A program made the position numbers and the translations under genes. A DNA stretch of 64,000 nucleotides from an uncultured Pseudomonadales bacterium (GTDB taxonomy: Bacteria; Pseudomonadota; Gammaproteobacteria; Pseudomonadales; Pseudohongiellaceae), in NCBI GenBank assembly GCA_938091935.1, contig CALKNV010000010.1, positions 1 to 64,000 on the forward strand, read 5' to 3'. The notes under the pieces were generated by a model that was not told the DNA's origin, did not search any database, and was given only the letters and a program-made list of their open reading frames with translations. Shown here piece after piece: positions 1 through 64,000 of the stretch (the stretch's first letter is position 1; every line of letters starts with the position of its first letter).

Positions 1-99
1 AATCAGTTCAAGCAGTGCGTTAATCGGCTCGGTAAATTCCGGCAAGACACGTAAAAAAATGCCTCTCCAATACGCAACGCAACATATAGGCAAGTGCAG
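1..99 (-). CDS. Possible edge-truncated reading frame
   Basis: A reverse-strand frame is open from about base 99 to the left edge, 33 codons, and reads like protein (it contains LRVLPEFTEP and INALLELI). It is closed upstream by an in-frame TAA at 100-102 and has no ATG; a TTG at 91-93 is the only plausible start seen. It may be the beginning of a gene that leaves the window, or the remnant of one. I do not recognise a family, and the call rests only on amino-acid composition over a short stretch. Confidence 0.2.
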   Translation of the reverse strand, partial: MHLPICCVAYWRGIFLRVLPEFTEPINALLELI

Positions 100-140
100 T
101 TAAAGTCAAACCATATGTAGTAGGCTCACTTCAAAAAATG

Positions 141-150
141 CACTGACACA
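141..150. repeat. 10-bp direct repeat, left copy, flanking RAYT gene
   Basis: CACTGACACA occurs here and again at 1674-1683, so the two copies bracket the RAYT gene and its flanks. They could mark the mobilised unit or be chance; Y1-type transposases do not usually make target duplications. Confidence 0.25.
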
Positions 151-227
151 GCTGTCAAAATCAAGCTCATTAACCAATAAGCAGTTGAATTACCGCAATT
201 TATCCATTCGCTTGAAGATTTAGATAT

Positions 228-260
228 AGGACATCCATTTAAATTTTAAATGGATGTCCT
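228..260. terminator. Perfect 16-bp-arm palindrome, possible terminator
   Basis: The arms 228-243 and 245-260 are exact reverse complements around a single central base at 244. The core is A/T-rich (ATTTAAA) and the outer part is AGGACATCC. A T-rich stretch follows on the plus strand, so it may act as a terminator or as a structured extragenic element. It lies about 200 bases from the 3' end of the RAYT gene. The rest of 100-458 shows no convincing gene; a small hairpin GGGTA/TACCC sits at 395-410. Confidence 0.45.
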
Positions 261-458
261 TTAACTTATTTTACTTTATCTAGATTTTTGTAGAGCAATA
301 ATTGATCACGCGGCAGTGGTTTCTGCAGCGCTAAAAGGAACGCCATCCATCGAGCAGCGAAAAACCGCAAGCAGAAAGTTGATTTGGGGCAGTCGGGTAC
401 GTAGATACCCATGACAGGAGGTCAGTCGGCTCGTTACTGCAATGGTTTAGGCTTGGGT

Positions 459-1559
459 TTAAGTGCCGAACAGCTGTTTGGCTGGTTTGGCACCGCGGAT
501 CCATTTGTCCGGATGCTTAAATTTTTCGCCAGTCTTGATGCGGTGCTTATGGAAGTTAATGATTGACGATTCGGTTCCTGCCGCATGTGCGTAGTAGCGA
601 TGAAACTTCGTCACCCCTCTGAGCCAGGATAGAGTCCCTATATTGAGGTCTCCCAACACAGACTGTTTATCTTCCATGACAGCCATTGCTTTCTCTTTTT
701 CACCCACAAGCAAACCCAATGCCTTGACTGTTGTATCCAGCAGATCGAAGTAACTTTGCTGAGTAATTGGTAAGGTCGGGCTCGTCCCAGATACACCAGG
801 CAACTCAGACAACGGCTTAAGTCGGGATTGTCGGCTAGCGGACTGGCGACCTAACAAATGTTTAGCCGCTCGCCTGGTCAGCAGTCGGTGCTGACGATAA
901 CTGCGATTTTTAACTTGCTTAGCGTGAACAATCAATCTTTCCTGGATAGACGTGAAATCACTGCTGTCCAGGGCATCTGTAATGCCAGCCCGCACTGGGT
1001 TAAGGTCGACATAGGCCATACAAGTTACCAGGGCTTTCTCATCCAGCAAGGCCTGGCTCTTGAACCGCCCCTCCCAGAATCGCCCGGTGCATTCGTCCTC
1101 TCGATTCGCCCGGCGGGCAATGGATTCATTCAGGCAACGCATGAACCAACTGATATCACTTAAGCGGCTGCGCCATTCCCCAATTTTATTATGCAACTGC
1201 TTTTGGGCAGTCTTCGACTTTCTATTAAGGTAAAGCGTTTCAATCAGCGTGCCACTGCCAGGAAACAACGCAGTCCAGCGCTTGATAACCTCGTCATCCG
1301 ACCAACTTTCGGCATCGGCCAAATCGACGTGCAATACAAGATGGTAATGATTGCTCATCACCGCATAAGCGCAAACGTTAATTGCAAACCTAGCGGCCAA
1401 TTCCTTGATGCGAATGACCAGCCATTGTTTTCTGTGGTCAAAATTTCGACCACTCACTGGATCATCACCACACAGATAAGCGCGCCGAACACAGCGGGCA
1501 ATGCAGTGGTAATAAGGCGTCTCCGAGAGTGAGACCTGTTGAGAACGAGCGCGTGTCAC
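459..1559 (-). mobile_element. REP-associated tyrosine transposase (RAYT, IS200-like Y1 family)
   Basis: This 366-residue protein belongs to the Y1/HUH single-strand transposase family, specifically the domesticated RAYT branch that handles REP palindromes. The HUH metal site is seen as HYH at residues 71-73 (SNHYHLV). The family signatures FWEGRFKSQ (about 161-169) and YVDLNPVRAG (183-192) follow, with Y183 the probable catalytic tyrosine. The C-terminal third is long and basic and is not needed for catalysis in known members. The start is a GTG with no clear ribosome site, so it is uncertain. Typical inverted REP pairs are not obvious nearby, but a 10-bp direct repeat brackets the region. 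The gene appears intact. Family assignment is firm; activity is not shown. Confidence 0.9.
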
Positions 1560-1673
1560 TGGTTTTATATTATTATCGAACGCTTGAAATTCAGCGCACT
1601 GTTAAAAGCGGACGATCGATTTTAGAGAGTTTGTAGTACTATGCAAGGCCGCAGTAAATATGCTAGCAAGTGA

Positions 1674-1683
1674 CACTGACACA
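1674..1683. repeat. 10-bp direct repeat, right copy, flanking RAYT gene
   Basis: Second copy of CACTGACACA (first at 141-150). It sits about 55 bases upstream of the ROK kinase gene, in the stretch that should hold that gene's promoter. Confidence 0.25.
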
Positions 1684-1736
1684 CTCTCCGTTCAGACGAA
1701 AAATCAGACGAAAGACTAAAGGACAAGCAGCTAAAA

Positions 1737-2639
1737 ATGAGAATTGGAGTAGATCTGGGCGGCACCAAGATAGAAGGCATTATCCTGAGCCCAGACGGAC
1801 AACTGGAAGAAAAACTTCGCATCGATACGCCCGGTCAACACTATGAGTCGATACTGGAAGCCCTCATAGAAGTCATCAGCACACTACAGCAGCATGCGAA
1901 TCAGACTCTGAGTGTAGGTATAGGGACTCCTGGCGCCTTAAGCTATCCCGCTGAAATCGTGAAAAACTGCAACTCCATCAGCCTGAATGGTAAAGCTTTA
2001 AAGAAGGACGTCGAAGCGAAGCTAGGCTACGAGGTCCGTATCGAAAACGACGCAAACTGCTTTGCACTTTCCGAGGCTCACTACGGTGCAGGTGCCGGCG
2101 CGAAGTCAGTGTTTGGGGTCATCATAGGAACTGGCACTGGTGGGGGTGTCGTAATTAACAAGACCCTGCTTACAGGCCCCAACAGCATTGCTGGAGAATG
2201 GGGGCACAATTCGCTGCCAAGTTCAGCCCGCGAACTTATCGACGGTGACCGTCGCTGCTATTGTGGCCGCAGCAACTGCATTGAAACTGTGCTTTCAGGT
2301 CGAGGACTGAGCCAGACTCACCTGGATCGGACCGGAGAGCAGGCTAGTGCCAAGGACATTGCGAAAGCGGCCGACGCAAGTGTTAGTGAAGCGATAGCTA
2401 CTCTAGATATCTATGTTCAGCAGCTTGCCCAGTGCCTGGCAACGGTCACTAATTTGATCGATCCTGAAGTCATTGTTCTGGGCGGTGGGCTCTCCAACAT
2501 CAAGAAGCTCTACAACAAGGTGCCAAGCGCCATGGCTGACCATGTATTCACAGATAACATGCTGACGAGAATTGAGGCACCCAGTTTTGGTGATGCCAGC
2601 GGCGCACGCGGCGCCGCATGTCTATGGCCAAAAGCTTGA
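1737..2639 (+). CDS. ROK-family sugar kinase (fructokinase/glucokinase-like)
   Basis: This cytoplasmic ATP-dependent sugar kinase of 300 residues has the N-terminal phosphate-binding motif DLGGTK (residues 6-11), the catalytic region IENDANC, the ATP-loop GTGTGGG, and the ROK zinc site CYCGRSNCIE near residues 174-182. EWGHN, which carries the zinc-ligand histidine, is also present. Overall it looks most like Mak-type fructokinases, but the sugar cannot be fixed by reading. It stands alone on the plus strand, with the RAYT gene behind it and convergent with purA; 33 bases separate the two stop codons. The upstream region holds two copies of CAGACGAAA at about 1691-1712, which might be regulatory. 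No strong ribosome site is seen at the ATG. Confidence 0.88.
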   Translation: MRIGVDLGGTKIEGIILSPDGQLEEKLRIDTPGQHYESILEALIEVISTLQQHANQTLSVGIGTPGALSYPAEIVKNCNSISLNGKALKKDVEAKLGYEVRIENDANCFALSEAHYGAGAGAKSVFGVIIGTGTGGGVVINKTLLTGPNSIAGEWGHNSLPSSARELIDGDRRCYCGRSNCIETVLSGRGLSQTHLDRTGEQASAKDIAKAADASVSEAIATLDIYVQQLAQCLATVTNLIDPEVIVLGGGLSNIKKLYNKVPSAMADHVFTDNMLTRIEAPSFGDASGARGAACLWPKA

Positions 2640-2672
2640 GTAGTTGGCTGCGCTTAAATCGACCTACAGCAC

Positions 2673-3971
<1,299 letters not shown>

Positions 3972-4056
3972 TCAGGCTTCCTTATGTCCGACTAATTCCG
4001 AAAGAGTTTGTTAGTCCGTCGTTATAACTACGACTGGACGTGTTGCAATAGCGGGT

Positions 4057-5241
4057 TTACACGATTTTCCAGCTGCCATCTTGCTTGACCAGTCTGCGAT
4101 CACAGCGCAGCGCCAGCATCTCTGCTTCCTCTGCCTCTCCATCTACTAGTGAGGTCACAACGATTTCACCTGATCCACGCAGTTCTTCTATCAAGGTCAT
4201 GAGTGCTAAATCGTGGGTATCAGGCGCCAGAATTCCTGGGGCAAGTGTGAACTCTTTCTGACTCAGTTTTGCCAGAATTTTCAGATCACTGTCGAAGCCA
4301 GAAGCCGGCCGGGCCTTACCGAACGCTGCACCATTATCGTCATAGCGGCCACCTTTGGCGACCGCCCTGCCATAGGCTGGAGTATAAGCGGCAAATACAA
4401 TACCGGTGTGATATTCATAACCCCGGAGCTCGCAAAGATCAAAGCCTAAACTGATAGCGCCAAGTCGCCGCTTGACGCCTTCTGCAATTTCAATCAATTC
4501 ATCTAACTCTTCAACCACAGCAGATGGTGCGTCAGCAAACACCTTTCGAGCCCGCTCCAACACGGTCTCGTCACCGCTCAGGCGAGACAGCGCCTGCAAT
4601 TGCTGACGAAGACTTTCATCTGCCACCGCTGCAACCAAAAGTTGATCGATCTCGTCGTAGGCCTTGCGCTGCACCGCTTCAAACAGCTGGCGCTCAACTG
4701 ACTGATCAAGCTGGGCACCCTCTAACAGCGAGCGAAATACACCAACATGACCCAATACTATATGTACGTCTTCGATTCCCGCACGCAGCAGGGACTCATT
4801 CATCATACATATCAATTCAATATCAGCGGCCACACCCGAGTGGCCATACAACTCTGCACCGATTCGAATCGGCACACGGGAGGTCATGATTCCTCGGGGC
4901 TTGGTATGCAATGTGCTGTCGGCATAACAGAGCCTCACTACGCCCTCTCGGTTTAGAGAGTGAGCATCGATGCGCGCTGCCTGTGGAGTGATATCAGCAC
5001 GAATACCCATCATCTTGCCGCTGAGCTGATCAGTGATCTTGAATGTGTGGATATCCAAATCTTGAGAAGTCCCTACCAGCAAGGAATCAAGAAATTCGAT
5101 CAATGGTGGGATGACCAGCTCGTAACCCCAGGACTTGTACAGATCGAGCAGGGCACGCCGCAGTAGCTCCAACCTGTGGGCTTCCGCGGGTAGAATGTCC
5201 TCTACTCCGTCTGGCAGTAACCATCGCTTTACTGAAGTCAT
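4057..5241 (-). CDS. hisZ: ATP phosphoribosyltransferase regulatory subunit
   Basis: HisZ is a catalytically inactive paralogue of histidyl-tRNA synthetase that pairs with short-form HisG in the first step of histidine synthesis. The class II synthetase-like core is visible: LLPDGVEDILP at the N-terminus, GIRADITPQAARID as motif 2 region, and a late ELRGYEYHTGIVFAAY segment. About 394 residues, normal for the family. I chose the ATG at 5241 rather than a TTG two codons upstream, because it gives the usual short N-terminus. Its place between the DUF2065 gene and purA is the standard context and implies a short-form hisG elsewhere in the genome. Confidence 0.95.
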   Translation of the reverse strand: MTSVKRWLLPDGVEDILPAEAHRLELLRRALLDLYKSWGYELVIPPLIEFLDSLLVGTSQDLDIHTFKITDQLSGKMMGIRADITPQAARIDAHSLNREGVVRLCYADSTLHTKPRGIMTSRVPIRIGAELYGHSGVAADIELICMMNESLLRAGIEDVHIVLGHVGVFRSLLEGAQLDQSVERQLFEAVQRKAYDEIDQLLVAAVADESLRQQLQALSRLSGDETVLERARKVFADAPSAVVEELDELIEIAEGVKRRLGAISLGFDLCELRGYEYHTGIVFAAYTPAYGRAVAKGGRYDDNGAAFGKARPASGFDSDLKILAKLSQKEFTLAPGILAPDTHDLALMTLIEELRGSGEIVVTSLVDGEAEEAEMLALRCDRRLVKQDGSWKIV

Positions 5242-5283
5242 AGTCAATATTCGTGCTTGTTAAGGTTCTTGCTGGTTTGTTTA

Positions 5284-5469
5284 CTAGTTTATTATCAGGA
5301 GAATGACTGTGCCTGTCAGCATGCTGGCCAGACCTATAATTCGCAGTGTCGTATCGTCAATCTCATCTATTGCCTGCCACATGTGCCGCCACCGCTGCGG
5401 CGCTATAAAAGGCAGTATCCCTTCTATCACTAGCATCAAACAAAATGCTATCGCGATTTCATGCCACAT
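5284..5469 (-). CDS. DUF2065 (YjeT-type) small inner-membrane protein
   Basis: A 61-residue protein with two hydrophobic segments (about residues 4-22 and 41-60) around a short polar loop with PQRWRHMW and a DDTTLR motif; this is the DUF2065/YjeT pattern. Function is unknown in the family. It lies between hflC and hisZ as in many Gammaproteobacteria, and is separated from hflC by two strong hairpins, so it may be transcribed mainly with hisZ and purA. Confidence 0.9.
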   Translation of the reverse strand: MWHEIAIAFCLMLVIEGILPFIAPQRWRHMWQAIDEIDDTTLRIIGLASMLTGTVILLIIN

Positions 5470-5565
5470 AGTTTGTCATGCCACAGACCAGCCTCATTGC
5501 TTTACATCAACTCAGTCACGTAAGTAGGGCTCTGTTCCCAGAGGCTTAACTAGCAGCCAAAAATA

Positions 5566-5593
5566 AACCTGAATCGCAGCAGCGATTCAGGTT
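5566..5593 (-). terminator. Intrinsic terminator after hflC
   Basis: Perfect 12-bp stem (5566-5577 with 5582-5593) and a 4-base loop. On the minus strand it is followed by TTTATTTTT, so it should end transcripts coming from hflK-hflC before the DUF2065 gene. Confidence 0.75.
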
Positions 5594-5631
5594 GTAATAA
5601 ATTTGAATTGTGATTTAGCTGCAGAGTGAGC

Positions 5632-5653
5632 GAAGCCAGCTGATGCTGGCTTC
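5632..5653 (-). terminator. Hairpin just downstream of hflC
   Basis: Nine-bp stem GAAGCCAGC/GCTGGCTTC with loop TGAT, 15 bases past the hflC stop and 38 bases before the stronger hairpin at 5566-5593. It lacks a T-run on the minus strand, so it may stabilise the mRNA end rather than terminate. Confidence 0.4.
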
Positions 5654-5667
5654 AACTCGAGTCAATT

Positions 5668-6534
5668 TTATTGCGGTACTCCGTCCTTCAAATATTTGAA
5701 GTAATCGCTGTCTGGATCCAGCAATAGGATATCGCCCTTTGAGCTAAACGTTTCCCGATAAGCGTTAAGGCTGCGGGTGAATGCGTAGAATTCAGGGTCC
5801 TTGTTATAGACCTCAGCGTATATGCCCGTGGCTTCCGCGTCACCTTCACCGCGAATCCGTTCTGCATCGCGATAAGCTTCCGCTTCAAAGATTACCGCCT
5901 GGCGATCGGCATCCGCACGGATTCCGATGGCAAGTTCTTCACCACGTGAACGCAGCTCCTGAGCCTCGCGGTTCCGCTCTGTAATCATTCGATCATAGAC
6001 TGATGAACGTACATCGTCTGGCAAATCGATGCGCTTAACCCTAACGTCGATGACTTCAATGCCAATGTCAGACGCCGTAGTCCGATTTAAATCTTCAGTG
6101 AGGTCAGTCATCAGTTCATCGCGCTCGCCCGATACCACCTCGATCAGAGTGCGACCGCCGATCTGGTCTCTCAAACCATCATTGATCCGCTCGGCCAATA
6201 GACTGCCAGCAGTGCTGGTGTTACCGCGGGTGGAAACATAAAACTGACCCACATCCACGATTCGCCATTTAGCGTAAGAATCAACCTCCAGCGCCTTCTG
6301 CTCGAGGGTCAAGAAGCGTTCCGAAGGAGAATCTTCAGTCTGAATCCTCGCATCAAATTTACGCACGGTATTCACCCAGGGAATCTTCACATGCAACCCA
6401 GGCGCGATGTCAGCATTGACCAATTCACCAAACTGCAGCATGACCGCACGTTCGGTTTCCTTGACTACGAAAAGAGAATTGCCGAGGAGTAATACCGTCA
6501 GAAAAACCAGTCCTAATGCGATAAAATTCTTCAT
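5668..6534 (-). CDS. hflC: HflC, FtsH modulator, SPFH membrane protein
   Basis: HflC forms with HflK a large periplasm-facing cage around the FtsH protease in the inner membrane and limits its access to substrates. The 288-residue protein has an N-terminal membrane anchor (about 4-24), then the SPFH/band-7 domain with ERAVMLQFGELV, and a long charged helical region containing REAQELRSRGEE and IRADADRQ. The ATG overlaps the hflK stop in ATGA, so the two are translationally coupled. Two hairpins follow the gene. Confidence 0.97.
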   Translation of the reverse strand: MKNFIALGLVFLTVLLLGNSLFVVKETERAVMLQFGELVNADIAPGLHVKIPWVNTVRKFDARIQTEDSPSERFLTLEQKALEVDSYAKWRIVDVGQFYVSTRGNTSTAGSLLAERINDGLRDQIGGRTLIEVVSGERDELMTDLTEDLNRTTASDIGIEVIDVRVKRIDLPDDVRSSVYDRMITERNREAQELRSRGEELAIGIRADADRQAVIFEAEAYRDAERIRGEGDAEATGIYAEVYNKDPEFYAFTRSLNAYRETFSSKGDILLLDPDSDYFKYLKDGVPQ

Positions 6535-7748
6535 GGTCTGCCTCCTCTGCCACTTCCAAGCCTCGAACGATCAACCGTATTGACGGAATTCAGTGCTGGC
6601 AGATAAGGCGCAAGCTGATTCGCCAAGTCACGTAACTCCTGTGTGGTGCCAGTGCTCAAGCGACCGGAACCTGCGTTCTGCTCCATGATTTTATCCAGTG
6701 GCACGTACAGCATATTGTTGCCACCTTCGACGTCAATCATAATCTTGCTGCTTGCTGTCATCACGGCTTGTAGTGACTCGATGTACAAACGCTGGCGTGT
6801 GACCTCGGGCGCCTTTTTATACTCGGTCAACAACTGATCGAAGCGAGATGCTTCACCTTGCGCCTTGGCAATCGCTCCCTGCTTGTAAGCATTGGCCTGC
6901 TCGATCTGACGTTGGGCCTCACCGCGTGCCTCTGGGATACGCTGATTCGCGTACTGCTGCGCCTGGTTCTGAGCGCGCTGCTCGTCCTCTCGGGCTCGGA
7001 TTACATCGTCAAACGCAGGTCGCACAGCATCAGGTGGTTGCGCATCAACAACGTTTACACGCGCAACTCGAATCCCGGTATTGTAGATTTCCATGTAGTC
7101 CTGCAATCGATCCTCTACCGCCGCCGCCATCTGCTCGCGGCCAGTGGTGAGAATCTGATCCATAAAGTTACTGCCGACTTCATGACGAATGGCAGATTCG
7201 GCAGCATTATCCAGGCTCCGCTCTGGATCCTGCACCGCCAACACATAATTCACCGGATCTTCTATGAGGTACTGCACCGTCACAGCAATGTCGATAATGT
7301 TCTCATCGGTGGTAAGCATTGCCCGGTTTTCATAGGTCTTGGCATTAAGCTCTGACACGTTAACCAGGTGAACTTCATCTACCAAGGGTGGATTCCAGTG
7401 CAAGCCTGGCACGACAGTCGCATCGAGCACTCGACCAAAGCGCAGCACTACGCCGCGTTCAGCTTCGTCCACCACGTAGAATCCCATAAAGCCCCAGATG
7501 ACGGCTGCTACCGCAGCCATGCCAACCAGCAAACCGGCCGACATTCCGCTGGCACTTGGCCCGCTGCCACCGGCACCACCGCCGCCGCCGGCACCACCGC
7601 CGCCGGCATTGCCGAAAAGGCCATTAAACTTCTTACTCAGGTTTTTGATGACTTCATCGATGTCAGGTGGCCCCTGGTCACCACCGCGACGGCCACCACC
7701 CCATGGGTCGTTGTCTTTGCCGTTATTACCAGGTTCATTCCAAGCCAT
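6531..7748 (-). CDS. hflK: HflK, FtsH modulator, SPFH membrane protein
   Basis: Partner of HflC in the FtsH-regulating complex of the inner membrane. The N-terminus MAWNEPGNNGKDNDPWG is the family hallmark and fixes the ATG at 7748 (with GGAG upstream) rather than a GTG 12 bases earlier. After the cytoplasmic tail comes an unusually glycine-rich linker around residues 50-70, one membrane segment (about 75-95), and the SPFH domain with ERGVVLRFGRVLD, followed by a helical region rich in Q/A/R (RAQNQAQQYANQ). About 405 residues. Located between hflX and hflC as usual. Confidence 0.97.
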   Translation of the reverse strand: MAWNEPGNNGKDNDPWGGGRRGGDQGPPDIDEVIKNLSKKFNGLFGNAGGGGAGGGGGAGGSGPSASGMSAGLLVGMAAVAAVIWGFMGFYVVDEAERGVVLRFGRVLDATVVPGLHWNPPLVDEVHLVNVSELNAKTYENRAMLTTDENIIDIAVTVQYLIEDPVNYVLAVQDPERSLDNAAESAIRHEVGSNFMDQILTTGREQMAAAVEDRLQDYMEIYNTGIRVARVNVVDAQPPDAVRPAFDDVIRAREDEQRAQNQAQQYANQRIPEARGEAQRQIEQANAYKQGAIAKAQGEASRFDQLLTEYKKAPEVTRQRLYIESLQAVMTASSKIMIDVEGGNNMLYVPLDKIMEQNAGSGRLSTGTTQELRDLANQLAPYLPALNSVNTVDRSRLGSGRGGRP

Positions 7749-7830
7749 TGGTTTCTCCACAGCTTTCTAAAACGCAGAAACTCGATTTTAGCATTTAATA
7801 GGGATTAACACAGTCTTTTACGACGCCTAA

Positions 7831-9186
7831 CTAAGCGCTGTTCGCTGCGGGAAGACTGATCTCCGCGGCCTTTTCAGGCCAGGGTTTAGGGCCTTCCGCA
7901 GGCCGGACCTGTTCCCCTAATTGAATAGTTTCCTGAGCTAGCAATCTCTCCAACTCAGCCCTCGGCAGGCGCAAATCAATAAGATAGCGCCCTTCTTCGT
8001 CCATAGTCTCAGCAGTGACGAAGTTATTTTCGTATAACTGACTACGTAATTTCGCCTGTCCCGGTTGCAGAATAACATTCTCATTCACCAGGCCGTCGGC
8101 GAGTAACTCAGTGATCGCATTGTTCAACAGCTCGATGCCTTCACCAGATTGTGCTGATATCCAAACTCGAATTGGCTTGCCGACATCGTTTCTTTGGACC
8201 CGAGGCGCCATGCCGGGGATCGCGTCAATCTTGTTGATCACTTCGAGCCGCAGCACTTTATCCGCGCCTATTTCAGAGAGCACCGATTCTACCTCTGTCT
8301 TGAACTCTTCGTGGGCCTCATTGGCCCCATCAATCACGTGCAGCAGCAGATTGGCCGATGCAGTCTCTTCAAGAGTGGCGCGAAACGCTTCCACCAGGCC
8401 ATGGGGCAGATGACTGATAAAGCCAACGGTATCGGCGATAATCGCCTGCCCAAAATTCGGTAAATCAATACGACGCAAAGTCGAATCCAGTGTGGCAAAA
8501 AGCTGATCAGCTGCGTAGGTCTTGGCATCGGTCAAGCGATTGAACAAGGTGGATTTTCCAGCATTGGTGTATCCAACCAGCGACACGGTGGGTATTTCGG
8601 CGCGCTTGCGCGAACGTCTGCCCTGCTCCCGTTGACCTCGCACCTTATCAAGGCTCTTGTTGATTGCCTTGATTCGCTGTCGAATCATACGCTGATCCAG
8701 TTCCAGCTGCGTCTCACCTGCACCGCGCATACCGATACCACCTTTTTGCCGATCAAGGTGAGTCCAACCTCGTTTCAGGCGCGAACTCAGATGTTGCAGC
8801 TGCGCGAGCTCAACCTGCAGCTTACCCTCATGACTGCGAGCCCGCTGCGCGAAAATATCCAGAATCAGCCCGGTCCTGTCCAGCACGCGGCACTCTAAGT
8901 ATTTTTCGAGATTACGTTCCTGACTTGGTGTCAAGGGATGGTTAAATAGCACTAGCTCAGCTTTGTGGGCATGCAGAACTGCTGCGATCTCTTCCAGCTT
9001 TCCACTACCAACAAAATAACTAGGGGAAGGTTGTCGACGCGTGCCAGTGATTAGCGCCACTGGCTTCACGCCTGCAGATAAGGCTAATTCTTCGAACTCT
9101 GATGGGTCATCTCGTTCAGTATCAGACTCAATGGTCAGATGAACAAGAATCGTGTTTTCGCCAGAATCTGGCCTGTCAAAAAACAA
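7831..9186 (-). CDS. hflX: HflX, ribosome-associated GTPase
   Basis: HflX is a GTPase that binds the 50S subunit and splits stalled or hibernating ribosomes after stress. The 451-residue protein has the N-terminal HflX domain ending in the glycine-rich signature KGGIGMRGAGETQLE, then the G domain: G1 GYTNAGKST, G3 DTVGF, G4 NKID. The start is TTG, supported by GAGG six bases upstream and by the family-typical opening FFDRPDSGE. It follows hfq by 12 bases, the classic hfq-hflX arrangement. Confidence 0.97.
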   Translation of the reverse strand: MFFDRPDSGENTILVHLTIESDTERDDPSEFEELALSAGVKPVALITGTRRQPSPSYFVGSGKLEEIAAVLHAHKAELVLFNHPLTPSQERNLEKYLECRVLDRTGLILDIFAQRARSHEGKLQVELAQLQHLSSRLKRGWTHLDRQKGGIGMRGAGETQLELDQRMIRQRIKAINKSLDKVRGQREQGRRSRKRAEIPTVSLVGYTNAGKSTLFNRLTDAKTYAADQLFATLDSTLRRIDLPNFGQAIIADTVGFISHLPHGLVEAFRATLEETASANLLLHVIDGANEAHEEFKTEVESVLSEIGADKVLRLEVINKIDAIPGMAPRVQRNDVGKPIRVWISAQSGEGIELLNNAITELLADGLVNENVILQPGQAKLRSQLYENNFVTAETMDEEGRYLIDLRLPRAELERLLAQETIQLGEQVRPAEGPKPWPEKAAEISLPAANSA

Positions 9187-9198
9187 TCAAAACCTCAA

Positions 9199-9468
9199 TT
9201 AGGAATTCCCAGGTTCGCCGGCGCCTTCGTCGCCGCCATCAGCCTGACCCTGCATCGGTACCTTCACCATGCGCGCAGGAACGACCGTTGAAATGGCGTG
9301 CTTGTAGACCATCTGGCTCACTGCGTTTTTCAGCAGGATGACGAACTGGTCGAAAGATTCGATCTGGCCTTGTAGTTTAATACCGCTCACCAGATATATA
9401 GACACCGGTATGCGTTCTTTACGCAACACATTCAAGAAGGGGTCTTGTAGGGTATGCCCTTTGGACAT
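9199..9468 (-). CDS. hfq: RNA chaperone Hfq
   Basis: Hfq is the hexameric Sm-like protein that pairs small RNAs with mRNAs. The 89-residue product has Sm1 ([20 protein letters not shown]) and Sm2 with [10 protein letters not shown], and an acidic, glycine-rich tail (GGDEGAGE). The ATG at 9468 is preceded by a good AGGAG; the frame stays open 24 codons further upstream, but those codons are not part of Hfq. The very short tail differs from the long tail of enteric Hfq. Lies between miaA and hflX. Confidence 0.98.
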
Positions 9469-9545
9469 TGCTTTTCTCCTTAGCTTTAAAAAACGAGAAT
9501 CCCGGCGTGAACTTGCCGAACTCGCATGGTGCCGGCTCAATACTC

Positions 9546-10514
9546 CTATATTGAGACTGACTCCAGGTAATTCAAGACGTTATCGATGGATTTGGCGGAA
9601 GGCTCGCCCAATTGCTGCAAGTTTGGCCAACTGCGCAACCAGGTGGTTTGCCGCTTCGCGAGCTGTCTGGTGGCAATGATACTCTTTTCGACCATAGCAT
9701 CATAGTCCAATTCACCGTCCAAATATTGCCAAACCTGCCTGTAACCTACTGATTTAATTGAAGGAAGCTGCAGGTTAAGCTCCTCACGGTCATGTAGGCC
9801 TTGCACTTCTTCAACCAGCCCGCTGGTAAGCATGCCTCGGAATCGCGCCGCAATCCTTTCATGTAGTACGGTTCGGTCTGCCGCTTGGATCGCCATGAAG
9901 TGCAATGAGCAGGGTAAATCCGCGGCAGTTTTCGCCGATTCAGCCGCGTGATGAGCTGACAGAGATTTGCCCGTCAGTCGATAAACCTCCAGAGCCCGCT
10001 GCAATCGCTGCGGATCATTACGATGGATGCGCGCCGCTGACTGGGGATCAACACTAGCGAGTTCAGCATGCACGCCCTCCCAGCCCAGATTCGCAGCCAA
10101 CTCTTCGATTTCGCGCCTAATCCCAGGATCTGCATTGGGCATATCAGCCAGACCATCTCTAAGAACCTTAAAATAGAGCATGGTGCCGCCTACCAGCAGC
10201 GGCGTCTTTCCTGCATCCACCGCTATCTGCATGACCCTGATGGCATCGTCGCGAAAATCAGCAGCGGAGTAGGCCTGGGACGGGTCCATAATATCCATCA
10301 GCTGGTGAGGGTACTGCGCAAGAGTCGCGGCGTCTGGCTTGCCGGTGCCGATGTCCATGCCCCGATAGATCTGTGCCGAATCCACGTTGATAAGGCTGAC
10401 TGGTAATCTATCTGCCAGTTCCAGCGCCAATTGGGTTTTGCCGATAGCAGTAGGGCCCAGCAGGCATATTGCTGCAGGTTTTTGCGCCTTGGAACTAGAA
10501 GCCGGGCTACTCAC
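9546..10514 (-). CDS. miaA: tRNA dimethylallyltransferase
   Basis: MiaA transfers a dimethylallyl group to A37 of tRNAs that read codons starting with U. The P-loop GPTAIGKT (about 19-26), the [13 protein letters not shown] segment with catalytic Asp and Gln/Arg contacts, and [14 protein letters not shown] near residue 255 are all present; the length (322) is normal. It begins with GTG; AAGGGG four bases upstream supports this. It sits between mutL and hfq, the usual order. Confidence 0.97.
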
Positions 10515-10538
10515 TGATCCCCTTATCTGCAGTTGCAG

Positions 10539-12377
10539 CTACTGCCCACGTAGAAAGAGCTTATCAAGCTCGTTCAGACTCTGATAAACCCATGTTGGCC
10601 GTCCATGATTGCACTGACCCGAGCGCTCCGTGGCTTCCATATCCCGCAATAGAGAATTCATCTCGGGGATTGTCAGATGTCGATTAGCGCGGACAGAACC
10701 ATGACAGGCCATGGTAGAAAGCAGCTCATCGTGGTGCGCCTGAATACGCTCACTGCTGCCATACTCTAGAACATCTGAGAGCACATCGCGCACCAGTTGC
10801 TCGACATTAGAATCCTTGAGCAGGGTTGGCACCTGGCGCACTACAATAGATTCCTGCGCGACTCGCTCCAACTCTATGCCAAGACCCAGTAACGTTTCGC
10901 GCTGCTCTTCAGCACAGCCCGCTTCAGTCTGGCTTACAGCAATCGAGACTGGCACCAACAGGGGCTGCATTTTTAACTGCTCGTTCAATGAAGCTGCTTT
11001 CATGCGCTCGTAGGTGATGCGTTCATGTGCTGCATGCATATCAACTACTATCAGACCATCTTTGTTCTGCGCGAGAATATAGATACCGTGGAGCTGCGCG
11101 ATTGCATAACCCAAAGGTGGAATTTCTTCGTCTGCTTCATAGAGCTTGGCCAGTGAGTCAAGCTGCGTCCTCGGCTGTGCTGGCGGCTGGTAGTACTGTC
11201 CACGATCAGTGCCGCGAGAATATTCGCTCAGTTGATGCACACTGCTTGACTCGCTGAGGGTAAGAGGCTTCTGTGACTCCATCTGATAAAAGTCATCGGT
11301 AGCGCCTGCAAGGGGCTGATTCGCTGCCGCCTCAGCGGCGTCAGCACTGGCTGCGATGTGGTCTTCTGGCCGCACCTCGGCCAGCGCTTTATGCAGCGCA
11401 CTGAATAGAAAATCATGCACCAGACGACTATCCCTAAATCTGACCTCGTGCTTGGTTGGATGCACATTGACATCAACCGCAGCTGGCGCAAGTTCCAGGT
11501 ATAACACATAGGCGGGATGCCGCCCGTGAAACAGAACATCGCGATAGGCCTGCTTGATAGCGTGCGCCACCAGCTTGTCACGAATAATTCGGCCATTCAC
11601 GTAGAAGTACTGCAGGTCAGCCTGACTGCGGGAAAAGGTAGGCAGGCTGACCCAACCCCAAAGCCGCAAACCGGCTCTCTCCATGTCCACGAACACAGAA
11701 TTCTCTACAAAGGCTGGCCCGCAGACCAGGCCCACGCGTCGCTGCTTCTCAAAATCACTGCGCGCAGTTTGAAGTTGATGCACGGTGCGCTGGTTGTGGT
11801 TGAGGGTGAACTGCACGTCGAAGCGACTCAAGGCCAGCCGCTTTACTGTTTCTTCAATGCGACCGAATTCAGTTTTTTCTGTACGTAAAAACTTCCTGCG
11901 CGCCGGTGTGTTGAAGAACAGGTCTCTAACCTCCACCGTAGTTCCCTCGGGATGGGAGATCGGTGTCACCGCCGCTTCCATCTCCTGACCTTCAACCTGA
12001 ACCTGCCATGCCAGCCCATCGCTTGCATCAGCAGCCAAGGACTGCAGGCTCAGGCGGGAAACTGAACTGATACTGGCCAGAGCTTCACCACGAAAACCAA
12101 GACTGCCAATGCTTTCAAGGTCCGCCAGTTCCTTGATCTTACTGGTGGCGTGTCGGCTCAACGCCAGGGCCAGATCTTCCTTCTGAATCCCCGTGCCATT
12201 GTCTCGTACGCGAATCAGCTTGACTCCACCCTGCTCGACATCAATATCGAGGCGAGTTGCACCGGAATCGAGACTGTTTTCCAACAGCTCTTTCACCACT
12301 GACGCGGGGCGCTCAACGACTTCACCGGCAGCAATCTGATTAGCGAGGCGCTGACTGAGTAGATTAATTCGATGCAT
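10539..12377 (-). CDS. mutL: DNA mismatch repair protein MutL, endonuclease-type motifs
   Basis: MutL links mismatch recognition by MutS to strand incision. The N-terminal GHL ATPase motifs are intact: [20 protein letters not shown] and [11 protein letters not shown]. The C-terminal dimerisation domain carries [12 protein letters not shown], close to the DQHA(X)2E(X)4E metal site of nicking MutL proteins, and later ACHGSVRA and CNHGRP. This suggests a MutH-independent enzyme. The ATG at 12377 (AGGG upstream) is preferred over one nine codons earlier because [14 protein letters not shown] aligns with the usual N-terminus; this gives 612 residues. A variable linker lies at about 340-420. Confidence 0.97.
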
Positions 12378-12445
12378 AAACTGTGCCCTGACTCGGGCCG
12401 TCATTGTAGCACTATCCCAAGGGCAAAATGCTGGCTGGATTGGCT

Positions 12446-13966
12446 TCAGAGCGAGGGTATTTTCAGGACCTGACCAACCATAATGCGGTCGTTGCTCAGC
12501 CTGTTGGCGGCGCGCAGTTCGGCAACGCTAATTCGATACAACTGCGCGATCTCGGACAGGGTCTCGCCTCTGCTGATTGTATGCTCTGATGCCGGGATGG
12601 GAGCAGCACCAGGCAAACTCAACACCTGGCCCACTTGAATGGTATTGCTCTGTAAGCTGTTGCTGGCTTTGAGTTGTGCCAGGCTCAGACCGAAACGTTC
12701 AGCAATCTCTGACAGGCTGTCGCCGCGCTTGACGGTATAGGAACCCGGCGTAATGCCATTGGCTTTCTGCCAGGCGACGAGGGTGCCTTCGGGTGGCGTC
12801 TCGTAAAAATAGTTCATCACGCCTTGAGCAATTGCAGCCGCCATGCGCTGCTGGAATCCGCTGGTGTTAAGGCGCTGCGCCTCCTCGGGATTTGTCAGAT
12901 AGCCAGTCTCGATTAGAATCGACGGAATGTCTGGTGAGTTCAGCACCTGCAGTGAGGCTTGCTGTACCTTGTCCTTTCGAATGCGGGTGATGCCATCCAG
13001 GCTCTCCAGAATCCGGGTACCTGCAATCAAGCTTTGCTCCATACTCCAGGCCATCTGCAGCGACACCAAGGTGAGCGCAACATCGTCATCAAAGTTACCG
13101 ATGGCAAGATCACCCCCGACTCCACCCAGCAAGTCCGAACTGTTCTCCTTTTGCGTGACCCGCGCCGAGTTTTCCCGGTCAGCTCGATCGCCAGACAAGG
13201 CATAAACAGTTACGCCTCTTGCTCTGCTATTGCGATACCAATCTGCATGGATTGCCACAAAGAGATCGGCGCGCGACTGGCGCGCGATTTCCGGGCGCCG
13301 CTTGAGCTCGACGTAGTAATCCCCTTCCCTGATCATGACCGGCTTGTAGCCCGGCATACTTTGCAATCGATTAAACAAGGCCCGTGAGATAGCAAGGGTG
13401 ATGTTCTTTTCTTTCAGGCGGCCGTCGTAGCCAATCGACCCGGGATCTTCGCCACCGTGCCCGGCTGAAATGGCAACCACGATTTCGCGTCGGCTGTCTG
13501 ATTGCGGTGCAGGCCGATTGCCAGCGGTGAGCGCTGCGTTGGGGCGCGGTTCCTTATCATACAAGTCAACAACCAGTCGGTTTCCAAATTCACTATTGGG
13601 CGCAAGCGTAAAACTGGAAGGATCCACCGCGGTCTCGAGGTCCAGCACGATGCGAAGTGTGTCGTCGTCCCGCTCCCCAGAGCGAATTGCCCGAATCGGG
13701 CTGCTGGTGAAATCGAGCCCATTGAAGCCTTGGCTGGTGGAGGAAGAATCAATATCGATGACCAGCCGGTCCGGATTATCCAGCGAGAACAACGTGTAAT
13801 CCACGGCTGCACTGAGGTCAAACACCAGTCGCGTGTGGTCTGGTGCGCGCCACATACGCACATCCTGAACTTCCGCGGCTTGAAGGCGGCTAATCTGGCT
13901 CAGCAGGAGCAGGAAAACTGTCAATCTTGTGGCTGTACTCAGGGACATTTGCAGCTTGCTTCTCAC
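12446..13966 (-). CDS. amiB: N-acetylmuramoyl-L-alanine amidase with AMIN and two LysM domains
   Basis: A periplasmic amidase that cleaves the stem peptide from septal peptidoglycan during cell separation. A signal peptide (hydrophobic [15 protein letters not shown]) precedes an AMIN domain (about 30-135) that directs it to the division site, an Amidase_3 zinc domain (about 165-385) with [15 protein letters not shown] and AIHAD as metal-site segments, and two LysM repeats (about 412-455 and 462-505). Both LysM repeats start with a (V/I)(K/S)RG(D/E)(S/T)LSEIA pattern. The listed start is GTG; an ATG six codons later is possible. It lies between tsaE and mutL as expected. Confidence 0.95.
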
Positions 13967-14058
13967 ACCAAATGCATTTCACATAGAAAGCCTGCAATGC
14001 CTATTTTAGCCCAGGCTCGGACCGGAGTCCTCGTTGTCTAATAGTTTCGGCGGGATTG

Positions 14059-14568
14059 TCACAATCTTGCGGCAATCCGCACGCCTTTCGCCGTGTGGGT
14101 TTGACAGCTGATTTCACGTCCCGTTCCAGTGCCGCTCAGGCTAATACTCAGATCGGGAGCAGGAATCAGACCCCGGCCTCGTTCTGCCCATTCCAAGAGG
14201 CAAATATTCTCTTGCTGAAAATAGTCGTCAATTCCCAGGTACTGCACTTCTTCGGGCTCAGCCAGACGATACAAGTCGAAGTGATAGATCTTGCAGAGCG
14301 AGAACTCGTAGGGCTCCACCAGGGTATACGTAGGGCTCTTTACTGCCCCATAAAATCCGAACCCGCGCAGGAAACCACGGGTGAGAGTGGTCTTGCCCGC
14401 TCCCAGATCTCCTAGCAAGTAGATCACTGCGCCCATTGTCCTGCAACCGGGCACGCCAGACTTCGTCGGGGCATCATCGGGGTTCTGGAAAGTCGCCCGC
14501 GCGAGCGCAGCGCCAAAATCCATGGTGTCCTCTTCATCTTTGAGAGTGAACTGTCTTGAAGTTGACAT
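14059..14568 (-). CDS. tsaE: tRNA threonylcarbamoyladenosine synthesis ATPase TsaE
   Basis: TsaE is the ATPase that drives turnover of the TsaB-TsaD complex, which makes t6A37 on ANN-decoding tRNAs. Walker A GDLGAGKTT and the KSPTYTLVEPY segment are typical. The N-terminus TLKDEEDTMDFG aligns with the family, so I keep the ATG at 14568 although a later ATG at 14523 has a better-looking AGAGGA. The P-loop is preceded by a longer linker than in E. coli (169 residues in total). It follows nnr by 12 bases and is probably co-transcribed. Confidence 0.95.
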   Translation of the reverse strand: MSTSRQFTLKDEEDTMDFGAALARATFQNPDDAPTKSGVPGCRTMGAVIYLLGDLGAGKTTLTRGFLRGFGFYGAVKSPTYTLVEPYEFSLCKIYHFDLYRLAEPEEVQYLGIDDYFQQENICLLEWAERGRGLIPAPDLSISLSGTGTGREISCQTHTAKGVRIAARL

Positions 14569-14580
14569 GTGGGCAGCGGG

Positions 14581-16137
14581 CTAAAGATCTGGGTTCAAGA
14601 GTTGACGGATCAGCAGCAGCAGATCAGTGGCTAGCATGCCCCGCTGACCGCTCGCGGCAGCGGCAAGGTCCGCCGCTTCACCATGGACGCAGACTGCACA
14701 TTGTAGTGCCAGGTCATTCGGCAAACCCTGGGCGACCAATGCAGCGATAACACCAGCAAGCACATCACCCATCCCACCGCTGGCCATGCCGGCGTTACCT
14801 TCATTACACAAGTAAGTCGTGTCTGGGGTGAATGCACTGCGAATCAATGAACCACTGCCTTTGAGCAGGCAAGTACCTCCCCACTTCTGCTGCATTGCTG
14901 CTATCGCTGCAAATCGATCTGCTTTTATCAAGTCCAGGCTGGTATCAAGCAGTCTCGCCGCCTCACCGGGATGCGGGGTTAGTATCCAGGTCTCCCTTTT
15001 AAGCCCGGTCTGTCCATTGTCCCTGTCAGCCAACAGGTTCAATCCGTCCGCATCGATGATCATGGGAATTTGTTTGGCCATCTGCGTTGCCAGACTGCGC
15101 TGCAAGAGATCCTCGCCCCAGCGACCGCGACCGAGCCCTGGGCCCACAACAATCACCGTGGCTTTGGCCAGAAGTGCAGCCAAGTCGATGCCATGATCCT
15201 CGGTACCTGCGACCATGAGCTCTGGCCTGCGCGCAAGCATACCGGGCCGATGTTCAGACCGAGTAATCACTGATACAAGGCCTGCACCACTGCGCTGCGC
15301 CGCCTCCGCGGCCATCAAAGCCGCACCGCCATAACCACGGTCGCCACCAACCACCACCACATGGCCAAAAGCGCCTTTGTGGGCAGCGGGGGCACGGGGC
15401 TTGATAGAGTCCCGAACTGAATTTATATCGATGCGTTTGACACCAGGTTTGGCTGCATCTGCGTGGAAATAAACTTCGGAAGGCAACTCCAGGTCACTGA
15501 AAAATAGTTTGCCGAGATAGTCAGGCGCGGAGCCTGTCAGCAGACCCTGCTTCATGCCAATGAAAGTCACGGTAATGTCTGCGTCAACCGCGCAGCCCAG
15601 CGGCTGACCTGTGTTGGCATGCAGCCCTGAAGGAATGTCTACCGCCACTACTGGATTGTGGCTGGCGTTTATGAGGGAGATTGCGGCGGCATAATCCCCA
15701 GTCACCTCTCGATCAAGCCCTGTACCCAGCAACGCATCAACCAATACCGTGGGGCTTTCGTCTTCCGGCTGCTGGTGATAATCAGTGAACGCGACCAGCT
15801 GCACATCTCCGTCCCGGGCCATAGCAAAGGCCTTGGCGGCATCTCCACTTAATCGATCGGGAGATGAGAGATACACGATTTCACTCTGCAGACCTTGCTC
15901 GGCTGCGAGCGCGGCGATCACATAACCATCTCCCGCGTTGTTGCCGGCGCCTGCAAACACCCGCAATCGCCTGGTCTCAGGCCAATGCTCCAAAAGGGCA
16001 GCAAAGCAGGCCCGACCGGCCCGCTGCATCAGGCTAAAGCCCTCGATGCCAAACGTGTCGATCGCGAGTCGGTCAAGTTGTTGCACTGCAGCTGCCTGAT
16101 ACAGGTCGCGGGGCAGTCGAGAGGAATATTCAGCCAT
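14581..16137 (-). CDS. nnr: Bifunctional NAD(P)H-hydrate epimerase / ADP-dependent dehydratase
   Basis: This enzyme repairs damaged, hydrated NAD(P)H. The N-terminal half (about 1-215) is the YjeF_N epimerase, with GAGNNAGDGYV as its phosphate-binding loop and VDALLGTGL. The C-terminal half (about 235-510) is the ADP-dependent dehydratase of the ribokinase-like fold, with GDRGYGGAALMA and the catalytic NAGMASGGMGDVLAG. Length 518 is normal. It is the first gene of the long minus-strand cluster; the queG gene often found beside it is absent, and a marR gene lies 41 bases upstream on the same strand. Confidence 0.96.
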   Translation of the reverse strand: MAEYSSRLPRDLYQAAAVQQLDRLAIDTFGIEGFSLMQRAGRACFAALLEHWPETRRLRVFAGAGNNAGDGYVIAALAAEQGLQSEIVYLSSPDRLSGDAAKAFAMARDGDVQLVAFTDYHQQPEDESPTVLVDALLGTGLDREVTGDYAAAISLINASHNPVVAVDIPSGLHANTGQPLGCAVDADITVTFIGMKQGLLTGSAPDYLGKLFFSDLELPSEVYFHADAAKPGVKRIDINSVRDSIKPRAPAAHKGAFGHVVVVGGDRGYGGAALMAAEAAQRSGAGLVSVITRSEHRPGMLARRPELMVAGTEDHGIDLAALLAKATVIVVGPGLGRGRWGEDLLQRSLATQMAKQIPMIIDADGLNLLADRDNGQTGLKRETWILTPHPGEAARLLDTSLDLIKADRFAAIAAMQQKWGGTCLLKGSGSLIRSAFTPDTTYLCNEGNAGMASGGMGDVLAGVIAALVAQGLPNDLALQCAVCVHGEAADLAAAASGQRGMLATDLLLLIRQLLNPDL

Positions 16138-16178
16138 AGCTCAGGCTTCGGTCAGTGGATGGGTTAGCAGTCGACAGT

Positions 16179-16697
16179 CTAATTGAATTTTTTTATCAAA
16201 CGCCGAACCAGACGCAATGTTGTTTCCAACTCTTCAGTCGGAATGTCTTCGGTGTTTTCGATTGCCCAGGGATCCTGAACTTCTCGGAGCAAATTATAAG
16301 TCTCTTTGCCTTCTTCGCTCAGCGTAACCAGTGCAGACCGTTTATGCTTCGGATTCTCAGTGTAGAGTAGCAGGCCATCTTCCACCATGACATCTGTAAT
16401 GCGCTGCACCGCCTGACGGGATTGCCCAAGGACCCTCGCAATACCAGGCACGGTTAGGCCGGCGCTGGACAGGGCGATGGCGCCTATGACTTTCCAGCGC
16501 GCATGGGTCAGCCCCAGTTGCTTCGTCATAGCATCGCCTTCGGCTATGAGCAAACCGTTCAGTCGAAATAGCGATAGCACCAGGTCCAGAAACAGAACCC
16601 GTTTGGGCGAATGCACAGGTAACTCCCGTTGTTCCAGCCTCACTGAGATTTTATCTCCACCGCACAGAGGCTTGTTTGCGGGCGCCGATAGCGCCAT
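16179..16697 (-). CDS. MarR-family transcriptional regulator
   Basis: A 172-residue winged-helix regulator. The DNA-binding region has GLTHARWKVIGAIAL, then PGIARVLGQSRQAVQRITDVM as helix-turn-helix, and a wing with ENPKHKRSALVTLSEEG. MarR proteins bind short inverted repeats as dimers and usually respond to small aromatic ligands. It is divergent from the SIMPL-protein gene; the 221-base region between them holds a 13-bp triple repeat and may contain its operator. Target genes are not known. Confidence 0.9.
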   Translation of the reverse strand: MALSAPANKPLCGGDKISVRLEQRELPVHSPKRVLFLDLVLSLFRLNGLLIAEGDAMTKQLGLTHARWKVIGAIALSSAGLTVPGIARVLGQSRQAVQRITDVMVEDGLLLYTENPKHKRSALVTLSEEGKETYNLLREVQDPWAIENTEDIPTEELETTLRLVRRLIKKFN

Positions 16698-16862
16698 ATG
16701 GTTAGTGTCAGCATGTTGTCATTTGCACTTGGCACAGTCAATGTCTTGTGTTGTCTGGCAGCAGGCAAACTAATCGCCTACCTAGTGCGTCTAGTAAGTC
16801 ATTAGCATTGCTATTGCTGTCTAAGCAGATGCCTGCAACCGAGGCTTGAGCGTCCTAGCCTC

Positions 16863-16901
16863 TACCTAGAACCCATACCTAAAACCCATACCTAAAACAG
16901 A
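16863..16901 (+). repeat. Three tandem 13-bp repeats upstream of SIMPL gene
   Basis: Units at 16863-16875, 16876-16888 and 16889-16901 follow TACCTARAACCCA (the last ends CAGA). They end 17 bases before the ATG at 16919 and overlap the expected leader, with AGGGA next to the start. They could bind a regulator such as the divergent MarR protein, or be replication slippage. Confidence 0.6.
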
Positions 16902-16918
16902 TACCAGGGACTAAAACC

Positions 16919-17695
16919 ATGATTACTCACACTGCCAGGTTGCTAGCCACGCTGGCTGCTGCAATCGCCATGCAAGGCACTGCACAGGCGCAGCCTCAAC
17001 TCTCAGGCACACCTGATGAACTACGAGGATTTCTATTTCCTAGACCACATACTGTCAACATAAGCGGTGACGGCGAAATCACCGCTTACAAAGACCAGGC
17101 CAAGGTCAGCCTGATAGTGACCACGGAAGCCCGCGATCTGTCCCAGTCCATGACTGCCAATCAGGAGCTGCGCAATGGATTGATTCAAGACTTCATCAGC
17201 GCCGGTATTCCCGCCAGTGATATCAACAATTCCAAGTTCTCAAGTTCGCCACAGTTTGGCTTTTTGGGACGAAATCCCTCGTCCTATGAAGTCACGGCCC
17301 GGCTCGAGGTCGAGGTCGAATCTGAAGAGCATCTGCAGCTTCTCGCGGCTGCGGCGGATGCGAACGATGAAGTCAAATTCGAAAGCACCGAGTTTGAGCA
17401 TAGCGAAGAAGAGGCATTCGAAATTCAAGTGCGTGAGTTAGCGTTGCAGGATGTCATGGAGCAGAAGGCTTACTACGAAAGCAATCTCGGGATTAAGCTT
17501 CAGGCCATCAACTTTTATTACGGCGGCGTGCAGCGCATGTCTCGCGCCATGCCTATGGTGGCGATGGAGATGGCAGCAGATGCCGCCAGCACTGCTGTGC
17601 AGTCAGTCGCGGCGCCGGCTGTTGCCCCCACATTCGATGAAGTAGAATACCAGACGTCTGTGACGGTGGTATTCGAAATTGTTAGCGATAACTAA
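16919..17695 (+). CDS. SIMPL-domain (DUF541) periplasmic protein
   Basis: A 258-residue exported protein with a signal peptide (ATLAAAIAMQGTAQA, cleavage near residue 26) and a SIMPL domain: VNISGDGEITAYKDQAKVSL at its start, the helix SMTANQELRNGLIQDFISAG, and SYEVTARLEVEVES. SIMPL proteins form oligomeric rings in the periplasm or outer membrane; their role is poorly known, with links to oxidative stress in E. coli YggE. An AGGGA precedes the ATG. Its last codons overlap the start of the next gene by 17 bases, so the two are likely coupled. Confidence 0.9.
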   Translation: MITHTARLLATLAAAIAMQGTAQAQPQLSGTPDELRGFLFPRPHTVNISGDGEITAYKDQAKVSLIVTTEARDLSQSMTANQELRNGLIQDFISAGIPASDINNSKFSSSPQFGFLGRNPSSYEVTARLEVEVESEEHLQLLAAAADANDEVKFESTEFEHSEEEAFEIQVRELALQDVMEQKAYYESNLGIKLQAINFYYGGVQRMSRAMPMVAMEMAADAASTAVQSVAAPAVAPTFDEVEYQTSVTVVFEIVSDN

Positions 17696-18239
17696 GTGCA
17701 ATCGTGGCAAACATGTTGCCACTCTTAGCCTGCTCTGCGCGGTGCTGCTCATCGCACCGCCGAGCCTGGGTGACGCACTTGCTGACGCCAGGCTTCTGCT
17801 GCGAGTAAGCAATACCGCAGAACATTTCGAGACCCGCACCCAATTCCAGGTCAGCAACATTCTGCGCACCTATGCCAGTATCGTAGCCATGGAGAGCGAC
17901 GTTGAACTACCGGCAGGAATCAGATCGGCCATTGCGGAGTGCTACACTCAGGAATATGCCTGGGAAAATTTCCAGGGTGGCTTCGCGGAGATAATTGCCG
18001 AAAATCTAAGCCCACAACAGATCCAGCTGCTGATCGGCTTTTATCGCAACAGAGGATTGCCCCCCTCTCAAATTGACACCTTCAAGGCAACTATTGCCAA
18101 GGCGGAATTGATAGCAGCAATTAGCGCCGACTATATTTTCCGCAACAGTCCAGGCTGTGCGCATCGAGATGTTCAATTGATAAATGCTTTTATAGATTCT
18201 CAAAGTCTTCCTTCTCTGTTGGGCACCAGTTTTGAGTAA
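17679..18239 (+). CDS. Small secreted protein, DUF2059-like
   Basis: A 186-residue protein with an N-terminal signal (ATLSLLCAVLLIAPPSLGDA) followed by a mostly helical domain. The segment NLSPQQIQLLIGFYRNRGLP resembles the DUF2059 pattern, in which an Asp/Glu-rich helix is followed by a short loop; this is only a suggestion. Two cysteines (CYTQEY and PGCAHR) could form a disulfide in the periplasm. The start is TTG and overlaps the SIMPL gene by 17 bases; no other start fits the signal peptide. Its stop overlaps the TTG start of aceE by 8 bases. Confidence 0.7.
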   Translation: MLAITKCNRGKHVATLSLLCAVLLIAPPSLGDALADARLLLRVSNTAEHFETRTQFQVSNILRTYASIVAMESDVELPAGIRSAIAECYTQEYAWENFQGGFAEIIAENLSPQQIQLLIGFYRNRGLPPSQIDTFKATIAKAELIAAISADYIFRNSPGCAHRDVQLINAFIDSQSLPSLLGTSFE

Positions 18240-20949
18240 GCCCGGCCCTGAAAATTCAGACCTGGTGCTGCAAGCAGGTGAGCCTGCCGGGGCAGCGCCT
18301 GCCGACATCGAATTGGACAAGCAGGAATGGCGAGAAGCGCTGGAAGACATCCTTGCATGTTATGGCACCGAGGGCGTGCAGGAAATCCTGGCCAGTCTCG
18401 GTAACTGGTGCGCGGAGCAACAACTGCCCGTGCGAGTCGGCAACGTCAACACACCTTACCTGAACTCCATTCCTGTTTCGCAGCAAGCAGACTACCCAGG
18501 CGACCTTGAACTTGAGCAGCGTTTGGAAAACATCCTGCGGTGGAACGCGATGGCTATGGTGTTGCAGGGCCAGGATGCGGGAACTGGTGTGGGCGGCCAC
18601 ATCGCAACTTACGCTTCTGCGGCAACTCTGATGGAAGTTGGCTTTAACCATTTCTTTCGTAAACAATCAGACAGCTACGGTGGTGATCTGGTGATGCTGC
18701 AGCCCCACACCTCACCGGGCGTCTATGCGCGCTCCTGGCTAGAGGGGCGTCTGAGCACTGCGCAATTGGAAAATTTTCGCCGAGAACTGCAACCAGAAGG
18801 CGGCCTCACCTCCTATCCTCACCCGCGATCAATGCCGGATTATTGGCAGGTGCCAAATGCCTCCATGGGCTTATCTACCCCCACAGCCATCTACCAGGCT
18901 CGGTTTGCCAAGTATCTTGAGAACCGGGGATTGAAGGCCCGGCGTGGCGGTAAAGTCTGGTGCTTTATCGGTGACGGCGAGTCCGATGAGCCGGAAGTGT
19001 TGGGAACGATTAATATCGCCTCCAGGGAGAAGCTGGATAACCTGGTTCTGGTGATCAACTGCAATTTACAGCGCCTTGATGGCCCGGTAAGAGGCAACAG
19101 CAAGATCATCCAGGAACTTGAGGCGTCCTTCACTGGAGCGGGTTGGGATGTGATCAAAGTCATCTGGGGTGGTGGCTGGGACCGACTGCTCGCTGCCGAT
19201 AGTCAAGGCATGCTGCGTCAACGCATGGAAGAGTGTGTAGATGGAGACTACCAGCGTTATTCGGTCTTGCCCGGCGATCTGCAGCGAGAGCATTGGGTGG
19301 ACGGTAATCCCGAACTGGAACAGATGATGAATGCCCTCTCCGACGAAGAGGTAAAGCAAATCAAGCGCGGCGGACAAGACCCGGAAAAGATTTACGCCGC
19401 CTACTCCAGAGCTGCAGCCAACACCGACAAGCCCACGGTGATACTAATCAAGACCGTTAAAGGTGATGGTCTGGTGGATGCTGCCGGCAGCAATACTGTC
19501 CATCAGAAAAAAAACTTCGATAAGGCTCAGCGTAAAGCAATTGCGCGTAATTTCGGTATCCCATTGAGTGACGCCGAAATCGAACGCGCCGCCTTCTATC
19601 GCCCCGATCCTGACAGCGAAGAAATCCGCTATTTGAAAGCCAGGCGAGAGGCGCTGGGTGGCACCATACCCGAGCGCAACAGCAACTGTACCAGTCTGGC
19701 CCCACCGCCATTGGAGCAGTTTGCCAGCTTACTGCGCAATCCCAGCAACCGACCCCAGTCCACCACCATGGCGCTGGTGCGGATCCTTTCAATCTTGATG
19801 CGAGAGGACGGGTTAAAGCAGTACATAGTCCCAATCGTTCCCGATGAGGCGCGAACCTTTGGCTTGGAGGCCTTATTCAAAATTGCGGGCATTTTCTCCC
19901 TGCAGGGGCAGCACTATACGCCGGTGGATGCTGACACACTGGTGGCTTACCGCGAGGCTGAAGACGGTCAAATCCTGCAAGAAGGCATTTGTGAAACTGG
20001 TGCCCTGGCTTCTTTTCTCGCAGCCGGTACGGCTTACTCGATTCATGGTCTGCCGATGATTCCGTTCTATTTTTTCTATTCGATCTTTGGTTTTCAGCGC
20101 GTAGGGGACATGATCTGGACCTGCGGTGACATGCTCTGTCGTGGCTTCCTGATTGGGGGCACTGCAGGCCGGACGACACTGAATGGCGAAGGCATCCAGC
20201 ACCAGGATGGACATTCCCAGGTCATCGCCAATACTTACCCCAACCTGAAGAGTTACGATGCCGCTTTTGCCTATGAACTCGTGGCTATAGTGCGCGAGGG
20301 GATCCGCCGCATGTACCAGCAGCAGGAGAACATCTTTTACTACCTGACCGCTTACAATGAGAATTATGTAATGCCTGTCATGCCAGAATCAGAAGCTGTT
20401 GCTGAAGGCATCATCAGGGGAGGCTATTGCTACTCTTCAAGCGAATCTATCGGGTCCTCGCAGATACACCTGCTCGGCAGCGGCTCGATCATGCAACAGG
20501 TGCTGGCGGCTCGTGATCAACTCGAGGCGCTTGATTACCGGGTGTCAGTTTGGAGCATCACCAGCTACAACGAACTTTATCGCGAGGCTGAGTCCTGTGA
20601 GCGACAGGCCAGGTTGCACCCGACTGAAGCGGCGCCCCTACCTTACGTCAAGGCGATGTTTACCGACACTAGCGGCGTCTATATTGCAGCATCCGACTAT
20701 ATGAAATCGCTGGCCCGCAGCATCGCCCCATGGATGCCAGCCAGCTACCAGGTCCTGGGCACAGACGGCTATGGCCTGAGTGAGTCGCGGGAGGCGTTGC
20801 GAGACTACTTCGAGATTAGCGCCGATCACATCTGTCATGCAGCACTGGTGCAATTGCTGCGCACTCAGGCCAAGGGCAAGCGCCGCATTCAGTCACAGAT
20901 TGACGCCTTAGGAATTAACCCGGATAAACCAGATCCAACACTGCGCTAG
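18232..20949 (+). CDS. aceE: Pyruvate dehydrogenase E1, homodimeric AceE type
   Basis: The 905-residue thiamine-diphosphate enzyme decarboxylates a 2-oxoacid and transfers the acyl group to an E2 lipoyl domain. The ThDP motif begins GDGESDEPEVLG and ends NCNLQRLDGPV; GHIATYASAATLMEVG and HQKKNFD are further AceE signatures. The start is a TTG that overlaps the upstream stop in TTGAGTAA, with a weak ribosome site; the family N-terminus (about 20 residues before the first helix) supports it. Neither aceF nor lpd is next to it. It could be the main E1p with E2/E3 elsewhere, or an MdeB-like 2-oxobutyrate E1 as described in Pseudomonas. Confidence 0.93.
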   Translation: MSKPGPENSDLVLQAGEPAGAAPADIELDKQEWREALEDILACYGTEGVQEILASLGNWCAEQQLPVRVGNVNTPYLNSIPVSQQADYPGDLELEQRLENILRWNAMAMVLQGQDAGTGVGGHIATYASAATLMEVGFNHFFRKQSDSYGGDLVMLQPHTSPGVYARSWLEGRLSTAQLENFRRELQPEGGLTSYPHPRSMPDYWQVPNASMGLSTPTAIYQARFAKYLENRGLKARRGGKVWCFIGDGESDEPEVLGTINIASREKLDNLVLVINCNLQRLDGPVRGNSKIIQELEASFTGAGWDVIKVIWGGGWDRLLAADSQGMLRQRMEECVDGDYQRYSVLPGDLQREHWVDGNPELEQMMNALSDEEVKQIKRGGQDPEKIYAAYSRAAANTDKPTVILIKTVKGDGLVDAAGSNTVHQKKNFDKAQRKAIARNFGIPLSDAEIERAAFYRPDPDSEEIRYLKARREALGGTIPERNSNCTSLAPPPLEQFASLLRNPSNRPQSTTMALVRILSILMREDGLKQYIVPIVPDEARTFGLEALFKIAGIFSLQGQHYTPVDADTLVAYREAEDGQILQEGICETGALASFLAAGTAYSIHGLPMIPFYFFYSIFGFQRVGDMIWTCGDMLCRGFLIGGTAGRTTLNGEGIQHQDGHSQVIANTYPNLKSYDAAFAYELVAIVREGIRRMYQQQENIFYYLTAYNENYVMPVMPESEAVAEGIIRGGYCYSSSESIGSSQIHLLGSGSIMQQVLAARDQLEALDYRVSVWSITSYNELYREAESCERQARLHPTEAAPLPYVKAMFTDTSGVYIAASDYMKSLARSIAPWMPASYQVLGTDGYGLSESREALRDYFEISADHICHAALVQLLRTQAKGKRRIQSQIDALGINPDKPDPTLR

Positions 20950-20979
20950 ACCCGGTGATGCGTCCTTTGCACTCAATAA

Positions 20980-21774
20980 TCAGTGCGTCATGGAATACAT
21001 CAGGTAGTTAATACCCAGTCGGTATGCCGAATTAGCATAGCGCGTCGGATAAGCCTGATGATAAGTATGCTCCCAGCCATCACCCATATCTGAATTCCAG
21101 TTGATCAGCACCATGACGCGACCTGAGTCATCAAGAATGGCGTGGTTACTGGCATAGTCGATCCCCTGCTCGCCAAAGTCATCGGAGCGATAAAGTGCCG
21201 GAATCATCTGTGGGCCATCGATATCATAGTAGACATGGAATATCTCATGGTCAGACTTCAACTCGACGATTTCGCGATCAGGAAAAACCTGACTGAAGGC
21301 CGCGTAAAAATTGTCCCACTGGCGCTGGCCCCAGAAATCATCGATTAACAGAAAGCCACCCCGAAGAAGATATTCGCGCAAGTTTTCAATCTCTTTGGGG
21401 CTGAGCACGATGCCACCATTCTGGCCAACTTCCAGCATGTAAAGAAATGGGTAATCGAAAATTTGCTCGTCGTCGAAGCGCAGCACGATAGGATTGCTTT
21501 CGACTTTGATATTGGTCAGCCGCGACACGCCCCGCAGGAAATTCATATCCGCATCGGGGAAGTCAATTGACCAGGTTCCGTAGCCGAAGCCGCCTCCCCA
21601 ATAGGTATCAAACTGTACCCTGACGAAGTTAAACTCGCCTGAGTCTTCAACGCCCAAATCGTAAACGTCAGCATCTGTGCCCGCTATGGAAGGAAATACC
21701 TGAGCTACCCCTAGCCCGGGCAGCAAGCTCAGCAACAGAGTTGTGAGTAGACGAACTAGCAAGATTTTAAGCAT
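20980..21774 (-). CDS. DUF4159 periplasmic protein
   Basis: A 264-residue exported protein with a clear signal peptide (LLTTLLLSLLPGLGVAQ). The core matches DUF4159: YPFLYMLEVGQNGGIVLS, then LREYLLRGGFLLIDDFWG, and DHEIFHVYYDIDG, a flavodoxin-like or glutamine amidotransferase-like fold often found beside MoxR/BatA-type aerotolerance genes. None of those neighbours is present here. It is convergent with aceE, with 30 bases between stops. Function unknown. Confidence 0.85.
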   Translation of the reverse strand: MLKILLVRLLTTLLLSLLPGLGVAQVFPSIAGTDADVYDLGVEDSGEFNFVRVQFDTYWGGGFGYGTWSIDFPDADMNFLRGVSRLTNIKVESNPIVLRFDDEQIFDYPFLYMLEVGQNGGIVLSPKEIENLREYLLRGGFLLIDDFWGQRQWDNFYAAFSQVFPDREIVELKSDHEIFHVYYDIDGPQMIPALYRSDDFGEQGIDYASNHAILDDSGRVMVLINWNSDMGDGWEHTYHQAYPTRYANSAYRLGINYLMYSMTH

Positions 21775-22146
21775 TCAAACTCTTCAAAAATTAGCGACCA
21801 ATCAAGTGTGGCTATATTCCGCGGAGGGATCAAGCGCACAGGGCCAACTTATCGACAAAATAGTCGAAAATTTCCTTTGCTTTTCTGAAAGCTGTCCTGC
21901 GGTGAAAGTGAGGACAGACGTATTTCAAAGACGATACAACCGGTCAGCGGTCATGGCATTAGCATAGGCATGTGGCCGGTTTGCTTGCCCCTTAATTGCT
22001 CGGACTCAAATTTGCAGATTGCTCCGTCTATCCAAGCCATGCAAAGCCAACCGGAGCAAAAGCGCGCATCACGTTGACTGACCTTCATCACTGTAGGGTC
22101 TCAAGCTGATCGGTTGAGCAAAGAAATGCAGTTTGGAAGCGGGGCC
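21775..22146. other. Intergenic region without a convincing gene
   Basis: 372 bases between the DUF4159 gene start and the 3' end of the ChaN-like gene. A 74-codon plus-strand frame that crosses the DUF4159 start shows no recognisable protein features. The right part should hold the DUF4159 promoter; no strong hairpin was found. Confidence 0.5.
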
Positions 22147-23070
22147 TCAACGCAGCGAAGCGCAATAATCTTCATCACTCACAGCAGGCGTAAACCAGAT
22201 ATAGTCGTAAGCGGGCTGGGCACCAAATTGTTCGAGATAACGCGCTGGCTCGGTTTCATCAGCAACGACTTCCAATAATGCCAGGCTGACTATGTCTTTT
22301 CGTTCCAACTGCTCATCACCTGCAAGCAAGTAATTTGGCACGCCGAGGTCATGGCGCACATGATAATTGCCAGCGACCAACACAGCCATGCCACCCGTTA
22401 GCCTCAGGTTCTTTGCCATGGTGAAATCTCGCGTCTGTTGAACACGTACCATTGGCGGAAACTGCGATTCCGGCAACATACCACAATGGCTCTCGTCGAT
22501 ATCGCTGTTGAGCTTTGCCAAGGTTTCGGCATCGAAGATATCTTCGATTGCCGCAGGGGTTGGTGCGCCATATACCTCTCTCACCATTTCCAAGCTTATG
22601 TTTCCTGCCGTTACTGGCACAGAGCCATTGTAAGCAGCACGGAGAAGCGGCCCATAAAACTGCCAGTCCCAGCCCTGTTCATCCCAGTATAAAAACTCCT
22701 GCATTGCTGCATCTGAAGCGAATTCTGTTTCTAAAAACCGCCTCAAAGGCTCAGAGGAATTACTATCGAGCATCTCGAAAGTGATTTGGCTTACAGCGCC
22801 GGCACTGATCAAGCGCTCAATGACGGCCAACTGCATAGAGTGATGATCCGGGTTATCGTGTTTCTCTCCTAATAAAAGATAACTGGCACTAATTAAGCGC
22901 GGCCAAAGAGTGTCTGGACTAATAAACTGCTGATCACGGCTGCTCCAGATTTTCCCCACCAGCTGGTGATCTGTATGTAGCACTGACTGCCAATTCTCAG
23001 GATTATCGACCTGCGCCGAAAGTGAGCGGCTTAGGGTCAGGGCTGCCATGACAGCTACAAAGATTCGCAT
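22147..23070 (-). CDS. ChaN/Tiki-type exported protein
   Basis: A 307-residue exported protein with signal MRIFVAVMAALTLSRSLSA. The LLGEKHDNPDHHSMQLAVIE segment, the later EMVREVYGAP and a final GNYHVRHDLGVP match the haem-binding uptake ChaN-like family of the Tiki/TraB superfamily, which has conserved His/Glu at these points. It is not a lipoprotein here. I chose the ATG at 23070, one base after the cytochrome stop codon, with GGAGG inside the upstream gene; the frame is open further. Probably co-transcribed with the cytochrome c gene, which fits an iron or haem role, but that is inference. Confidence 0.85.
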   Translation of the reverse strand: MRIFVAVMAALTLSRSLSAQVDNPENWQSVLHTDHQLVGKIWSSRDQQFISPDTLWPRLISASYLLLGEKHDNPDHHSMQLAVIERLISAGAVSQITFEMLDSNSSEPLRRFLETEFASDAAMQEFLYWDEQGWDWQFYGPLLRAAYNGSVPVTAGNISLEMVREVYGAPTPAAIEDIFDAETLAKLNSDIDESHCGMLPESQFPPMVRVQQTRDFTMAKNLRLTGGMAVLVAGNYHVRHDLGVPNYLLAGDEQLERKDIVSLALLEVVADETEPARYLEQFGAQPAYDYIWFTPAVSDEDYCASLR

Positions 23071-23071
23071 G

Positions 23072-23530
23072 CTAATTAGCACCTCCCATCTGCTGCCAGC
23101 TCCCATAAATTTCATCATCCCAAAAATTCTGAAAATAGGCGATCGCAGACAGTTTTTCGTCTTCAGTTAAAACTTCAGCAAATGCTGGCATCTTGCCGCC
23201 GAGGGGAATGCCGCCTTGGTTGATGACCTGAATGAGCAGGGACAGAGGATGATGCCAGGCATGGGCCTTGCCATTCAGTGGCGGCGGCGGAAACGAGCCG
23301 TCATCCAGTTTTTGGCGCCAGTCTGCAGCCAGGCCCTGGGCTTTGTCGCCATGACACACGGCACAGTGACTTTGAAACACTGTTTCACCAGTTGAAACCT
23401 GGGTAGATGTATACCAGCGACCAGGCTCTTTGGCTTGATCTGCACTGGTGGCACGGCTGTCGGCTTCCGAACAGCCCAACAACAGCGCAGCAATAACAAC
23501 AAACAAGGTAACTGGAATGCTCCTGGCCAT
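23072..23530 (-). CDS. Lipoprotein mono-haem cytochrome c
   Basis: A 152-residue periplasmic electron carrier. The N-terminus ends in a lipobox-like ALLLGC, so it is probably lipid-anchored. One haem site CAVCHG lies near residue 56, and MPAF near 113 is the likely axial methionine (GGKMPAFAEVL). The C-terminal YFQNFWDDEIYGSW is typical of a branch of class I cytochromes. It is sandwiched between the sixA-like and ChaN-like genes with gaps of 3 and 1 bases, so an operon is likely. Confidence 0.9.
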   Translation of the reverse strand: MARSIPVTLFVVIAALLLGCSEADSRATSADQAKEPGRWYTSTQVSTGETVFQSHCAVCHGDKAQGLAADWRQKLDDGSFPPPPLNGKAHAWHHPLSLLIQVINQGGIPLGGKMPAFAEVLTEDEKLSAIAYFQNFWDDEIYGSWQQMGGAN

Positions 23531-23533
23531 CGC

Positions 23534-24028
23534 TCAAACTTCTTTCTTGGGGTAATCGAATTCTTCCAGCTTGGCACCGTGCTCTTCGATCTCACTCCAG
23601 CTTTCGATTGGCAGACTCATCTGCACCAGACCACAAGTTGGGATATTGTCGATGTCAGCACCGGTCATCAAGTTGGCAAACTCGGTTATCGCAGGATTGT
23701 GGCCTACTAACATGGCCGACTCAAAATGATCATCCACCAGGCGTGCAGCTTTCAGGAACATGCCGGCCCCGGCGAAATACAGCTCGGGATTGCTGGCAAC
23801 CTCATCAGCGTCGAAGCCTAGTTCCTTCGCCATCAGTTTCGCTGTGGTTTTAGCGCGCACCGCGGGACTACAGATGATACAGTCCAGCTTGCTGCCCCGC
23901 TGCTGGAAGCGCCTGGCCATGTCTGGCACGTCGCGCCGGCCACGGTCCGCCAGCGGCCGCTCAAAATCCTTCAGCTCTGGATCATCCCAGCTGGATTTGG
24001 CGTGGCGCAGTAAATAGAGCGTTTTCAT
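23534..24028 (-). CDS. sixA: SixA-type phosphohistidine phosphatase
   Basis: A histidine phosphatase of 164 residues. The catalytic RHAKSSWDDP motif (R8, H9), the downstream SPAVRAKTTA arginine and the second-histidine motif VGHNPAITEF are present. SixA removes phosphate from phosphohistidine in phosphorelay or PTS-Ntr proteins. I start it at the ATG giving MKTLYLLRHAKS; an ATG 18 codons upstream would add a tail the family lacks. It leads the cytochrome c and ChaN-like genes, an association without an obvious reason. Confidence 0.9.
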   Translation of the reverse strand: MKTLYLLRHAKSSWDDPELKDFERPLADRGRRDVPDMARRFQQRGSKLDCIICSPAVRAKTTAKLMAKELGFDADEVASNPELYFAGAGMFLKAARLVDDHFESAMLVGHNPAITEFANLMTGADIDNIPTCGLVQMSLPIESWSEIEEHGAKLEEFDYPKKEV

Positions 24029-24246
24029 GGAATGCTTCAGAACGTTTACAGCGGGTGAAGAGCCCAGTTTCAGTGCCCGCAAACAGGCATCTCAGCCTTA
24101 TACCCCAATTACCTGACCAACTCCAGAAAAGTTCAAATGCTAACGAAACTGCCGGAGAGACCGAAAGCTTACAGTGACCATTTTAAATGCTCGCCGTGTC
24201 CAACAGACCCTTGGTAAGCAGCACATCCGTGAAAGAGGTAGTAATC

Positions 24247-24963
24247 ATGCTTAAGCTTAATTCGCTCGTCATTATGGGCGCATTTACCCTGCTCAGCACC
24301 GCGGTAATGGCGCAGGAGGAAGAATCCGGCCTCACCACAGAAGTGGAGCTCGGTGCCGTCTACACCAGCGGTAACGCGGAAGCTGAAAGCATAAATTTTC
24401 GAGGAGAGGTCGACTGGGACCGAGGAGACTGGGATTATGGCTTCTTGATTGACGGCCTGCGGCAATCCCAGAACGACGTATTGGCCGCTCAACGCTTATA
24501 CTATGTGGCGAACGCCAATTACGAGCTGGATGAAGTGAGCTTCATCCAGACCAGGCTAGCGCACGAGGACGACCGCTTCAGTGGTTACGACAGCCAGACT
24601 GACCTGACCGTGAGTTATGGTCGCACTACGCTGACAAATCTGCAGAACATGAGCCTTACTTATGAAGCCGGTCTCGGTTATCGCCAGAGTCGCGCCGAAG
24701 CTGAAGATTTCGACGAAGCCATGCTCCGCCTTGCCGGCGACTACCAGTGGAATATCTCTGAGTCAGCCGACTTTGGACAGACTCTGAGTGCGGAAGTTGG
24801 TACTGACACCAGTATTTATCGCTCCGAGAGTAGCATCGAGACGCGAATTCTGGACAATCTGTCGCTTAGATTTTCAATTTTCGTCAAGCATCAGACTGAA
24901 GTACCCGTTGGGCGCAAGAAGACTGATACTGAAACTGCCATTACCTTTGTAATGAATTTCTAG
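24247..24963 (+). CDS. DUF481 outer-membrane beta-barrel protein (YdiY-like)
   Basis: A 238-residue outer-membrane protein with signal LVIMGAFTLLSTAVMA and alternating beta-strand pattern ending in the aromatic TFVMNF, as barrels do. The first strands contain GAVYTSGNAEAESINFRGE, the hallmark of DUF481, called salt-induced outer-membrane protein in E. coli. Very acidic overall. The ATG at 24247 has GAGG eight bases upstream; the frame extends 20 codons further without a better start. Stands alone, divergent from sixA. Confidence 0.88.
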   Translation: MLKLNSLVIMGAFTLLSTAVMAQEEESGLTTEVELGAVYTSGNAEAESINFRGEVDWDRGDWDYGFLIDGLRQSQNDVLAAQRLYYVANANYELDEVSFIQTRLAHEDDRFSGYDSQTDLTVSYGRTTLTNLQNMSLTYEAGLGYRQSRAEAEDFDEAMLRLAGDYQWNISESADFGQTLSAEVGTDTSIYRSESSIETRILDNLSLRFSIFVKHQTEVPVGRKKTDTETAITFVMNF

Positions 24964-25020
24964 CAGGTATTCCAGAAGTCCCACGGTGGGAGGTCTGGGC
25001 GCTGCGGATGAGGCCCAAGC

Positions 25021-26640
25021 ATGACACCTGTCGTTCGGCTCTACTGGCTAATCGCCCTGTTCTTCCTGCCGCTGAGCCTGGTGTGGCTTCACACCAGCCT
25101 CAGTGGCATCTACTCCCCTGACACACTCGCCGCACACCCTCTGCAGCTACTCCTGTTCCTGCTGACGCTTGGCTGGACAGCTGTGGGTGGCTACGATCTA
25201 TTCTTCAGCCCGAGTAATCTGCGACGTAACTACCCGGTGCTGGCCAATATTCGCTATACCCTTGAAAAATTTCGGCCTGAAATTCAGCAATATTTTATTT
25301 CTAACAACCAGGAAGAGCGCCCTTTCAGTAGAGAACACCGCGATCTCGTCTACCGACGGGCGAAAAACCTGAGTGACACCATTCCATTTGGCACCGAGCG
25401 TGACATCCTTGCCGAGGGGTATCGCAGCCTGCTGCACTCAATAAACGCAACTCATCTTGATGAGAGCCATGGCCGGGTGACATTCGGCGGGCCAACCTGC
25501 AGCAAACCCTATAGCGCTTCCAGACTGAACATCTCGGCGATGAGCTTCGGCTCTCTCAGCGGTAATGCAATCAGGGCGCTAAACAAGGGCGCCAGCCTCG
25601 GAGGGTTTGCTCACAACACCGGCGAAGGCGGCTTGAGCCCGCACCACCTGAAACACGGCGGCGATATTATCTGGCAGATTGGCACGGGTTATTTCGGCTG
25701 CCGTCAGAAAAATGGTCGCTTTGATGACGGCGCTTTCGCGGACAGGGCCAGCCGCGACACGGTCAAGATGATAGAAATCAAGATTTCCCAGGGTGCAAAG
25801 CCCTCTCACGGCGGCGTCCTCCCCGGTGCCAAGGTGACCCGGGAAGTCGCTGACATTCGCCTGGTGGAAGTTGGTCAGACCGTCACTTCACCTCCCAGCC
25901 ACCCTGAATTTTCCACCCCAATAGGCCTACTCGAGTTTGTGCAGCGACTCCGGAATGAAAGCGGCGGCAAGCCAATAGGCTTTAAACTCTGCATTGGTCA
26001 TAAGCATGAGTTTCTCGGCATCATCAAAGCCATGATAGAAACCAATATTGTGCCGGACTTCATTACCATCGATGGCTCTGAGGGTGGCACTGGTGCCGCC
26101 CCTGTGGAGTTCACCAATCGACTTGGTGTGCCCTGCCTCGAAGCGACCTACTTCGCCAACCAGGCACTGATCGGCGCCAATCTGAGGGACTCAGTACGTC
26201 TGATCAGTTCGGGGATAACTGCCAGCGGTTTCGACATGCTGGAAAAAATTGCGGTTGGGGCAAACGCAGTCAATGCAGCACGCTCAATGATGTTGGCACT
26301 GGGTTGTATTCAGGCACGCAGCTGCAACACCAATCTTTGCCCCACTGGCATCGCCACTCAGGATCCTGCCCGAGAGCGGGCGGTAGATGTGGATGAAAAA
26401 GCCCAGCGCGTGAGGAACTATCACGAACGAACCGTTCACTCTTTTCTGGAGCTTTGCGGTGCGATGGGCCTGGAAGATCCGGACGATCTTAGCCCTGAAG
26501 ATCTCTTGCGCCGTTCGGAAAATATTATGCGGTCCTTCGTACAAAGCTATGCTGCATTAGAGCCGGGGCAGCTCTTGTCAGCTGACGTACCGGCATCATT
26601 CAAGACTGACTGGGACCGGGCCCAAGCAGCCAAATTTTGA
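25021..26640 (+). CDS. Membrane-anchored FMN-binding glutamate-synthase-like protein
   Basis: A 539-residue protein made of two N-terminal membrane segments (about 5-28 and 38-60) and a GltB central/FMN domain. Clear GltB motifs are ISAMSFGSLSGNAIRALNKG, NTGEGGLSPHH, PSHGGVLPGAKV and IDGSEGGTGAAP. CIQARSCNTNLCPTGIA gives the three cysteines of a [3Fe-4S] cluster. It lacks the glutaminase domain, so it cannot be a complete glutamate synthase. The family is widespread but its substrate is unknown. It follows the DUF481 gene by 57 bases. Confidence 0.88.
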   Translation: MTPVVRLYWLIALFFLPLSLVWLHTSLSGIYSPDTLAAHPLQLLLFLLTLGWTAVGGYDLFFSPSNLRRNYPVLANIRYTLEKFRPEIQQYFISNNQEERPFSREHRDLVYRRAKNLSDTIPFGTERDILAEGYRSLLHSINATHLDESHGRVTFGGPTCSKPYSASRLNISAMSFGSLSGNAIRALNKGASLGGFAHNTGEGGLSPHHLKHGGDIIWQIGTGYFGCRQKNGRFDDGAFADRASRDTVKMIEIKISQGAKPSHGGVLPGAKVTREVADIRLVEVGQTVTSPPSHPEFSTPIGLLEFVQRLRNESGGKPIGFKLCIGHKHEFLGIIKAMIETNIVPDFITIDGSEGGTGAAPVEFTNRLGVPCLEATYFANQALIGANLRDSVRLISSGITASGFDMLEKIAVGANAVNAARSMMLALGCIQARSCNTNLCPTGIATQDPARERAVDVDEKAQRVRNYHERTVHSFLELCGAMGLEDPDDLSPEDLLRRSENIMRSFVQSYAALEPGQLLSADVPASFKTDWDRAQAAKF

Positions 26641-26775
26641 GTCCACTCTAGCAATATGCGAATTGGAGGCAGCGACAATCCAGCGCTACTGATCGCAAGC
26701 ACGGAAAATAGGCGTATTATTATTGAGGGCCGCATTCGAGCAGGTCTACATCACTGTTCTCCTGGAGCTTGTGTC

Positions 26776-27333
26776 ATGCGACAAACTATCCGCCTCTTCA
26801 TCAGCACGCTGTTTTGTTTTTTTGGTTTATTTTCGACAGCTGCGGACCAGGCTGATAGCCGCCTCGACGCGCTATTTGAGCAGTTGCAGCTCAGCGAAAA
26901 TCCTGTACAAATCAGGACCACGGAAAGCGAAATCTGGTCTATCTGGCTGACCCACCCCAATAGTGACGTTGAGCGCCTAATGGTGCTTGGCACAGAGGCC
27001 ATGAACAAGCGCCAGTTTCCTGAGGCACTGTTGATCTTCACCCAGATAGTTGAGAACTTTCCTGAATTCGCAGAAGGATGGAACAAGCGCGCAACCCTGT
27101 ACTACCTGGTGGGTAACACAGCAGCGTCTGTCAGCGATATTGAAAAGACCCTGGCATTGGAACCGCGTCACTTTGGCGCGCTGTCTGGACTGGGGCTGGT
27201 GTATCTGCAACAGGGCAAGTTGACCGAGGCCAAGGACGCGTTTGAGAAACTGATTGCTGTCCATCCAAACAGTCCTAACGCTCAAGAAAATCTGCGCCTG
27301 GTGATTGAGCAAATTGCCGTAAATATTATCTGA
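26776..27333 (+). CDS. Exported TPR protein
   Basis: A 185-residue protein with a signal peptide (LFISTLFCFFGLFSTAA) and three tetratricopeptide repeats in the C-terminal two thirds (EALLIFTQIVENFPEFAEGW, ASVSDIEKTLALEPRHFGAL and KDAFEKLIAVHPNSPNAQ). TPRs bind partner proteins. I start it at the ATG 40 codons inside the longer open frame because it has GGAG eight bases upstream and gives a proper signal. A strong bidirectional terminator follows. Confidence 0.82.
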   Translation: MRQTIRLFISTLFCFFGLFSTAADQADSRLDALFEQLQLSENPVQIRTTESEIWSIWLTHPNSDVERLMVLGTEAMNKRQFPEALLIFTQIVENFPEFAEGWNKRATLYYLVGNTAASVSDIEKTLALEPRHFGALSGLGLVYLQQGKLTEAKDAFEKLIAVHPNSPNAQENLRLVIEQIAVNII

Positions 27334-27374
27334 CGCCGGGCGCAGAACGGCTTGACTCGCTTTGCTTCGCCCAC

Positions 27375-27408
27375 AAAAAAAGGGATGCTCGGAAGCATCC
27401 CTTTTTTT
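27375..27408. terminator. Bidirectional intrinsic terminator
   Basis: Stem GGGATGCT (27382-27389) with AGCATCCC (27394-27401), loop CGGA, flanked by seven A before and seven T after. It serves both the TPR gene on the plus strand and the lipoprotein gene on the minus strand. Confidence 0.92.
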
Positions 27409-27426
27409 GACAGAATCAGCTAAGAC

Positions 27427-27789
27427 TTATTCTGCGCGGCTACCAGTCACCGCGAAGGCGCCGAAATCGCTGCCAAATTCGCCAGAGACAGAATCACCTT
27501 CGACTGTACCTGAGAAATCAAGCACGAGAGTCTGGCCTTGGGCGTCTACCTCAGCGGTAAAAGCGATGCTACTGCCATCGTAAATAACACCTTCAATTGG
27601 CGCTTCACCCAGCTGATCTGAGCCCATCATGCCAGATCCATCGGCGTTCAGAGTCAGGGTAGCAGGGAGTGCACCAAGAGGAGTGTTCATTTCTACGTTC
27701 CAGACACCAACGCCAGGAGGAGTAGAAGCAGCACAGCCAACCAGCACTAGCAGGGAAACTGCCAACCATCCGCTTATTAATTTTTTCAT
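27427..27789 (-). CDS. Small lipoprotein, function unknown
   Basis: A 120-residue protein with a textbook lipoprotein signal: MKKLISGWLAVSLLVLVGCA, lipobox LVGC. The mature part is a beta-rich domain (VWNVEMNTPLGALPATLTLN, then GSGMMGSDQLGEAPIEG and DFSGTVEGDSVSGEF), resembling small proteins that report a biosynthetic or hydrolase product in other families, but I do not recognise a specific one. The ATG at 27789 is chosen over one nine codons upstream. Confidence 0.85.
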   Translation of the reverse strand: MKKLISGWLAVSLLVLVGCAASTPPGVGVWNVEMNTPLGALPATLTLNADGSGMMGSDQLGEAPIEGVIYDGSSIAFTAEVDAQGQTLVLDFSGTVEGDSVSGEFGSDFGAFAVTGSRAE

Positions 27790-27990
27790 ACTAAAATACA
27801 CCTTTTTGTCATACACACAGGATTTTACAAAGGAAGCCTGGAGTCACCGTTCGGAAAAGCGCTGCGCTTTAACCCCACCCCCTCTTCTGGAGCTGCCTCA
27901 ATTGCGTAATGGGTGACCTATTGTCCTGTTAATAGCCCAGCAGTCAACCTCAATAGTCAGCAATATTGGGCGTTTTACCTCAATCGCCGC

Positions 27991-28935
27991 TCAGGGAATA
28001 ACCCAGGCGTCAAGCCAGGTTGTCTCTGACAAAGAGAATTGAAGTTCCTCAAGCAGCGCCCGCTCTATACCCGGCATATGGGCGGCGCCATAAAACAGAC
28101 TGATGCGCTGTCCTGATCCGTTGCTCAGTACATCCTGCAGTTCAGCCAGGGCCGCTGCATTCCGGTCTCCAAGAATTGTCACCTGGGATTCCAGTTCAGC
28201 GTCAATAATCAACCCGCCACTCCGTCCCAATTCCTGGGCGACCAGATATTTCACCGCCTGGCCCTGGTTGTCTGCCGCCAGCGCGGTCAGCAAGGACAGA
28301 ACCGTAAAGGACGAAACTGCGCCGCTACCATTCAAGCGCGCCTGTTGCTCACTTGCCATCTGCGCGGAGGCTAGATTCAGAAACATCGTGAAGAAGTTTT
28401 CATTCTTGGCACTCATAATGAACATGAGCTCCTGCATGCTCAGGTCGGCATGGCGAAAATTGTCTGCCCCATAGTTAATCTCCTGCAATTGAAACTGCAG
28501 CTGGAGATAGCTCGCCATCGTGGCCTGCACAAATCCGATCGCAGAGCCCCCATCATCGCGCGCCTGCTGACTCAAATCAGGGTCAGGCTCACTGGTAACC
28601 AGCTCATAAAGCACCACATCGCGCTGTTCGAAATAGGCATTGAGGGCCTGGTAATAAGCCGCATCAGCAATATGGACAGCCGCAACCAACTCAACCTCGT
28701 TTCCATTCTTTGAGACATAGCGATTTATCGAGGTCTGCAGCTTCCCCTGCCATTGCTGCTCACCCTCAACGAATCGCACGAACTGGGCATGGGAAGAAGC
28801 TGTCACTAACAAGGCGAGTGACGCGAATACTCTAGTTCTTAAAATGGGCGATATGAGCCTTCTCTTTATCTGACCGATCTGAAATTGTTCTCTAATCTGA
28901 GCACTGCCACCGAAAATCGCCATTGCTTTAATCAC
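27991..28935 (-). CDS. TraB/GumN-family protein
   Basis: A 314-residue protein of the TraB/GumN family, related to Tiki metalloproteases. VELVAAVHIADAAYYQAL near residue 85 and LFYGAAHMPGIERALLEE near 290 contain the conserved His and the GxAH motif. A hydrophobic stretch FASLALLVTASSHA at about 37-50 looks like a signal peptide behind an unusually long N-terminal tail, so the true start may be later than the GTG used here. That GTG overlaps the upstream stop in GTGA, which implies coupling to the alcohol dehydrogenase gene. Confidence 0.82.
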   Translation of the reverse strand: MIKAMAIFGGSAQIREQFQIGQIKRRLISPILRTRVFASLALLVTASSHAQFVRFVEGEQQWQGKLQTSINRYVSKNGNEVELVAAVHIADAAYYQALNAYFEQRDVVLYELVTSEPDPDLSQQARDDGGSAIGFVQATMASYLQLQFQLQEINYGADNFRHADLSMQELMFIMSAKNENFFTMFLNLASAQMASEQQARLNGSGAVSSFTVLSLLTALAADNQGQAVKYLVAQELGRSGGLIIDAELESQVTILGDRNAAALAELQDVLSNGSGQRISLFYGAAHMPGIERALLEELQFSLSETTWLDAWVIP

Positions 28936-30101
28936 CAGGCAAGCTCAAGTATCTGCCGCACATCTTCAACCGATGCGATTGCTCGCGGATTTCGTTTCAC
29001 AACCGGATGCCTGAACGCACGCTCCGCAATGTCATCCAGCTCAGATCTTTGCACCTTTACTTCCTCCAGGGTGGTGGGCAGGCCAAGAGAAGCAATCAGA
29101 TTTTTTACAGCAACATGCGCTTTTTCCGCTGGCCTACCCATGGCCGCAGCAATTGCCGACAACTGCGCCTGCAACTCTGCTTGATTCCATTCGAGCACGG
29201 CCGGCAGTAACACACAGGAGGTGTAACCGTGTGGAACCCCACACAGGGAACCAAGAATATAGCCGATACCATGGCTCGCCCCATGGGGCACTGTACCGAG
29301 ACCACAGCATGCAAGCCATACGGCCTGCTGGTTTTCATTCAATGCCTGCACGTTTGCGGAATTCTCTTTCACAGCCGGTAATGACTTGCTAAACAAACGC
29401 ATCGCATGCAGGAAATGGCCGTCGAGAAAGGGGGTGCTGTGGCCAGAACAATAGCCTTCCACGGCATGATCCAGGGACCTGATTGCGGTAGATAACCAGA
29501 GCCACCTTGGCGTGTGCGCAGCCAATGCCGGGTCATAGAGAATAGCTTTCGGACACAGGCTCGGCCCTTTGTAGCCCTCCTTGCTGCCAGTCTGAGTATT
29601 CAATACGCCTGCATTGTTACTAAATTCCGCACCAGACAATGTGGTCGGGATGGCAATTTGTCGAATCGCTGCCGCAGGGGAGAACAAGCCGTAATCACCG
29701 TGCTTGCTCCCGCGACTGCCATCTCCCTGCTGCGCGTACTCCAGAAGATCTGACTCGGAATGCAGATCTTGTTCCATCGCCAACTGCACGAATTTACAGG
29801 CATCGATCACCGAGCCGCCGCCAATACTCACGAGGACATCAGCATTACTGCTCCGCACGCGATCCAGCAGTGCAAGCGCGTCTTCGCGCGGCGTATGGGC
29901 GCTAACGCTGGTGCTGAGACCTGCAACACCAGCAGGCAAGGCTTCCCGCAGGCTCTCGAGTTCAGCGGTGGCAGTGGCAAGACTGTTCGATGCGACCAAA
30001 AATGGACGCTGGAATCCATACTCTTGTAGCAGCCTCGGTAACGCAACCTCGGCAGTTTCAAAAAAGATTACCTTGTGCAGTGCGCTGTATGTAAATTCCA
30101 T
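28932..30101 (-). CDS. Iron-containing alcohol dehydrogenase / maleylacetate-reductase-like
   Basis: A 389-residue group III dehydrogenase. The NAD-binding loop is SIGGGSVIDACKF. Metal ligands can be placed in RSLDHAVEGY (Asp and His) and in VPHGASHGIGYILGSLCGVPHG (His pair). The opening EFTYSALHKVIFFE is like maleylacetate reductases, but substrate cannot be set. I start at the ATG at 30101, with AAGG just upstream; the frame is open 34 codons further. Divergent from the molybdenum hydroxylase genes, with a 165-base shared upstream region. Confidence 0.88.
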   Translation of the reverse strand: MEFTYSALHKVIFFETAEVALPRLLQEYGFQRPFLVASNSLATATAELESLREALPAGVAGLSTSVSAHTPREDALALLDRVRSSNADVLVSIGGGSVIDACKFVQLAMEQDLHSESDLLEYAQQGDGSRGSKHGDYGLFSPAAAIRQIAIPTTLSGAEFSNNAGVLNTQTGSKEGYKGPSLCPKAILYDPALAAHTPRWLWLSTAIRSLDHAVEGYCSGHSTPFLDGHFLHAMRLFSKSLPAVKENSANVQALNENQQAVWLACCGLGTVPHGASHGIGYILGSLCGVPHGYTSCVLLPAVLEWNQAELQAQLSAIAAAMGRPAEKAHVAVKNLIASLGLPTTLEEVKVQRSELDDIAERAFRHPVVKRNPRAIASVEDVRQILELAW

Positions 30102-30266
30102 GATGCCTTGCTTACTTATGCGGCGAATAGCGAGTGTATGCCGAGAGCACCGCTGCTTGCCACTTCCACATCGAAATAGCACCTTTAGCGCGGTACAATC
30201 CAAAGATTAAGAGCTATTTTATAGCGAATTCGCCGACTCAGGCGCAGGAAGAAGAGGTCTTTGATT

Positions 30267-30737
30267 ATGGCAAATTTCAAGGTTAACGGTGAAGAACACA
30301 GCATAGACGTGGAGCCAGAGATGCCCCTGCTTTGGGTACTCAGGGATGAACTGGGCATGACCGGCACCAAGTTTGGCTGCGGAATAGCGTCTTGCGGTGC
30401 TTGCACAGTTCACGTCAATGGCAATGCGGTGCGCAGCTGCGTGCTGCCGGTGTCAGCAGTCGAGGGTCAGGAGGTCACTACTATCGAGGGGCTGGCGGAG
30501 TCCTCGGTCGCTTATTATGAACCGGGCGCTTTGAATGCAGTACAACAGGCCTGGATCGATTACCAGGTGCCACAATGTGGTTACTGCCAGTCTGGCATGA
30601 TCATGGCGGTTTCTTCCCTGCTGACAGCAAACCCTAATCCAACTGACGCCGAAATCGACGCCAGCATCAATAACGTCTGCCGCTGCGGCTCCTATCCTCG
30701 GGTGCGCAAAGCTATCCGTTCGATAGCCAGCGCATAA
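30267..30737 (+). CDS. Molybdenum hydroxylase [2Fe-2S] small subunit (IorA-like)
   Basis: The iron-sulfur subunit of a xanthine-oxidase-family enzyme, 156 residues. Plant-type cluster ligands are in [15 protein letters not shown] with a further Cys, and the second cluster ligands in CGYCQSGM and [10 protein letters not shown]. It passes electrons from the molybdenum site to an outside acceptor. The ATG at 30267 has GAGG nine bases upstream. It is 12 bases ahead of the large-subunit gene. There is no FAD subunit nearby, as in the isoquinoline oxidoreductase / aldehyde oxidase type that donates to cytochromes. Confidence 0.95.
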
Positions 30738-30749
30738 GGAGGTCACGCT

Positions 30750-32966
30750 ATGAAGATTTCCAGAAGACGTTTTATTCTGTCCAGCGCAGTTGCAGGGGGC
30801 GGTGTATTGATCGGTTATGCGGCGACCCGTCCTAGCCGCCACCGTGTTGCCAACGATACCCTTGCACAGGGTGAGGAAAGGTTCCTGACGTCTTTTTTAA
30901 AGATCGAACCAGATAATAAAGTGACTGTTTATGTAAGTCATTCCGAAATGGGCCAGGGTAGTCACACCGCGCTGGCCATGATGGCGGCGGATGAGCTGGA
31001 TGCCGCCTGGGAAGATGTTAAAGTTGAGCAGGCACCTGCCACAGACCTCTATGCAACCGGTGATATGGCGGTAGGGTTTGCTGCTGAATTTGGCGTGCCT
31101 TCTTTCCTGATGCCCCTGATCGAAGCCAGCGCGATGAAAATCGCCCAGGTTGGCAACCTGCAAACAACCGGCGGCAGCGCTTCTATTCGCTTCACGGGCC
31201 AAATGGGCATGCGCGTGGCCGGAGCGGCCGCCCGCCAGATGTTGATTCAATGTGCTTCTGAGCAGTGGGATGTATCCGCCAGTGAATGCACAACAGCGCT
31301 TGGCTATGTCCAGCACAACGCCAGCGGCCAGTCTCTTAGTTATGGTGAATTGGCAGAGGCAGCAGCAGCGCTAGAGCCGCCAGCCGAGCCAGTATTAAAA
31401 GACCGCTCTCAGTTCAACATCATGGGCAAGGCGATCTCCCGCGTTGATATCCCCGCCAAGGTTGACGGCAGTGCTTTCTACGGTCTGGATTACAAAACCG
31501 ATGACATGTTATTCGCCGCAATTCGATTAGCGCCCGTTTTTGGTACCAAGCTATTATCAGTAGATGCGAGCGAAGCGCTGCAGCGCAGGGGCGTCCAACG
31601 AGTAATCGAGTTAGAAGATTCTGTGGCGGTTGTCGCCGACAACTACTGGCGAGCCAAGGAAGCACTCAAGCTGGTCAAGACTGAATTTGAAAGCTCTGAG
31701 AACGACGCGATTTCCAGTGCAGACCTTGCGGCTCGATTTGATGCGGAGTTAGCGTCGAGCGACGGCAGTGAAGATTTTGAGCTCGGTGACGCAGGAGGCA
31801 ATCTGGAACTGGCCGAAGATCAAATGGAGGCGAGCTACCGCGTACCCTATCTGGCCCATGCCCCCATGGAGCCGATGAACTGTACCGTGCATTTACATGA
31901 TGGCATTGGTGAAGTGTGGACCAGCACACAGGATCCTCTGGCCGTGCGTGGTCGGGTCGCTTCCGTTGCTGGGCTGGGTGAGAACGATGTGACTCATCAT
32001 CCGAGCTATCTCGGTGGTGGATTCGGCCGACGCCTGCCCTTTAACTGGAACGTGATAGATCACGCGACCAAGATCGCAATGGAGTTTGATGTTCCTGTTA
32101 AAACCGTGTTCAGCCGCGAAGACGACATGCAGCAGGACTATTATCGCCCCGCAGTAACGTCCAACTTCAAAGCTGGCTTAGATAGCAACGGCAAAGTCGT
32201 GGCGTGGCAGAACCGTTATACCGGGCCGGTACAAACGCCGGGTGCGGCGCATATTCCCTATGACATCGCCAATCAGTCAATCCGATACGTCGATGGTAAT
32301 ACCCATGTGCCTGTTGCTGCCTGGCGTAGCGTGGACCACTCGCAACAAACTTTTTTTACCGAATCATTCATTGACGAACTCGCTCACCGAGCTGGCACAA
32401 ACCCCTTTCAGTTCCGCATGGAATTGCTGCATGAGCATCCACGCCATCAGGAGGTTCTGCGCGTTGCCGCAGAGGCTGCAGGCTATGGCAGAAATCTGCC
32501 GCCGGGCCATGCGTTGGGACTGGCCGTGCAGGAAAGTTTCGGCAGCATCTGTGCTGAAGTCGCCGAGGTCTCTATCGACGCAAATGGTCGCCCTGTAGTT
32601 CACAAGGTAACCGCCGCGATCGACTGTGGCTGGGCGGTGAACCCCGATACCGCTGAGGCACAGATAGAATCAGGTATCATATTCGGCCTGACTGCAGCGA
32701 TGTACGGTGAAATCACTATTGAAAATGGTCGGGTCGCACAGAATAATTTTCCAGATTACCAGATGGTTCGCATGGCAACTGCACCCGAGATCGATGTACA
32801 TATTGTCGAATCCGGTGAAAGCCTGGGTGGCCTCGGCGAACCTGCCACGCCACCTGTCGCTGCAGCGGTTACCAATGCGATTTACATTCTCACGGGCCAA
32901 CGCGTGCGGGAATTGCCCATCAGCAAGCATGACTTTTCACAGGACAGTTCACTCGCGGGAGTATGA
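30750..32966 (+). CDS. Molybdenum hydroxylase large subunit (IorB-like), Tat-exported
   Basis: The molybdopterin subunit, 738 residues, oxidises an aldehyde or N-heterocycle. The N-terminus SRRRFILSSAVAGGGVLIG is a twin-arginine signal, so the folded complex is probably exported with its small subunit. Cofactor contacts are seen in HSEMGQGSHTALAMM, LGGGFGRRLPFN and VQESFGSICAEVAEV. The catalytic glutamate is in LGEPATPPVAAAV near residue 697. The substrate is unknown. An acidic segment around residues 315-350 is an insertion relative to short members. Confidence 0.93.
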   Translation: MKISRRRFILSSAVAGGGVLIGYAATRPSRHRVANDTLAQGEERFLTSFLKIEPDNKVTVYVSHSEMGQGSHTALAMMAADELDAAWEDVKVEQAPATDLYATGDMAVGFAAEFGVPSFLMPLIEASAMKIAQVGNLQTTGGSASIRFTGQMGMRVAGAAARQMLIQCASEQWDVSASECTTALGYVQHNASGQSLSYGELAEAAAALEPPAEPVLKDRSQFNIMGKAISRVDIPAKVDGSAFYGLDYKTDDMLFAAIRLAPVFGTKLLSVDASEALQRRGVQRVIELEDSVAVVADNYWRAKEALKLVKTEFESSENDAISSADLAARFDAELASSDGSEDFELGDAGGNLELAEDQMEASYRVPYLAHAPMEPMNCTVHLHDGIGEVWTSTQDPLAVRGRVASVAGLGENDVTHHPSYLGGGFGRRLPFNWNVIDHATKIAMEFDVPVKTVFSREDDMQQDYYRPAVTSNFKAGLDSNGKVVAWQNRYTGPVQTPGAAHIPYDIANQSIRYVDGNTHVPVAAWRSVDHSQQTFFTESFIDELAHRAGTNPFQFRMELLHEHPRHQEVLRVAAEAAGYGRNLPPGHALGLAVQESFGSICAEVAEVSIDANGRPVVHKVTAAIDCGWAVNPDTAEAQIESGIIFGLTAAMYGEITIENGRVAQNNFPDYQMVRMATAPEIDVHIVESGESLGGLGEPATPPVAAAVTNAIYILTGQRVRELPISKHDFSQDSSLAGV

Positions 32967-33107
32967 GCCAGCCATGTTAGGCAGCAGATCCTCAGGACTG
33001 CTGCCTAGTCGCTCTGAATTCTGTCAAGACCATGGCACAGCCCAATGAGTCTAAGGCACAGCCCTCGTCGTGTTAAACTCTGAGAAAATCTCATCCTGGT
33101 AACGTCG

Positions 33108-33668
33108 GTGCCCTTACTCATAATTGGTTTACTGCTGTTTCTCATCCCCCACCTGCTGCGGGAGCTAGGGCTGCGGGACAGGCTCATCGACGCCCTGCCT
33201 TCCGAGGCCGCCTATAAAGGCGCCTACAGCCTGGCGACCTTACTTGGGCTCGGACTCATTATTCTGGGTAAGGGACAGGCTGCGTTTTCCATGGTGTGGC
33301 AGCCCTTGTTTGAGTGGCGGTTATTGAGTCACGTGCTCATGCTACCGGCTTTCATTCTGCTTGCCGCCGGCAACATGCCACCCTCATACCTGGCCGCCAC
33401 TGTGCGCAACCCGATGGTGTTAGGCGTGGCGTTATGGGGAAGCGCTCACTTGTGGGCAAACGGAGATCTTGCTTCGATATTGCTGTTTGGCAGCTTCACA
33501 GCATGGGGGGTGGTCAAATTCGCCTCGTTGGCGCGGAACCACGAACCTCCAGCGAAATCTCCTGGTATTATCTGGGACATTATCGCCGTGGTCGTTGGCC
33601 TGATCCTCTATTGGCTCATTACGATATTTCACGGGCAACTTTTTGGAGTAGGATTAAGTCTTGCCTAA
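33108..33668 (+). CDS. NnrU-family membrane protein
   Basis: A 186-residue integral membrane protein with about five to six hydrophobic segments. The motif ATVRNPMVLGVALWGSAHLWANGDLAS is the NnrU signature, with a likely haem-binding His in SAHLWANGD; relatives include the zeta-carotene isomerase Z-ISO. NnrU was first noted near nitric oxide reductase genes, but no nitrogen-oxide gene is visible here. The start is GTG. It shares an 8-base overlap with the next gene. Confidence 0.88.
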   Translation: MPLLIIGLLLFLIPHLLRELGLRDRLIDALPSEAAYKGAYSLATLLGLGLIILGKGQAAFSMVWQPLFEWRLLSHVLMLPAFILLAAGNMPPSYLAATVRNPMVLGVALWGSAHLWANGDLASILLFGSFTAWGVVKFASLARNHEPPAKSPGIIWDIIAVVVGLILYWLITIFHGQLFGVGLSLA

Positions 33669-34098
33669 CGTATTTCGCACCTTTCAAGCCCGGCTCATTG
33701 CATCGATCATTTGCTGCCTGCCTATTGCCGCCAACGCCCAACAGTTGAGCCAGACAGATTGGGAAGGAGAGTGGCTGGCAGAAGGAACCCTGTTCCGGAT
33801 TGGGGTCAAAGTTGAAGACGGTATCTTGAAAGTCAGCCAACTCGAATCCATGGGTCAGATCTGGAGCAACGAGGATGGTCAAATCGACGGCAATGTTGCC
33901 AACGTCCAGGTAGATTACGCGGGCGCCTCAGGCATCATTCAGGCAGAACTCATCAATGCCGACACCGCCGTGCTATTTGCAGCGAGCTGCCAGCCCGACT
34001 TCATGGTGGTGTGTGTGCTGTCGAAGGATCGCCAGGCTGTCTTCAGAAAAGTTAACAGCCCGGCGCTGGAATCAGATCAACTCAGCGTTGATAACTAG
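33661..34098 (+). CDS. Exported protein of unknown function
   Basis: A 145-residue protein with signal LIASIICCLPIAANA followed by a small beta-rich domain (WEGEWLAEGTLFRIGVKVED). Two cysteines in SCQPDFMVVCV may pair in the periplasm. The start is TTG with AGGA seven bases upstream, and it overlaps the NnrU stop in TTGCCTAA. Its stop TAG and the stop of the convergent ClpP gene share the four bases CTAG. No family is recognised. Confidence 0.7.
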   Translation: MPNVFRTFQARLIASIICCLPIAANAQQLSQTDWEGEWLAEGTLFRIGVKVEDGILKVSQLESMGQIWSNEDGQIDGNVANVQVDYAGASGIIQAELINADTAVLFAASCQPDFMVVCVLSKDRQAVFRKVNSPALESDQLSVDN

Positions 34099-34685
34099 AT
34101 CTCGCCGATAGATTTAATAACCTTGCCCACGATGCCATATTCAATGGCCTCTTCGACAGTCATCCAGTAATCCCTATCTGTGTCTTTCGCAACGCGATCC
34201 AGGGCTTGCCCAGTCTCGTCAGCAATGAGTTGGTTAATGCGCGCGCGCATCTTAACTATCTGCTCGGCCTGAATCGCGATATCAGTCGCATCACCTCTTG
34301 CTCCGCCAAGTGGCTGGTGAACCAGGTACCGTGTATTAGGGAGTGAGAACCGGTTTTCTTTTTTAGCTGCCAGGAAAATGGTTGTTGCAGCGCTCGCAAC
34401 CCAGCCTGTGCCAATTACCCTGACTTCCGGTTTGATAAATTTAATCATGTCATAGATGACATCGCCGGACTCCACATGGCCGCCGGGCGAGCTGATGTAG
34501 AGAGAAATTGGCTCGTCACCATCTGCCGCGAGCGCCAGCAAACGTTCAGTTACAGAGCGCGCCAGTTTGTCGTCAATATTTCCGAATATCGTGATCGATC
34601 TGGATTTGAACAGCTTCTCATCCATAAACCCCGAGCGTGAGGGGATCTTGTTGTCCTTGGAGTCTTCGTCCTGATAACTGTGCAT
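34095..34685 (-). CDS. ClpP-family serine protease, orphan paralogue
   Basis: A 196-residue ClpP-type subunit. The catalytic triad is preserved: Ser in GWVASAATTIFLA, His in YLVHQPLGG, and Asp in KDTDRDYWMT. The entry ISSPGGHVESGDVIYDMI is standard. The sequence around Ser (GWVASAA) differs from the GQAASMG of the main ClpP. It is not next to tig, clpX or lon, so it is probably a second ClpP. GAGGAA lies before the ATG. It may form mixed or separate barrels; that is inference. The gene ends in a shared CTAG with the convergent gene. Confidence 0.88.
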   Translation of the reverse strand: MHSYQDEDSKDNKIPSRSGFMDEKLFKSRSITIFGNIDDKLARSVTERLLALAADGDEPISLYISSPGGHVESGDVIYDMIKFIKPEVRVIGTGWVASAATTIFLAAKKENRFSLPNTRYLVHQPLGGARGDATDIAIQAEQIVKMRARINQLIADETGQALDRVAKDTDRDYWMTVEEAIEYGIVGKVIKSIGEI

Positions 34686-34699
34686 GTATTCGTTCCTCG

Positions 34700-35137
34700 C
34701 TAATTTACTAGCTCTTCATCAATTACTTCTGTGACTACTGTTGGGCAATCTGCTTGCTGGGTTCTGATGTAAGCGATCAGCTTCCATAAATCGTTCTGCC
34801 CCTCTGGAAAATTGTTTCCAAACCCGACCATACGGGTATTTGGGATACCTGTAGTGACAATTCTAAAAATGTCTTCGCTGCTACTGCCGTAGCTCGATTG
34901 ACAATCAAATAAATTGACGCCCTCACCTTGTTCCGGCTCATCGCCATGACAATAGTTTGCGCAGCTTCCAACAAAGATGCTGTAGCCACGTTCAATCGCC
35001 GACTGGTCAGTCATATAGACCTCAAGCAGGCTCATGCTCACGCCGGGCTCTGTCTCTGAACAGGCACTTAGCAGCAGTGTGCTGCAAAACAAGATGCCGG
35101 CGAGATTAGAAAATCTTGTGCGCTGAATTCGCCGCAT
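34700..35137 (-). CDS. Lipoprotein cytochrome c with CX3CH haem motif
   Basis: A 145-residue protein with a lipobox (LLLSAC) and a single haem site written CANYCH, which has three residues between the cysteines instead of two; the codons are unambiguous. The expected cytochrome features follow: IFRIVTTGIPNTRMVGFG with a candidate axial Met, then the C-terminal helix NDLWKLIAYIRT. Two further cysteines (LFDCQSS and QADCPT) could pair. It lies 14 bases upstream of clpP on the same strand and downstream of the RND exporter. Electron partner unknown. Confidence 0.85.
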   Translation of the reverse strand: MRRIQRTRFSNLAGILFCSTLLLSACSETEPGVSMSLLEVYMTDQSAIERGYSIFVGSCANYCHGDEPEQGEGVNLFDCQSSYGSSSEDIFRIVTTGIPNTRMVGFGNNFPEGQNDLWKLIAYIRTQQADCPTVVTEVIDEELVN

Positions 35138-35246
35138 GCCTGATTACTCCGCTTACTCCGCTTACATCGACTGTTGCGCGTCTGGCAGTCGCCACATTGG
35201 CACGCAGATTAAACAGATTCCCCCGGTGATTCAATAAAGGACGTTT

Positions 35247-37715
35247 CTAATTGCCGGTATGGGTCTCAACGCCTAGCGGCTTGAAAGTTATGAGTAACTG
35301 CGGCAGCAGGGTCAATGACCCTGTGAGCGCGACTAGCATCGCCAGACTGGTCAGCAGACCAAACACAATCGTGGGAATAAAGTTGGATAAGGCCAGAATA
35401 GAGAAACCTGCCACGATCGTCATCGATGTGAAATACATGGCGCGCCCAATGCTGTTGTGACAGAAAAACATAGTCTGTCGATAGTTGCCGAAGCGCGGAA
35501 ACTCGCGCTTGAAACGGTGCATGTAATGAATCGTATTATCTACGCCAATGCCCACAGAAATTGCCGCGATTGTGATCGTCATAATATCCAATGGAATATT
35601 TAGCCAGCCCATGATGCCAAGCACGAATGCAGCGGCAATGGCGTTGGGAATAATACACAGGACCGCGATAGAGAATGAGCGAAACAGCGTAAGAAACATC
35701 AGCATGATTGCCAGCATGACAACACCGAGAGTCAAAATTTGCGACTGGAACAAACTCTGCAGCACATTGTTGTACATAACCAGAATGCCGGTTATCCGCA
35801 CATCCTCCTCTGCAAAACCGAACTCTTGTTCAACGCCGCGCTCAATTCGTTGCAACAGTTCGTTGCGATTTAGATCAGGTGCCGACTCAATCACGCGCAC
35901 GTTAAAGCGGGTTTGATTGTCTGCCACTGAGATAAAGGGGTTGAGTACTGTGTCCTTCAAGGCTTCCGGTATGCGGTTGTATAGAATCGCCCACAGAAAA
36001 CCATCAACCTCCTGGTTCCCGTTCAGCGCCTCAGCAAGTTGCACGATGGCACCGAAAGACAAGACCTTGCCAGTCTGTGGATCAGCGTCAAGATACTCAT
36101 GAATGGCCTGTATCTGCTCCATCTTGGGTGCAGTGAACCAGTAGGCGTCGCTGTTGGCATCGCTGTCGCCAAAACCGTCATCAAAGCCGTCATCGAAACC
36201 ATCGCTGGCCTCGGGCAGGTTGACGACCACATCGAAAGACAGGGTGCCGCCGAGTTTTTCGTCGAACAGGCTCATGCCCTGGTAGATTTCAGTGCTCTCG
36301 CGAAAATAATCGATGAAGCTGTTCTCTACCCGCAGCTTGCTCAGGCCAATCAAGCTGAATAACAAAATCAGCCCATACAGCACGAGCACATTGGCCTTTA
36401 ACTTATCTGTTGCGCGCGCCAGAAAATCAGTCAGGTTAAGTCGCAGATTGGTGCTAATCTGACTCTCATCCTTCTTTAGCAAACTCATGATGGATGGGAA
36501 AAGTGTGAAAGCAACAACCAGCGCGGTCACCACCCCCATCATCATCATCCAGCCAAAAGTTATGATAGGCAGGATGCCGCTCACAATCAGTGAACCAAAC
36601 GCAACTGCCGTGGTTAAGGCGGTATACAGGCAAGGCCGGAACATGGACAGTACAGCGTGACGCAGTAACTTGTCGTGATCACTATAGTGCCGGGTCGCCC
36701 TCAATTCTCTATAGCGCACAGTCAGGTGTACAGTCAGGGATATGGTGATAATCAAAAGCAGGGAGATGAAATTGGATGACACCACGGTCACACGCCAATC
36801 CATCAATCCCAGTACGCCCACCATAATGGTGCCAGCTACTGCACAACAGATCAGCGGCATTGCAACCCAACGTACTTTTCTGAATATCAGGCCGAGTGCG
36901 AAAACAATGAGCAGGACAACGGCACTGCTAAAGGTACTAAGGTCGCCCTGCACAAAAGTCACAAGGTCATCGGCGATCATGGGCGCGCCACCTAAATAGA
37001 TCTCTGCGCCATCTCGATACCCGTCGAGGACTGCCCTGATCTCGCCGATCATTTCATGTTGTCGGTCGGCAGCCTGCACGCTGTAAACCGCGTATTCCTC
37101 TTCAACCTCGATTAACTCCGCCTGCTGCTCTGGCGTAATCTCAGCGTCCCGCGCCAGCCTGCGAAGCTCAGTGCGGCGGTTGATCAAGCCGCGTGCCGTC
37201 TCGTCCACTGCGAAGCCAACCTGTATGCCGGCGGTTTGTCCATCCGGACTCAACAGAGCATTACGAAATATCGGGCTGGATATGATCTCTTCCCGTGCCG
37301 CTGCCAGGTCTGTTTCTGGATCCAGCAGTGTCAGATAGTCTTCAGAGATTCCGGTTAATGGCGTGTCCCCGAATATCGGCACATTGAGAATGCTGTCGAC
37401 GGATTCAACCCGCTCGATGCTGAGCAGGTCCTCGCGCAATCGCGTCAGTATCTCCAACTCGGCCGGATCGAACAGATCGCCGTCAGGCGTATAAGCAACG
37501 GTAACTGAATCGCTGGTGCCATAGCGATTATTGATTTCCCGGGAAAACTCCAGATCCGGATCATTTTCCAACAGCAAGGAATCCGCGGAGGCGTCCAGTC
37601 GAAAATACTGGGCATGCCAGGCAAAAAAGGCCACCACCACCAGCAAGGCTGCAATGACGAGTCGGGGTCTGGCGAATACCACGTCGCTATAAAGCTTGGC
37701 GATCGAAGAGGACAT
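35247..37715 (-). CDS. RND/MMPL-superfamily exporter
   Basis: An 822-residue inner-membrane protein with two repeats of a membrane segment, a large periplasmic loop and five further membrane segments (about 15-35, 260-410, 440-460, 645-815), the layout of hydrophobe-type RND permeases. The conserved SVGIGVDNTIHYMHRFKRE near residue 725 is the second-repeat signature; these carriers use the proton gradient to move lipids, sterols or hopanoids. The second loop contains an acidic tandem FDDG repeat (DGFDDGFDDGFGDSD, about residue 505). No membrane-fusion gene is adjacent. Confidence 0.88.
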   Translation of the reverse strand: MSSSIAKLYSDVVFARPRLVIAALLVVVAFFAWHAQYFRLDASADSLLLENDPDLEFSREINNRYGTSDSVTVAYTPDGDLFDPAELEILTRLREDLLSIERVESVDSILNVPIFGDTPLTGISEDYLTLLDPETDLAAAREEIISSPIFRNALLSPDGQTAGIQVGFAVDETARGLINRRTELRRLARDAEITPEQQAELIEVEEEYAVYSVQAADRQHEMIGEIRAVLDGYRDGAEIYLGGAPMIADDLVTFVQGDLSTFSSAVVLLIVFALGLIFRKVRWVAMPLICCAVAGTIMVGVLGLMDWRVTVVSSNFISLLLIITISLTVHLTVRYRELRATRHYSDHDKLLRHAVLSMFRPCLYTALTTAVAFGSLIVSGILPIITFGWMMMMGVVTALVVAFTLFPSIMSLLKKDESQISTNLRLNLTDFLARATDKLKANVLVLYGLILLFSLIGLSKLRVENSFIDYFRESTEIYQGMSLFDEKLGGTLSFDVVVNLPEASDGFDDGFDDGFGDSDANSDAYWFTAPKMEQIQAIHEYLDADPQTGKVLSFGAIVQLAEALNGNQEVDGFLWAILYNRIPEALKDTVLNPFISVADNQTRFNVRVIESAPDLNRNELLQRIERGVEQEFGFAEEDVRITGILVMYNNVLQSLFQSQILTLGVVMLAIMLMFLTLFRSFSIAVLCIIPNAIAAAFVLGIMGWLNIPLDIMTITIAAISVGIGVDNTIHYMHRFKREFPRFGNYRQTMFFCHNSIGRAMYFTSMTIVAGFSILALSNFIPTIVFGLLTSLAMLVALTGSLTLLPQLLITFKPLGVETHTGN

Positions 37716-38160
37716 TTTTACGGTGCACTACTCAAATTGGGCTGTGACTATACGCGTTTTCACAGCAGTTATCGATGAACTATGATGAACTTTAACGACG
37801 AGAAACAGGATCGCGATGAGTGTCAGGAGCTGGCCCGATTACCCTGCCAAATGAGCTTATCTCGATTGCCCCTCAGGCTCAAATTTCGACCAGCGATCTA
37901 TGGGACGATGCACAATACTTGCCGAATCAGTTACTGAATTCTGGAATACACCAGCGATTCATTTAACTCATTGTTTTATATACACAAAGTGTCAGCCAGA
38001 GTTGGCCAACAACTGACCTCGCAGCTCTGCAACAAGCTGTAATTTTGCGATGAGCTGAACTGGGCGCATCTGGCTATTATTGCTACCATGATCGGTATCT
38101 GCTTGAGGCTGTTCAGGCCCCTGTGTGGGACCTGAACCAGGTACGCACGGGGCTGGTCGC

Positions 38161-38220
38161 AGCCTCGAAGGCAAAATCAATAATCTACGCCGCCAATTTT
38201 GGCGATCTAAAGTCGAAAAC
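38161..38220 (+). pseudogene. Possible IS66-type transposase fragment
   Basis: In the 616-base gap between the exporter and the redoxin gene, one plus-strand frame reads SLEGKINNLRRQFWRSKVEN, which recalls the leucine-zipper plus FGRxSEK segment near the N-terminus of IS66 TnpC. The match is short, several positions differ, and no terminal repeats are seen. An 84-codon minus-strand frame over the same place shows no protein-like pattern. The rest of 37716-38331 has no clear gene. Confidence 0.22.
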
Positions 38221-38331
38221 AAGACCGTATGTATGATCAAGGTCAAGGTATAGATGAGAGAACAAAAGCAAGATAAGAGCAGTTAAGGCAAGAAAGGACA
38301 GAAGAGGCAGACAGGTGTCCAGGAGTTAATT

Positions 38332-38928
38332 ATGAAGTTACTAAGCAAATTTATCCTCACAATCGTTGCTATGGCGTTCTCCGCAACAACGCTGGCAGAC
38401 GAGTGGCTGCGCACGATTCCAGAGTTTGAGTTGACCGACCAGCACGGCGAGACCCACACCCTCGCAACCTATGAGCAGTATGACTACGTGGTGTTCTATG
38501 TACAGGGCGTTGGCTGCCCAATCGCCCGCATTGCGCTGCCGAACTACCGAGCAGTAAGGGACGAGTTTGCTGACAAGAACATCGGATTCACCATGTTCAA
38601 CTCAAATATTCAGGACAACCTGCCCCGCATTGCGAAAGAAGCAAATGAGTTTGGCATCGACTTCCCCATCATGAAAGATGAGGGCCAGCGACTCGCCAAG
38701 GCACTGGGCGTAGAGCGAACCGCCGAGGTTTTCGTGGTCAATCCGCGCACTCAGGAGGTGCTGTTCCGGGGCCCGATCAACGACCAGTTGGGTTACGAGA
38801 CGCAGCGCAATGAGGCAAGTCAGCACTACCTTAAGGATGCTCTGAATACAGTCATGACAGGTGATGTCGTCAACATGGACGACATTCCCGATTCCAAGGG
38901 CTGTCTGGTCGCAATCTTCGATACCTGA
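38332..38928 (+). CDS. Exported redoxin-domain protein
   Basis: A 198-residue periplasmic protein with signal FILTIVAMAFSATTLA and a thioredoxin-fold redoxin domain. The active-site region is VQGVGCPIARIALPNYR with one peroxidatic-type Cys and no resolving CxxC partner. A last Cys lies in DSKGCLVAIFD. The domain is clearly related to the N-terminal domain of the fused protein at 55589-57295, which has lost the Cys. A thiol-peroxidase or electron-transfer role is plausible, not shown. A strong terminator follows. Confidence 0.88.
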   Translation: MKLLSKFILTIVAMAFSATTLADEWLRTIPEFELTDQHGETHTLATYEQYDYVVFYVQGVGCPIARIALPNYRAVRDEFADKNIGFTMFNSNIQDNLPRIAKEANEFGIDFPIMKDEGQRLAKALGVERTAEVFVVNPRTQEVLFRGPINDQLGYETQRNEASQHYLKDALNTVMTGDVVNMDDIPDSKGCLVAIFDT

Positions 38929-38962
38929 TTAAAATCTAGAGTCAGGGAAATCTGAAAATTTT

Positions 38963-38990
38963 AAAAGGGAGGCATGGCCTCCCTTTTTTT
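38963..38990 (+). terminator. Intrinsic terminator after redoxin gene
   Basis: Stem GGGAGGC/GCCTCCC extended by AAAA/TTTT (38963-38973 with 38977-38987), loop ATG, and a run of seven T at 38984-38990. Confidence 0.92.
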
Positions 38991-39174
38991 GTGGGATGTA
39001 ATATAGACCACTCGCTGTTAAGTGACTTAGACTAAAGTTACGTCACTAGAGTAAGATTAATTCCACAGCGAACAGTTAACCCAGGTCCAAATACTTTGGG
39101 TTGTGGTAGTGCAGCGCAGGCTGATCGCGTGCTAGTTTCGCAGGTCAAACAAAGTTAGCTTAGGTCCTATTGCA

Positions 39175-39783
39175 TTGGTTTCAAGTCAAGATGACATACC
39201 CGTCTACTTAGTGGACGACGACTCCGATTTGCTGAATGCACTTTCCCTCTATCTATCGCAGGTTGGCTTTAACCCGGTATTGTTCAGCTCCAGCCAGGAG
39301 TTCCTGTCTTTTGATAAACTCTCGGAGAGTGGCTGCGTATTGCTGGATAACAATCTGCCAGATATGTCGGGACTGGACGTTCAGAAAAAACTCAGCGCGC
39401 GCGGCGAGAAACTGCCCATAGTCTTCATGAGCGGCGACAGCCGCTTCAAAGATGTGGTCACCGCCATCCAAGGTGGGGCGGTGGGGTTTTTGGAAAAACC
39501 TTTTTCACTGCCAGAACTGAAAACTGCTATTGACGAGGCGTTGGAGCAGGCCAGGCAACAAGCCGAAACACTCGCCGCGCTCAGCGAACCTGATATCTCA
39601 TCGCTGACACGGCGTGAGAAAGAAGTCTACAAACTTGCGATCAAGGGCTATTCAATCAAGAAAATCGCAGACGATCTGGACATTTCAACCAGTACGGTCG
39701 AATTCCATCGCAGCAATATCCTGCGCAAGGCCGATGTCACCAGCATCGCGGAGCTGATTGCCCGCGCGCTAGAATCACGTTAA
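39175..39783 (+). CDS. FixJ/NarL-type response regulator, orphan
   Basis: A 202-residue two-component regulator. The receiver domain (about 9-125) has the acidic pair in VDDDSD, the phosphoacceptor D58 in LLDNNLPDMSG, S86 and K108 in FLEKPF. The LuxR-type helix-turn-helix follows (about 140-195) with LTRREKEVYKLAIKGYS and STSTVEFHRSNIL. No histidine kinase is next to it. The start is TTG with AGG ten bases upstream; the family N-terminus leaves no other choice. The long leader 38991-39174 may hold regulation. Confidence 0.92.
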   Translation: MVSSQDDIPVYLVDDDSDLLNALSLYLSQVGFNPVLFSSSQEFLSFDKLSESGCVLLDNNLPDMSGLDVQKKLSARGEKLPIVFMSGDSRFKDVVTAIQGGAVGFLEKPFSLPELKTAIDEALEQARQQAETLAALSEPDISSLTRREKEVYKLAIKGYSIKKIADDLDISTSTVEFHRSNILRKADVTSIAELIARALESR

Positions 39784-39814
39784 CCAAGAATTCGAAACAA
39801 GCTGTCTGACCCGC

Positions 39815-40585
39815 CTATTCTACGAAGGCCCGTTCTATCACGTACTGCGCCTTGATACCTTGCCGGGATTCCTCAAAATTCCAGCCGTCCAGAATAGTGC
39901 AACAATCCTTGAGCATGCTTGGACTGCCGCAGATCATGAAACGGTCATGCTCAGCGTCTGCAGCCGGCAGGCCCAAGTCAGAAAACAATCGACCACTTGT
40001 CATCAAGTCTGTAAGCCGACCCTGATTTTTGTAGGGTTCCCGCGTGACTGTCGGATAGTAAGATAGTTTCTCGCGAATGGTTTCCCCGAAGAATTCATTG
40101 CCAGGCAACTGCCTGAGGATGAAGTCCTGGTAGGCAAGCTCGCTTTCATAGCGCACGCCATGGGTCAGGATGACGCGGTCAAAGCGCTCATAGACTTCCG
40201 GATCCTGGACGATGCTGATGAATGGCGCTAACCCGGTGCCAGTGCTGATCAAGAAAAGATTGCGACCAGGCAACAAATGATCCACCACCAGAGTGCCGGT
40301 AGGCTTGCTGCTCACCAATAGTTGGTCTCCAACCCGGATGTTCTGGAGACGGGAGGTAAGGGGGCCGTTTGGCACCTTAATGCTGAAGAACTCTAGCTCC
40401 TCATCGTAGTTGGGACTGGCGATGCTGTAGGCACGCATCAGGGGTTTGCCTTCAACCTCCATCCCCAACATCACGAAATGTCCATTTTCAAACCGCAGCG
40501 AACGATCTCGGGTGGTTTTGAAGCTGAACAGCGAGTCATTCCAATGATGAACCTCAGTAACATGTTGAGTAGATAAGGCCGCCAC
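39815..40585 (-). CDS. fpr: Ferredoxin-NADP+ reductase
   Basis: Fpr is a flavoenzyme that moves electrons between NADPH and ferredoxin or flavodoxin and protects against oxidative stress. The FAD motif MRAYSIASPN (RxYSxxS) and the NADP motif STGTGLAPF are intact, and the C-terminus ends in QYVIERAFVE, as in subclass I bacterial enzymes. 256 residues. It starts with GTG behind a strong GGAGGAG. The gene is divergent from a LysR gene, as fpr and finR are in Pseudomonas. Confidence 0.95.
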   Translation of the reverse strand: MAALSTQHVTEVHHWNDSLFSFKTTRDRSLRFENGHFVMLGMEVEGKPLMRAYSIASPNYDEELEFFSIKVPNGPLTSRLQNIRVGDQLLVSSKPTGTLVVDHLLPGRNLFLISTGTGLAPFISIVQDPEVYERFDRVILTHGVRYESELAYQDFILRQLPGNEFFGETIREKLSYYPTVTREPYKNQGRLTDLMTSGRLFSDLGLPAADAEHDRFMICGSPSMLKDCCTILDGWNFEESRQGIKAQYVIERAFVE

Positions 40586-40675
40586 AGCAAACTCCTCCTG
40601 AATTTTGGCGGGCGCAAGTTTAACGGTGAGGCATATATCTGTAAAATTGATTATATTAATATATTCTATCTATTT

Positions 40676-40692
40676 ATTAGATATGGGCTAAT
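40676..40692. promoter_or_regulatory. LysR-type box between fpr and finR
   Basis: The inverted repeat ATTAG-N7-CTAAT (40676-40680 and 40688-40692) contains a T-N11-A pattern, the LysR consensus. It lies 21 bases before the finR ATG in an AT-rich 127-base divergent promoter that also has the palindrome ATATTAATAT at 40653-40662. The position suits autoregulation and control of fpr. Confidence 0.5.
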
Positions 40693-40712
40693 TTTTATAT
40701 AGGCACAGTCCA

Positions 40713-41591
40713 ATGCACTTTTCGCTAAAACAGCTGGAAGTATTTCTGGCGGTCGCAAATCACGAGAATGTTAGCGTCGCCGCCAGAGAACTCGCAATGT
40801 CTCAATCTGCAGCCAGCACTGCCCTGAAAGAATTGGAACAACGCTTTGAACTGCAGTTGTTCGATCGGATCGGCAAGCGTCTACAGCTCAATGAAGCAGG
40901 TAGCGCCCTGCGCCGCCGCGCCGCGGCCCTGCTATCTCAGGCTTCAGAACTGGAAAACAGTCTGCTCACGCATACTGAGGTTGGCGAGCTAAAAGTCGGT
41001 GCTACCCTGACCATTGGCAACTATCTTGGAATCGGCATCCTGGCGGATTTCATGGCAGAGCATCCTGAAGCACAAGTGAAACTCACGGTAGAGAACACGG
41101 CAGCCATCACCCACAAGGTCCGCAACTTTGAACTGGACATTGGGCTCATCGAAGGCGATTTACAGGACCCGGAACTGGAAATGATCTATTGGCGCGATGA
41201 CGAACTCGCTCTATTTACTGCGCCGGATCACCCGCTGGCGGGTAAGAAATCCCTGAGCGAGGCAGAGCTGTTGGAGGCTGACTGGATTGTACGTGAGTCT
41301 GGGTCTGGCACCCGGCAAGCATTCGATCGCGCCATGACCGGCATCCTGCCTAATCTAAAGCTGAGGCTGGAGCTGCAGCATACCGAAGGCATCAAACGGG
41401 CTGTAGAAGCGGGTCTGGGCATTGGTTGTTTGTCCAGGCTCACACTGGAAGAAGCCTTCAAACGGAAAACACTGGTACCATTGGCGGCGCCGCAGCGACA
41501 CTGGCAGCGCAAATTCTATTTCGTACTGCACAAACAGAAATATCGCGGGAGCGGCGTGACCAGTTGGATGTCTCACTGCCGTAAGGTATAG
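40713..41591 (+). CDS. finR: LysR-family regulator, FinR-like
   Basis: A 292-residue LysR regulator. The N-terminal winged helix-turn-helix spans FSLKQLEVFLAVANHENVSV to FELQLFDRIGKRLQL; the effector domain follows with LKVGATLTIGNYLGIGILAD and EGIKRAVEAGLGIGCLS. The divergent place next to fpr is the basis for the finR name: in Pseudomonas FinR activates fpr under oxidative stress. Without a comparison I cannot exclude another LysR branch. Confidence 0.85.
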   Translation: MHFSLKQLEVFLAVANHENVSVAARELAMSQSAASTALKELEQRFELQLFDRIGKRLQLNEAGSALRRRAAALLSQASELENSLLTHTEVGELKVGATLTIGNYLGIGILADFMAEHPEAQVKLTVENTAAITHKVRNFELDIGLIEGDLQDPELEMIYWRDDELALFTAPDHPLAGKKSLSEAELLEADWIVRESGSGTRQAFDRAMTGILPNLKLRLELQHTEGIKRAVEAGLGIGCLSRLTLEEAFKRKTLVPLAAPQRHWQRKFYFVLHKQKYRGSGVTSWMSHCRKV

Positions 41592-41638
41592 CTCAAGCTA
41601 CCTATGAACGTAAAAGTGAACATCATCGTAGTAGTCAC

Positions 41639-43966
41639 ATGAAACTGGACTTATCTGCCCTTGCCAATCGCGTTGCGACTCTCTGTGTTGAGCGTCGCCT
41701 GGTTTTGTTCGTTGCCAGTAGCCTGATGATGGTCATGCTGGCAACCGGCATACTGTTGACCAGTTTCGATGGTACCTTCAACGCGCTGTTAACGGAAAGC
41801 GACCCCTACCTGGACGAGCTGGAACTCATGGACGACGAGTTTCCAATTCCCACGGAAGCGGCGTTCATCTTCGTGGCCCCGGAAGGCAATACCATATTCA
41901 ATACCGCAACCCTGCGGGCAATTGCAGACCTGCGGGAGAGCTATACGGCAGTCCCACTGGCCGACTACCTCTCCACCATCATCAACTGGGTCTCACCGGA
42001 AACCCAGAGGCGCCTGTTCGCCAAACCCATCGATGACTATTCCGAGGCCGAACTCAATGCGCTTGCCGCAGCAGCCACACAAGATCGCCTGCTAACCAAT
42101 AATCTGTTGGCCAAGGACGCCAGCCTGACTTTCGGCAACCTGTCCCTGAATGCCCGCGACGCGAATGTCGACCAACGCATGGAAATCGCCACTGCGATTC
42201 AGCAGCTCAGGGATGATATTCGGGCACGCCACCCCGATGTTGAGCTGTACGTTGGCTCTGACTTCATACTGGAGCAAAGCAGCCAGTCCGCCATGATCAA
42301 GGATCTCACCAGTCTGCTGCCCATCGTGATTATTATCTGCGTGCTGGTGATCTGCTATTGCTTCCGCTCCATTACTCTGGGTGCAAGCATCCTGATTCAT
42401 GTCTTGTTTACCGCGATCTGCACTGTAGGCACGGTGAACTACTCCGGATTTTCTTTTAATAGCATCTCGGTGATTGCGCCACTGGTGGTGATCATTATTG
42501 CTGTGGCCAATAGCGTCCACATTATCTCGATCTATAAACAGGCGCTCTCATCAGGCATGGATCACCTGCAGGCCATGCGTCATAGCCTAGCCTATAATTT
42601 CCAGCCGATATCGCTGGCAGCGGTAACCACGGCAATTGGATTTTCCTCTCTCAATATGACCTCATCTCCCGCGATTCAGGATTTCGGTCGCATCGTGGCT
42701 ATCGGTATCGTCTTTGCCTACAGCCTCACCTTTACTTTGCTACCTGCATTAATGGTTTGGTTCTCTCGGCTTGCCAGCAATGCCGAGACTGAGAGTTCTC
42801 ATTTTCTTCAGAGTGGACTCAACCGTGTCATCAGTTTTACGCATTCTCAGGACAAACCTATTTTTCTCGGTTGTACGGCACTTGCTGTAGTCACCGCGAT
42901 GTTGCTGCCACTGAATGAAACTGATTTTAATCGGCTGGACTTTATCGCCAACGATGATGAGATTCGTGAGTATTACGACAAGGTTGCTGAGAATATGAAT
43001 CGCGGCCCAGCCCTCACCTACGCGATAAAGACACCAGTGGAAAACGGCGTGGTGGATATTGAGTTCCTGCGCAAAGTGGAAACGTTCACGAACTGGATGA
43101 CTAATTTGCCGCGAGTCGAATCCGTTGGCAGTCTCAACGATGTGCTCAAAACCATTAACCAGTTCATCAACGACCAGGATCCGGAGTACTACTTCCTGCC
43201 CGATGAAGTGAGCGCGGTAGAAAATTTCCTTGAAGCCTTTGCGCTGGTAAATAGCAAAGAATTTCCCATGAGCGGCTTCATTAACGATGACTTTTCCGCC
43301 ATCACGGTTTTCGTCAACGCTACACAAATCTCCAATCAGGAATTGCTCGACCTGGACCTCGAAATCACACAGCGATTCTCAAGGGAATTCAGCGACGCCA
43401 CCCTGATACATGGCAGTGGCTTGCTCCTGTTCTCCAGAATGGATGAGCTGGTCACCACAGAATTGCTGCAGGGCTACTCCGTTAGTCTGCTGCTGATCAC
43501 ACTGACCCTGATCTTCGGCCTTGGCAGTCTCTATTTTGGCATTCTCAGCGTGCTGCCCAATCTGTTGCCTGCCACCATTGTGTTCGGTTTCTGGGCGTTG
43601 TTTGTGGGTCAACTGGACCCTTTCGTGATGATGCTGTTTAGCATAAGCATAGGTTTGGTTGTGGACGATACCGTACACATTCTGAGTCACTATCTGGAGG
43701 GTCGTCGCACTGGCGCAAGCCAGGCAGAAGCCGTTGCTCATTCGATAAGAGTGGCAGGCCCCGCGCTTACAGTCACCACGCTAGTCCTCGCGCTGGGTAC
43801 AACAATTCTAATATTTGCCAACACCATCTATTTTCAGCAGTCAGCCAAACTGCTAGTCCCTATTGTTGTATTGGCTCTTGTGCTGGATCTGCTTTATCTA
43901 CCAACAATCCTAAAGCGGTTTGATAATCGCTTCCCCGCCAAACCAGTGTCGCAGCCTGAAACGTAA
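41639..43966 (+). CDS. MMPL/RND-superfamily lipid exporter
   Basis: A 775-residue inner-membrane protein with the same two-repeat RND layout as the gene at 35247 but clearly diverged from it: a first membrane segment (about 22-45), periplasmic loop, five segments around 225-370, then the same again. MMLFSISIGLVVDDTVHILSHYLEGR near residue 680 is the second-repeat signature; the first repeat has LVVIIIAVANSVHIISIYKQ. A thioesterase and an acyl-CoA ligase follow on the same strand, which points to export of an acyl lipid, though the cargo is not known. Confidence 0.9.
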   Translation: MKLDLSALANRVATLCVERRLVLFVASSLMMVMLATGILLTSFDGTFNALLTESDPYLDELELMDDEFPIPTEAAFIFVAPEGNTIFNTATLRAIADLRESYTAVPLADYLSTIINWVSPETQRRLFAKPIDDYSEAELNALAAAATQDRLLTNNLLAKDASLTFGNLSLNARDANVDQRMEIATAIQQLRDDIRARHPDVELYVGSDFILEQSSQSAMIKDLTSLLPIVIIICVLVICYCFRSITLGASILIHVLFTAICTVGTVNYSGFSFNSISVIAPLVVIIIAVANSVHIISIYKQALSSGMDHLQAMRHSLAYNFQPISLAAVTTAIGFSSLNMTSSPAIQDFGRIVAIGIVFAYSLTFTLLPALMVWFSRLASNAETESSHFLQSGLNRVISFTHSQDKPIFLGCTALAVVTAMLLPLNETDFNRLDFIANDDEIREYYDKVAENMNRGPALTYAIKTPVENGVVDIEFLRKVETFTNWMTNLPRVESVGSLNDVLKTINQFINDQDPEYYFLPDEVSAVENFLEAFALVNSKEFPMSGFINDDFSAITVFVNATQISNQELLDLDLEITQRFSREFSDATLIHGSGLLLFSRMDELVTTELLQGYSVSLLLITLTLIFGLGSLYFGILSVLPNLLPATIVFGFWALFVGQLDPFVMMLFSISIGLVVDDTVHILSHYLEGRRTGASQAEAVAHSIRVAGPALTVTTLVLALGTTILIFANTIYFQQSAKLLVPIVVLALVLDLLYLPTILKRFDNRFPAKPVSQPET

Positions 43967-43995
43967 ACAAACAGAAAAGAGAGCTGTATTTTATT

Positions 43996-44403
43996 ATGGT
44001 CAGCAAAGAAGAAATGATCGCCTGGTTCAAAAGCGAATTCCCACTGGCCCGCTATGAAATAGAAGATTTCACAGTGGACAGCATTATCGTGCGGCATCGG
44101 GTAGAAGAGCGCGACTTGCGTCCCGGCGGCACAGTGTCGGGACCAACCATGATGGCCCTTGCGGATACGGCGATCTATATTGCCTTGTTAAGACAGATTG
44201 GCTTTGTCGCACTGGCCGTCACCACCAGCCTCAATTTCAACTTCCTGCGCAAACCCGTGGCAAATGCGGATATCCTGGCGGAATGTAAGTTGCTGAAGCT
44301 TGGAAAGTCTCTGGCGGTAGGAGAAGTATCTATCTACTCCGAGGGAGACGAGGCACCGGTAGCACACGCCGTGGGGACGTACTCGATTCCCCCGCAACGC
44401 TAG
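43996..44403 (+). CDS. PaaI-family hotdog thioesterase
   Basis: A 135-residue hotdog protein. DLRPGGTVSGPTMMALADTAIYIALL is the PaaI motif with the active-site helix, and VTTSLNFNFLRKP the following strand. Such enzymes hydrolyse acyl-CoA thioesters. It lies 29 bases after the MMPL gene and upstream of the acyl-CoA ligase. No strong ribosome site is seen before the ATG. Confidence 0.9.
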   Translation: MVSKEEMIAWFKSEFPLARYEIEDFTVDSIIVRHRVEERDLRPGGTVSGPTMMALADTAIYIALLRQIGFVALAVTTSLNFNFLRKPVANADILAECKLLKLGKSLAVGEVSIYSEGDEAPVAHAVGTYSIPPQR

Positions 44404-44641
44404 ATTGCGTCAGTACTAAAGTAGACCTACCAAACGCCCTCAACTAACTCTTGTACTTTAGCCGCTGTGATTTAATATCAGAGCCTACTGACCTCACACC
44501 GAGACAAAGCCACGGCCTGACAGTAGAGTTTCGATGCTAGGGCAAGTGCAGTGCCGCCAACTCAAGATCTAGTTAATTCAGGCCTCACACTGGCGCCAGC
44601 TTACCTTTAACAACAATTGAAAAGAATCCGGGGACAACGAA

Positions 44642-46201
44642 ATGTTTTCAACTACACAGATGGTGCGCCGGGCTGCGCAGAACCAACCCAATGTACTCGC
44701 CACCGTCGATGGTGATCGCAAGCAGACCTGGCCAGAGTATGTGCATAAAATTGCCTGCTTTGCCGGTGGGCTGCAGCAGCTCGGCTTTGGCGACGACGAT
44801 TGCGCCGCAATACTTGCCCTCAACAGTGACCGCTATTTCGAATTTATGTACGCGGTGCCCTGGGCAGGTGGAATCTTCCAGCCCATAAACACACGCCTGG
44901 CCGGTCCAGAGGTCGAGTACTGGCTAAACGATTCTGAGGCCAGCATCTTGTTTGTCGATACCACCTTCGCACCACTGGTGGCACAGATCAGGGACCGACT
45001 GGCACACGTAAAGCACTTTGTTTTTGTCGACGAAGGCGAGACCCCTGAAGGCTATATCCCTTATGCCGAGCTGGTCGACGCTGAACCTGTCGCCGACTCC
45101 GGCCGCTGCAACGAAGATGTCGCAGGGCTGTTCTACACCGGTGGCACCACAGGACGCTCCAAAGGTGTCATGCTGACCCACACTAACCTGGTGGTCAATT
45201 CGCTGCAGGCGATTGCCGTGATGGGAGTACAGCAGAAAGACAGAATATTACATGTGGCACCTATGTTTCACATTGCAGATGCCTTTGTATGCATGATGGC
45301 ATCAGCGCTATGCTGCTCCAATTACTTTCAGCCAGCTTTCGATCCCATCGCCACACTAAAAGGCGTTCAGGACAACAAAATTCAGCGTATGCTGCTGGTG
45401 CCGACCATGATCAACATGGTGGTTCATCAACCTACGATTGGCAACTACAATCTGGATGCACTGGAAAGCGTCTGGTATGGCGCCTCACCTATGCCTGAAG
45501 CAGTAATCCAGCAGGCACTTAAGGTTATGCCCAAGGTGCAGTTTTACCAGGCCTATGGTCAAACTGAAGCAGCGCCGGTAATTACCGCCCTGCTGCCGGA
45601 ACGCCATACTTTCGAAGGCCCTCTAGCAGGCAAGATGAAGTCAGCGGGTCAGGCCCTGCCAGGCATCGACGTCTGCATCATGGACGGAAACAATCAGCGC
45701 GTTGACTATGGGGTAATCGGCGAAGTCTGTATGCGCGGCCCTAACATCATGAAGGGCTATCGCAATATGGAAGAACAAACTGCCAACACCATTGTTGACG
45801 GCTGGCTGCATACCGGCGACGGCGGATACATGGATGAAGAGGGTTTCGTCTTCATCGTTGACCGGGTCAAGGACATGATCATCTCTGGCGGAGAAAACGT
45901 TTACTCAGCAGAAGTGGAGAACGCTCTTTACCAGCACGATGCTGTTAGCCAATGTGCGGTGATTGGCATCCCTCATGAAAAATGGGGTGAAGCAGTCCAC
46001 GCCATCGTGGTGTTGAAAGAGGGCGCCACAAGTGACGAGGCGGCGCTAATTGAACACTGCAAGTCACTGATCGCTGGTTTTAAGTGTCCACGCTCTGTGT
46101 CGTTTCAAAGCGAACCATTGCCGCTGTCTGGAGCCGGCAAAATTCTGAAAACCGAACTGAGAAAACCCTATTGGAAGAAAGGCGAACGTAATGTCAATTA
46201 A
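44642..46201 (+). CDS. Acyl-CoA synthetase, AMP-binding family
   Basis: A 519-residue ANL-family ligase that adenylates a carboxylic acid and loads it on CoA. Core motifs: P-loop YTGGTTGRSKGVMLTH (about 166-181), AYGQTEAAP, the TGD of GWLHTGDGGYMDEEG, hinge DRVKDMIISGGENVYS, and the catalytic Lys in SGAGKILKTELRK near the end. The binding pocket is not resolvable by eye; medium- to long-chain acids are likely. A 238-base leader with an inverted repeat CTAAAGTA/TACTTTAG (44416-44461) precedes it. Its end overlaps the amidase start by 11 bases. Confidence 0.92.
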   Translation: MFSTTQMVRRAAQNQPNVLATVDGDRKQTWPEYVHKIACFAGGLQQLGFGDDDCAAILALNSDRYFEFMYAVPWAGGIFQPINTRLAGPEVEYWLNDSEASILFVDTTFAPLVAQIRDRLAHVKHFVFVDEGETPEGYIPYAELVDAEPVADSGRCNEDVAGLFYTGGTTGRSKGVMLTHTNLVVNSLQAIAVMGVQQKDRILHVAPMFHIADAFVCMMASALCCSNYFQPAFDPIATLKGVQDNKIQRMLLVPTMINMVVHQPTIGNYNLDALESVWYGASPMPEAVIQQALKVMPKVQFYQAYGQTEAAPVITALLPERHTFEGPLAGKMKSAGQALPGIDVCIMDGNNQRVDYGVIGEVCMRGPNIMKGYRNMEEQTANTIVDGWLHTGDGGYMDEEGFVFIVDRVKDMIISGGENVYSAEVENALYQHDAVSQCAVIGIPHEKWGEAVHAIVVLKEGATSDEAALIEHCKSLIAGFKCPRSVSFQSEPLPLSGAGKILKTELRKPYWKKGERNVN

Positions 46202-47807
46202 GGCTTGCTGTAATGCGGCATGGCGGCAGATTTCCCTGCTCTCCATTTTCTGTTTTGCTTCTGCGCTTACCTTTGCCGCTGAGGTAGAACTCACCGCTGC
46301 GACAATCGAGGAAGTGAATGCCGCCATCGATGCGGGCGAGCTGAATTCAGCGGAGCTGGTAGAGATGTTTCTTGATCGCATCGACGCCTACGACAAGCAG
46401 GGTCCCGCGATCAATGCAGTGCTGACCTTAAACCCGGAAGCGCTTGAGCAAGCGCGCGCACTCGATGAAGAAAGAGTGCGCAGTGGGCGTCGCTCTCCTC
46501 TACACGGCATTCCTGTGTTGCTGAAAGACAATATGGACACGGCGGACTTACCTACCACCGCCGGCTCATTCCTGTTGCAAGACTCGATTCCGCCCGACGA
46601 TGCTTTCATTGTGAAGCAACTAAGGGAAGCCGGCGCCATCATTCTGGCCAAACTCAACATGAGTGAATTCGCATCCGGCGGTGCCATGAATTCTCTGGGC
46701 GGGCCGACCTATAATCCACACGATACGACCCGCTCTCCTGCTGGCTCTTCCGGCGGCACCGGTGCGGCAATCGCCGCAGGCTACGCCATGATGGGGCTGG
46801 GCACCGACACCGGGGGATCGGTACGCGGGCCTTCTTCGGCCAATGGCATCGTTGGCCTCAAGACAACCCATGGTCTGCTGAGCCGCGACGGCGTGGTACC
46901 GCTGGCTCTTTCATTCGATACCGTCGGACCCATGGCCAGGAGTGTCTATGATGTGGCTGTTTCCCTGGGCGTCATGACCGGGATTGATCCCGCCGACGAT
47001 TCCACCGCCAAAAGCGAAGGCCAGTACCATACAGATTACACACAGTTTCTGGATGCTGATGCCCTGGACGGCGCCAAGATAGGCGTGGCTCGCGTATTCA
47101 TGGATAGCGATCCGGAAGTAGACTGGATCATCGAGTCTGCCTTGCAAACTATGCGCGATGCCGGGGCCGAAGTCGTAGACATCGAGATTCCGGACTGGCT
47201 GATGGACGTGCGCGGTCGTTTCTACCGGGCGATTCGCTATCGTGAATTCCGCGCCCAGATCGAAGACTATCTCGCCACCATCGGGCCTGGGTATCCCAAG
47301 ACGCTGGATGACATCATCAAGCAATCTATGCGCCTGACTTCACGACGGGAAGACGGTGCGATTCCGAATCCGGGTCGTTGGAACCTGATGATGAGCGAGG
47401 ATGACAGCGGTGAGCTGGAGGACTATGAGTATATCGCGGTCCGCGACCATGCGCTGCCGCTGGTGCAAAGCGTCATGGCAGGCATTCTGCGCGACAATGA
47501 GTTGGATGCAATCGTCTATCCCACATCGACAATACGCCCAGGCCGGGTCGATCCAGATCCAAACCCGAATGGCGCACCCGGTGGCGGCGGCTCACCCGTG
47601 ACCCTGGCCAATATGTCTGGCTTTCCCGACATCATCGTCCCGGCTGGATTCACCGGCATGGGCCTACCCATCACTATCTCATTCATGGGGCCTGCTTTTA
47701 GTGAACCGCAGCTGCTGGGACTGGGCTATGCCTTTGAACAACTGACCAAGGCGCGACGACTGCCCGTGCACACGCCTGCGCTGGAGGGTGATGCGATCTC
47801 GTATTGA
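46191..47807 (+). CDS. Exported amidase-signature hydrolase
   Basis: A 538-residue amidase-signature enzyme. The Ser-cisSer-Lys triad is visible: Lys in PVLLKDNMDTAD, cis-Ser in RSPAGSSGGTGAAIAAG, and the nucleophile in TDTGGSVRGPSS. The N-terminus (ISLLSIFCFASALTFAA) is a signal peptide, so unlike GatA it acts in the periplasm or outside. AAAGG lies eight bases before the ATG, inside the ligase gene, so it is translationally linked to it. The substrate could be an N-acyl amide or peptide amide; that is inference. Confidence 0.9.
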   Translation: MSIKACCNAAWRQISLLSIFCFASALTFAAEVELTAATIEEVNAAIDAGELNSAELVEMFLDRIDAYDKQGPAINAVLTLNPEALEQARALDEERVRSGRRSPLHGIPVLLKDNMDTADLPTTAGSFLLQDSIPPDDAFIVKQLREAGAIILAKLNMSEFASGGAMNSLGGPTYNPHDTTRSPAGSSGGTGAAIAAGYAMMGLGTDTGGSVRGPSSANGIVGLKTTHGLLSRDGVVPLALSFDTVGPMARSVYDVAVSLGVMTGIDPADDSTAKSEGQYHTDYTQFLDADALDGAKIGVARVFMDSDPEVDWIIESALQTMRDAGAEVVDIEIPDWLMDVRGRFYRAIRYREFRAQIEDYLATIGPGYPKTLDDIIKQSMRLTSRREDGAIPNPGRWNLMMSEDDSGELEDYEYIAVRDHALPLVQSVMAGILRDNELDAIVYPTSTIRPGRVDPDPNPNGAPGGGGSPVTLANMSGFPDIIVPAGFTGMGLPITISFMGPAFSEPQLLGLGYAFEQLTKARRLPVHTPALEGDAISY

Positions 47808-48088
47808 GATCTCCAGGCAGGAGCAGCTATTGCGTCCACCTGCCGCAACGTGCAGACAGAAACTGAAACACAAATTGCTGCTTCCGGATGGCGCAGCATG
47901 AATGCCTCGCTGCATCCAGTAGGAATGGGTCAGGGGTACTTACTTGCGAAACCTTAATGCAGCCAGCCTATGGCGACTGGAATCGGAAAGTGTGAAGATA
48001 AATCAGCAGCGTGAGCCGGGTTTACACTGACAGGGGCTGGAAGGCGAAGGCCCAGCCTCATTGAACATTACCGTCAAAATGAATCTGT
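47808..48088. other. Intergenic region, no gene seen
   Basis: 281 bases after the amidase stop. No reading frame with protein-like character was found. A short stretch GGGTCAGGGGTACTT at about 47927-47942 recalls sequences seen beside RAYT genes, but this is too short to call. Confidence 0.4.
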
Positions 48089-48253
48089 CTAGTACTTGAC
48101 CGCCAACAGATGATCGACGGATTCAATCAGAGTTTGGCTAATCTTTAAAACCGGCATCCCGGTCTCAGCTGAGCCATCTGAAGAAGGCGTAATAATGAAT
48201 AAGGATAGCGACAGGACGGATATGGCGTAGAACACGAAAACTCTAGTTTTCAT
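48089..48253 (-). CDS. Small exported peptide of 54 residues
   Basis: The ATG at 48253 has a clear AAGGGG nine bases upstream. The peptide has a signal-like N-terminus (MKTRVFVFYAISVLSLSLFI) and a mature part of about 25-30 residues (GMPVLKISQTLIESVDHLL). No family is recognised. The frame is open 12 codons further upstream, but the ribosome site favours this start. Confidence 0.6.
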   Translation of the reverse strand: MKTRVFVFYAISVLSLSLFIITPSSDGSAETGMPVLKISQTLIESVDHLLAVKY

Positions 48254-48383
48254 TATTATTTTCCCCTTTTTTCTAATTATTAGGGTCATTTAGCGATCTA
48301 GCAATTATCAGTCTGCTCCTGTTGTAACAAGTTGTCACGCTTTTTATGCAGATTTCCGCTTGGCTTGTTCTGCAAGGGCCAGC

Positions 48384-48871
48384 CTAACGGGCGCCATCCC
48401 CCGTATGAATGATGTGAAATAGCAATAGGCAGAAATTGAAAATTGCGACCAGAAGCCCAAGCAGTAGTCCGAGCACCAGCGCAAATTGATGATGAGGCAT
48501 CAGATTGAGCAGGCTTGATGCCTGAATCAAGAACACCAATATGGCAAATCCAGCCATCAGTTTTTGGCTGAGCAAGGTCTCTGCATACCGCGCTATGAGC
48601 GTATAAGCCGTGAAGCCCACCAGGTGCATGGCCAGCACCACTGCATTACACAGTCGCCAGAGCGAGTCTTCAGACTCCAGGATGAGTCCGAGAGTGGCCG
48701 GTGACAGCGCATCAAAGAGGGCAATAATGCTGGGCTCTACCATCGCCTGCAAACGGATTTTTCCGCAGCCTGCCAGTCACCCTGACCGCGATGACCCAGA
48801 ACCGTCACTACGCCGCTGAAGCCAATCAGTGCAACAGCGATCTCTGAAATTGTGAATAGAACATTTTCCAT
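48384..48871 (-). pseudogene. Frameshifted small membrane protein gene
   Basis: Two frames together give one protein. From ATG at 48871 one reads MENVLFTISEIAVALIGFSG and on to GDWQAAEK, then the frame hits a stop at about 48739. The next frame continues as IRLQAMVEPSIIALF with about three to four membrane segments and ends at 48384. The switch fits the loss of one base in the A-run at 48758-48762 (5 instead of 6 on the coding strand), after which GAA AAA ATC CGT would be read. Restored length is about 162 residues. It could be a real mutation, a sequencing error in a homopolymer, or slippage. Function unknown. Confidence 0.75.
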
Positions 48872-49069
48872 AAAACGCTGAGCGATTTTAGAGCCCTGCA
48901 CTTGAGCTCAGCCAAGAAGTTGAGACACTATTCGAACGATTAACTATTCGGAAAAAATCTGTCTCCAAACTAAATGCCGCACCATACCAAAAGAATCGCA
49001 GCTAGGCCGTCAATCAGCTAGATCATGAGTCGATGCTGAAGTTGTCTAGTCCATGAAATTACTGCCAAA

Positions 49070-49540
49070 TCACTTAACAAGCGTAACAGGACAGTTGACC
49101 TGGTTTGCCACCGCCTGACTCACGCTCCCCAAAAAAGCACGCTTGATCCCAGTGCGCCCGTGGGACCCCATAATCACCAGGTCAACCGCATTCTCTTTAA
49201 CATATTTCACTATTTCTTCTGCCGGGTGTCCCCAAACAGTTACCAACTGTGGTTCCGAATTAACCTCTCCGAGCGCGCGGGAAGTATCCGGCAACTCTTT
49301 TTCCTGTACCTTCTTCTCCATCACGTCACGAATCTCATCCACTGATTTAATGCCACCTGGCACTCCCTCATAAAACTCACCTGCCCCCCAGGCACTGGCA
49401 AGTAAATTATCATCACTCTGCACGCACAGGATGGTGACATTTGCACCAAGCGCCTTGGCCAACTGCCCGGCGTAAGCGGCCGCATTAATCGCTCCCTGGG
49501 ACCCGTCAGTAGGAACGAGAATGTGATTGATTTCAGACAT
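49070..49540 (-). CDS. Universal stress protein (UspA family)
   Basis: A 156-residue cytoplasmic stress protein of the UspA fold. The N-terminal strand HILVPTDGSQGA and the ATP-binding motif GSHGRTGIKRAFLGSVSQ (G-X2-G-X9-G-S type) show a nucleotide-binding member. GGAG is five bases before the ATG. It stands alone; such proteins are often induced by starvation or stress. Confidence 0.92.
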   Translation of the reverse strand: MSEINHILVPTDGSQGAINAAAYAGQLAKALGANVTILCVQSDDNLLASAWGAGEFYEGVPGGIKSVDEIRDVMEKKVQEKELPDTSRALGEVNSEPQLVTVWGHPAEEIVKYVKENAVDLVIMGSHGRTGIKRAFLGSVSQAVANQVNCPVTLVK

Positions 49541-49671
49541 ATTGTCTCCAATCGGTAGCGCTAGTTTTAGGAATGTTTAATACGGATGGCAACAAGCGCA
49601 CAAAATTAATTGCTCAGCGAATCGATGGGCTATTTGCTGCTGGCTATACCGATTGCATCGAAAGCTGGAGC

Positions 49672-49860
49672 CTACAATGCATCGAACTTAGCTTTCATAT
49701 CTGCCATCCATTTCATACCGTCTTCTTTGGACTTGTTTGCATTGCTAGCCATGATGTCCGCGTGATCAGTCATAGGGTGCGGTTTCATTTGTTCAAACCA
49801 GTCCTCAAATGTCGCCGCTGAGAATTCTTTATCGCACATATCGCAGGAAAGCGTCTTCAT
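49672..49860 (-). CDS. Small CxxC protein, 62 residues
   Basis: The peptide begins MKTLSCDMCDKEFSAATF; the CxxC could bind zinc or be redox-active. The remaining part is acidic and helical (DWFEQMKPHPMTDHADIM). A very good AGGAG is six bases before the ATG. It looks like a conserved small protein seen near stress genes, but I cannot name the family. Confidence 0.7.
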   Translation of the reverse strand: MKTLSCDMCDKEFSAATFEDWFEQMKPHPMTDHADIMASNANKSKEDGMKWMADMKAKFDAL

Positions 49861-50048
49861 TATTTTCTCCTAAAGTTGCCGCATATCATTGCGCTGCCCT
49901 ATTTGAGAAAAAGCTCACCAAACATCACAACGGGATTTTCTTGTCTCCAACACGCCTTAAAAATCCTTCTCAACTTTCGCCCTTTGGGGCAATTCGCCTG
50001 CCGTTTGTTATAGAACTGGTAACGACTGGCGTAGCTTCTGCTTATCAC

Positions 50049-51035
50049 TTACTCATCATCATCCACGCTGGGAATGGGCCCCTCATTCTTGCCATCAACC
50101 TCCCATCGTCGCCATCCGGCCAGAATACCCATTAGCCCGTGATTGCCTTCATGGCAGGCATACTCATAGATTGGGTCTGACATGCGACGCATGGGCAGTC
50201 TCGCCGACCAGGGCTGATCCCACATATTGGGATCTTCGATGGTAACGTCGTAGTCCAGGGTATTCTCATCGGCCCAGGTGATGCGCTCTTCAATCTTTAG
50301 ATCCGGTGAGGTATTACGCCAGCCGTACTCAGGATAGAAGTGGCGACTGGTGATCACCAGGGTATCCCCCTCCCAACGCGCAATGGATCTGCCCGCCCAT
50401 TGGGTAAAAGGCGCGTCGAAAGCATCGGCGAAGGGAACGATACGCGCGTGATGCACCATCTCCGTCATAATCATGACGTGGTCCTCAGTCTGCACCAGCT
50501 GCATATTGTTGTTGTAGGAGCCGGGGAGCAGTGGCGGCCCAGTTCGGTTGTTAATAATGCAGCGATCGTTAAGGGTGCGTGCCTCTGGGCCTGCACTATC
50601 GCGGCGCACCTGCTGCATGTAAGCAGCCCGCTCTTGACCACTTGCGTTCAGTGGCGGCAACCTGCCATTGGGAGGATCATAAATCAGCGAAGTACGCCGG
50701 TCCGCAATAGTGTCATTACCGCGCTCATACCAGAACTCGTTATAGGAGATCACCCCAGGCGGGTAGCCGGCACCGCCCACAGAATCGATGATTAGATCCC
50801 GATTCTGCCGCCGATTCTCATAGGTCGCCCACTCCGCCGCTTCCTCGGCTGTCAGGGTCGTCTTGTCCGCCAGTTCTGCTGGCCGCTGCAGCGGCGTAAT
50901 GGTACGAAAGGTATAGGTGCCCTGAAGATCAGGTTGTCCGAACTCCGTGCGCGGCACCGCGCTCGTTTGCGCGTAGAGAGGAGCAGAAAGAATGCCCGTT
51001 ACGAGAGCCAGGGTGCTTAACCAGCGATTGTGCAT
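50049..51035 (-). CDS. Exported protein of unknown function
   Basis: A 328-residue exported protein with signal LSTLALVTGILSAPLYA. Mature part: RTEFGQPDLQGTYTF, DRCIINNRTGPPLLPGSYNN, EMVHHARIVPFADAF and GRSIARWEGDTLVITSRHF. This pattern is common in proteins of soil and marine bacteria annotated only as hypothetical. A conserved ACHEGNHG near residue 290 could be a metal site. GGAGG lies five bases before the ATG. No neighbour suggests a role. Confidence 0.8.
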   Translation of the reverse strand: MHNRWLSTLALVTGILSAPLYAQTSAVPRTEFGQPDLQGTYTFRTITPLQRPAELADKTTLTAEEAAEWATYENRRQNRDLIIDSVGGAGYPPGVISYNEFWYERGNDTIADRRTSLIYDPPNGRLPPLNASGQERAAYMQQVRRDSAGPEARTLNDRCIINNRTGPPLLPGSYNNNMQLVQTEDHVMIMTEMVHHARIVPFADAFDAPFTQWAGRSIARWEGDTLVITSRHFYPEYGWRNTSPDLKIEERITWADENTLDYDVTIEDPNMWDQPWSARLPMRRMSDPIYEYACHEGNHGLMGILAGWRRWEVDGKNEGPIPSVDDDE

Positions 51036-51470
51036 GTTTGCCTCCAGCGGTGTTTTTATTATCGGAAAGCAGATTTTGCAGTTTGAGGTATAAACACTAC
51101 TCCTTTACATCATGTTTTTGAAGAGTCAGGTATCGTGAATTGAATGGAATCAGCGCGTTGTTCGAACAGGCTGCTGCGCCAACCAAGAAGCGCAGCGCTT
51201 GCGGAACAAAGGCTCGGAGACCATCCGCATTTGCTTTGTGGTGAGACCAACCCATCGAATTGCCCGCTATGTGTAGTCCTCAGATTCGAGCAGGGTCTCT
51301 ACTTGATGACGTTTAGTTTTGTAGCTATAAATTACATAGAATATGGTGCAAAAATCGAGATCCTAGAGTTGGACTAATCTGACTCAGACGTACTACTTTA
51401 AGGGTGTCTGATAGTGTGGGTGGCATACGACTGTGCCAGCCCAACTTTGGGATATAAGGAACCTGAGGAA
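51036..51470. other. Intergenic region at the left border of a probable insert
   Basis: 435 bases between the exported-protein gene and the ATG at 51471. No convincing gene; the first part should hold the promoter of the minus-strand gene. The open frame of the next gene begins upstream at a GTG at 51414, but those codons are not protein-like compared with the family. Confidence 0.4.
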
Positions 51471-52787
51471 ATGAAAGTACGCGCTGACCGCAACAAGAAG
51501 GACAAAACTAAATCCGCCGTCCAGTCCCACCCGCAAAGGGAGAAGGGGAGGACTGGCACCTTCCAGTTGGAAGACAACCGCCCGGAATCCGAAGAGCAAA
51601 GGAGGCTGCAAGACCTTGCCAACGAGGGTCAGGAGGGGCAACCGCTCTCACACCAAGCAGTTTCTTCCGGGGACCCCTCACGGTCTCTGCAGTTCAAGGA
51701 AGTGGCAGCCAACGAATCGAGTGCGATCAATCCCGCGTCTGTAGCTCAATTGTACAAGGCCATCGATTTAGATGCCTCGCAAAACTGGGAGGAAGTGAAG
51801 GAGGCGTTCACATCCATTAAGCCGACATTGATTGAAGAAGGGGAACTTGGGAAGGAGCATTACGTGATGAAATACGTGGAGGGCCCTCCTGTGTCGAGCA
51901 AGCTCAATGTCTCTGAAGGAGGTAACCTGGCCATCAACGCGGACGGCGGATCTCAGCATACGGTGTTTTTCCTGGCAGCAGGGACATTAGCGCAATCAAA
52001 CAAGGATCTCGAAGACGCTAATGGCGACTTTAGACTGACGCCGACGGGCATCGCCGTTGTCGTCAATAACCACCCTCAACCAGATGCAAAGAAGCAACTA
52101 CTGCAGGTCAAGGCCACCCCAACGGAGGACAAGGGGGAAGACTGGGCGAAGGATTTGGATACGAAGTGCAACGTCTACTTCAAGAACATAACCAAGGCGC
52201 ACTCCGGATTCGAGGAAGTTTTCAGTACCACTGTCGACGAAAGCGACGATGGCCAGATCAGCGAAGAGCGACGGCAGCAGATAGATGCCACGCTGGCTGA
52301 CATGACGCTGAAAGCTGGTGATGCCTTTGAGATCAAGGCCTTTGGTACAGACAGTCCTGGATTTGGTTGGAATGAACATTACGCAGGAATCGTCGCTGTT
52401 GACAACTCGGATCAAGTGACACTCGAAAACTTCAACAGGGACAGTGAGTTTGGGGAAGCGGCGATTGAAGCAGCGACACAAAAGCTGGGGAAAACCGGAC
52501 AACAGATTGACAAGGAAATCAAGGACCTGCGGACAGAGTTAAAGTCAAAGTGGTTTTGGCAGACTTCAGAGAAGACACGCCTCAACAATGCCATCAAGGA
52601 CATGCAGGTATTGCAGCAGCAATGGAATACCATCATGAGCAAGAGCAAAAGGGAGGACGTGGATACCAAGCATTTCAAAATGTATGGACCTGCGTCGAAG
52701 GGGCAGTCTTTCCTCGATATGTGGAGAGGCCAAATGGAGAAGAAGCAAAGTAAGCTAAGTACCGCTAAGGCAAAAAGAGGCGAGTAG
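51471..52787 (+). CDS. Protein resembling contractile-injection-linked (DUF4157-type) effectors or toxins
   Basis: A 438-residue protein without signal peptide. The first 50 residues are basic and contain FQLEDNRPESEEQRRLQDLA, which recalls the FVDNRPEAxAQRKLQ leader found on many DUF4157/eCIS-linked proteins, mostly in Bacteroidota. The C-terminal half has HYAGIVAVDNSDQVTLENFNR and KMYGPASKGQSFLDMW, the His-x-AGIVA...TLENF...MYGP...SF pattern I recall from C-terminal domains of the same group. No DUF4157 metallo-motif HExxH is present. I prefer the ATG at 51471 (AAGGA upstream) over the GTG 19 codons earlier. Foreign-looking lysine/glutamate-rich composition. Function unknown. Confidence 0.6.
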   Translation: MKVRADRNKKDKTKSAVQSHPQREKGRTGTFQLEDNRPESEEQRRLQDLANEGQEGQPLSHQAVSSGDPSRSLQFKEVAANESSAINPASVAQLYKAIDLDASQNWEEVKEAFTSIKPTLIEEGELGKEHYVMKYVEGPPVSSKLNVSEGGNLAINADGGSQHTVFFLAAGTLAQSNKDLEDANGDFRLTPTGIAVVVNNHPQPDAKKQLLQVKATPTEDKGEDWAKDLDTKCNVYFKNITKAHSGFEEVFSTTVDESDDGQISEERRQQIDATLADMTLKAGDAFEIKAFGTDSPGFGWNEHYAGIVAVDNSDQVTLENFNRDSEFGEAAIEAATQKLGKTGQQIDKEIKDLRTELKSKWFWQTSEKTRLNNAIKDMQVLQQQWNTIMSKSKREDVDTKHFKMYGPASKGQSFLDMWRGQMEKKQSKLSTAKAKRGE

Positions 52788-52840
52788 GACGACTTTCATT
52801 GCTTGAGGGTTTTTCGTACCTTCAGTGAAACTGCCTTGCC

Positions 52841-53050
52841 ATGATTACAACTGCCCGCACATTTCCCGCTCTCCTGCTTTGTACCACTATCAGTTTTTTG
52901 GGTACGGCCCAGGATACGGGAAAAGTCGATATTCCTGAACTGGGGATGTCCTTTGTGATCCCTGATGGATGGTTGGGAAAGTTACAAGATATGACGTGGA
53001 CTTCATATTCTTTCGAATGTTCGGTTTTAGTGTACGTGCGGCATCCCTGA
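52841..53050 (+). pseudogene. Truncated exported protein gene
   Basis: The 69-codon frame starts with a signal (FPALLLCTTISFLGTAQ) and a conserved-looking VDIPELGMSFVIPDGWLGKLQ, then loses protein character and stops. The pattern looks like the N-terminus of a longer secreted protein cut short by deletion or frameshift. No ribosome site is clear. It shares orientation and style with the gene at 51471 and probably came with it. Confidence 0.45.
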
Positions 53051-53127
53051 AATTGAAGAGAAAATCACTTCGAGTACTGGGATAGGTCCCGCGCAAACGA
53101 GCAAGCTTAGTTTTCGCGGCCATAAAA

Positions 53128-53159
53128 AAAGCCCCGATAAATCTCTCTATCGGGGCTTT
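53128..53159. terminator. Bidirectional terminator between insert and EF-G gene
   Basis: Twelve-bp stem AAAGCCCCGATA (53128-53139) with TATCGGGGCTTT (53148-53159), loop of 8, A-run before and T-run after. It ends the EF-G gene on the minus strand. Confidence 0.92.
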
Positions 53160-53178
53160 TTGAAACAAGCGTGTCAGC

Positions 53179-55272
53179 TTAGTTCTTGGCTTTCGCTGCC
53201 TGTCTTTCTTTCTCAGCTTCAACCACAGCGTCAGAGACTGACTGCGGGCATGGCAGGTAGTGAGAGAACTCCATGGAGAACTGACCGCGACCGGAGGTCA
53301 TGGTACGCAGGCTGCCAATGTAGCCGAACATTTCCGCCAGGGGCACATCTGCCTTGATGCGAACACCTGTAGGTCCAGGGTCCTGATCTTTGATCATGCC
53401 GCGGCGACGGTTTAAATCACCAATCACATCACCCACATGATCTTCCGGTGTAAAGACATCAACCTTCATGATCGGCTCGATTAACTCAGGCGAAGCTTTT
53501 GGCATCGATTGACGGTAAGCGCCTCTGGCCGCAAGTTCGAACGCAACGGCTGATGAATCCACTGAGTGGAAGCCACCATCGAATAGTTCGATTTCAACGT
53601 CGAGTACCGGGAAACCGGCGATTGGGCCTTGCTCCATCATGCCTTCAAATCCCTTTTCAATCGCAGGGAAGAATTCTTTCGGTACGTTACCGCCCACAAC
53701 AGTAGAACCAAACACATAGCCGCTGCCTGGTTCACCTGGCTTGATGCGGTAATCGATCTTACCGAACTGACCGGAACCACCTGATTGCTTCTTGTGGGTG
53801 TAGGAGTCTTCGATTTCCTGGGTAATGGTTTCACGGTATGCCACCTGAGGTGCGCCTACTTCCAGCTCAACACCGTAAGTACGCTTCAAGATATCGACTT
53901 TAATATCCAGGTGTAGTTCACCCATGCCTTTGAGGATGGTTTCACCGGAATCTTCGTCGGTTTCAACCCTGAATGAAGGATCTTCCGCAACCATCTTGCC
54001 AATCGCGATGCTCATCTTCTCGACACTGCTCTTGTCTTTCGGTGATACCGCAATTGAAATAACCGGCTCTGGGAAAATCATGGGTTCCAAGGTACAAGGA
54101 TGGTCAGGGCTACACAGCGTGTGGCCTGTCTGCACAACCTTCATGCCAACAATGGCAAAAATATCACCGGCCTGCGCCCTATCAATTTCATTACGGTCAT
54201 CGGCATGCATTTCTACCATGCGGCCAACGCGTTCGGTTTTACCTGTAAATGAGTTCAGGATAGTGTCGCCTTTGTTTACTGCCCCGGAGTAAACGCGAAC
54301 GAAGGTCAGGGCACCGAAGCGGTCATCCATGATCTTGAAAGCCAGTGCGCGGAAAGGCTCGTTTTCATCTACCAGAGCGACTTCACCGTTAGGCTCGCCT
54401 TTCCCATCGGTCAGAGGCTGCGGATCAACTTCAGTTGGATTCGGCAGAAAATCAACAACCGCATCCAGAACCAATTGAATACCCTTGTCCTTGAACGCTG
54501 AGCCACAGTAAGTGGGGAAGAAGTCGAGGGCAATGGTGCCTTTTCGGATGCAGCGCTTGATGTCATCGATAGAGGGCTCTTCGCCTTCCAGATAAGACTC
54601 CATCAAGTCGTCATCTTGCTCGATAGCCATTTCGATCAGCTTTTCGCGGTATTCTTCTACCTGGTCAACCATGTCTTCAGGCACATCGCGCAGCTCGAAT
54701 TTTTCAGGATTGCCCGGATCAGGCCAGATATGGGCTTTACGCGTGAGCAGGTCAACCACACCGATAAAATCGTCTTCCCGGCCAATGGGCAGAACCATTA
54801 CCAGAGGATTAGCACCCAGCACGTTTTCAACCTGATCAACAACTCGGAGGAAGTCCGCGCCTACACGGTCCAGCTTGTTAACGAAGATGATGCGCGAGAC
54901 TTCAGACTCGTTGGCATAACGCCAGTTAGTCTCTGACTGGGGCTCAACACCACCGGAACCACAGAAAACACCGACACCGCCATCCAGCACTTTAAGCGAA
55001 CGATATACCTCAACGGTGAAATCTACGTGACCCGGAGTATCAATGATATTCAGACGGTGATCGTTCCAGAAACAGGTGGTTGCCGCAGACTGAATCGTGA
55101 TGCCGCGCTCTTTTTCCTGATCCATAAAATCCGTTGTCGCTGCACCATCATGCACTTCGCCGGTCTTATGAATTTTACCGGTCAGTTTGAGAATGCGCTC
55201 GGTGGTCGTGGTTTTGCCGGCGTCAACGTGGGCGAAAATACCTATGTTTCTATAAAGTGATAAATCAGTCAT
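53179..55272 (-). CDS. fusA: Elongation factor G, second-type paralogue
   Basis: EF-G moves tRNAs through the ribosome or helps recycle it. G1 [13 protein letters not shown]2 [12 protein letters not shown]3 DTPGHVD and G4 NKLDRV are intact, and domain IV/V motifs [20 protein letters not shown] and [10 protein letters not shown] follow. 697 residues from the ATG at 55272; a TTG four codons earlier is less likely. It stands alone, not with rpsL, rpsG and tuf, and its wording ([18 protein letters not shown]) is like the second EF-G (FusB/EF-G1B) of pseudomonads. The main str-operon copy is expected elsewhere. Confidence 0.95.
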
Positions 55273-55492
55273 TGTGCTGCTCAAAGGTTAGCTATCGGGT
55301 TACGTGAAAAAATGGTGCAGTATGATACTAGATTTAGCTTTGAAGAGAGAGGGAATAATGAAGAAAGAATTGAGAAATGGTCGAGAAATCGCCCGAATTG
55401 GCACAAAACAACGCTGTAGAGGTGATTTTGGCCAAGGAAACAGACCGCCAGCGGCCTGAGCCAGGGTCCACAGACCATTTTTGATAGTCAAT

Positions 55493-55518
55493 AAAAAGCC
55501 GGGCTATGCCCGGCTTTT
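55493..55518. terminator. Terminator between EF-G and redoxin/cytochrome genes
   Basis: Stem AAAAGCCGGGC (55494-55504) with GCCCGGCTTTT (55508-55518), loop TAT; on the minus strand a T-run follows, so it ends the gene at 55589. It separates it from the EF-G promoter. Confidence 0.9.
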
Positions 55519-55588
55519 CTCGTTCTCTCGTTTCCTGGTTACAGAAAAAACCGTTAAAGGAAAAGACGTTTCAGGAACAGAAGCCGAC

Positions 55589-57295
55589 TTAGTCGTCTCC
55601 GCCCTGATTGGTGAACTTGTAGTTCACTACACCAAAGAACATCTCATCCCAACTCTCATTACCCCAGGGCACAGTGCGCTCCGGGTCCGGGTTGGCTGGG
55701 TTCTGGGTGGAGTTATCGAAGGCACCCACTACACGGATCTCTGTGCCTGCGGGAACCAGCTTGGGCTCTTTATACAGGTATGACAGCTGCCAGTTGTAGT
55801 TGTACTTGGCGACATTGATCAGCTCTTCGGTCGTGCCGTCTGGATAGTCAGCGTAGAAGCGCATGTACTTGCCGCGGAAGTGCATATGCGGCGTGAAGCT
55901 ATGCAGATGGGCTTCGCGATCGATAGAGATGGTCTGAACCTGCTCAAAGGCAGGGTCGTTTGGCGGAATATCAGTCCAGTTGAAAGGGAAGATACACGCG
56001 CACTGACCCGACATTCTCTCTGAGGGAGGCTCGTCCTCCGGATAGAACCATACACCCACCTGGCTGTTGTCAGTGGTTTCCTTACCGTAAGGCGTGTAGT
56101 GCATGTTTAGCTTCAGCACGGAACCCGCTTTAATCAGGCCTCCAGTATCGGGTGGATTCATCTCTTGAATGAAGCCTGGGATGTAGGCTGCGATGTTGGC
56201 TTTGTCTGGATTAGAAGGTGCGCCGAGGAAGCCACGGCCGCCTTCTTCATCCGGGAAGTCCAGGCGGTTTACCGTGTGGTGAAGCACCGCCCGGTCACCG
56301 GCAATGATCTGGCTGCCCTTCATCCAGCGGTCTTCCGGCATATCGAAAACCACTTCGACGTTAACAAACACACCGTTGCCAGTGGCAGGAACCGTTGTTG
56401 CCGGGATATCAAGGATCATGTCTGGCTCGCCGTAGGCCCACTTGGACTCGGGCCAGGTCAGCTGAGTTAGCGGATCTTCGTCGCCATCTTTAGGCGCACC
56501 GGCTTCAGCCCAGGCGATGATGTTGCGCACGTCCTGCTCTTCGATCAGGCGATCATTCATAAACTCACCGATGTGGCCATCGATGGCGCCTGGTGGCATA
56601 CGCTTGGTCATCAGGACCTCGCGAATCATTGGGGACCAGCCCTGCACCATGGCATGGCTATCCATCGCGAATGGCGCTACGCCACCTTCACGGTGACAGG
56701 CCGCACACTGCTCGGCCAGCACTGGCGCTATATCCGCAACATATGAAGGTACCGGAATCTCGTCATAAGTGATCTCAGTGCCGGTTACTGCGATCTCCGG
56801 TGTGCTCACGTCGTCGCCGGCAAGAATTTCAGTCAGTGCGGTTTCTGCACCGTCTACGTTACCGCGGTATTGGACGGTGAAGCGGCTAGGATCGAAGATC
56901 AGCACCTGACCCGCGTGGGAAATACCCATAGCCTCGGAAATCAAACGGTGGTCATCCATCAGTACTGGAATGTCGACGCCGTATTCAGCGACCTCAGCCG
57001 CAACAGCTGCGCGATTCTCAAGACCCATTGGGTTGATCATCAGGAACTCGACACCCTTGGCGTCAAAATCTGCTTTTAGCGCAGTGAAGGCAGGCAAAGC
57101 CGCCTCAGTTGCGGCGCTGTCCACTGTCTGCACCAGGAAAGCAACGGCTTCGTGGTCATCCAGGTAACTCATGCTGTGGTGGTAACCATCTTGGTCAATC
57201 AGCGCAAAGTCTCCGACCCGTTCCTGCGCAGCGGCCAATCCCGGCAGCATGGCAGCAGCGAGAAGAGCGTATTTCATCTTGCTCGGCGTTTTCAC
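55589..57295 (-). CDS. Redoxin-like / cytochrome c / copper type II monooxygenase-like fusion
   Basis: A 568-residue exported protein of three parts. First, after a signal peptide (ALLAAAMLPGLAAAQ), a redoxin-like domain (about 24-170) whose active-site Cys is missing: VQTVDSAATEAALP stands where the paralogue at 38332 has VQGVGCPIARIALP. Second, a cytochrome c segment with CAACHR (about 197). Third, a domain with copper-ligand motifs of the PHM/DBH family: VLHHTVN, NMHYTPYG, PHMHFRG and DEMFFGVVNY, giving His-His, His, His-x-His and Met. The GTG at 57295 has AGAGGAG six bases upstream and is preferred. Electron delivery from haem to copper is a reasonable guess. Confidence 0.85.
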   Translation of the reverse strand: MKTPSKMKYALLAAAMLPGLAAAQERVGDFALIDQDGYHHSMSYLDDHEAVAFLVQTVDSAATEAALPAFTALKADFDAKGVEFLMINPMGLENRAAVAAEVAEYGVDIPVLMDDHRLISEAMGISHAGQVLIFDPSRFTVQYRGNVDGAETALTEILAGDDVSTPEIAVTGTEITYDEIPVPSYVADIAPVLAEQCAACHREGGVAPFAMDSHAMVQGWSPMIREVLMTKRMPPGAIDGHIGEFMNDRLIEEQDVRNIIAWAEAGAPKDGDEDPLTQLTWPESKWAYGEPDMILDIPATTVPATGNGVFVNVEVVFDMPEDRWMKGSQIIAGDRAVLHHTVNRLDFPDEEGGRGFLGAPSNPDKANIAAYIPGFIQEMNPPDTGGLIKAGSVLKLNMHYTPYGKETTDNSQVGVWFYPEDEPPSERMSGQCACIFPFNWTDIPPNDPAFEQVQTISIDREAHLHSFTPHMHFRGKYMRFYADYPDGTTEELINVAKYNYNWQLSYLYKEPKLVPAGTEIRVVGAFDNSTQNPANPDPERTVPWGNESWDEMFFGVVNYKFTNQGGDD

Positions 57296-57517
57296 TTTAT
57301 TCTCCTCTAACAGTTCCAAAGGATTTAATCGATTCGCTAGCCGCCAAAAGGCCTCGGCGTTATCGCGAGTAAGCAGGGATTGGCGAAAAATGGAACTAAT
57401 CCCCCAGAATTTAGACCTACAGCCTAAATACTACGTTGGATTGCGTCAATCAGATTCGCCTCTATCCAACTTGTGTTTAGCACTGTTGGCGGCATTGTCA
57501 GGGGCACCGATTCGAAA

Positions 57518-58312
57518 TCAGGGCATGCGTATTAGCTTCAGCAACTTGGGGTAGAGCGTGGGATTGGCGATCAGCAGGTTCTTATTGAAGAACTGAGGAT
57601 CAACATCGTCGGGCACGGGCCCGAAGTGCCCGCACTGCGCACCGGCTTCCTTAGCAATCAGACGGGCGGCCGCGAAGTCCCATAAACTCAGGCTTTCGTA
57701 GTAACCATCGAGACGGCCGGCAGCGAGCCAGCAGATATCCAGGGCCGCGGAACCCAGTCTGCGAATATCCGCACAGTTATGAAGGATATTACGCACACGT
57801 TCCACCATCTCATCTATTCCTTCCTTTATGTAGGGGAAGCCGGTGGCAATGATGGTGCGGGAAAGCTCAGTTTCCTGCGCCACCTTGATGGTCTCGCCAT
57901 TGAGAGTGGCGCCTTTCCCCAGCTCAGCACAGAACATTTCGTCGGTGAAGGGGTTGTACACCACCCCAAGGGTGATCTGGGCATCGACACAATAGGCAAT
58001 TGAGACTGCGGACTGGATGTGGCCATGGGCATAATTTACGGTGCCGTCGATTGGATCAACGATCCACACCGGTGCATCAGATTCCCACACGCGCTGCAAC
58101 TCAGGTGATGACTCTTCAGAAAGAATCCGGTGCGCAGGAAATTGCTGTTCGATACGCGATCGAATAAGTTCGTCCGCCATGATGTCAGCATTGGTGACCA
58201 ACTCGGTGCCACCCTTATAATCATGGGTCAGGTCTGCCTGTTCCCGCTCCCGCACGATCAGACCGCCCGCTTCCCGCGCTACCGCCTGGGTAAATTCCAT
58301 TAGCTCTGTCAT
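57518..58312 (-). CDS. suhB: Inositol-phosphatase-family (SuhB-like) phosphatase
   Basis: A 264-residue Mg-dependent, lithium-sensitive-type phosphatase. The metal site is seen in LSEESS and VDPIDGTVNYAHG; the second Asp motif is LWDFAAARLIAKEAG. SuhB also acts in ribosomal RNA antitermination in E. coli; sequence alone does not tell which job applies. It is divergent from the gtrA-dprE1-dprE2-ubiA run, with 81 bases between, so it might also act on a phosphorylated polyprenyl-sugar; that is only a thought. Confidence 0.88.
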   Translation of the reverse strand: MTELMEFTQAVAREAGGLIVREREQADLTHDYKGGTELVTNADIMADELIRSRIEQQFPAHRILSEESSPELQRVWESDAPVWIVDPIDGTVNYAHGHIQSAVSIAYCVDAQITLGVVYNPFTDEMFCAELGKGATLNGETIKVAQETELSRTIIATGFPYIKEGIDEMVERVRNILHNCADIRRLGSAALDICWLAAGRLDGYYESLSLWDFAAARLIAKEAGAQCGHFGPVPDDVDPQFFNKNLLIANPTLYPKLLKLIRMP

Positions 58313-58393
58313 TGCCGTTCCCGATTCAAAAAAAATGTGCTGATATTAAAGAGATGTCACGCTGCTGATGGTGATGCCGATAAGAATCTGGAT

Positions 58394-58843
58394 ATGTCAG
58401 CTCTCAACCGCGCGTTAAAATATGGTGTTTGCGCCACAATTGCCACCCTGATCAACCTGTCGACCCAGGAACTTGCTATCAGGGTCTACAGCGGTCCCTT
58501 AGACATTTATGTTGCCCTGCTGCTGGGCACTGCCACCGGCTTGGTAAGCAAGTACACCCTTGATAAGCGCTATATCTTCGCCTATACCACCGAATCGCAC
58601 CTGCATAACCTGAACAAGTTCGTCGCTTATACGCTCACCGGCGGCTTTACTACCGCGATGTTCTGGGGGCTGGAACTTGGCTTCGAGTACTGGTTTGGTG
58701 GCAAAATCGCGCGCTATACAGGCGCCGTGATCGGATTGACCATTGGATATGTTGTAAAGTATCGGCTGGATAAACATCTGGTGTTTGTCGGCGCAGCTGA
58801 TTCGGCAAGCGACGGCTTCAGCAGCCCAACTAAAGAAACTTGA
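58394..58843 (+). CDS. GtrA-family membrane protein
   Basis: A 149-residue protein with four membrane segments typical of GtrA: MSALNRALKYGVCATIATLIN, the ALLLGTATGLVSKYTLDKRYIF region, KFVAYTLTGGFTTAMFWG and AVIGLTIGYVVKYRLDKHLVF. Conserved Y-x-LDK is seen twice. GtrA proteins move or handle polyprenyl-phosphate sugars; the mycobacterial Rv3789 lies by dprE1. I take the ATG at 58394; an upstream GTG at 58337 is possible. It starts the dprE1 run and overlaps nothing. Confidence 0.88.
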   Translation: MSALNRALKYGVCATIATLINLSTQELAIRVYSGPLDIYVALLLGTATGLVSKYTLDKRYIFAYTTESHLHNLNKFVAYTLTGGFTTAMFWGLELGFEYWFGGKIARYTGAVIGLTIGYVVKYRLDKHLVFVGAADSASDGFSSPTKET

Positions 58844-58905
58844 TCAAAAGCTAAACAGCCTGCAATCACAAGGCAACCAATTTACCAAGAGCGAAGAAAC
58901 AACTG

Positions 58906-60243
58906 ATGCTTCTCACCGGCTGGGGTCGTTACCCAACGGTCACTTCACGAGTGACTGCACCAGGCAATGTCGATGCCCTGACCAAGGAGCTGCGCGCGCA
59001 CCCTCGCAGCATGCGCCTCATTCCTCGAGGTGCAGGCCGCAGCTATGGAGACAGCGCACTGGCCGAGCAGGTGATAAGCAGCCGCTTCCTGGATAACTTC
59101 ATCGCGCTGGATGCTGAAAACCTGAGCATAAGCTGCGGTGCCGGGGTAAGCCTCGCTGAAATTCTGCGGCTGTGTGTACCCCAGGGGCTGTTCCCGCCGG
59201 TGTTGCCGGGCACAAAGCATGTCAGCATAGGTGGCGCAATTGCTGCAGACATCCACGGCAAGAATCACCATGTTGATGGCACATTCTGTGATCACATTGA
59301 ATCTGTTTCCCTGGTGCTGGCAAGCGGTGAGCTAGTGCACTGTTCTCGAACCGAAAACAGTGGCCTGTTTCATGCCACCTGTGGTGGCATGGGGCTCACG
59401 GGCATAATCGTTGAAGCCAGACTAAAGCTGACAAAGGTTCCAGGTATCTCAATTAATACCGAGTCCATGGCTGCAGCTAATCTTGAGGAAAGCCTTGCGC
59501 TGTTGAAAGAACACAATGAAAAGAAATACGTGGTGGCCTGGGTCGATTGCCTTGCGCGTGGCGCGGCGCTCGGGCGCGGCATCATTCACTGTGGCGAGCA
59601 CAGCGGTACTGGCGAGCTTCGACACCGGGAAAGCAGCAGCATTGGCGTGCCGTTCACCACACCGGGTTTCCTGCTCAACCGCGCCACCATGGCTACCTTT
59701 AACACTCTCTACTTCCATCGTCACTCGCGGGCAGCGGGTGCGCGGCAGCAGCACTACGACAAGTTTTTCTTCCCACTGGACAGCATCCGCAACTGGAATC
59801 GGCTTTACGGCAGCAAAGGCTTCATGCAATACCAGTTCGTGTTACCTGATGAAGCTGCTGAAAACGGCTTAACGGAGATACTTGAGGCTGTGAGTCGTGC
59901 TGGCAAGGGTTCATTCCTCGCCGTACTGAAACGATTCGGCGCAGCCAACCAGAACCTGTTGTCCTTCCCGCGGGCAGGACTCACCCTGACCCTGGACTTC
60001 AAGTATGAAACCAGCTTACTGCCGCTGCTGGATGAACTTGATGCCATGGTGTTGGCACATGGCGGTCGCATCTACCTGGCTAAAGATGCGCGTATGAGCG
60101 AAGCAGTATTCAAACAAAGCTACCCCAATTGGGAGGCGTTTAAGGCCATCAAGGACCGGGTTGATCCCGACGGCCTATTTGCGTCGATGCAATCGAATCG
60201 ACTTGGGTTAAGCTGTGCCGACGTGGGATCATCAACAACATGA
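58906..60243 (+). CDS. dprE1: Polyprenylphosphoryl-beta-D-ribose oxidase, DprE1-like
   Basis: A 445-residue FAD-dependent oxidase of the vanillyl-alcohol-oxidase fold. FAD contacts: PRGAGRSYGDSAL, GTKHVSIGGAIAADIHGKNHH and GTFCDHIESV. The last part, KRFGAANQNLLSFPRAGL to AKDARMSEAVF and VDPDGLFAS, aligns well with my memory of mycobacterial DprE1. The residue at the position of Cys387 there is Thr362 here. Together with DprE2 it turns polyprenylphosphoryl-ribose into the arabinose form. The ATG at 58906 has a weak ribosome site. Stop overlaps the next start in ATGA. Confidence 0.9.
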   Translation: MLLTGWGRYPTVTSRVTAPGNVDALTKELRAHPRSMRLIPRGAGRSYGDSALAEQVISSRFLDNFIALDAENLSISCGAGVSLAEILRLCVPQGLFPPVLPGTKHVSIGGAIAADIHGKNHHVDGTFCDHIESVSLVLASGELVHCSRTENSGLFHATCGGMGLTGIIVEARLKLTKVPGISINTESMAAANLEESLALLKEHNEKKYVVAWVDCLARGAALGRGIIHCGEHSGTGELRHRESSSIGVPFTTPGFLLNRATMATFNTLYFHRHSRAAGARQQHYDKFFFPLDSIRNWNRLYGSKGFMQYQFVLPDEAAENGLTEILEAVSRAGKGSFLAVLKRFGAANQNLLSFPRAGLTLTLDFKYETSLLPLLDELDAMVLAHGGRIYLAKDARMSEAVFKQSYPNWEAFKAIKDRVDPDGLFASMQSNRLGLSCADVGSSTT

Positions 60244-60980
60244 ACATTCTCATCATCGGCGCCAACTCTGCGATTGCCAATGCCGTGGCGCGGCGCTATG
60301 CCGCCCGCCACTGCAGCCTGTTCCTGGTGGCGCGCAGCGAAAACCGCCTGCAGACCCAGCAGCAGGACCTCGAAGTACGGGGTGCGAAACGGGTGGGAAT
60401 CCATTTACTCGATGTGCTGGAGCACGATAAACACGCAGAGGCCGTTAAGGCAGCACTCGCTTTCTTCGATGGCGCGGATATCGATATCGCTCTGATCAGC
60501 CACGGCTCACTGCCGGACCAGGATGCCGCAGAGACAGACTTCGAATTGGCGAAACGGGAGATCGATGTGAACGGCCTGAGCGTGATCTCTCTACTTTCGC
60601 AACTCATTCCCCCTTTTAAAGCGCAGGGTCGGGGCATATTGGCGGTAGTCACCTCTGTAGCAGGCGATCGCGGACGCCAGCCGAATTTCATTTACGGTGC
60701 GGCCAAGTCCCTGGTGTCGACCTACCTGCAGGGCCTGCGCGGCAAACTGCTGCCGGACGGCATCCATGTCGTCGATATTCGCCCAGGTCTGGTAGATTCG
60801 CCAATGACGGCGCAGTTTGAGAAAGGTGCGCTTTGGTCCACGCCAGAACTGGTAGCTGCCAACATCGAGAAGGCCATCGATGGCAAGCGGCACACGGTCT
60901 ATGTACCCGGCTATTGGCGCATTATCATGGCCATCGTGTGTTCAATTCCAGAGGTGGTCTTCAAACGACTCAAGCTGTAA
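60240..60980 (+). CDS. dprE2: Short-chain dehydrogenase, DprE2-like 2'-keto reductase
   Basis: A 246-residue classical SDR. The NAD(P) motif is MNILIIGANSAIANAVARRY, close to the GAxSxIA of DprE2; Ser in VVTSVAGDRGR and YGAAK give the catalytic Ser-Tyr-Lys. A hydrophobic C-terminal tail (WRIIMAIVCSIPEVVFKRL) is as in DprE2 proteins and may touch the membrane. It reduces the keto intermediate made by DprE1. It is coupled to dprE1 by the ATGA overlap and to the UbiA gene by a 3-base gap. Confidence 0.9.
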   Translation: MNILIIGANSAIANAVARRYAARHCSLFLVARSENRLQTQQQDLEVRGAKRVGIHLLDVLEHDKHAEAVKAALAFFDGADIDIALISHGSLPDQDAAETDFELAKREIDVNGLSVISLLSQLIPPFKAQGRGILAVVTSVAGDRGRQPNFIYGAAKSLVSTYLQGLRGKLLPDGIHVVDIRPGLVDSPMTAQFEKGALWSTPELVAANIEKAIDGKRHTVYVPGYWRIIMAIVCSIPEVVFKRLKL

Positions 60981-60983
60981 ATC

Positions 60984-62453
60984 TTGACCGCTACTCCCGC
61001 ACAGCCCCAATCGAGTCTGCCGCTATATGTGGACCTTGATGGCACCCTGATAAAAACCGATCTGCTGCTGGAATCGCTGTTACTGCTGCTGAAGAAAAAT
61101 CCGCTCTACGTTTTCGTCCTTCCCATCTGGTTGATGGCAGGCAGAGCGAAGTTCAAGGCGAAAATTGCGGCGCGTGTTTCTGTCAGTTATGAGTTGCTGC
61201 CACTGAATTCTGAGTTCCTGAATTTCCTCCGCAGTGAAAAAACCAATGGGCGACATCTTGTCCTGATTTCCGCCTCCAATGAAAACATGGTGGCAGCATT
61301 AGCCCACAGCCTTGATCTGTTTGACAAGGTTGTAGGCAGCGATGATCACACTAACCTGAAGGCCGATGCCAAGCTGCAGCGCATCAACGAGATGAATGCC
61401 AATGCGCCGTTTGCCTACGCTGGCAATGCCAGCGCTGACCTCCCCATCTGGCAGCAGGCCCAGGAAATTATCCGGGTGAACTGCAGCAACAGCCTGGGGC
61501 AAGACCTGGCTGCCGACAAGCCACGGCAAGACTTCGATATGCCAGGCTCACGCTGGCCCTGGTTATGGCAGGCAATGCGCCCGCACCAGTGGCTGAAGAA
61601 TGGCTTGTTGTTCATTCCGCTTGTGCTGGCGCACCAGCTTGACGATATGCATGCCCTGCAGCATGCCGCTATTGGTTTCCTGTGTTTTTGCCTGCTTGCC
61701 TCTAGCGTCTACTTATTGAACGACCTGTTAGATCTGGAAGCTGATCGCCGTCACGCCAACAAACGTTCGCGACCCCTTGCAGCAGGGGCGCTGACCATCC
61801 AGCACGGCGCTGCCACCGCTGTGGTTCTGTTTACCGCAGCATTGCTGCTGGCGCACCTGCAGCCGCTGGCCTTTGTCGAGGCGCTGGGCACTTACTGGTT
61901 GCTTACCCTGTGCTACAGCTTTCTGCTGAAACGAGTCTTTCTTTTGGATCTGTTCAGTCTCGCCGCGCTTTACACCCTGCGCTTGATTGCCGGTGCCGGA
62001 GCAGTAAGCGTGACTGCCTCTCCCTGGTTACTGGCCTTCTCCATGGCTCTGTTCTTTGGTCTCGGAGCAGTCAAACGCGTTACTGAGTTAGTGAATAAGA
62101 ACGAAATTGAAACAGAGAGAATCGATAGCGAACAAGAAGCCAGCTTTACTTTGCCCGGCCGCGCCTATACAAGCAAACACCGTGAGTTACTTATCCTGAT
62201 GGGCACTACTGCCAGCGCAATTGCGGTGCTGGTTTTTCTGCTCTACATCTATGCGGAAGAAACCATGGCCCTGTATAGCTCGCCACTCATTCTCTGGCCA
62301 ATTGTAGGTTTACTTGGACTCATACTGTTTCGGGTCTGGCGCTTTGCGGTTACGGGGAAGATGCATGAAGATCCGGTACTGTTTGCCATCAGCGATCATC
62401 CCAGCCAGATTGCCACGGCATTGATTTTTTTGGTGCTGTGGCTAGCGATCTGA
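60984..62453 (+). CDS. HAD phosphatase-UbiA prenyltransferase fusion (DPPR-synthase-like)
   Basis: A 489-residue fusion. The N-terminal HAD domain (about 10-185) has all four motifs: YVDLDGTL, the Ser of LVLISAS, a Lys in NLKADAKL, and YAGNASADLP. The C-terminal UbiA domain (about 190-489) has eight or nine membrane segments, the Mg-diphosphate motif NDLLDLEADRRHANKRSRP and RLIAGAG with AVKRVTEL, as in phosphoribosyl-polyprenol-phosphate synthase (mycobacterial Rv3806c). UbiA would transfer phosphoribose from PRPP to polyprenyl phosphate and the HAD domain could remove the 5-phosphate. The start is TTG; no ATG fits. Confidence 0.88.
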   Translation: MTATPAQPQSSLPLYVDLDGTLIKTDLLLESLLLLLKKNPLYVFVLPIWLMAGRAKFKAKIAARVSVSYELLPLNSEFLNFLRSEKTNGRHLVLISASNENMVAALAHSLDLFDKVVGSDDHTNLKADAKLQRINEMNANAPFAYAGNASADLPIWQQAQEIIRVNCSNSLGQDLAADKPRQDFDMPGSRWPWLWQAMRPHQWLKNGLLFIPLVLAHQLDDMHALQHAAIGFLCFCLLASSVYLLNDLLDLEADRRHANKRSRPLAAGALTIQHGAATAVVLFTAALLLAHLQPLAFVEALGTYWLLTLCYSFLLKRVFLLDLFSLAALYTLRLIAGAGAVSVTASPWLLAFSMALFFGLGAVKRVTELVNKNEIETERIDSEQEASFTLPGRAYTSKHRELLILMGTTASAIAVLVFLLYIYAEETMALYSSPLILWPIVGLLGLILFRVWRFAVTGKMHEDPVLFAISDHPSQIATALIFLVLWLAI

Positions 62454-62496
62454 AAATCGGCCGCCTTCCTAGGGATCGGCCCAGGTCGACATGCGC

Positions 62497-62823
62497 TTAT
62501 AGAGATTGGCAGGATGCTTCATCCAACACGCCATTCATAGTTTGGAAGTACTCGAACTCACGGTTCCTCATGTCCAGGGAATACATAAAGCTCAAGCGTA
62601 ATTGATCTTCTGCTGAAAGCACCTCCTGCGACGCAAGCCGAACAAAAACATCAGCGTGATCCAGATTTGCTGTCAATGAAGCCACATCGTTAGCAACCAG
62701 CGATTAGCGCGTCTCCGAGCGCAACAGGGCGTTATTCTGGTTAATTTTGATGGCAAGAAAAATTAGACCACCAACAACGCCAATATTTGCGGCAAGATTT
62801 AGCCAGTCGTTGAGTCCATTTAT
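62497..62823 (-). pseudogene. Small membrane-anchored protein broken by a nonsense codon
   Basis: Reading the minus strand from about 62823, one frame gives NGLNDWLNLAANIGVVGGLIF, a membrane segment, then LAIKINQNNALLRSETR, then TAA at 62704-62706, and goes on in frame with SLVANDVASLTANLDHADVF and EYFQTMNGVLDEASCQSL. This is the layout of a common small protein family (one N-terminal helix plus a cytoplasmic domain). It has an in-frame stop, no ATG (ATA stands at the expected place), and probably a shortened C-terminus, so it is decayed. Confidence 0.7.
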
Positions 62824-62838
62824 TTTTATAATTGATTA

Positions 62839-63699
62839 CTAGACAATCATACTCAGAATGCCGTGATGAAAACGCAGATGGTTTTCAATAAAGCTGGAGA
62901 TGAAAAAATAGCTGTGATCATAACCATCGCGCTGATTGAATCCCAATGGCATGCCGGCGGCGTTGCAGGCTTCGACCAGTAATTCTGGCTTGAGCTGTTC
63001 CTTCAGAAATTCATCCGCCGAACCCTGATCTACCAGCATTGAAATGGGTCGGGTGGCATTCTTTACCAAGCTCACCGCATCGTAACTCTGCCAGATGTCC
63101 TGATCCTCACCCAGGTAATTCTTCAGCGCCTTGGTTCCCCAGGAACAATTTATTGGCGAACAAATTGGCGCAAAGGCAGAGACGCTGTGATACTTGTCAG
63201 TGTTTTTCAGGGCAATGGTCAGCGCACCATGGCCGCCCATAGAATGACCGAAAATACTCTGTTTATTCAGATCGACTGGAAAATGACGCTGCAGCAATTC
63301 GGGTAACTCTTCAACCACATAGCTATACATCTTGTAATGCTTATTCCAGGGCTCCTCGGTAGCGTCTACGTAAAAGCCTGCACCAAGACCAAAGTCATAG
63401 GCACCCTCGGGATCATCCGGCACACCCTCGCCGCGCGGGCTGGTATCAGGCGCAACAATGATGAGACCAAGCTCAGAGGCCAGACGCTGAAACCCGGCTT
63501 TCTGCACGAAGTTTTCATCGGTGCAGGTCAAACCAGACAGCCAGTATAAAACTGGCAGCTGTAAATCTGCTCCCATGGCCAATTGTTCCGGCAGGAATAT
63601 AGAAAAGGTCATTTCACAGATGCAGGTGGTGGAGAAGTGCTTGTAGCGAGACTGGGTGCCGCCAAAGCATTTGGTGCTGGATATTTGTTCGAAAGCCAA
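62839..63699 (-). CDS. fghA: S-formylglutathione hydrolase
   Basis: A 286-residue serine esterase of the glutathione-dependent formaldehyde detoxification path; it hydrolyses S-formylglutathione to formate and glutathione. The nucleophile motif is GHSMGGHGAL, the catalytic Asp in VDQGSADEFL, and His in DGYDHSYFF; CICEMTFSIFLP and LSGLTCTDENF are typical. The start is TTG with AAGGA seven bases upstream; no ATG is available. The partner formaldehyde dehydrogenase gene is not in the window. Confidence 0.96.
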   Translation of the reverse strand: MAFEQISSTKCFGGTQSRYKHFSTTCICEMTFSIFLPEQLAMGADLQLPVLYWLSGLTCTDENFVQKAGFQRLASELGLIIVAPDTSPRGEGVPDDPEGAYDFGLGAGFYVDATEEPWNKHYKMYSYVVEELPELLQRHFPVDLNKQSIFGHSMGGHGALTIALKNTDKYHSVSAFAPICSPINCSWGTKALKNYLGEDQDIWQSYDAVSLVKNATRPISMLVDQGSADEFLKEQLKPELLVEACNAAGMPLGFNQRDGYDHSYFFISSFIENHLRFHHGILSMIV

Positions 63700-63805
63700 A
63701 CCGATTCCTTACAGTCTTGTTCCTTTTGATCCCGCTGTATTGTAGACAGCTTGGAACGGAAAGACTAAAGGAATCGGCAGCCTTTAGGCGCTGAACTAGT
63801 CGCGT

Positions 63806-64000
63806 TTACCAGTTCCTGCGGAAGCGATTACGGTAGTCACCGCGCCCGCGCCGGTCAACGCGATCTCGCTGGCGTCGGTCGAAGTTCCAGCCCCGGTTGC
63901 CGCGATTGCGGTCCCGGAAGTTACGATCCGGCTGCCGACGATCAAATTCCCGCCCCCGGAAAGGGTTACGTCGATCCTGACGAAATCCGCGATCTACACC
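63806..64000 (-). CDS. Arg/Asp/Asn-rich protein, C-terminal part (runs off window)
   Basis: A minus-strand frame enters from the right edge and ends with TAA at 63806-63808. The 64 visible residues are built almost only of R, D, N, G, F and Q (for example DRNFRDRNRGNRGW and DYRNRFRRNW at the end). The frame has no stops and a strong bias, so it is very likely coding. Such tails occur on exported repeat proteins and on RNA-binding proteins; which applies cannot be told without the N-terminus. Confidence 0.65.
   Translation of the reverse strand, partial: GVDRGFRQDRRNPFRGREFDRRQPDRNFRDRNRGNRGWNFDRRQRDRVDRRGRGDYRNRFRRNW

Follow-up and report, generated by a model that had tools for sequence, protein, structure and literature searches.

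The DPA pathway is known above all as a target of antituberculosis drugs, and in mycobacteria its donor feeds the cell-wall arabinan. For Citrobacter youngae O1/O2 a three-component pentofuranose system was described, and that article (Kelly et al., 2024, PMC11127046) connects homologues of DprE1/E2 with glycans that contain Araf. In gammaproteobacteria, D-Araf donor genes were furthermore reported for P. paraeruginosa (PSPA7_6245-6251; PMC12369383, PMC11841053). With Citrobacter ORF15 and P. paraeruginosa as precedents, the cassette type itself is already described. The open-licence literature yielded nothing on decaprenylphosphoryl arabinofuranose in Gammaproteobacteria and nothing relevant, among the papers listed, on the AftB arabinofuranosyltransferase in Proteobacteria or on arabinose in Pseudohongiella; all of these count as weak absences.

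The stretch of DNA analyzed here (the window) comprises 64,000 nucleotides and belongs to a MAG that is 58% complete. At positions 58394-62453 it encodes GtrA, a DprE1-like protein, a DprE2-like protein and a HAD-UbiA fusion in four intact plus-strand open reading frames:

58394-58843, plus strand: small membrane protein of the GtrA/DPMS type, ATG start
58906-60243, plus strand: DprE1-like FAD oxidase (polyprenylphosphoryl-ribose 2'-oxidation)
60240-60980, plus strand: DprE2-like SDR reductase
60984-62453, plus strand: HAD-UbiA fusion, whole gene, TTG start
61032-61445, plus strand: HAD-phosphatase domain of the fusion (Pfam HAD, residues 17-154)
61563-62453, plus strand: UbiA-type polyprenyl-phosphate phosphoribosyltransferase domain of the fusion

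The adjacency, the gaps of 62 and 3 bases and the ATGA overlap given in a preliminary description of this DNA were all found again, the overlap being the junction of the DprE1-like and DprE2-like genes. The GtrA reading frame has a further in-frame GTG at 58337.

GtrA scores above the cut-offs of NCBIfam gtrA_1 (NF037976, 2.1e-46) and Pfam PF04138 (8.3e-08) and is, in analogy to Rv3789, the presumed translocator of the lipid-linked pentose. For the FAD gene the DprE1 model NF053785 is the first profile match (9.7e-125; 417 bits, below the equivalog cut-off of 500 bits). DprE1 is also its best solved relative (PDB 4aut, 1.5e-82), and the motifs DIHGKNHH (residue 115) and YLAKDAR (residue 390) align with solved DprE1. 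The SDR gene matches PRK07102 first (2.1e-84, over cut-off) and the DprE2 model NF053786 second (4.6e-51; 174 bits, below the equivalog cut-off of 250 bits); its top PDB match is DprE2 (8.9e-27) and it carries YxxxK at residue 152. As both scores lie under the NCBIfam equivalog cut-offs, the proteins are named DprE1-like and DprE2-like. The fusion protein, including its UbiA domain, matches PRK08238 (6.1e-163, over cut-off), followed by DPPR-synthase models (6e-45); the models for haem O synthase (1.2e-07) and for UbiA of proteobacteria (7.1e-06) trail a long way behind. In the PDB it matches DPPR synthase 8j8j (1.2e-21). Its motifs NDLLDLEAD (residue 246) and KRVTE (residue 364) agree with conserved residues described for Citrobacter ORF15. 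The HAD domain (PF12710, 2.8e-08, over cut-off; DLDGTL at residue 17) is presumed, by analogy, to be the polyprenyl-P-ribose-5-P phosphatase, i.e., a PRP module. By profile scores the FAD and SDR genes are thus placed with DprE1 (first match) and DprE2 (second match, after PRK07102), and the UbiA domain with decaprenyl-phosphate phosphoribosyltransferase and not with the ubiquinone or haem type, in line with the preliminary description. The locus holds a UbiA-type phosphoribosyltransferase, a 5-phosphatase domain (its role by analogy with ORF15) and a DprE1/DprE2 pair, the set that marks a donor cassette, and the families, motifs and solved relatives of all four proteins support the earlier claim of a cassette for a lipid-linked D-arabinose donor. 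It is very likely that these genes make and export lipid-carried D-arabinose of the kind used by mycobacteria for the cell wall.

Within the genus, DprE1 was detected at E <= 1e-50 in 33 of 37 genomes and HAD-UbiA in 55 of 61. DprE1 and DprE2 lie side by side in all 28 genus loci, with an IMPase gene adjoining in 27 of these, and the DprE1 sequences of the genus form one clade. The cassette therefore looks vertically inherited within one gammaproteobacterial genus, probably of Pseudohongiellaceae. In the sample of the order, DprE1 is present in 56 of 293 genomes. The DprE1 of genus g23 falls into a distant clade and has a linked membrane protein of its own, and for this reason g23 was dropped as independent support for co-occurrence.

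The preliminary description saw no arabinosyltransferase in the window. This holds as far as tested: a simple hydropathy count over the 53 window ORFs of at least 150 residues predicted at least six TM segments in three (HAD-UbiA and two proteins of the MMPL family). Profiles of two GT-C families (AftB-like and LPS-core, see below) matched none of the 53, a screen that a GT-C outside both profiles with fewer predicted TM segments could escape. Multi-TM neighbours that recur upstream of the cassette were rejected as GT-C enzymes, being MMPL by Pfam (the one tested at locus L121 and both window proteins). A search of the rest of the genome, as suggested earlier, revealed a plausible AftB-like transferase in the same MAG:

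Contig C21:6320-7759: AftB-like GT-C, 479 aa, beside an acyltransferase-3 gene; best transferase candidate in the MAG

Of the 11 labelled homologues, 10 went into the profile of this family; a fragment of 77 residues was omitted. Against the PDB, AftB 9dlf (7e-13) was its sole match at E <= 1. The top NCBIfam match is the model for terminal beta-(1->2)-arabinofuranosyltransferase (1.9e-09), and as its 36 bits do not reach the AftB equivalog cut-off of 1050, the protein is called AftB-like and not AftB; the uncharacterised LA_3751 glycosyltransferase family is nearly as close (4.4e-09). The DD motif is kept. In the profile alignment AftB D62, T91, E172 and R221 correspond to residues that do not vary among the 10 rows of the family, T274 corresponds to an invariant serine, and R372 lies outside the aligned part; the pairing of E137 with E172 is seen in the profile alignment only and is absent from the single-sequence alignment.

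Gene order connects this family with HAD-UbiA in a subclade, where the two genes overlap as called in G018 and G033; the distance between them is about 40 bases or less in G022 and one gene in G078. Among 1048 called proteins of 80 DprE1 loci, AftB-like proteins were found near DprE1 only in L015, where the gene follows DprE2 after 66 bases, and in L058, at a distance of 770 bases from DprE1. In the order sample, 20 of 22 AftB-like carriers possess DprE1, compared to 56 of 293 genomes overall (Fisher p 3e-14, a test that ignores the relatedness by descent of the sampled genomes); the association is found in 18 of 20 carriers outside the family and in 14 of 16 genera. The choice of the candidate carries a selection effect, as it was picked via the L015 protein, which adjoins DprE2; the order-wide test was built on genus sequences alone. 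Outside the genus the family gives weak matches, the best at 4.7e-19. In this and the other order-wide counts carriers are perhaps undercounted, since at most four to five first-look candidates were scored in many genomes outside the genus. Upon re-search of 20 fetched stretches around AftB-like genes a match was recovered in 19; the G185 match (72 residues, 8.2e-05) was not reproduced at E <= 0.01 in its stretch. In one genome, G031 (76% complete), the AftB-like gene is present and DprE1 and HAD-UbiA were not found. Full-length AftB-like genes occur in only eight of the 61 genus genomes; G030 has a remnant, and the match in G060 is short or interrupted. As nearly all genus genomes have the cassette, the AftB-like protein cannot serve as transferase throughout the genus. 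In this MAG, its sequence makes it a plausible transferase for the cassette-made donor.

From the observed families, motifs, gene order, inheritance and co-occurrence the following picture can be drawn. Acting on their presumed substrates, the operon enzymes would form polyprenyl (probably undecaprenyl) phosphate-linked D-arabinofuranose, and GtrA would assist its passage, in the presumed outward direction, to the periplasmic face, where GT-C enzymes from other loci would attach the sugar. In this MAG the AftB-like protein of contig C21 would most likely be the partner transferase; the second candidate is a PMT_2-type GT-C that most of the searched genus genomes carry. We infer that D-arabinofuranose is placed on a surface structure. 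Taken as a whole, this explanation is considered probable.

The most serious competitor is that the donor serves mainly the PMT_2 GT-C, which would decorate a core envelope component, with the AftB-like protein as an accessory extra. This enzyme, mostly 640-690 residues and larger than the AftB-like protein, is matched in 56 of the 61 genomes of the genus at E <= 2.7e-14, counted by score, with a feoB-like gene adjoining in the five genus stretches viewed (L205-L208, L210). With the G023 protein as query, 17 of the 293 genomes of the order gave a match at E <= 1e-10; DprE1 is present in 15 of the 17. The three genomes of genus g24, themselves lacking DprE1, gave no match. However, only nine of the 17 matches are strong (E <= 1e-96), eight of these nine from one family, while the remaining eight are partial and 25-29% identical; the protein was not found in the window's own 58% complete MAG, has no relevant likeness to any solved structure and is present in g23 with its distant DprE1. 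A dominant role of PMT_2 is possible but doubtful. Equally tentative is a combined arrangement in which a core, inherited DPA donor system would feed at least two unlinked GT-C enzymes, a core PMT_2 enzyme that modifies a conserved glycan of the envelope, and the AftB-like protein as a possibly retaining, accessory enzyme paired with an acyltransferase. If true, the donor would be a resource common to unlinked transferases and not part of a single modification locus.

The other acceptors and products are considerably less probable than the AftB-like reading. It is improbable that a TfpW-like enzyme uses the donor to glycosylate type IV pilins, on the model of P. paraeruginosa, for which D-Araf donor genes and TfpW were reported together; a leader-motif scan flagged no pilin-like ORF in 20 stretches around the AftB-like genes of relatives. 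The LPS core was weighed as acceptor on account of a further GT-C-like protein, which would add arabinose to lipid A-core:

Contig C1:114535-116037, own MAG: LPS-core GT-C-like protein; its gene overlaps a lipid A acyltransferase gene in a waa/hld locus

Its neighbours encode Kdo transferase, HldE, heptosyltransferase and carbamoyltransferase, it is a multi-TM protein with a family NDD motif (N34 and D36 invariant), and 58 of the 61 genomes of the genus have a match, of which 30 loci were used for its profile. When the order is taken as a whole, DprE1 is present in 13 of 37 carriers (p 0.01), but this excess is due to the own family: outside it, DprE1 occurs in 4 of 25 carriers versus 47 of 281 (p 0.63), i.e., at chance, and the protein was rejected as the transferase. 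It is also present without DprE1 in the three genomes of g24, whose listed completeness is 100%, has no arabinosyltransferase match, and its profile matched none of the 1048 proteins of the 80 DprE1 loci; it served as control for the AftB-like/DprE1 co-occurrence. The LPS-core explanation is accordingly very unlikely. Least likely of all is that the enzymes make another lipid-linked pentose, e.g., ribofuranose only, with the DprE-like pair acting on another substrate. The scores below the DprE1/DprE2 equivalog cut-offs and the separate loci of the DprE pair and HAD-UbiA in G018, G022, G030 and G033 would fit this; against it, the DprE partners adjoin in each of the 28 genus loci, and among solved structures DprE1 and DprE2 themselves come closest.

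The preferred reading, with the AftB-like protein as likeliest transferase in this MAG, extends the DPA-type pathway to a genus of gammaproteobacteria, in which it appears to be an inherited trait, and provides a testable transferase candidate where none was seen before. Dispersed AftB-like genes that co-occur with DprE1 across the order moreover offer a route to arabinosyltransferases located away from donor genes.

Compared to the known systems, the locus shares with Citrobacter ORF15 a HAD (PRP) domain N-terminal to the UbiA-type polyprenyl-phosphate phosphoribosyltransferase, and with that system the proposed use of a lipid-linked pentofuranose by a periplasmic GT-C. It differs in having DprE1/DprE2 instead of an SDR epimerase and GtrA instead of a MATE flippase, and in that no GT-C gene adjoins the cassette (PMC11127046). 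The P. paraeruginosa donor genes are situated in a genomic island, whereas the cassette described here looks vertically inherited, and their transferase TfpW is encoded in the pilA cassette (PMC12369383, PMC11841053). The P. paraeruginosa phosphoribosyltransferase lacks the fused PRP domain found here, and the P. syringae B728a candidate has it C-terminally instead of N-terminally (PMC11127046). By homology, the mycobacterial DPA pathway (Rv3806c, Rv3807c, DprE1, DprE2, Rv3789) comprises the same reaction series, with the HAD domain here replacing the unrelated separate phosphatase Rv3807c (PMC11127046, PMC12041299). Active-site residues of mycobacterial AftB (PMC12041299) are matched by the AftB-like protein, which has 479 residues compared to 669 in the AftB 9dlf chain. 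Unlike in mycobacteria, no sign of an arabinan was found here. What this analysis adds is the apparent inheritance at genus level together with a transferase candidate encoded at a distance from the cassette.

The metagenome-assembled genome (MAG) that holds the window in its contig C10 is 2.22 Mb in size and 58% complete. The preliminary description had proposed four adjacent genes separated by 62 and 3 bases or, at one junction, overlapping as ATGA, and this layout was borne out by the ORF listing and the raw sequence:

58394-58843, plus strand: GtrA; ORF listing and raw sequence; PF04138 and NF037976 both over cut-off
58906-60243, plus strand: DprE1-like; NF053785 at 9.7e-125, solved mycobacterial DprE1 at 1.5e-82
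60240-60980, plus strand: DprE2-like; PRK07102 over cut-off, DprE2 model at 4.6e-51
60984-62453, plus strand: HAD-UbiA fusion; PRK08238 at 6.1e-163, solved DPPR synthase at 1.2e-21

The NF053785 score of the DprE1-like protein (417 bits) is under the cut-off of 500, and the SDR protein is likewise under the cut-off of the DprE2 model, its nearest solved relative being DprE2. Residue 362 of the DprE1-like protein (58906-60243) is a threonine, and the aligned position in solved mycobacterial DprE1 is a cysteine, known as the covalent inhibitor site. The UbiA domain also stood apart from haem and ubiquinone prenyltransferases, whose models were far behind PRK08238 and DPPR synthase. Motifs are present in DprE1 (DIHGKNHH, YLAKDAR), DprE2 (YxxxK), the HAD domain (DLDGTL) and the UbiA domain (NDLLDLEAD, KRVTE), the last two fitting residues described for Citrobacter ORF15 (excerpts of PMC11127046).

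DprE1 was matched at E ≤ 1e-50 in 33 of the 37 genomes of the MAG's genus that were searched, the four others (G001, G008, G019, G031) being 65-85% complete, and HAD-UbiA was matched at E ≤ 1e-10 in 55/61, a few matches being partial. Among the 30 loci listed in the DprE1 search, 28 are from the genus. In all 28, DprE1 adjoins DprE2; an inositol-monophosphatase-type gene adjoins the pair in 27, the 28th stretch being incomplete there, and HAD-UbiA lies inside the short stretch in 25. GtrA was found less often (19 of the 27 loci L083-L109, same tblastn). In a FastTree phylogeny of DprE1 (146 rows), the 28 genus-labelled rows (the window and L083-L109) fall within one 39-row set with support of 99. 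The remaining 11 rows of that set are three further loci of the genus and eight named records, seven of them from unnamed gammaproteobacteria and one from Pseudohongiella. The DprE1 of genus genome G034 is identical to that of Pseudohongiella sp. AG-343-G22, so Pseudohongiellaceae is the probable family. A distant clade is formed by the six rows of g23, another genus group of this family. These six genomes (L266-L271) carry a separate set of HAD-UbiA, DprE1 and DprE2, followed by a membrane protein of 568-612 residues that is likely a linked transferase; the one that was tested, from L266, matched neither database (Pfam, NCBIfam).

In several other phyla a multi-TM gene directly adjoins the cassette. 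That no arabinosyltransferase is visible in the window was borne out as far as the two GT-C profiles and a count of TM segments reach. Neither profile matches any of its 53 ORFs of at least 150 residues, and the only three of these ORFs predicted to have at least six TM segments are HAD-UbiA and a pair of MMPL-family proteins. For an ORF of 457 residues at 51414-52787, neither Pfam nor NCBIfam gives a match at 0.001. HAD-UbiA aside, 17 genus stretches (~15-20 kb each) have no gene with at least six predicted TM segments closer than 2.6 kb to the cassette genes; the nearest multi-TM genes are MMPL-protein-like in nine and unlabelled in two. A GT-C search beyond the window had been advised, and genome searches gave three GT-C candidates: an AftB-like protein, an LPS-core protein and a PMT_2 protein.

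The AftB-like protein (479 residues; contig C21, 6320-7759) is encoded next to an acyltransferase-3 gene. Solved AftB (9dlf) is matched by the single sequence at 3.3e-06 and by a 10-row profile at 7e-13, and is the sole PDB match at E ≤ 1 for both. The cavity of AftB is described as containing D62, the proposed nucleophile, T91, E172, R221, T274 and R372 (excerpts of PMC12041299). In the profile alignment D62, T91, E172 and R221 correspond to D37, T66, E137 and R171, which do not vary among the rows of the profile; T274 corresponds to S223, which is likewise invariant. R372 is outside the aligned part, and the pairing of E137 with E172 is seen with the profile but not in the single-sequence alignment. 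The gene, as called, overlaps HAD-UbiA in two genus genomes (G018, G033), is ~40 bases or less from it in G022 and one gene away in G078; in G018, G022 and G033, the three of these covered by the DprE1 search, the DprE pair lies elsewhere, still beside the phosphatase gene. In G030 a 49-residue N-terminal remnant lies just upstream of HAD-UbiA (L302, G030:C14, ~2773-2919), apparently a deletion. In G078 (L294, G078:C1:550000-569900, 8297-15400) more membrane proteins lie beside both genes and one of them matches PMT_2, which suggests that this locus holds several GT-C enzymes together. The AftB equivalog cut-off is missed by far, the LA_3751 family is nearly as close as the AftB model, and G031 (76% complete) has the gene and lacks DprE1 and HAD-UbiA. 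Because of the AftB matches, the active-site residues and the adjacency to HAD-UbiA in relatives, the AftB-like protein is the favoured candidate transferase in this MAG. It is full-length in only 8/61 genus genomes; beyond these, G030 has the remnant and G060 a match that is either short or interrupted. Nearly all genus genomes have the cassette, so this protein cannot be the transferase of the whole genus.

Co-occurrence with DprE1 was compared in one sample of 293 genomes of the order (carriers: DprE1 56 at E ≤ 1e-50, AftB-like profile 22, LPS-core profile 37, PMT_2 protein 17) by Fisher's test, which ignores descent. DprE1 is present in 20/22 AftB-like carriers (p 3e-14), 18/20 outside the family and 14/16 genera (p 1.3e-07), with matches beyond the genus often weak and that of G185 not reproduced in its fetched stretch. 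Two carriers lack DprE1: G087, where two contigs have AftB-like matches, and G090, with a single 42-residue match (4.2e-04). No DprE1 was called near the AftB-like gene in 20 fetched stretches from 18 carriers; one (L367) has a DprE2-like SDR (27%). The LPS-core candidate (501 residues) is GT-C-like by topology and motif, has no Pfam family at 0.001 and is matched in 58/61 genus genomes; its gene overlaps a lipid A acyltransferase gene in an LPS core locus. DprE1 is found in 13/37 carriers (p 0.01) and, outside the family, in 4/25 (p 0.63). In L134 (G000:C1:105000-124900, 8601-12813), this locus also has a carbamoyltransferase gene beside these two. The PMT_2 protein (mostly 640-690 residues) is matched at E ≤ 2.7e-14 in 56/61 genus genomes, with no copy found in the window's own MAG, and DprE1 is found in 15/17 carriers (p 3e-10), 7/9 outside the family (p 7e-05). 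As in the genus, a Ppx-like gene lies near its gene in 2/3 g23 genomes viewed, and it is absent from g24, a genus group also without DprE1; this pattern is little more than the history of one family. The PMT_2 protein would be the next candidate in most of the genus. Neither it nor the AftB-like protein occurs in 25/56 DprE1 genomes.

Related gene sets have been linked to D-arabinofuranose on Nod factors, a precedent that the preliminary description cited. Neither the cassette's inheritance across this genus nor its unlinked AftB-like partner was found in open-licence PMC literature, where absence is weak evidence. DprE1/E2 homologues are described where Araf glycans are known, and a P. syringae candidate has a C-terminal PRP domain (both excerpts of PMC11127046), whereas the HAD domain of the window fusion is N-terminal. 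The cassette type is already known from other bacteria, because the biochemically tested Citrobacter ORF15 has the same arrangement of N-terminal HAD and UbiA as the window fusion (PMC11127046, in excerpt), and in P. paraeruginosa a D-Araf donor set lies in an island and TfpW acts on pilin (excerpts of PMC12369383, PMC11841053).
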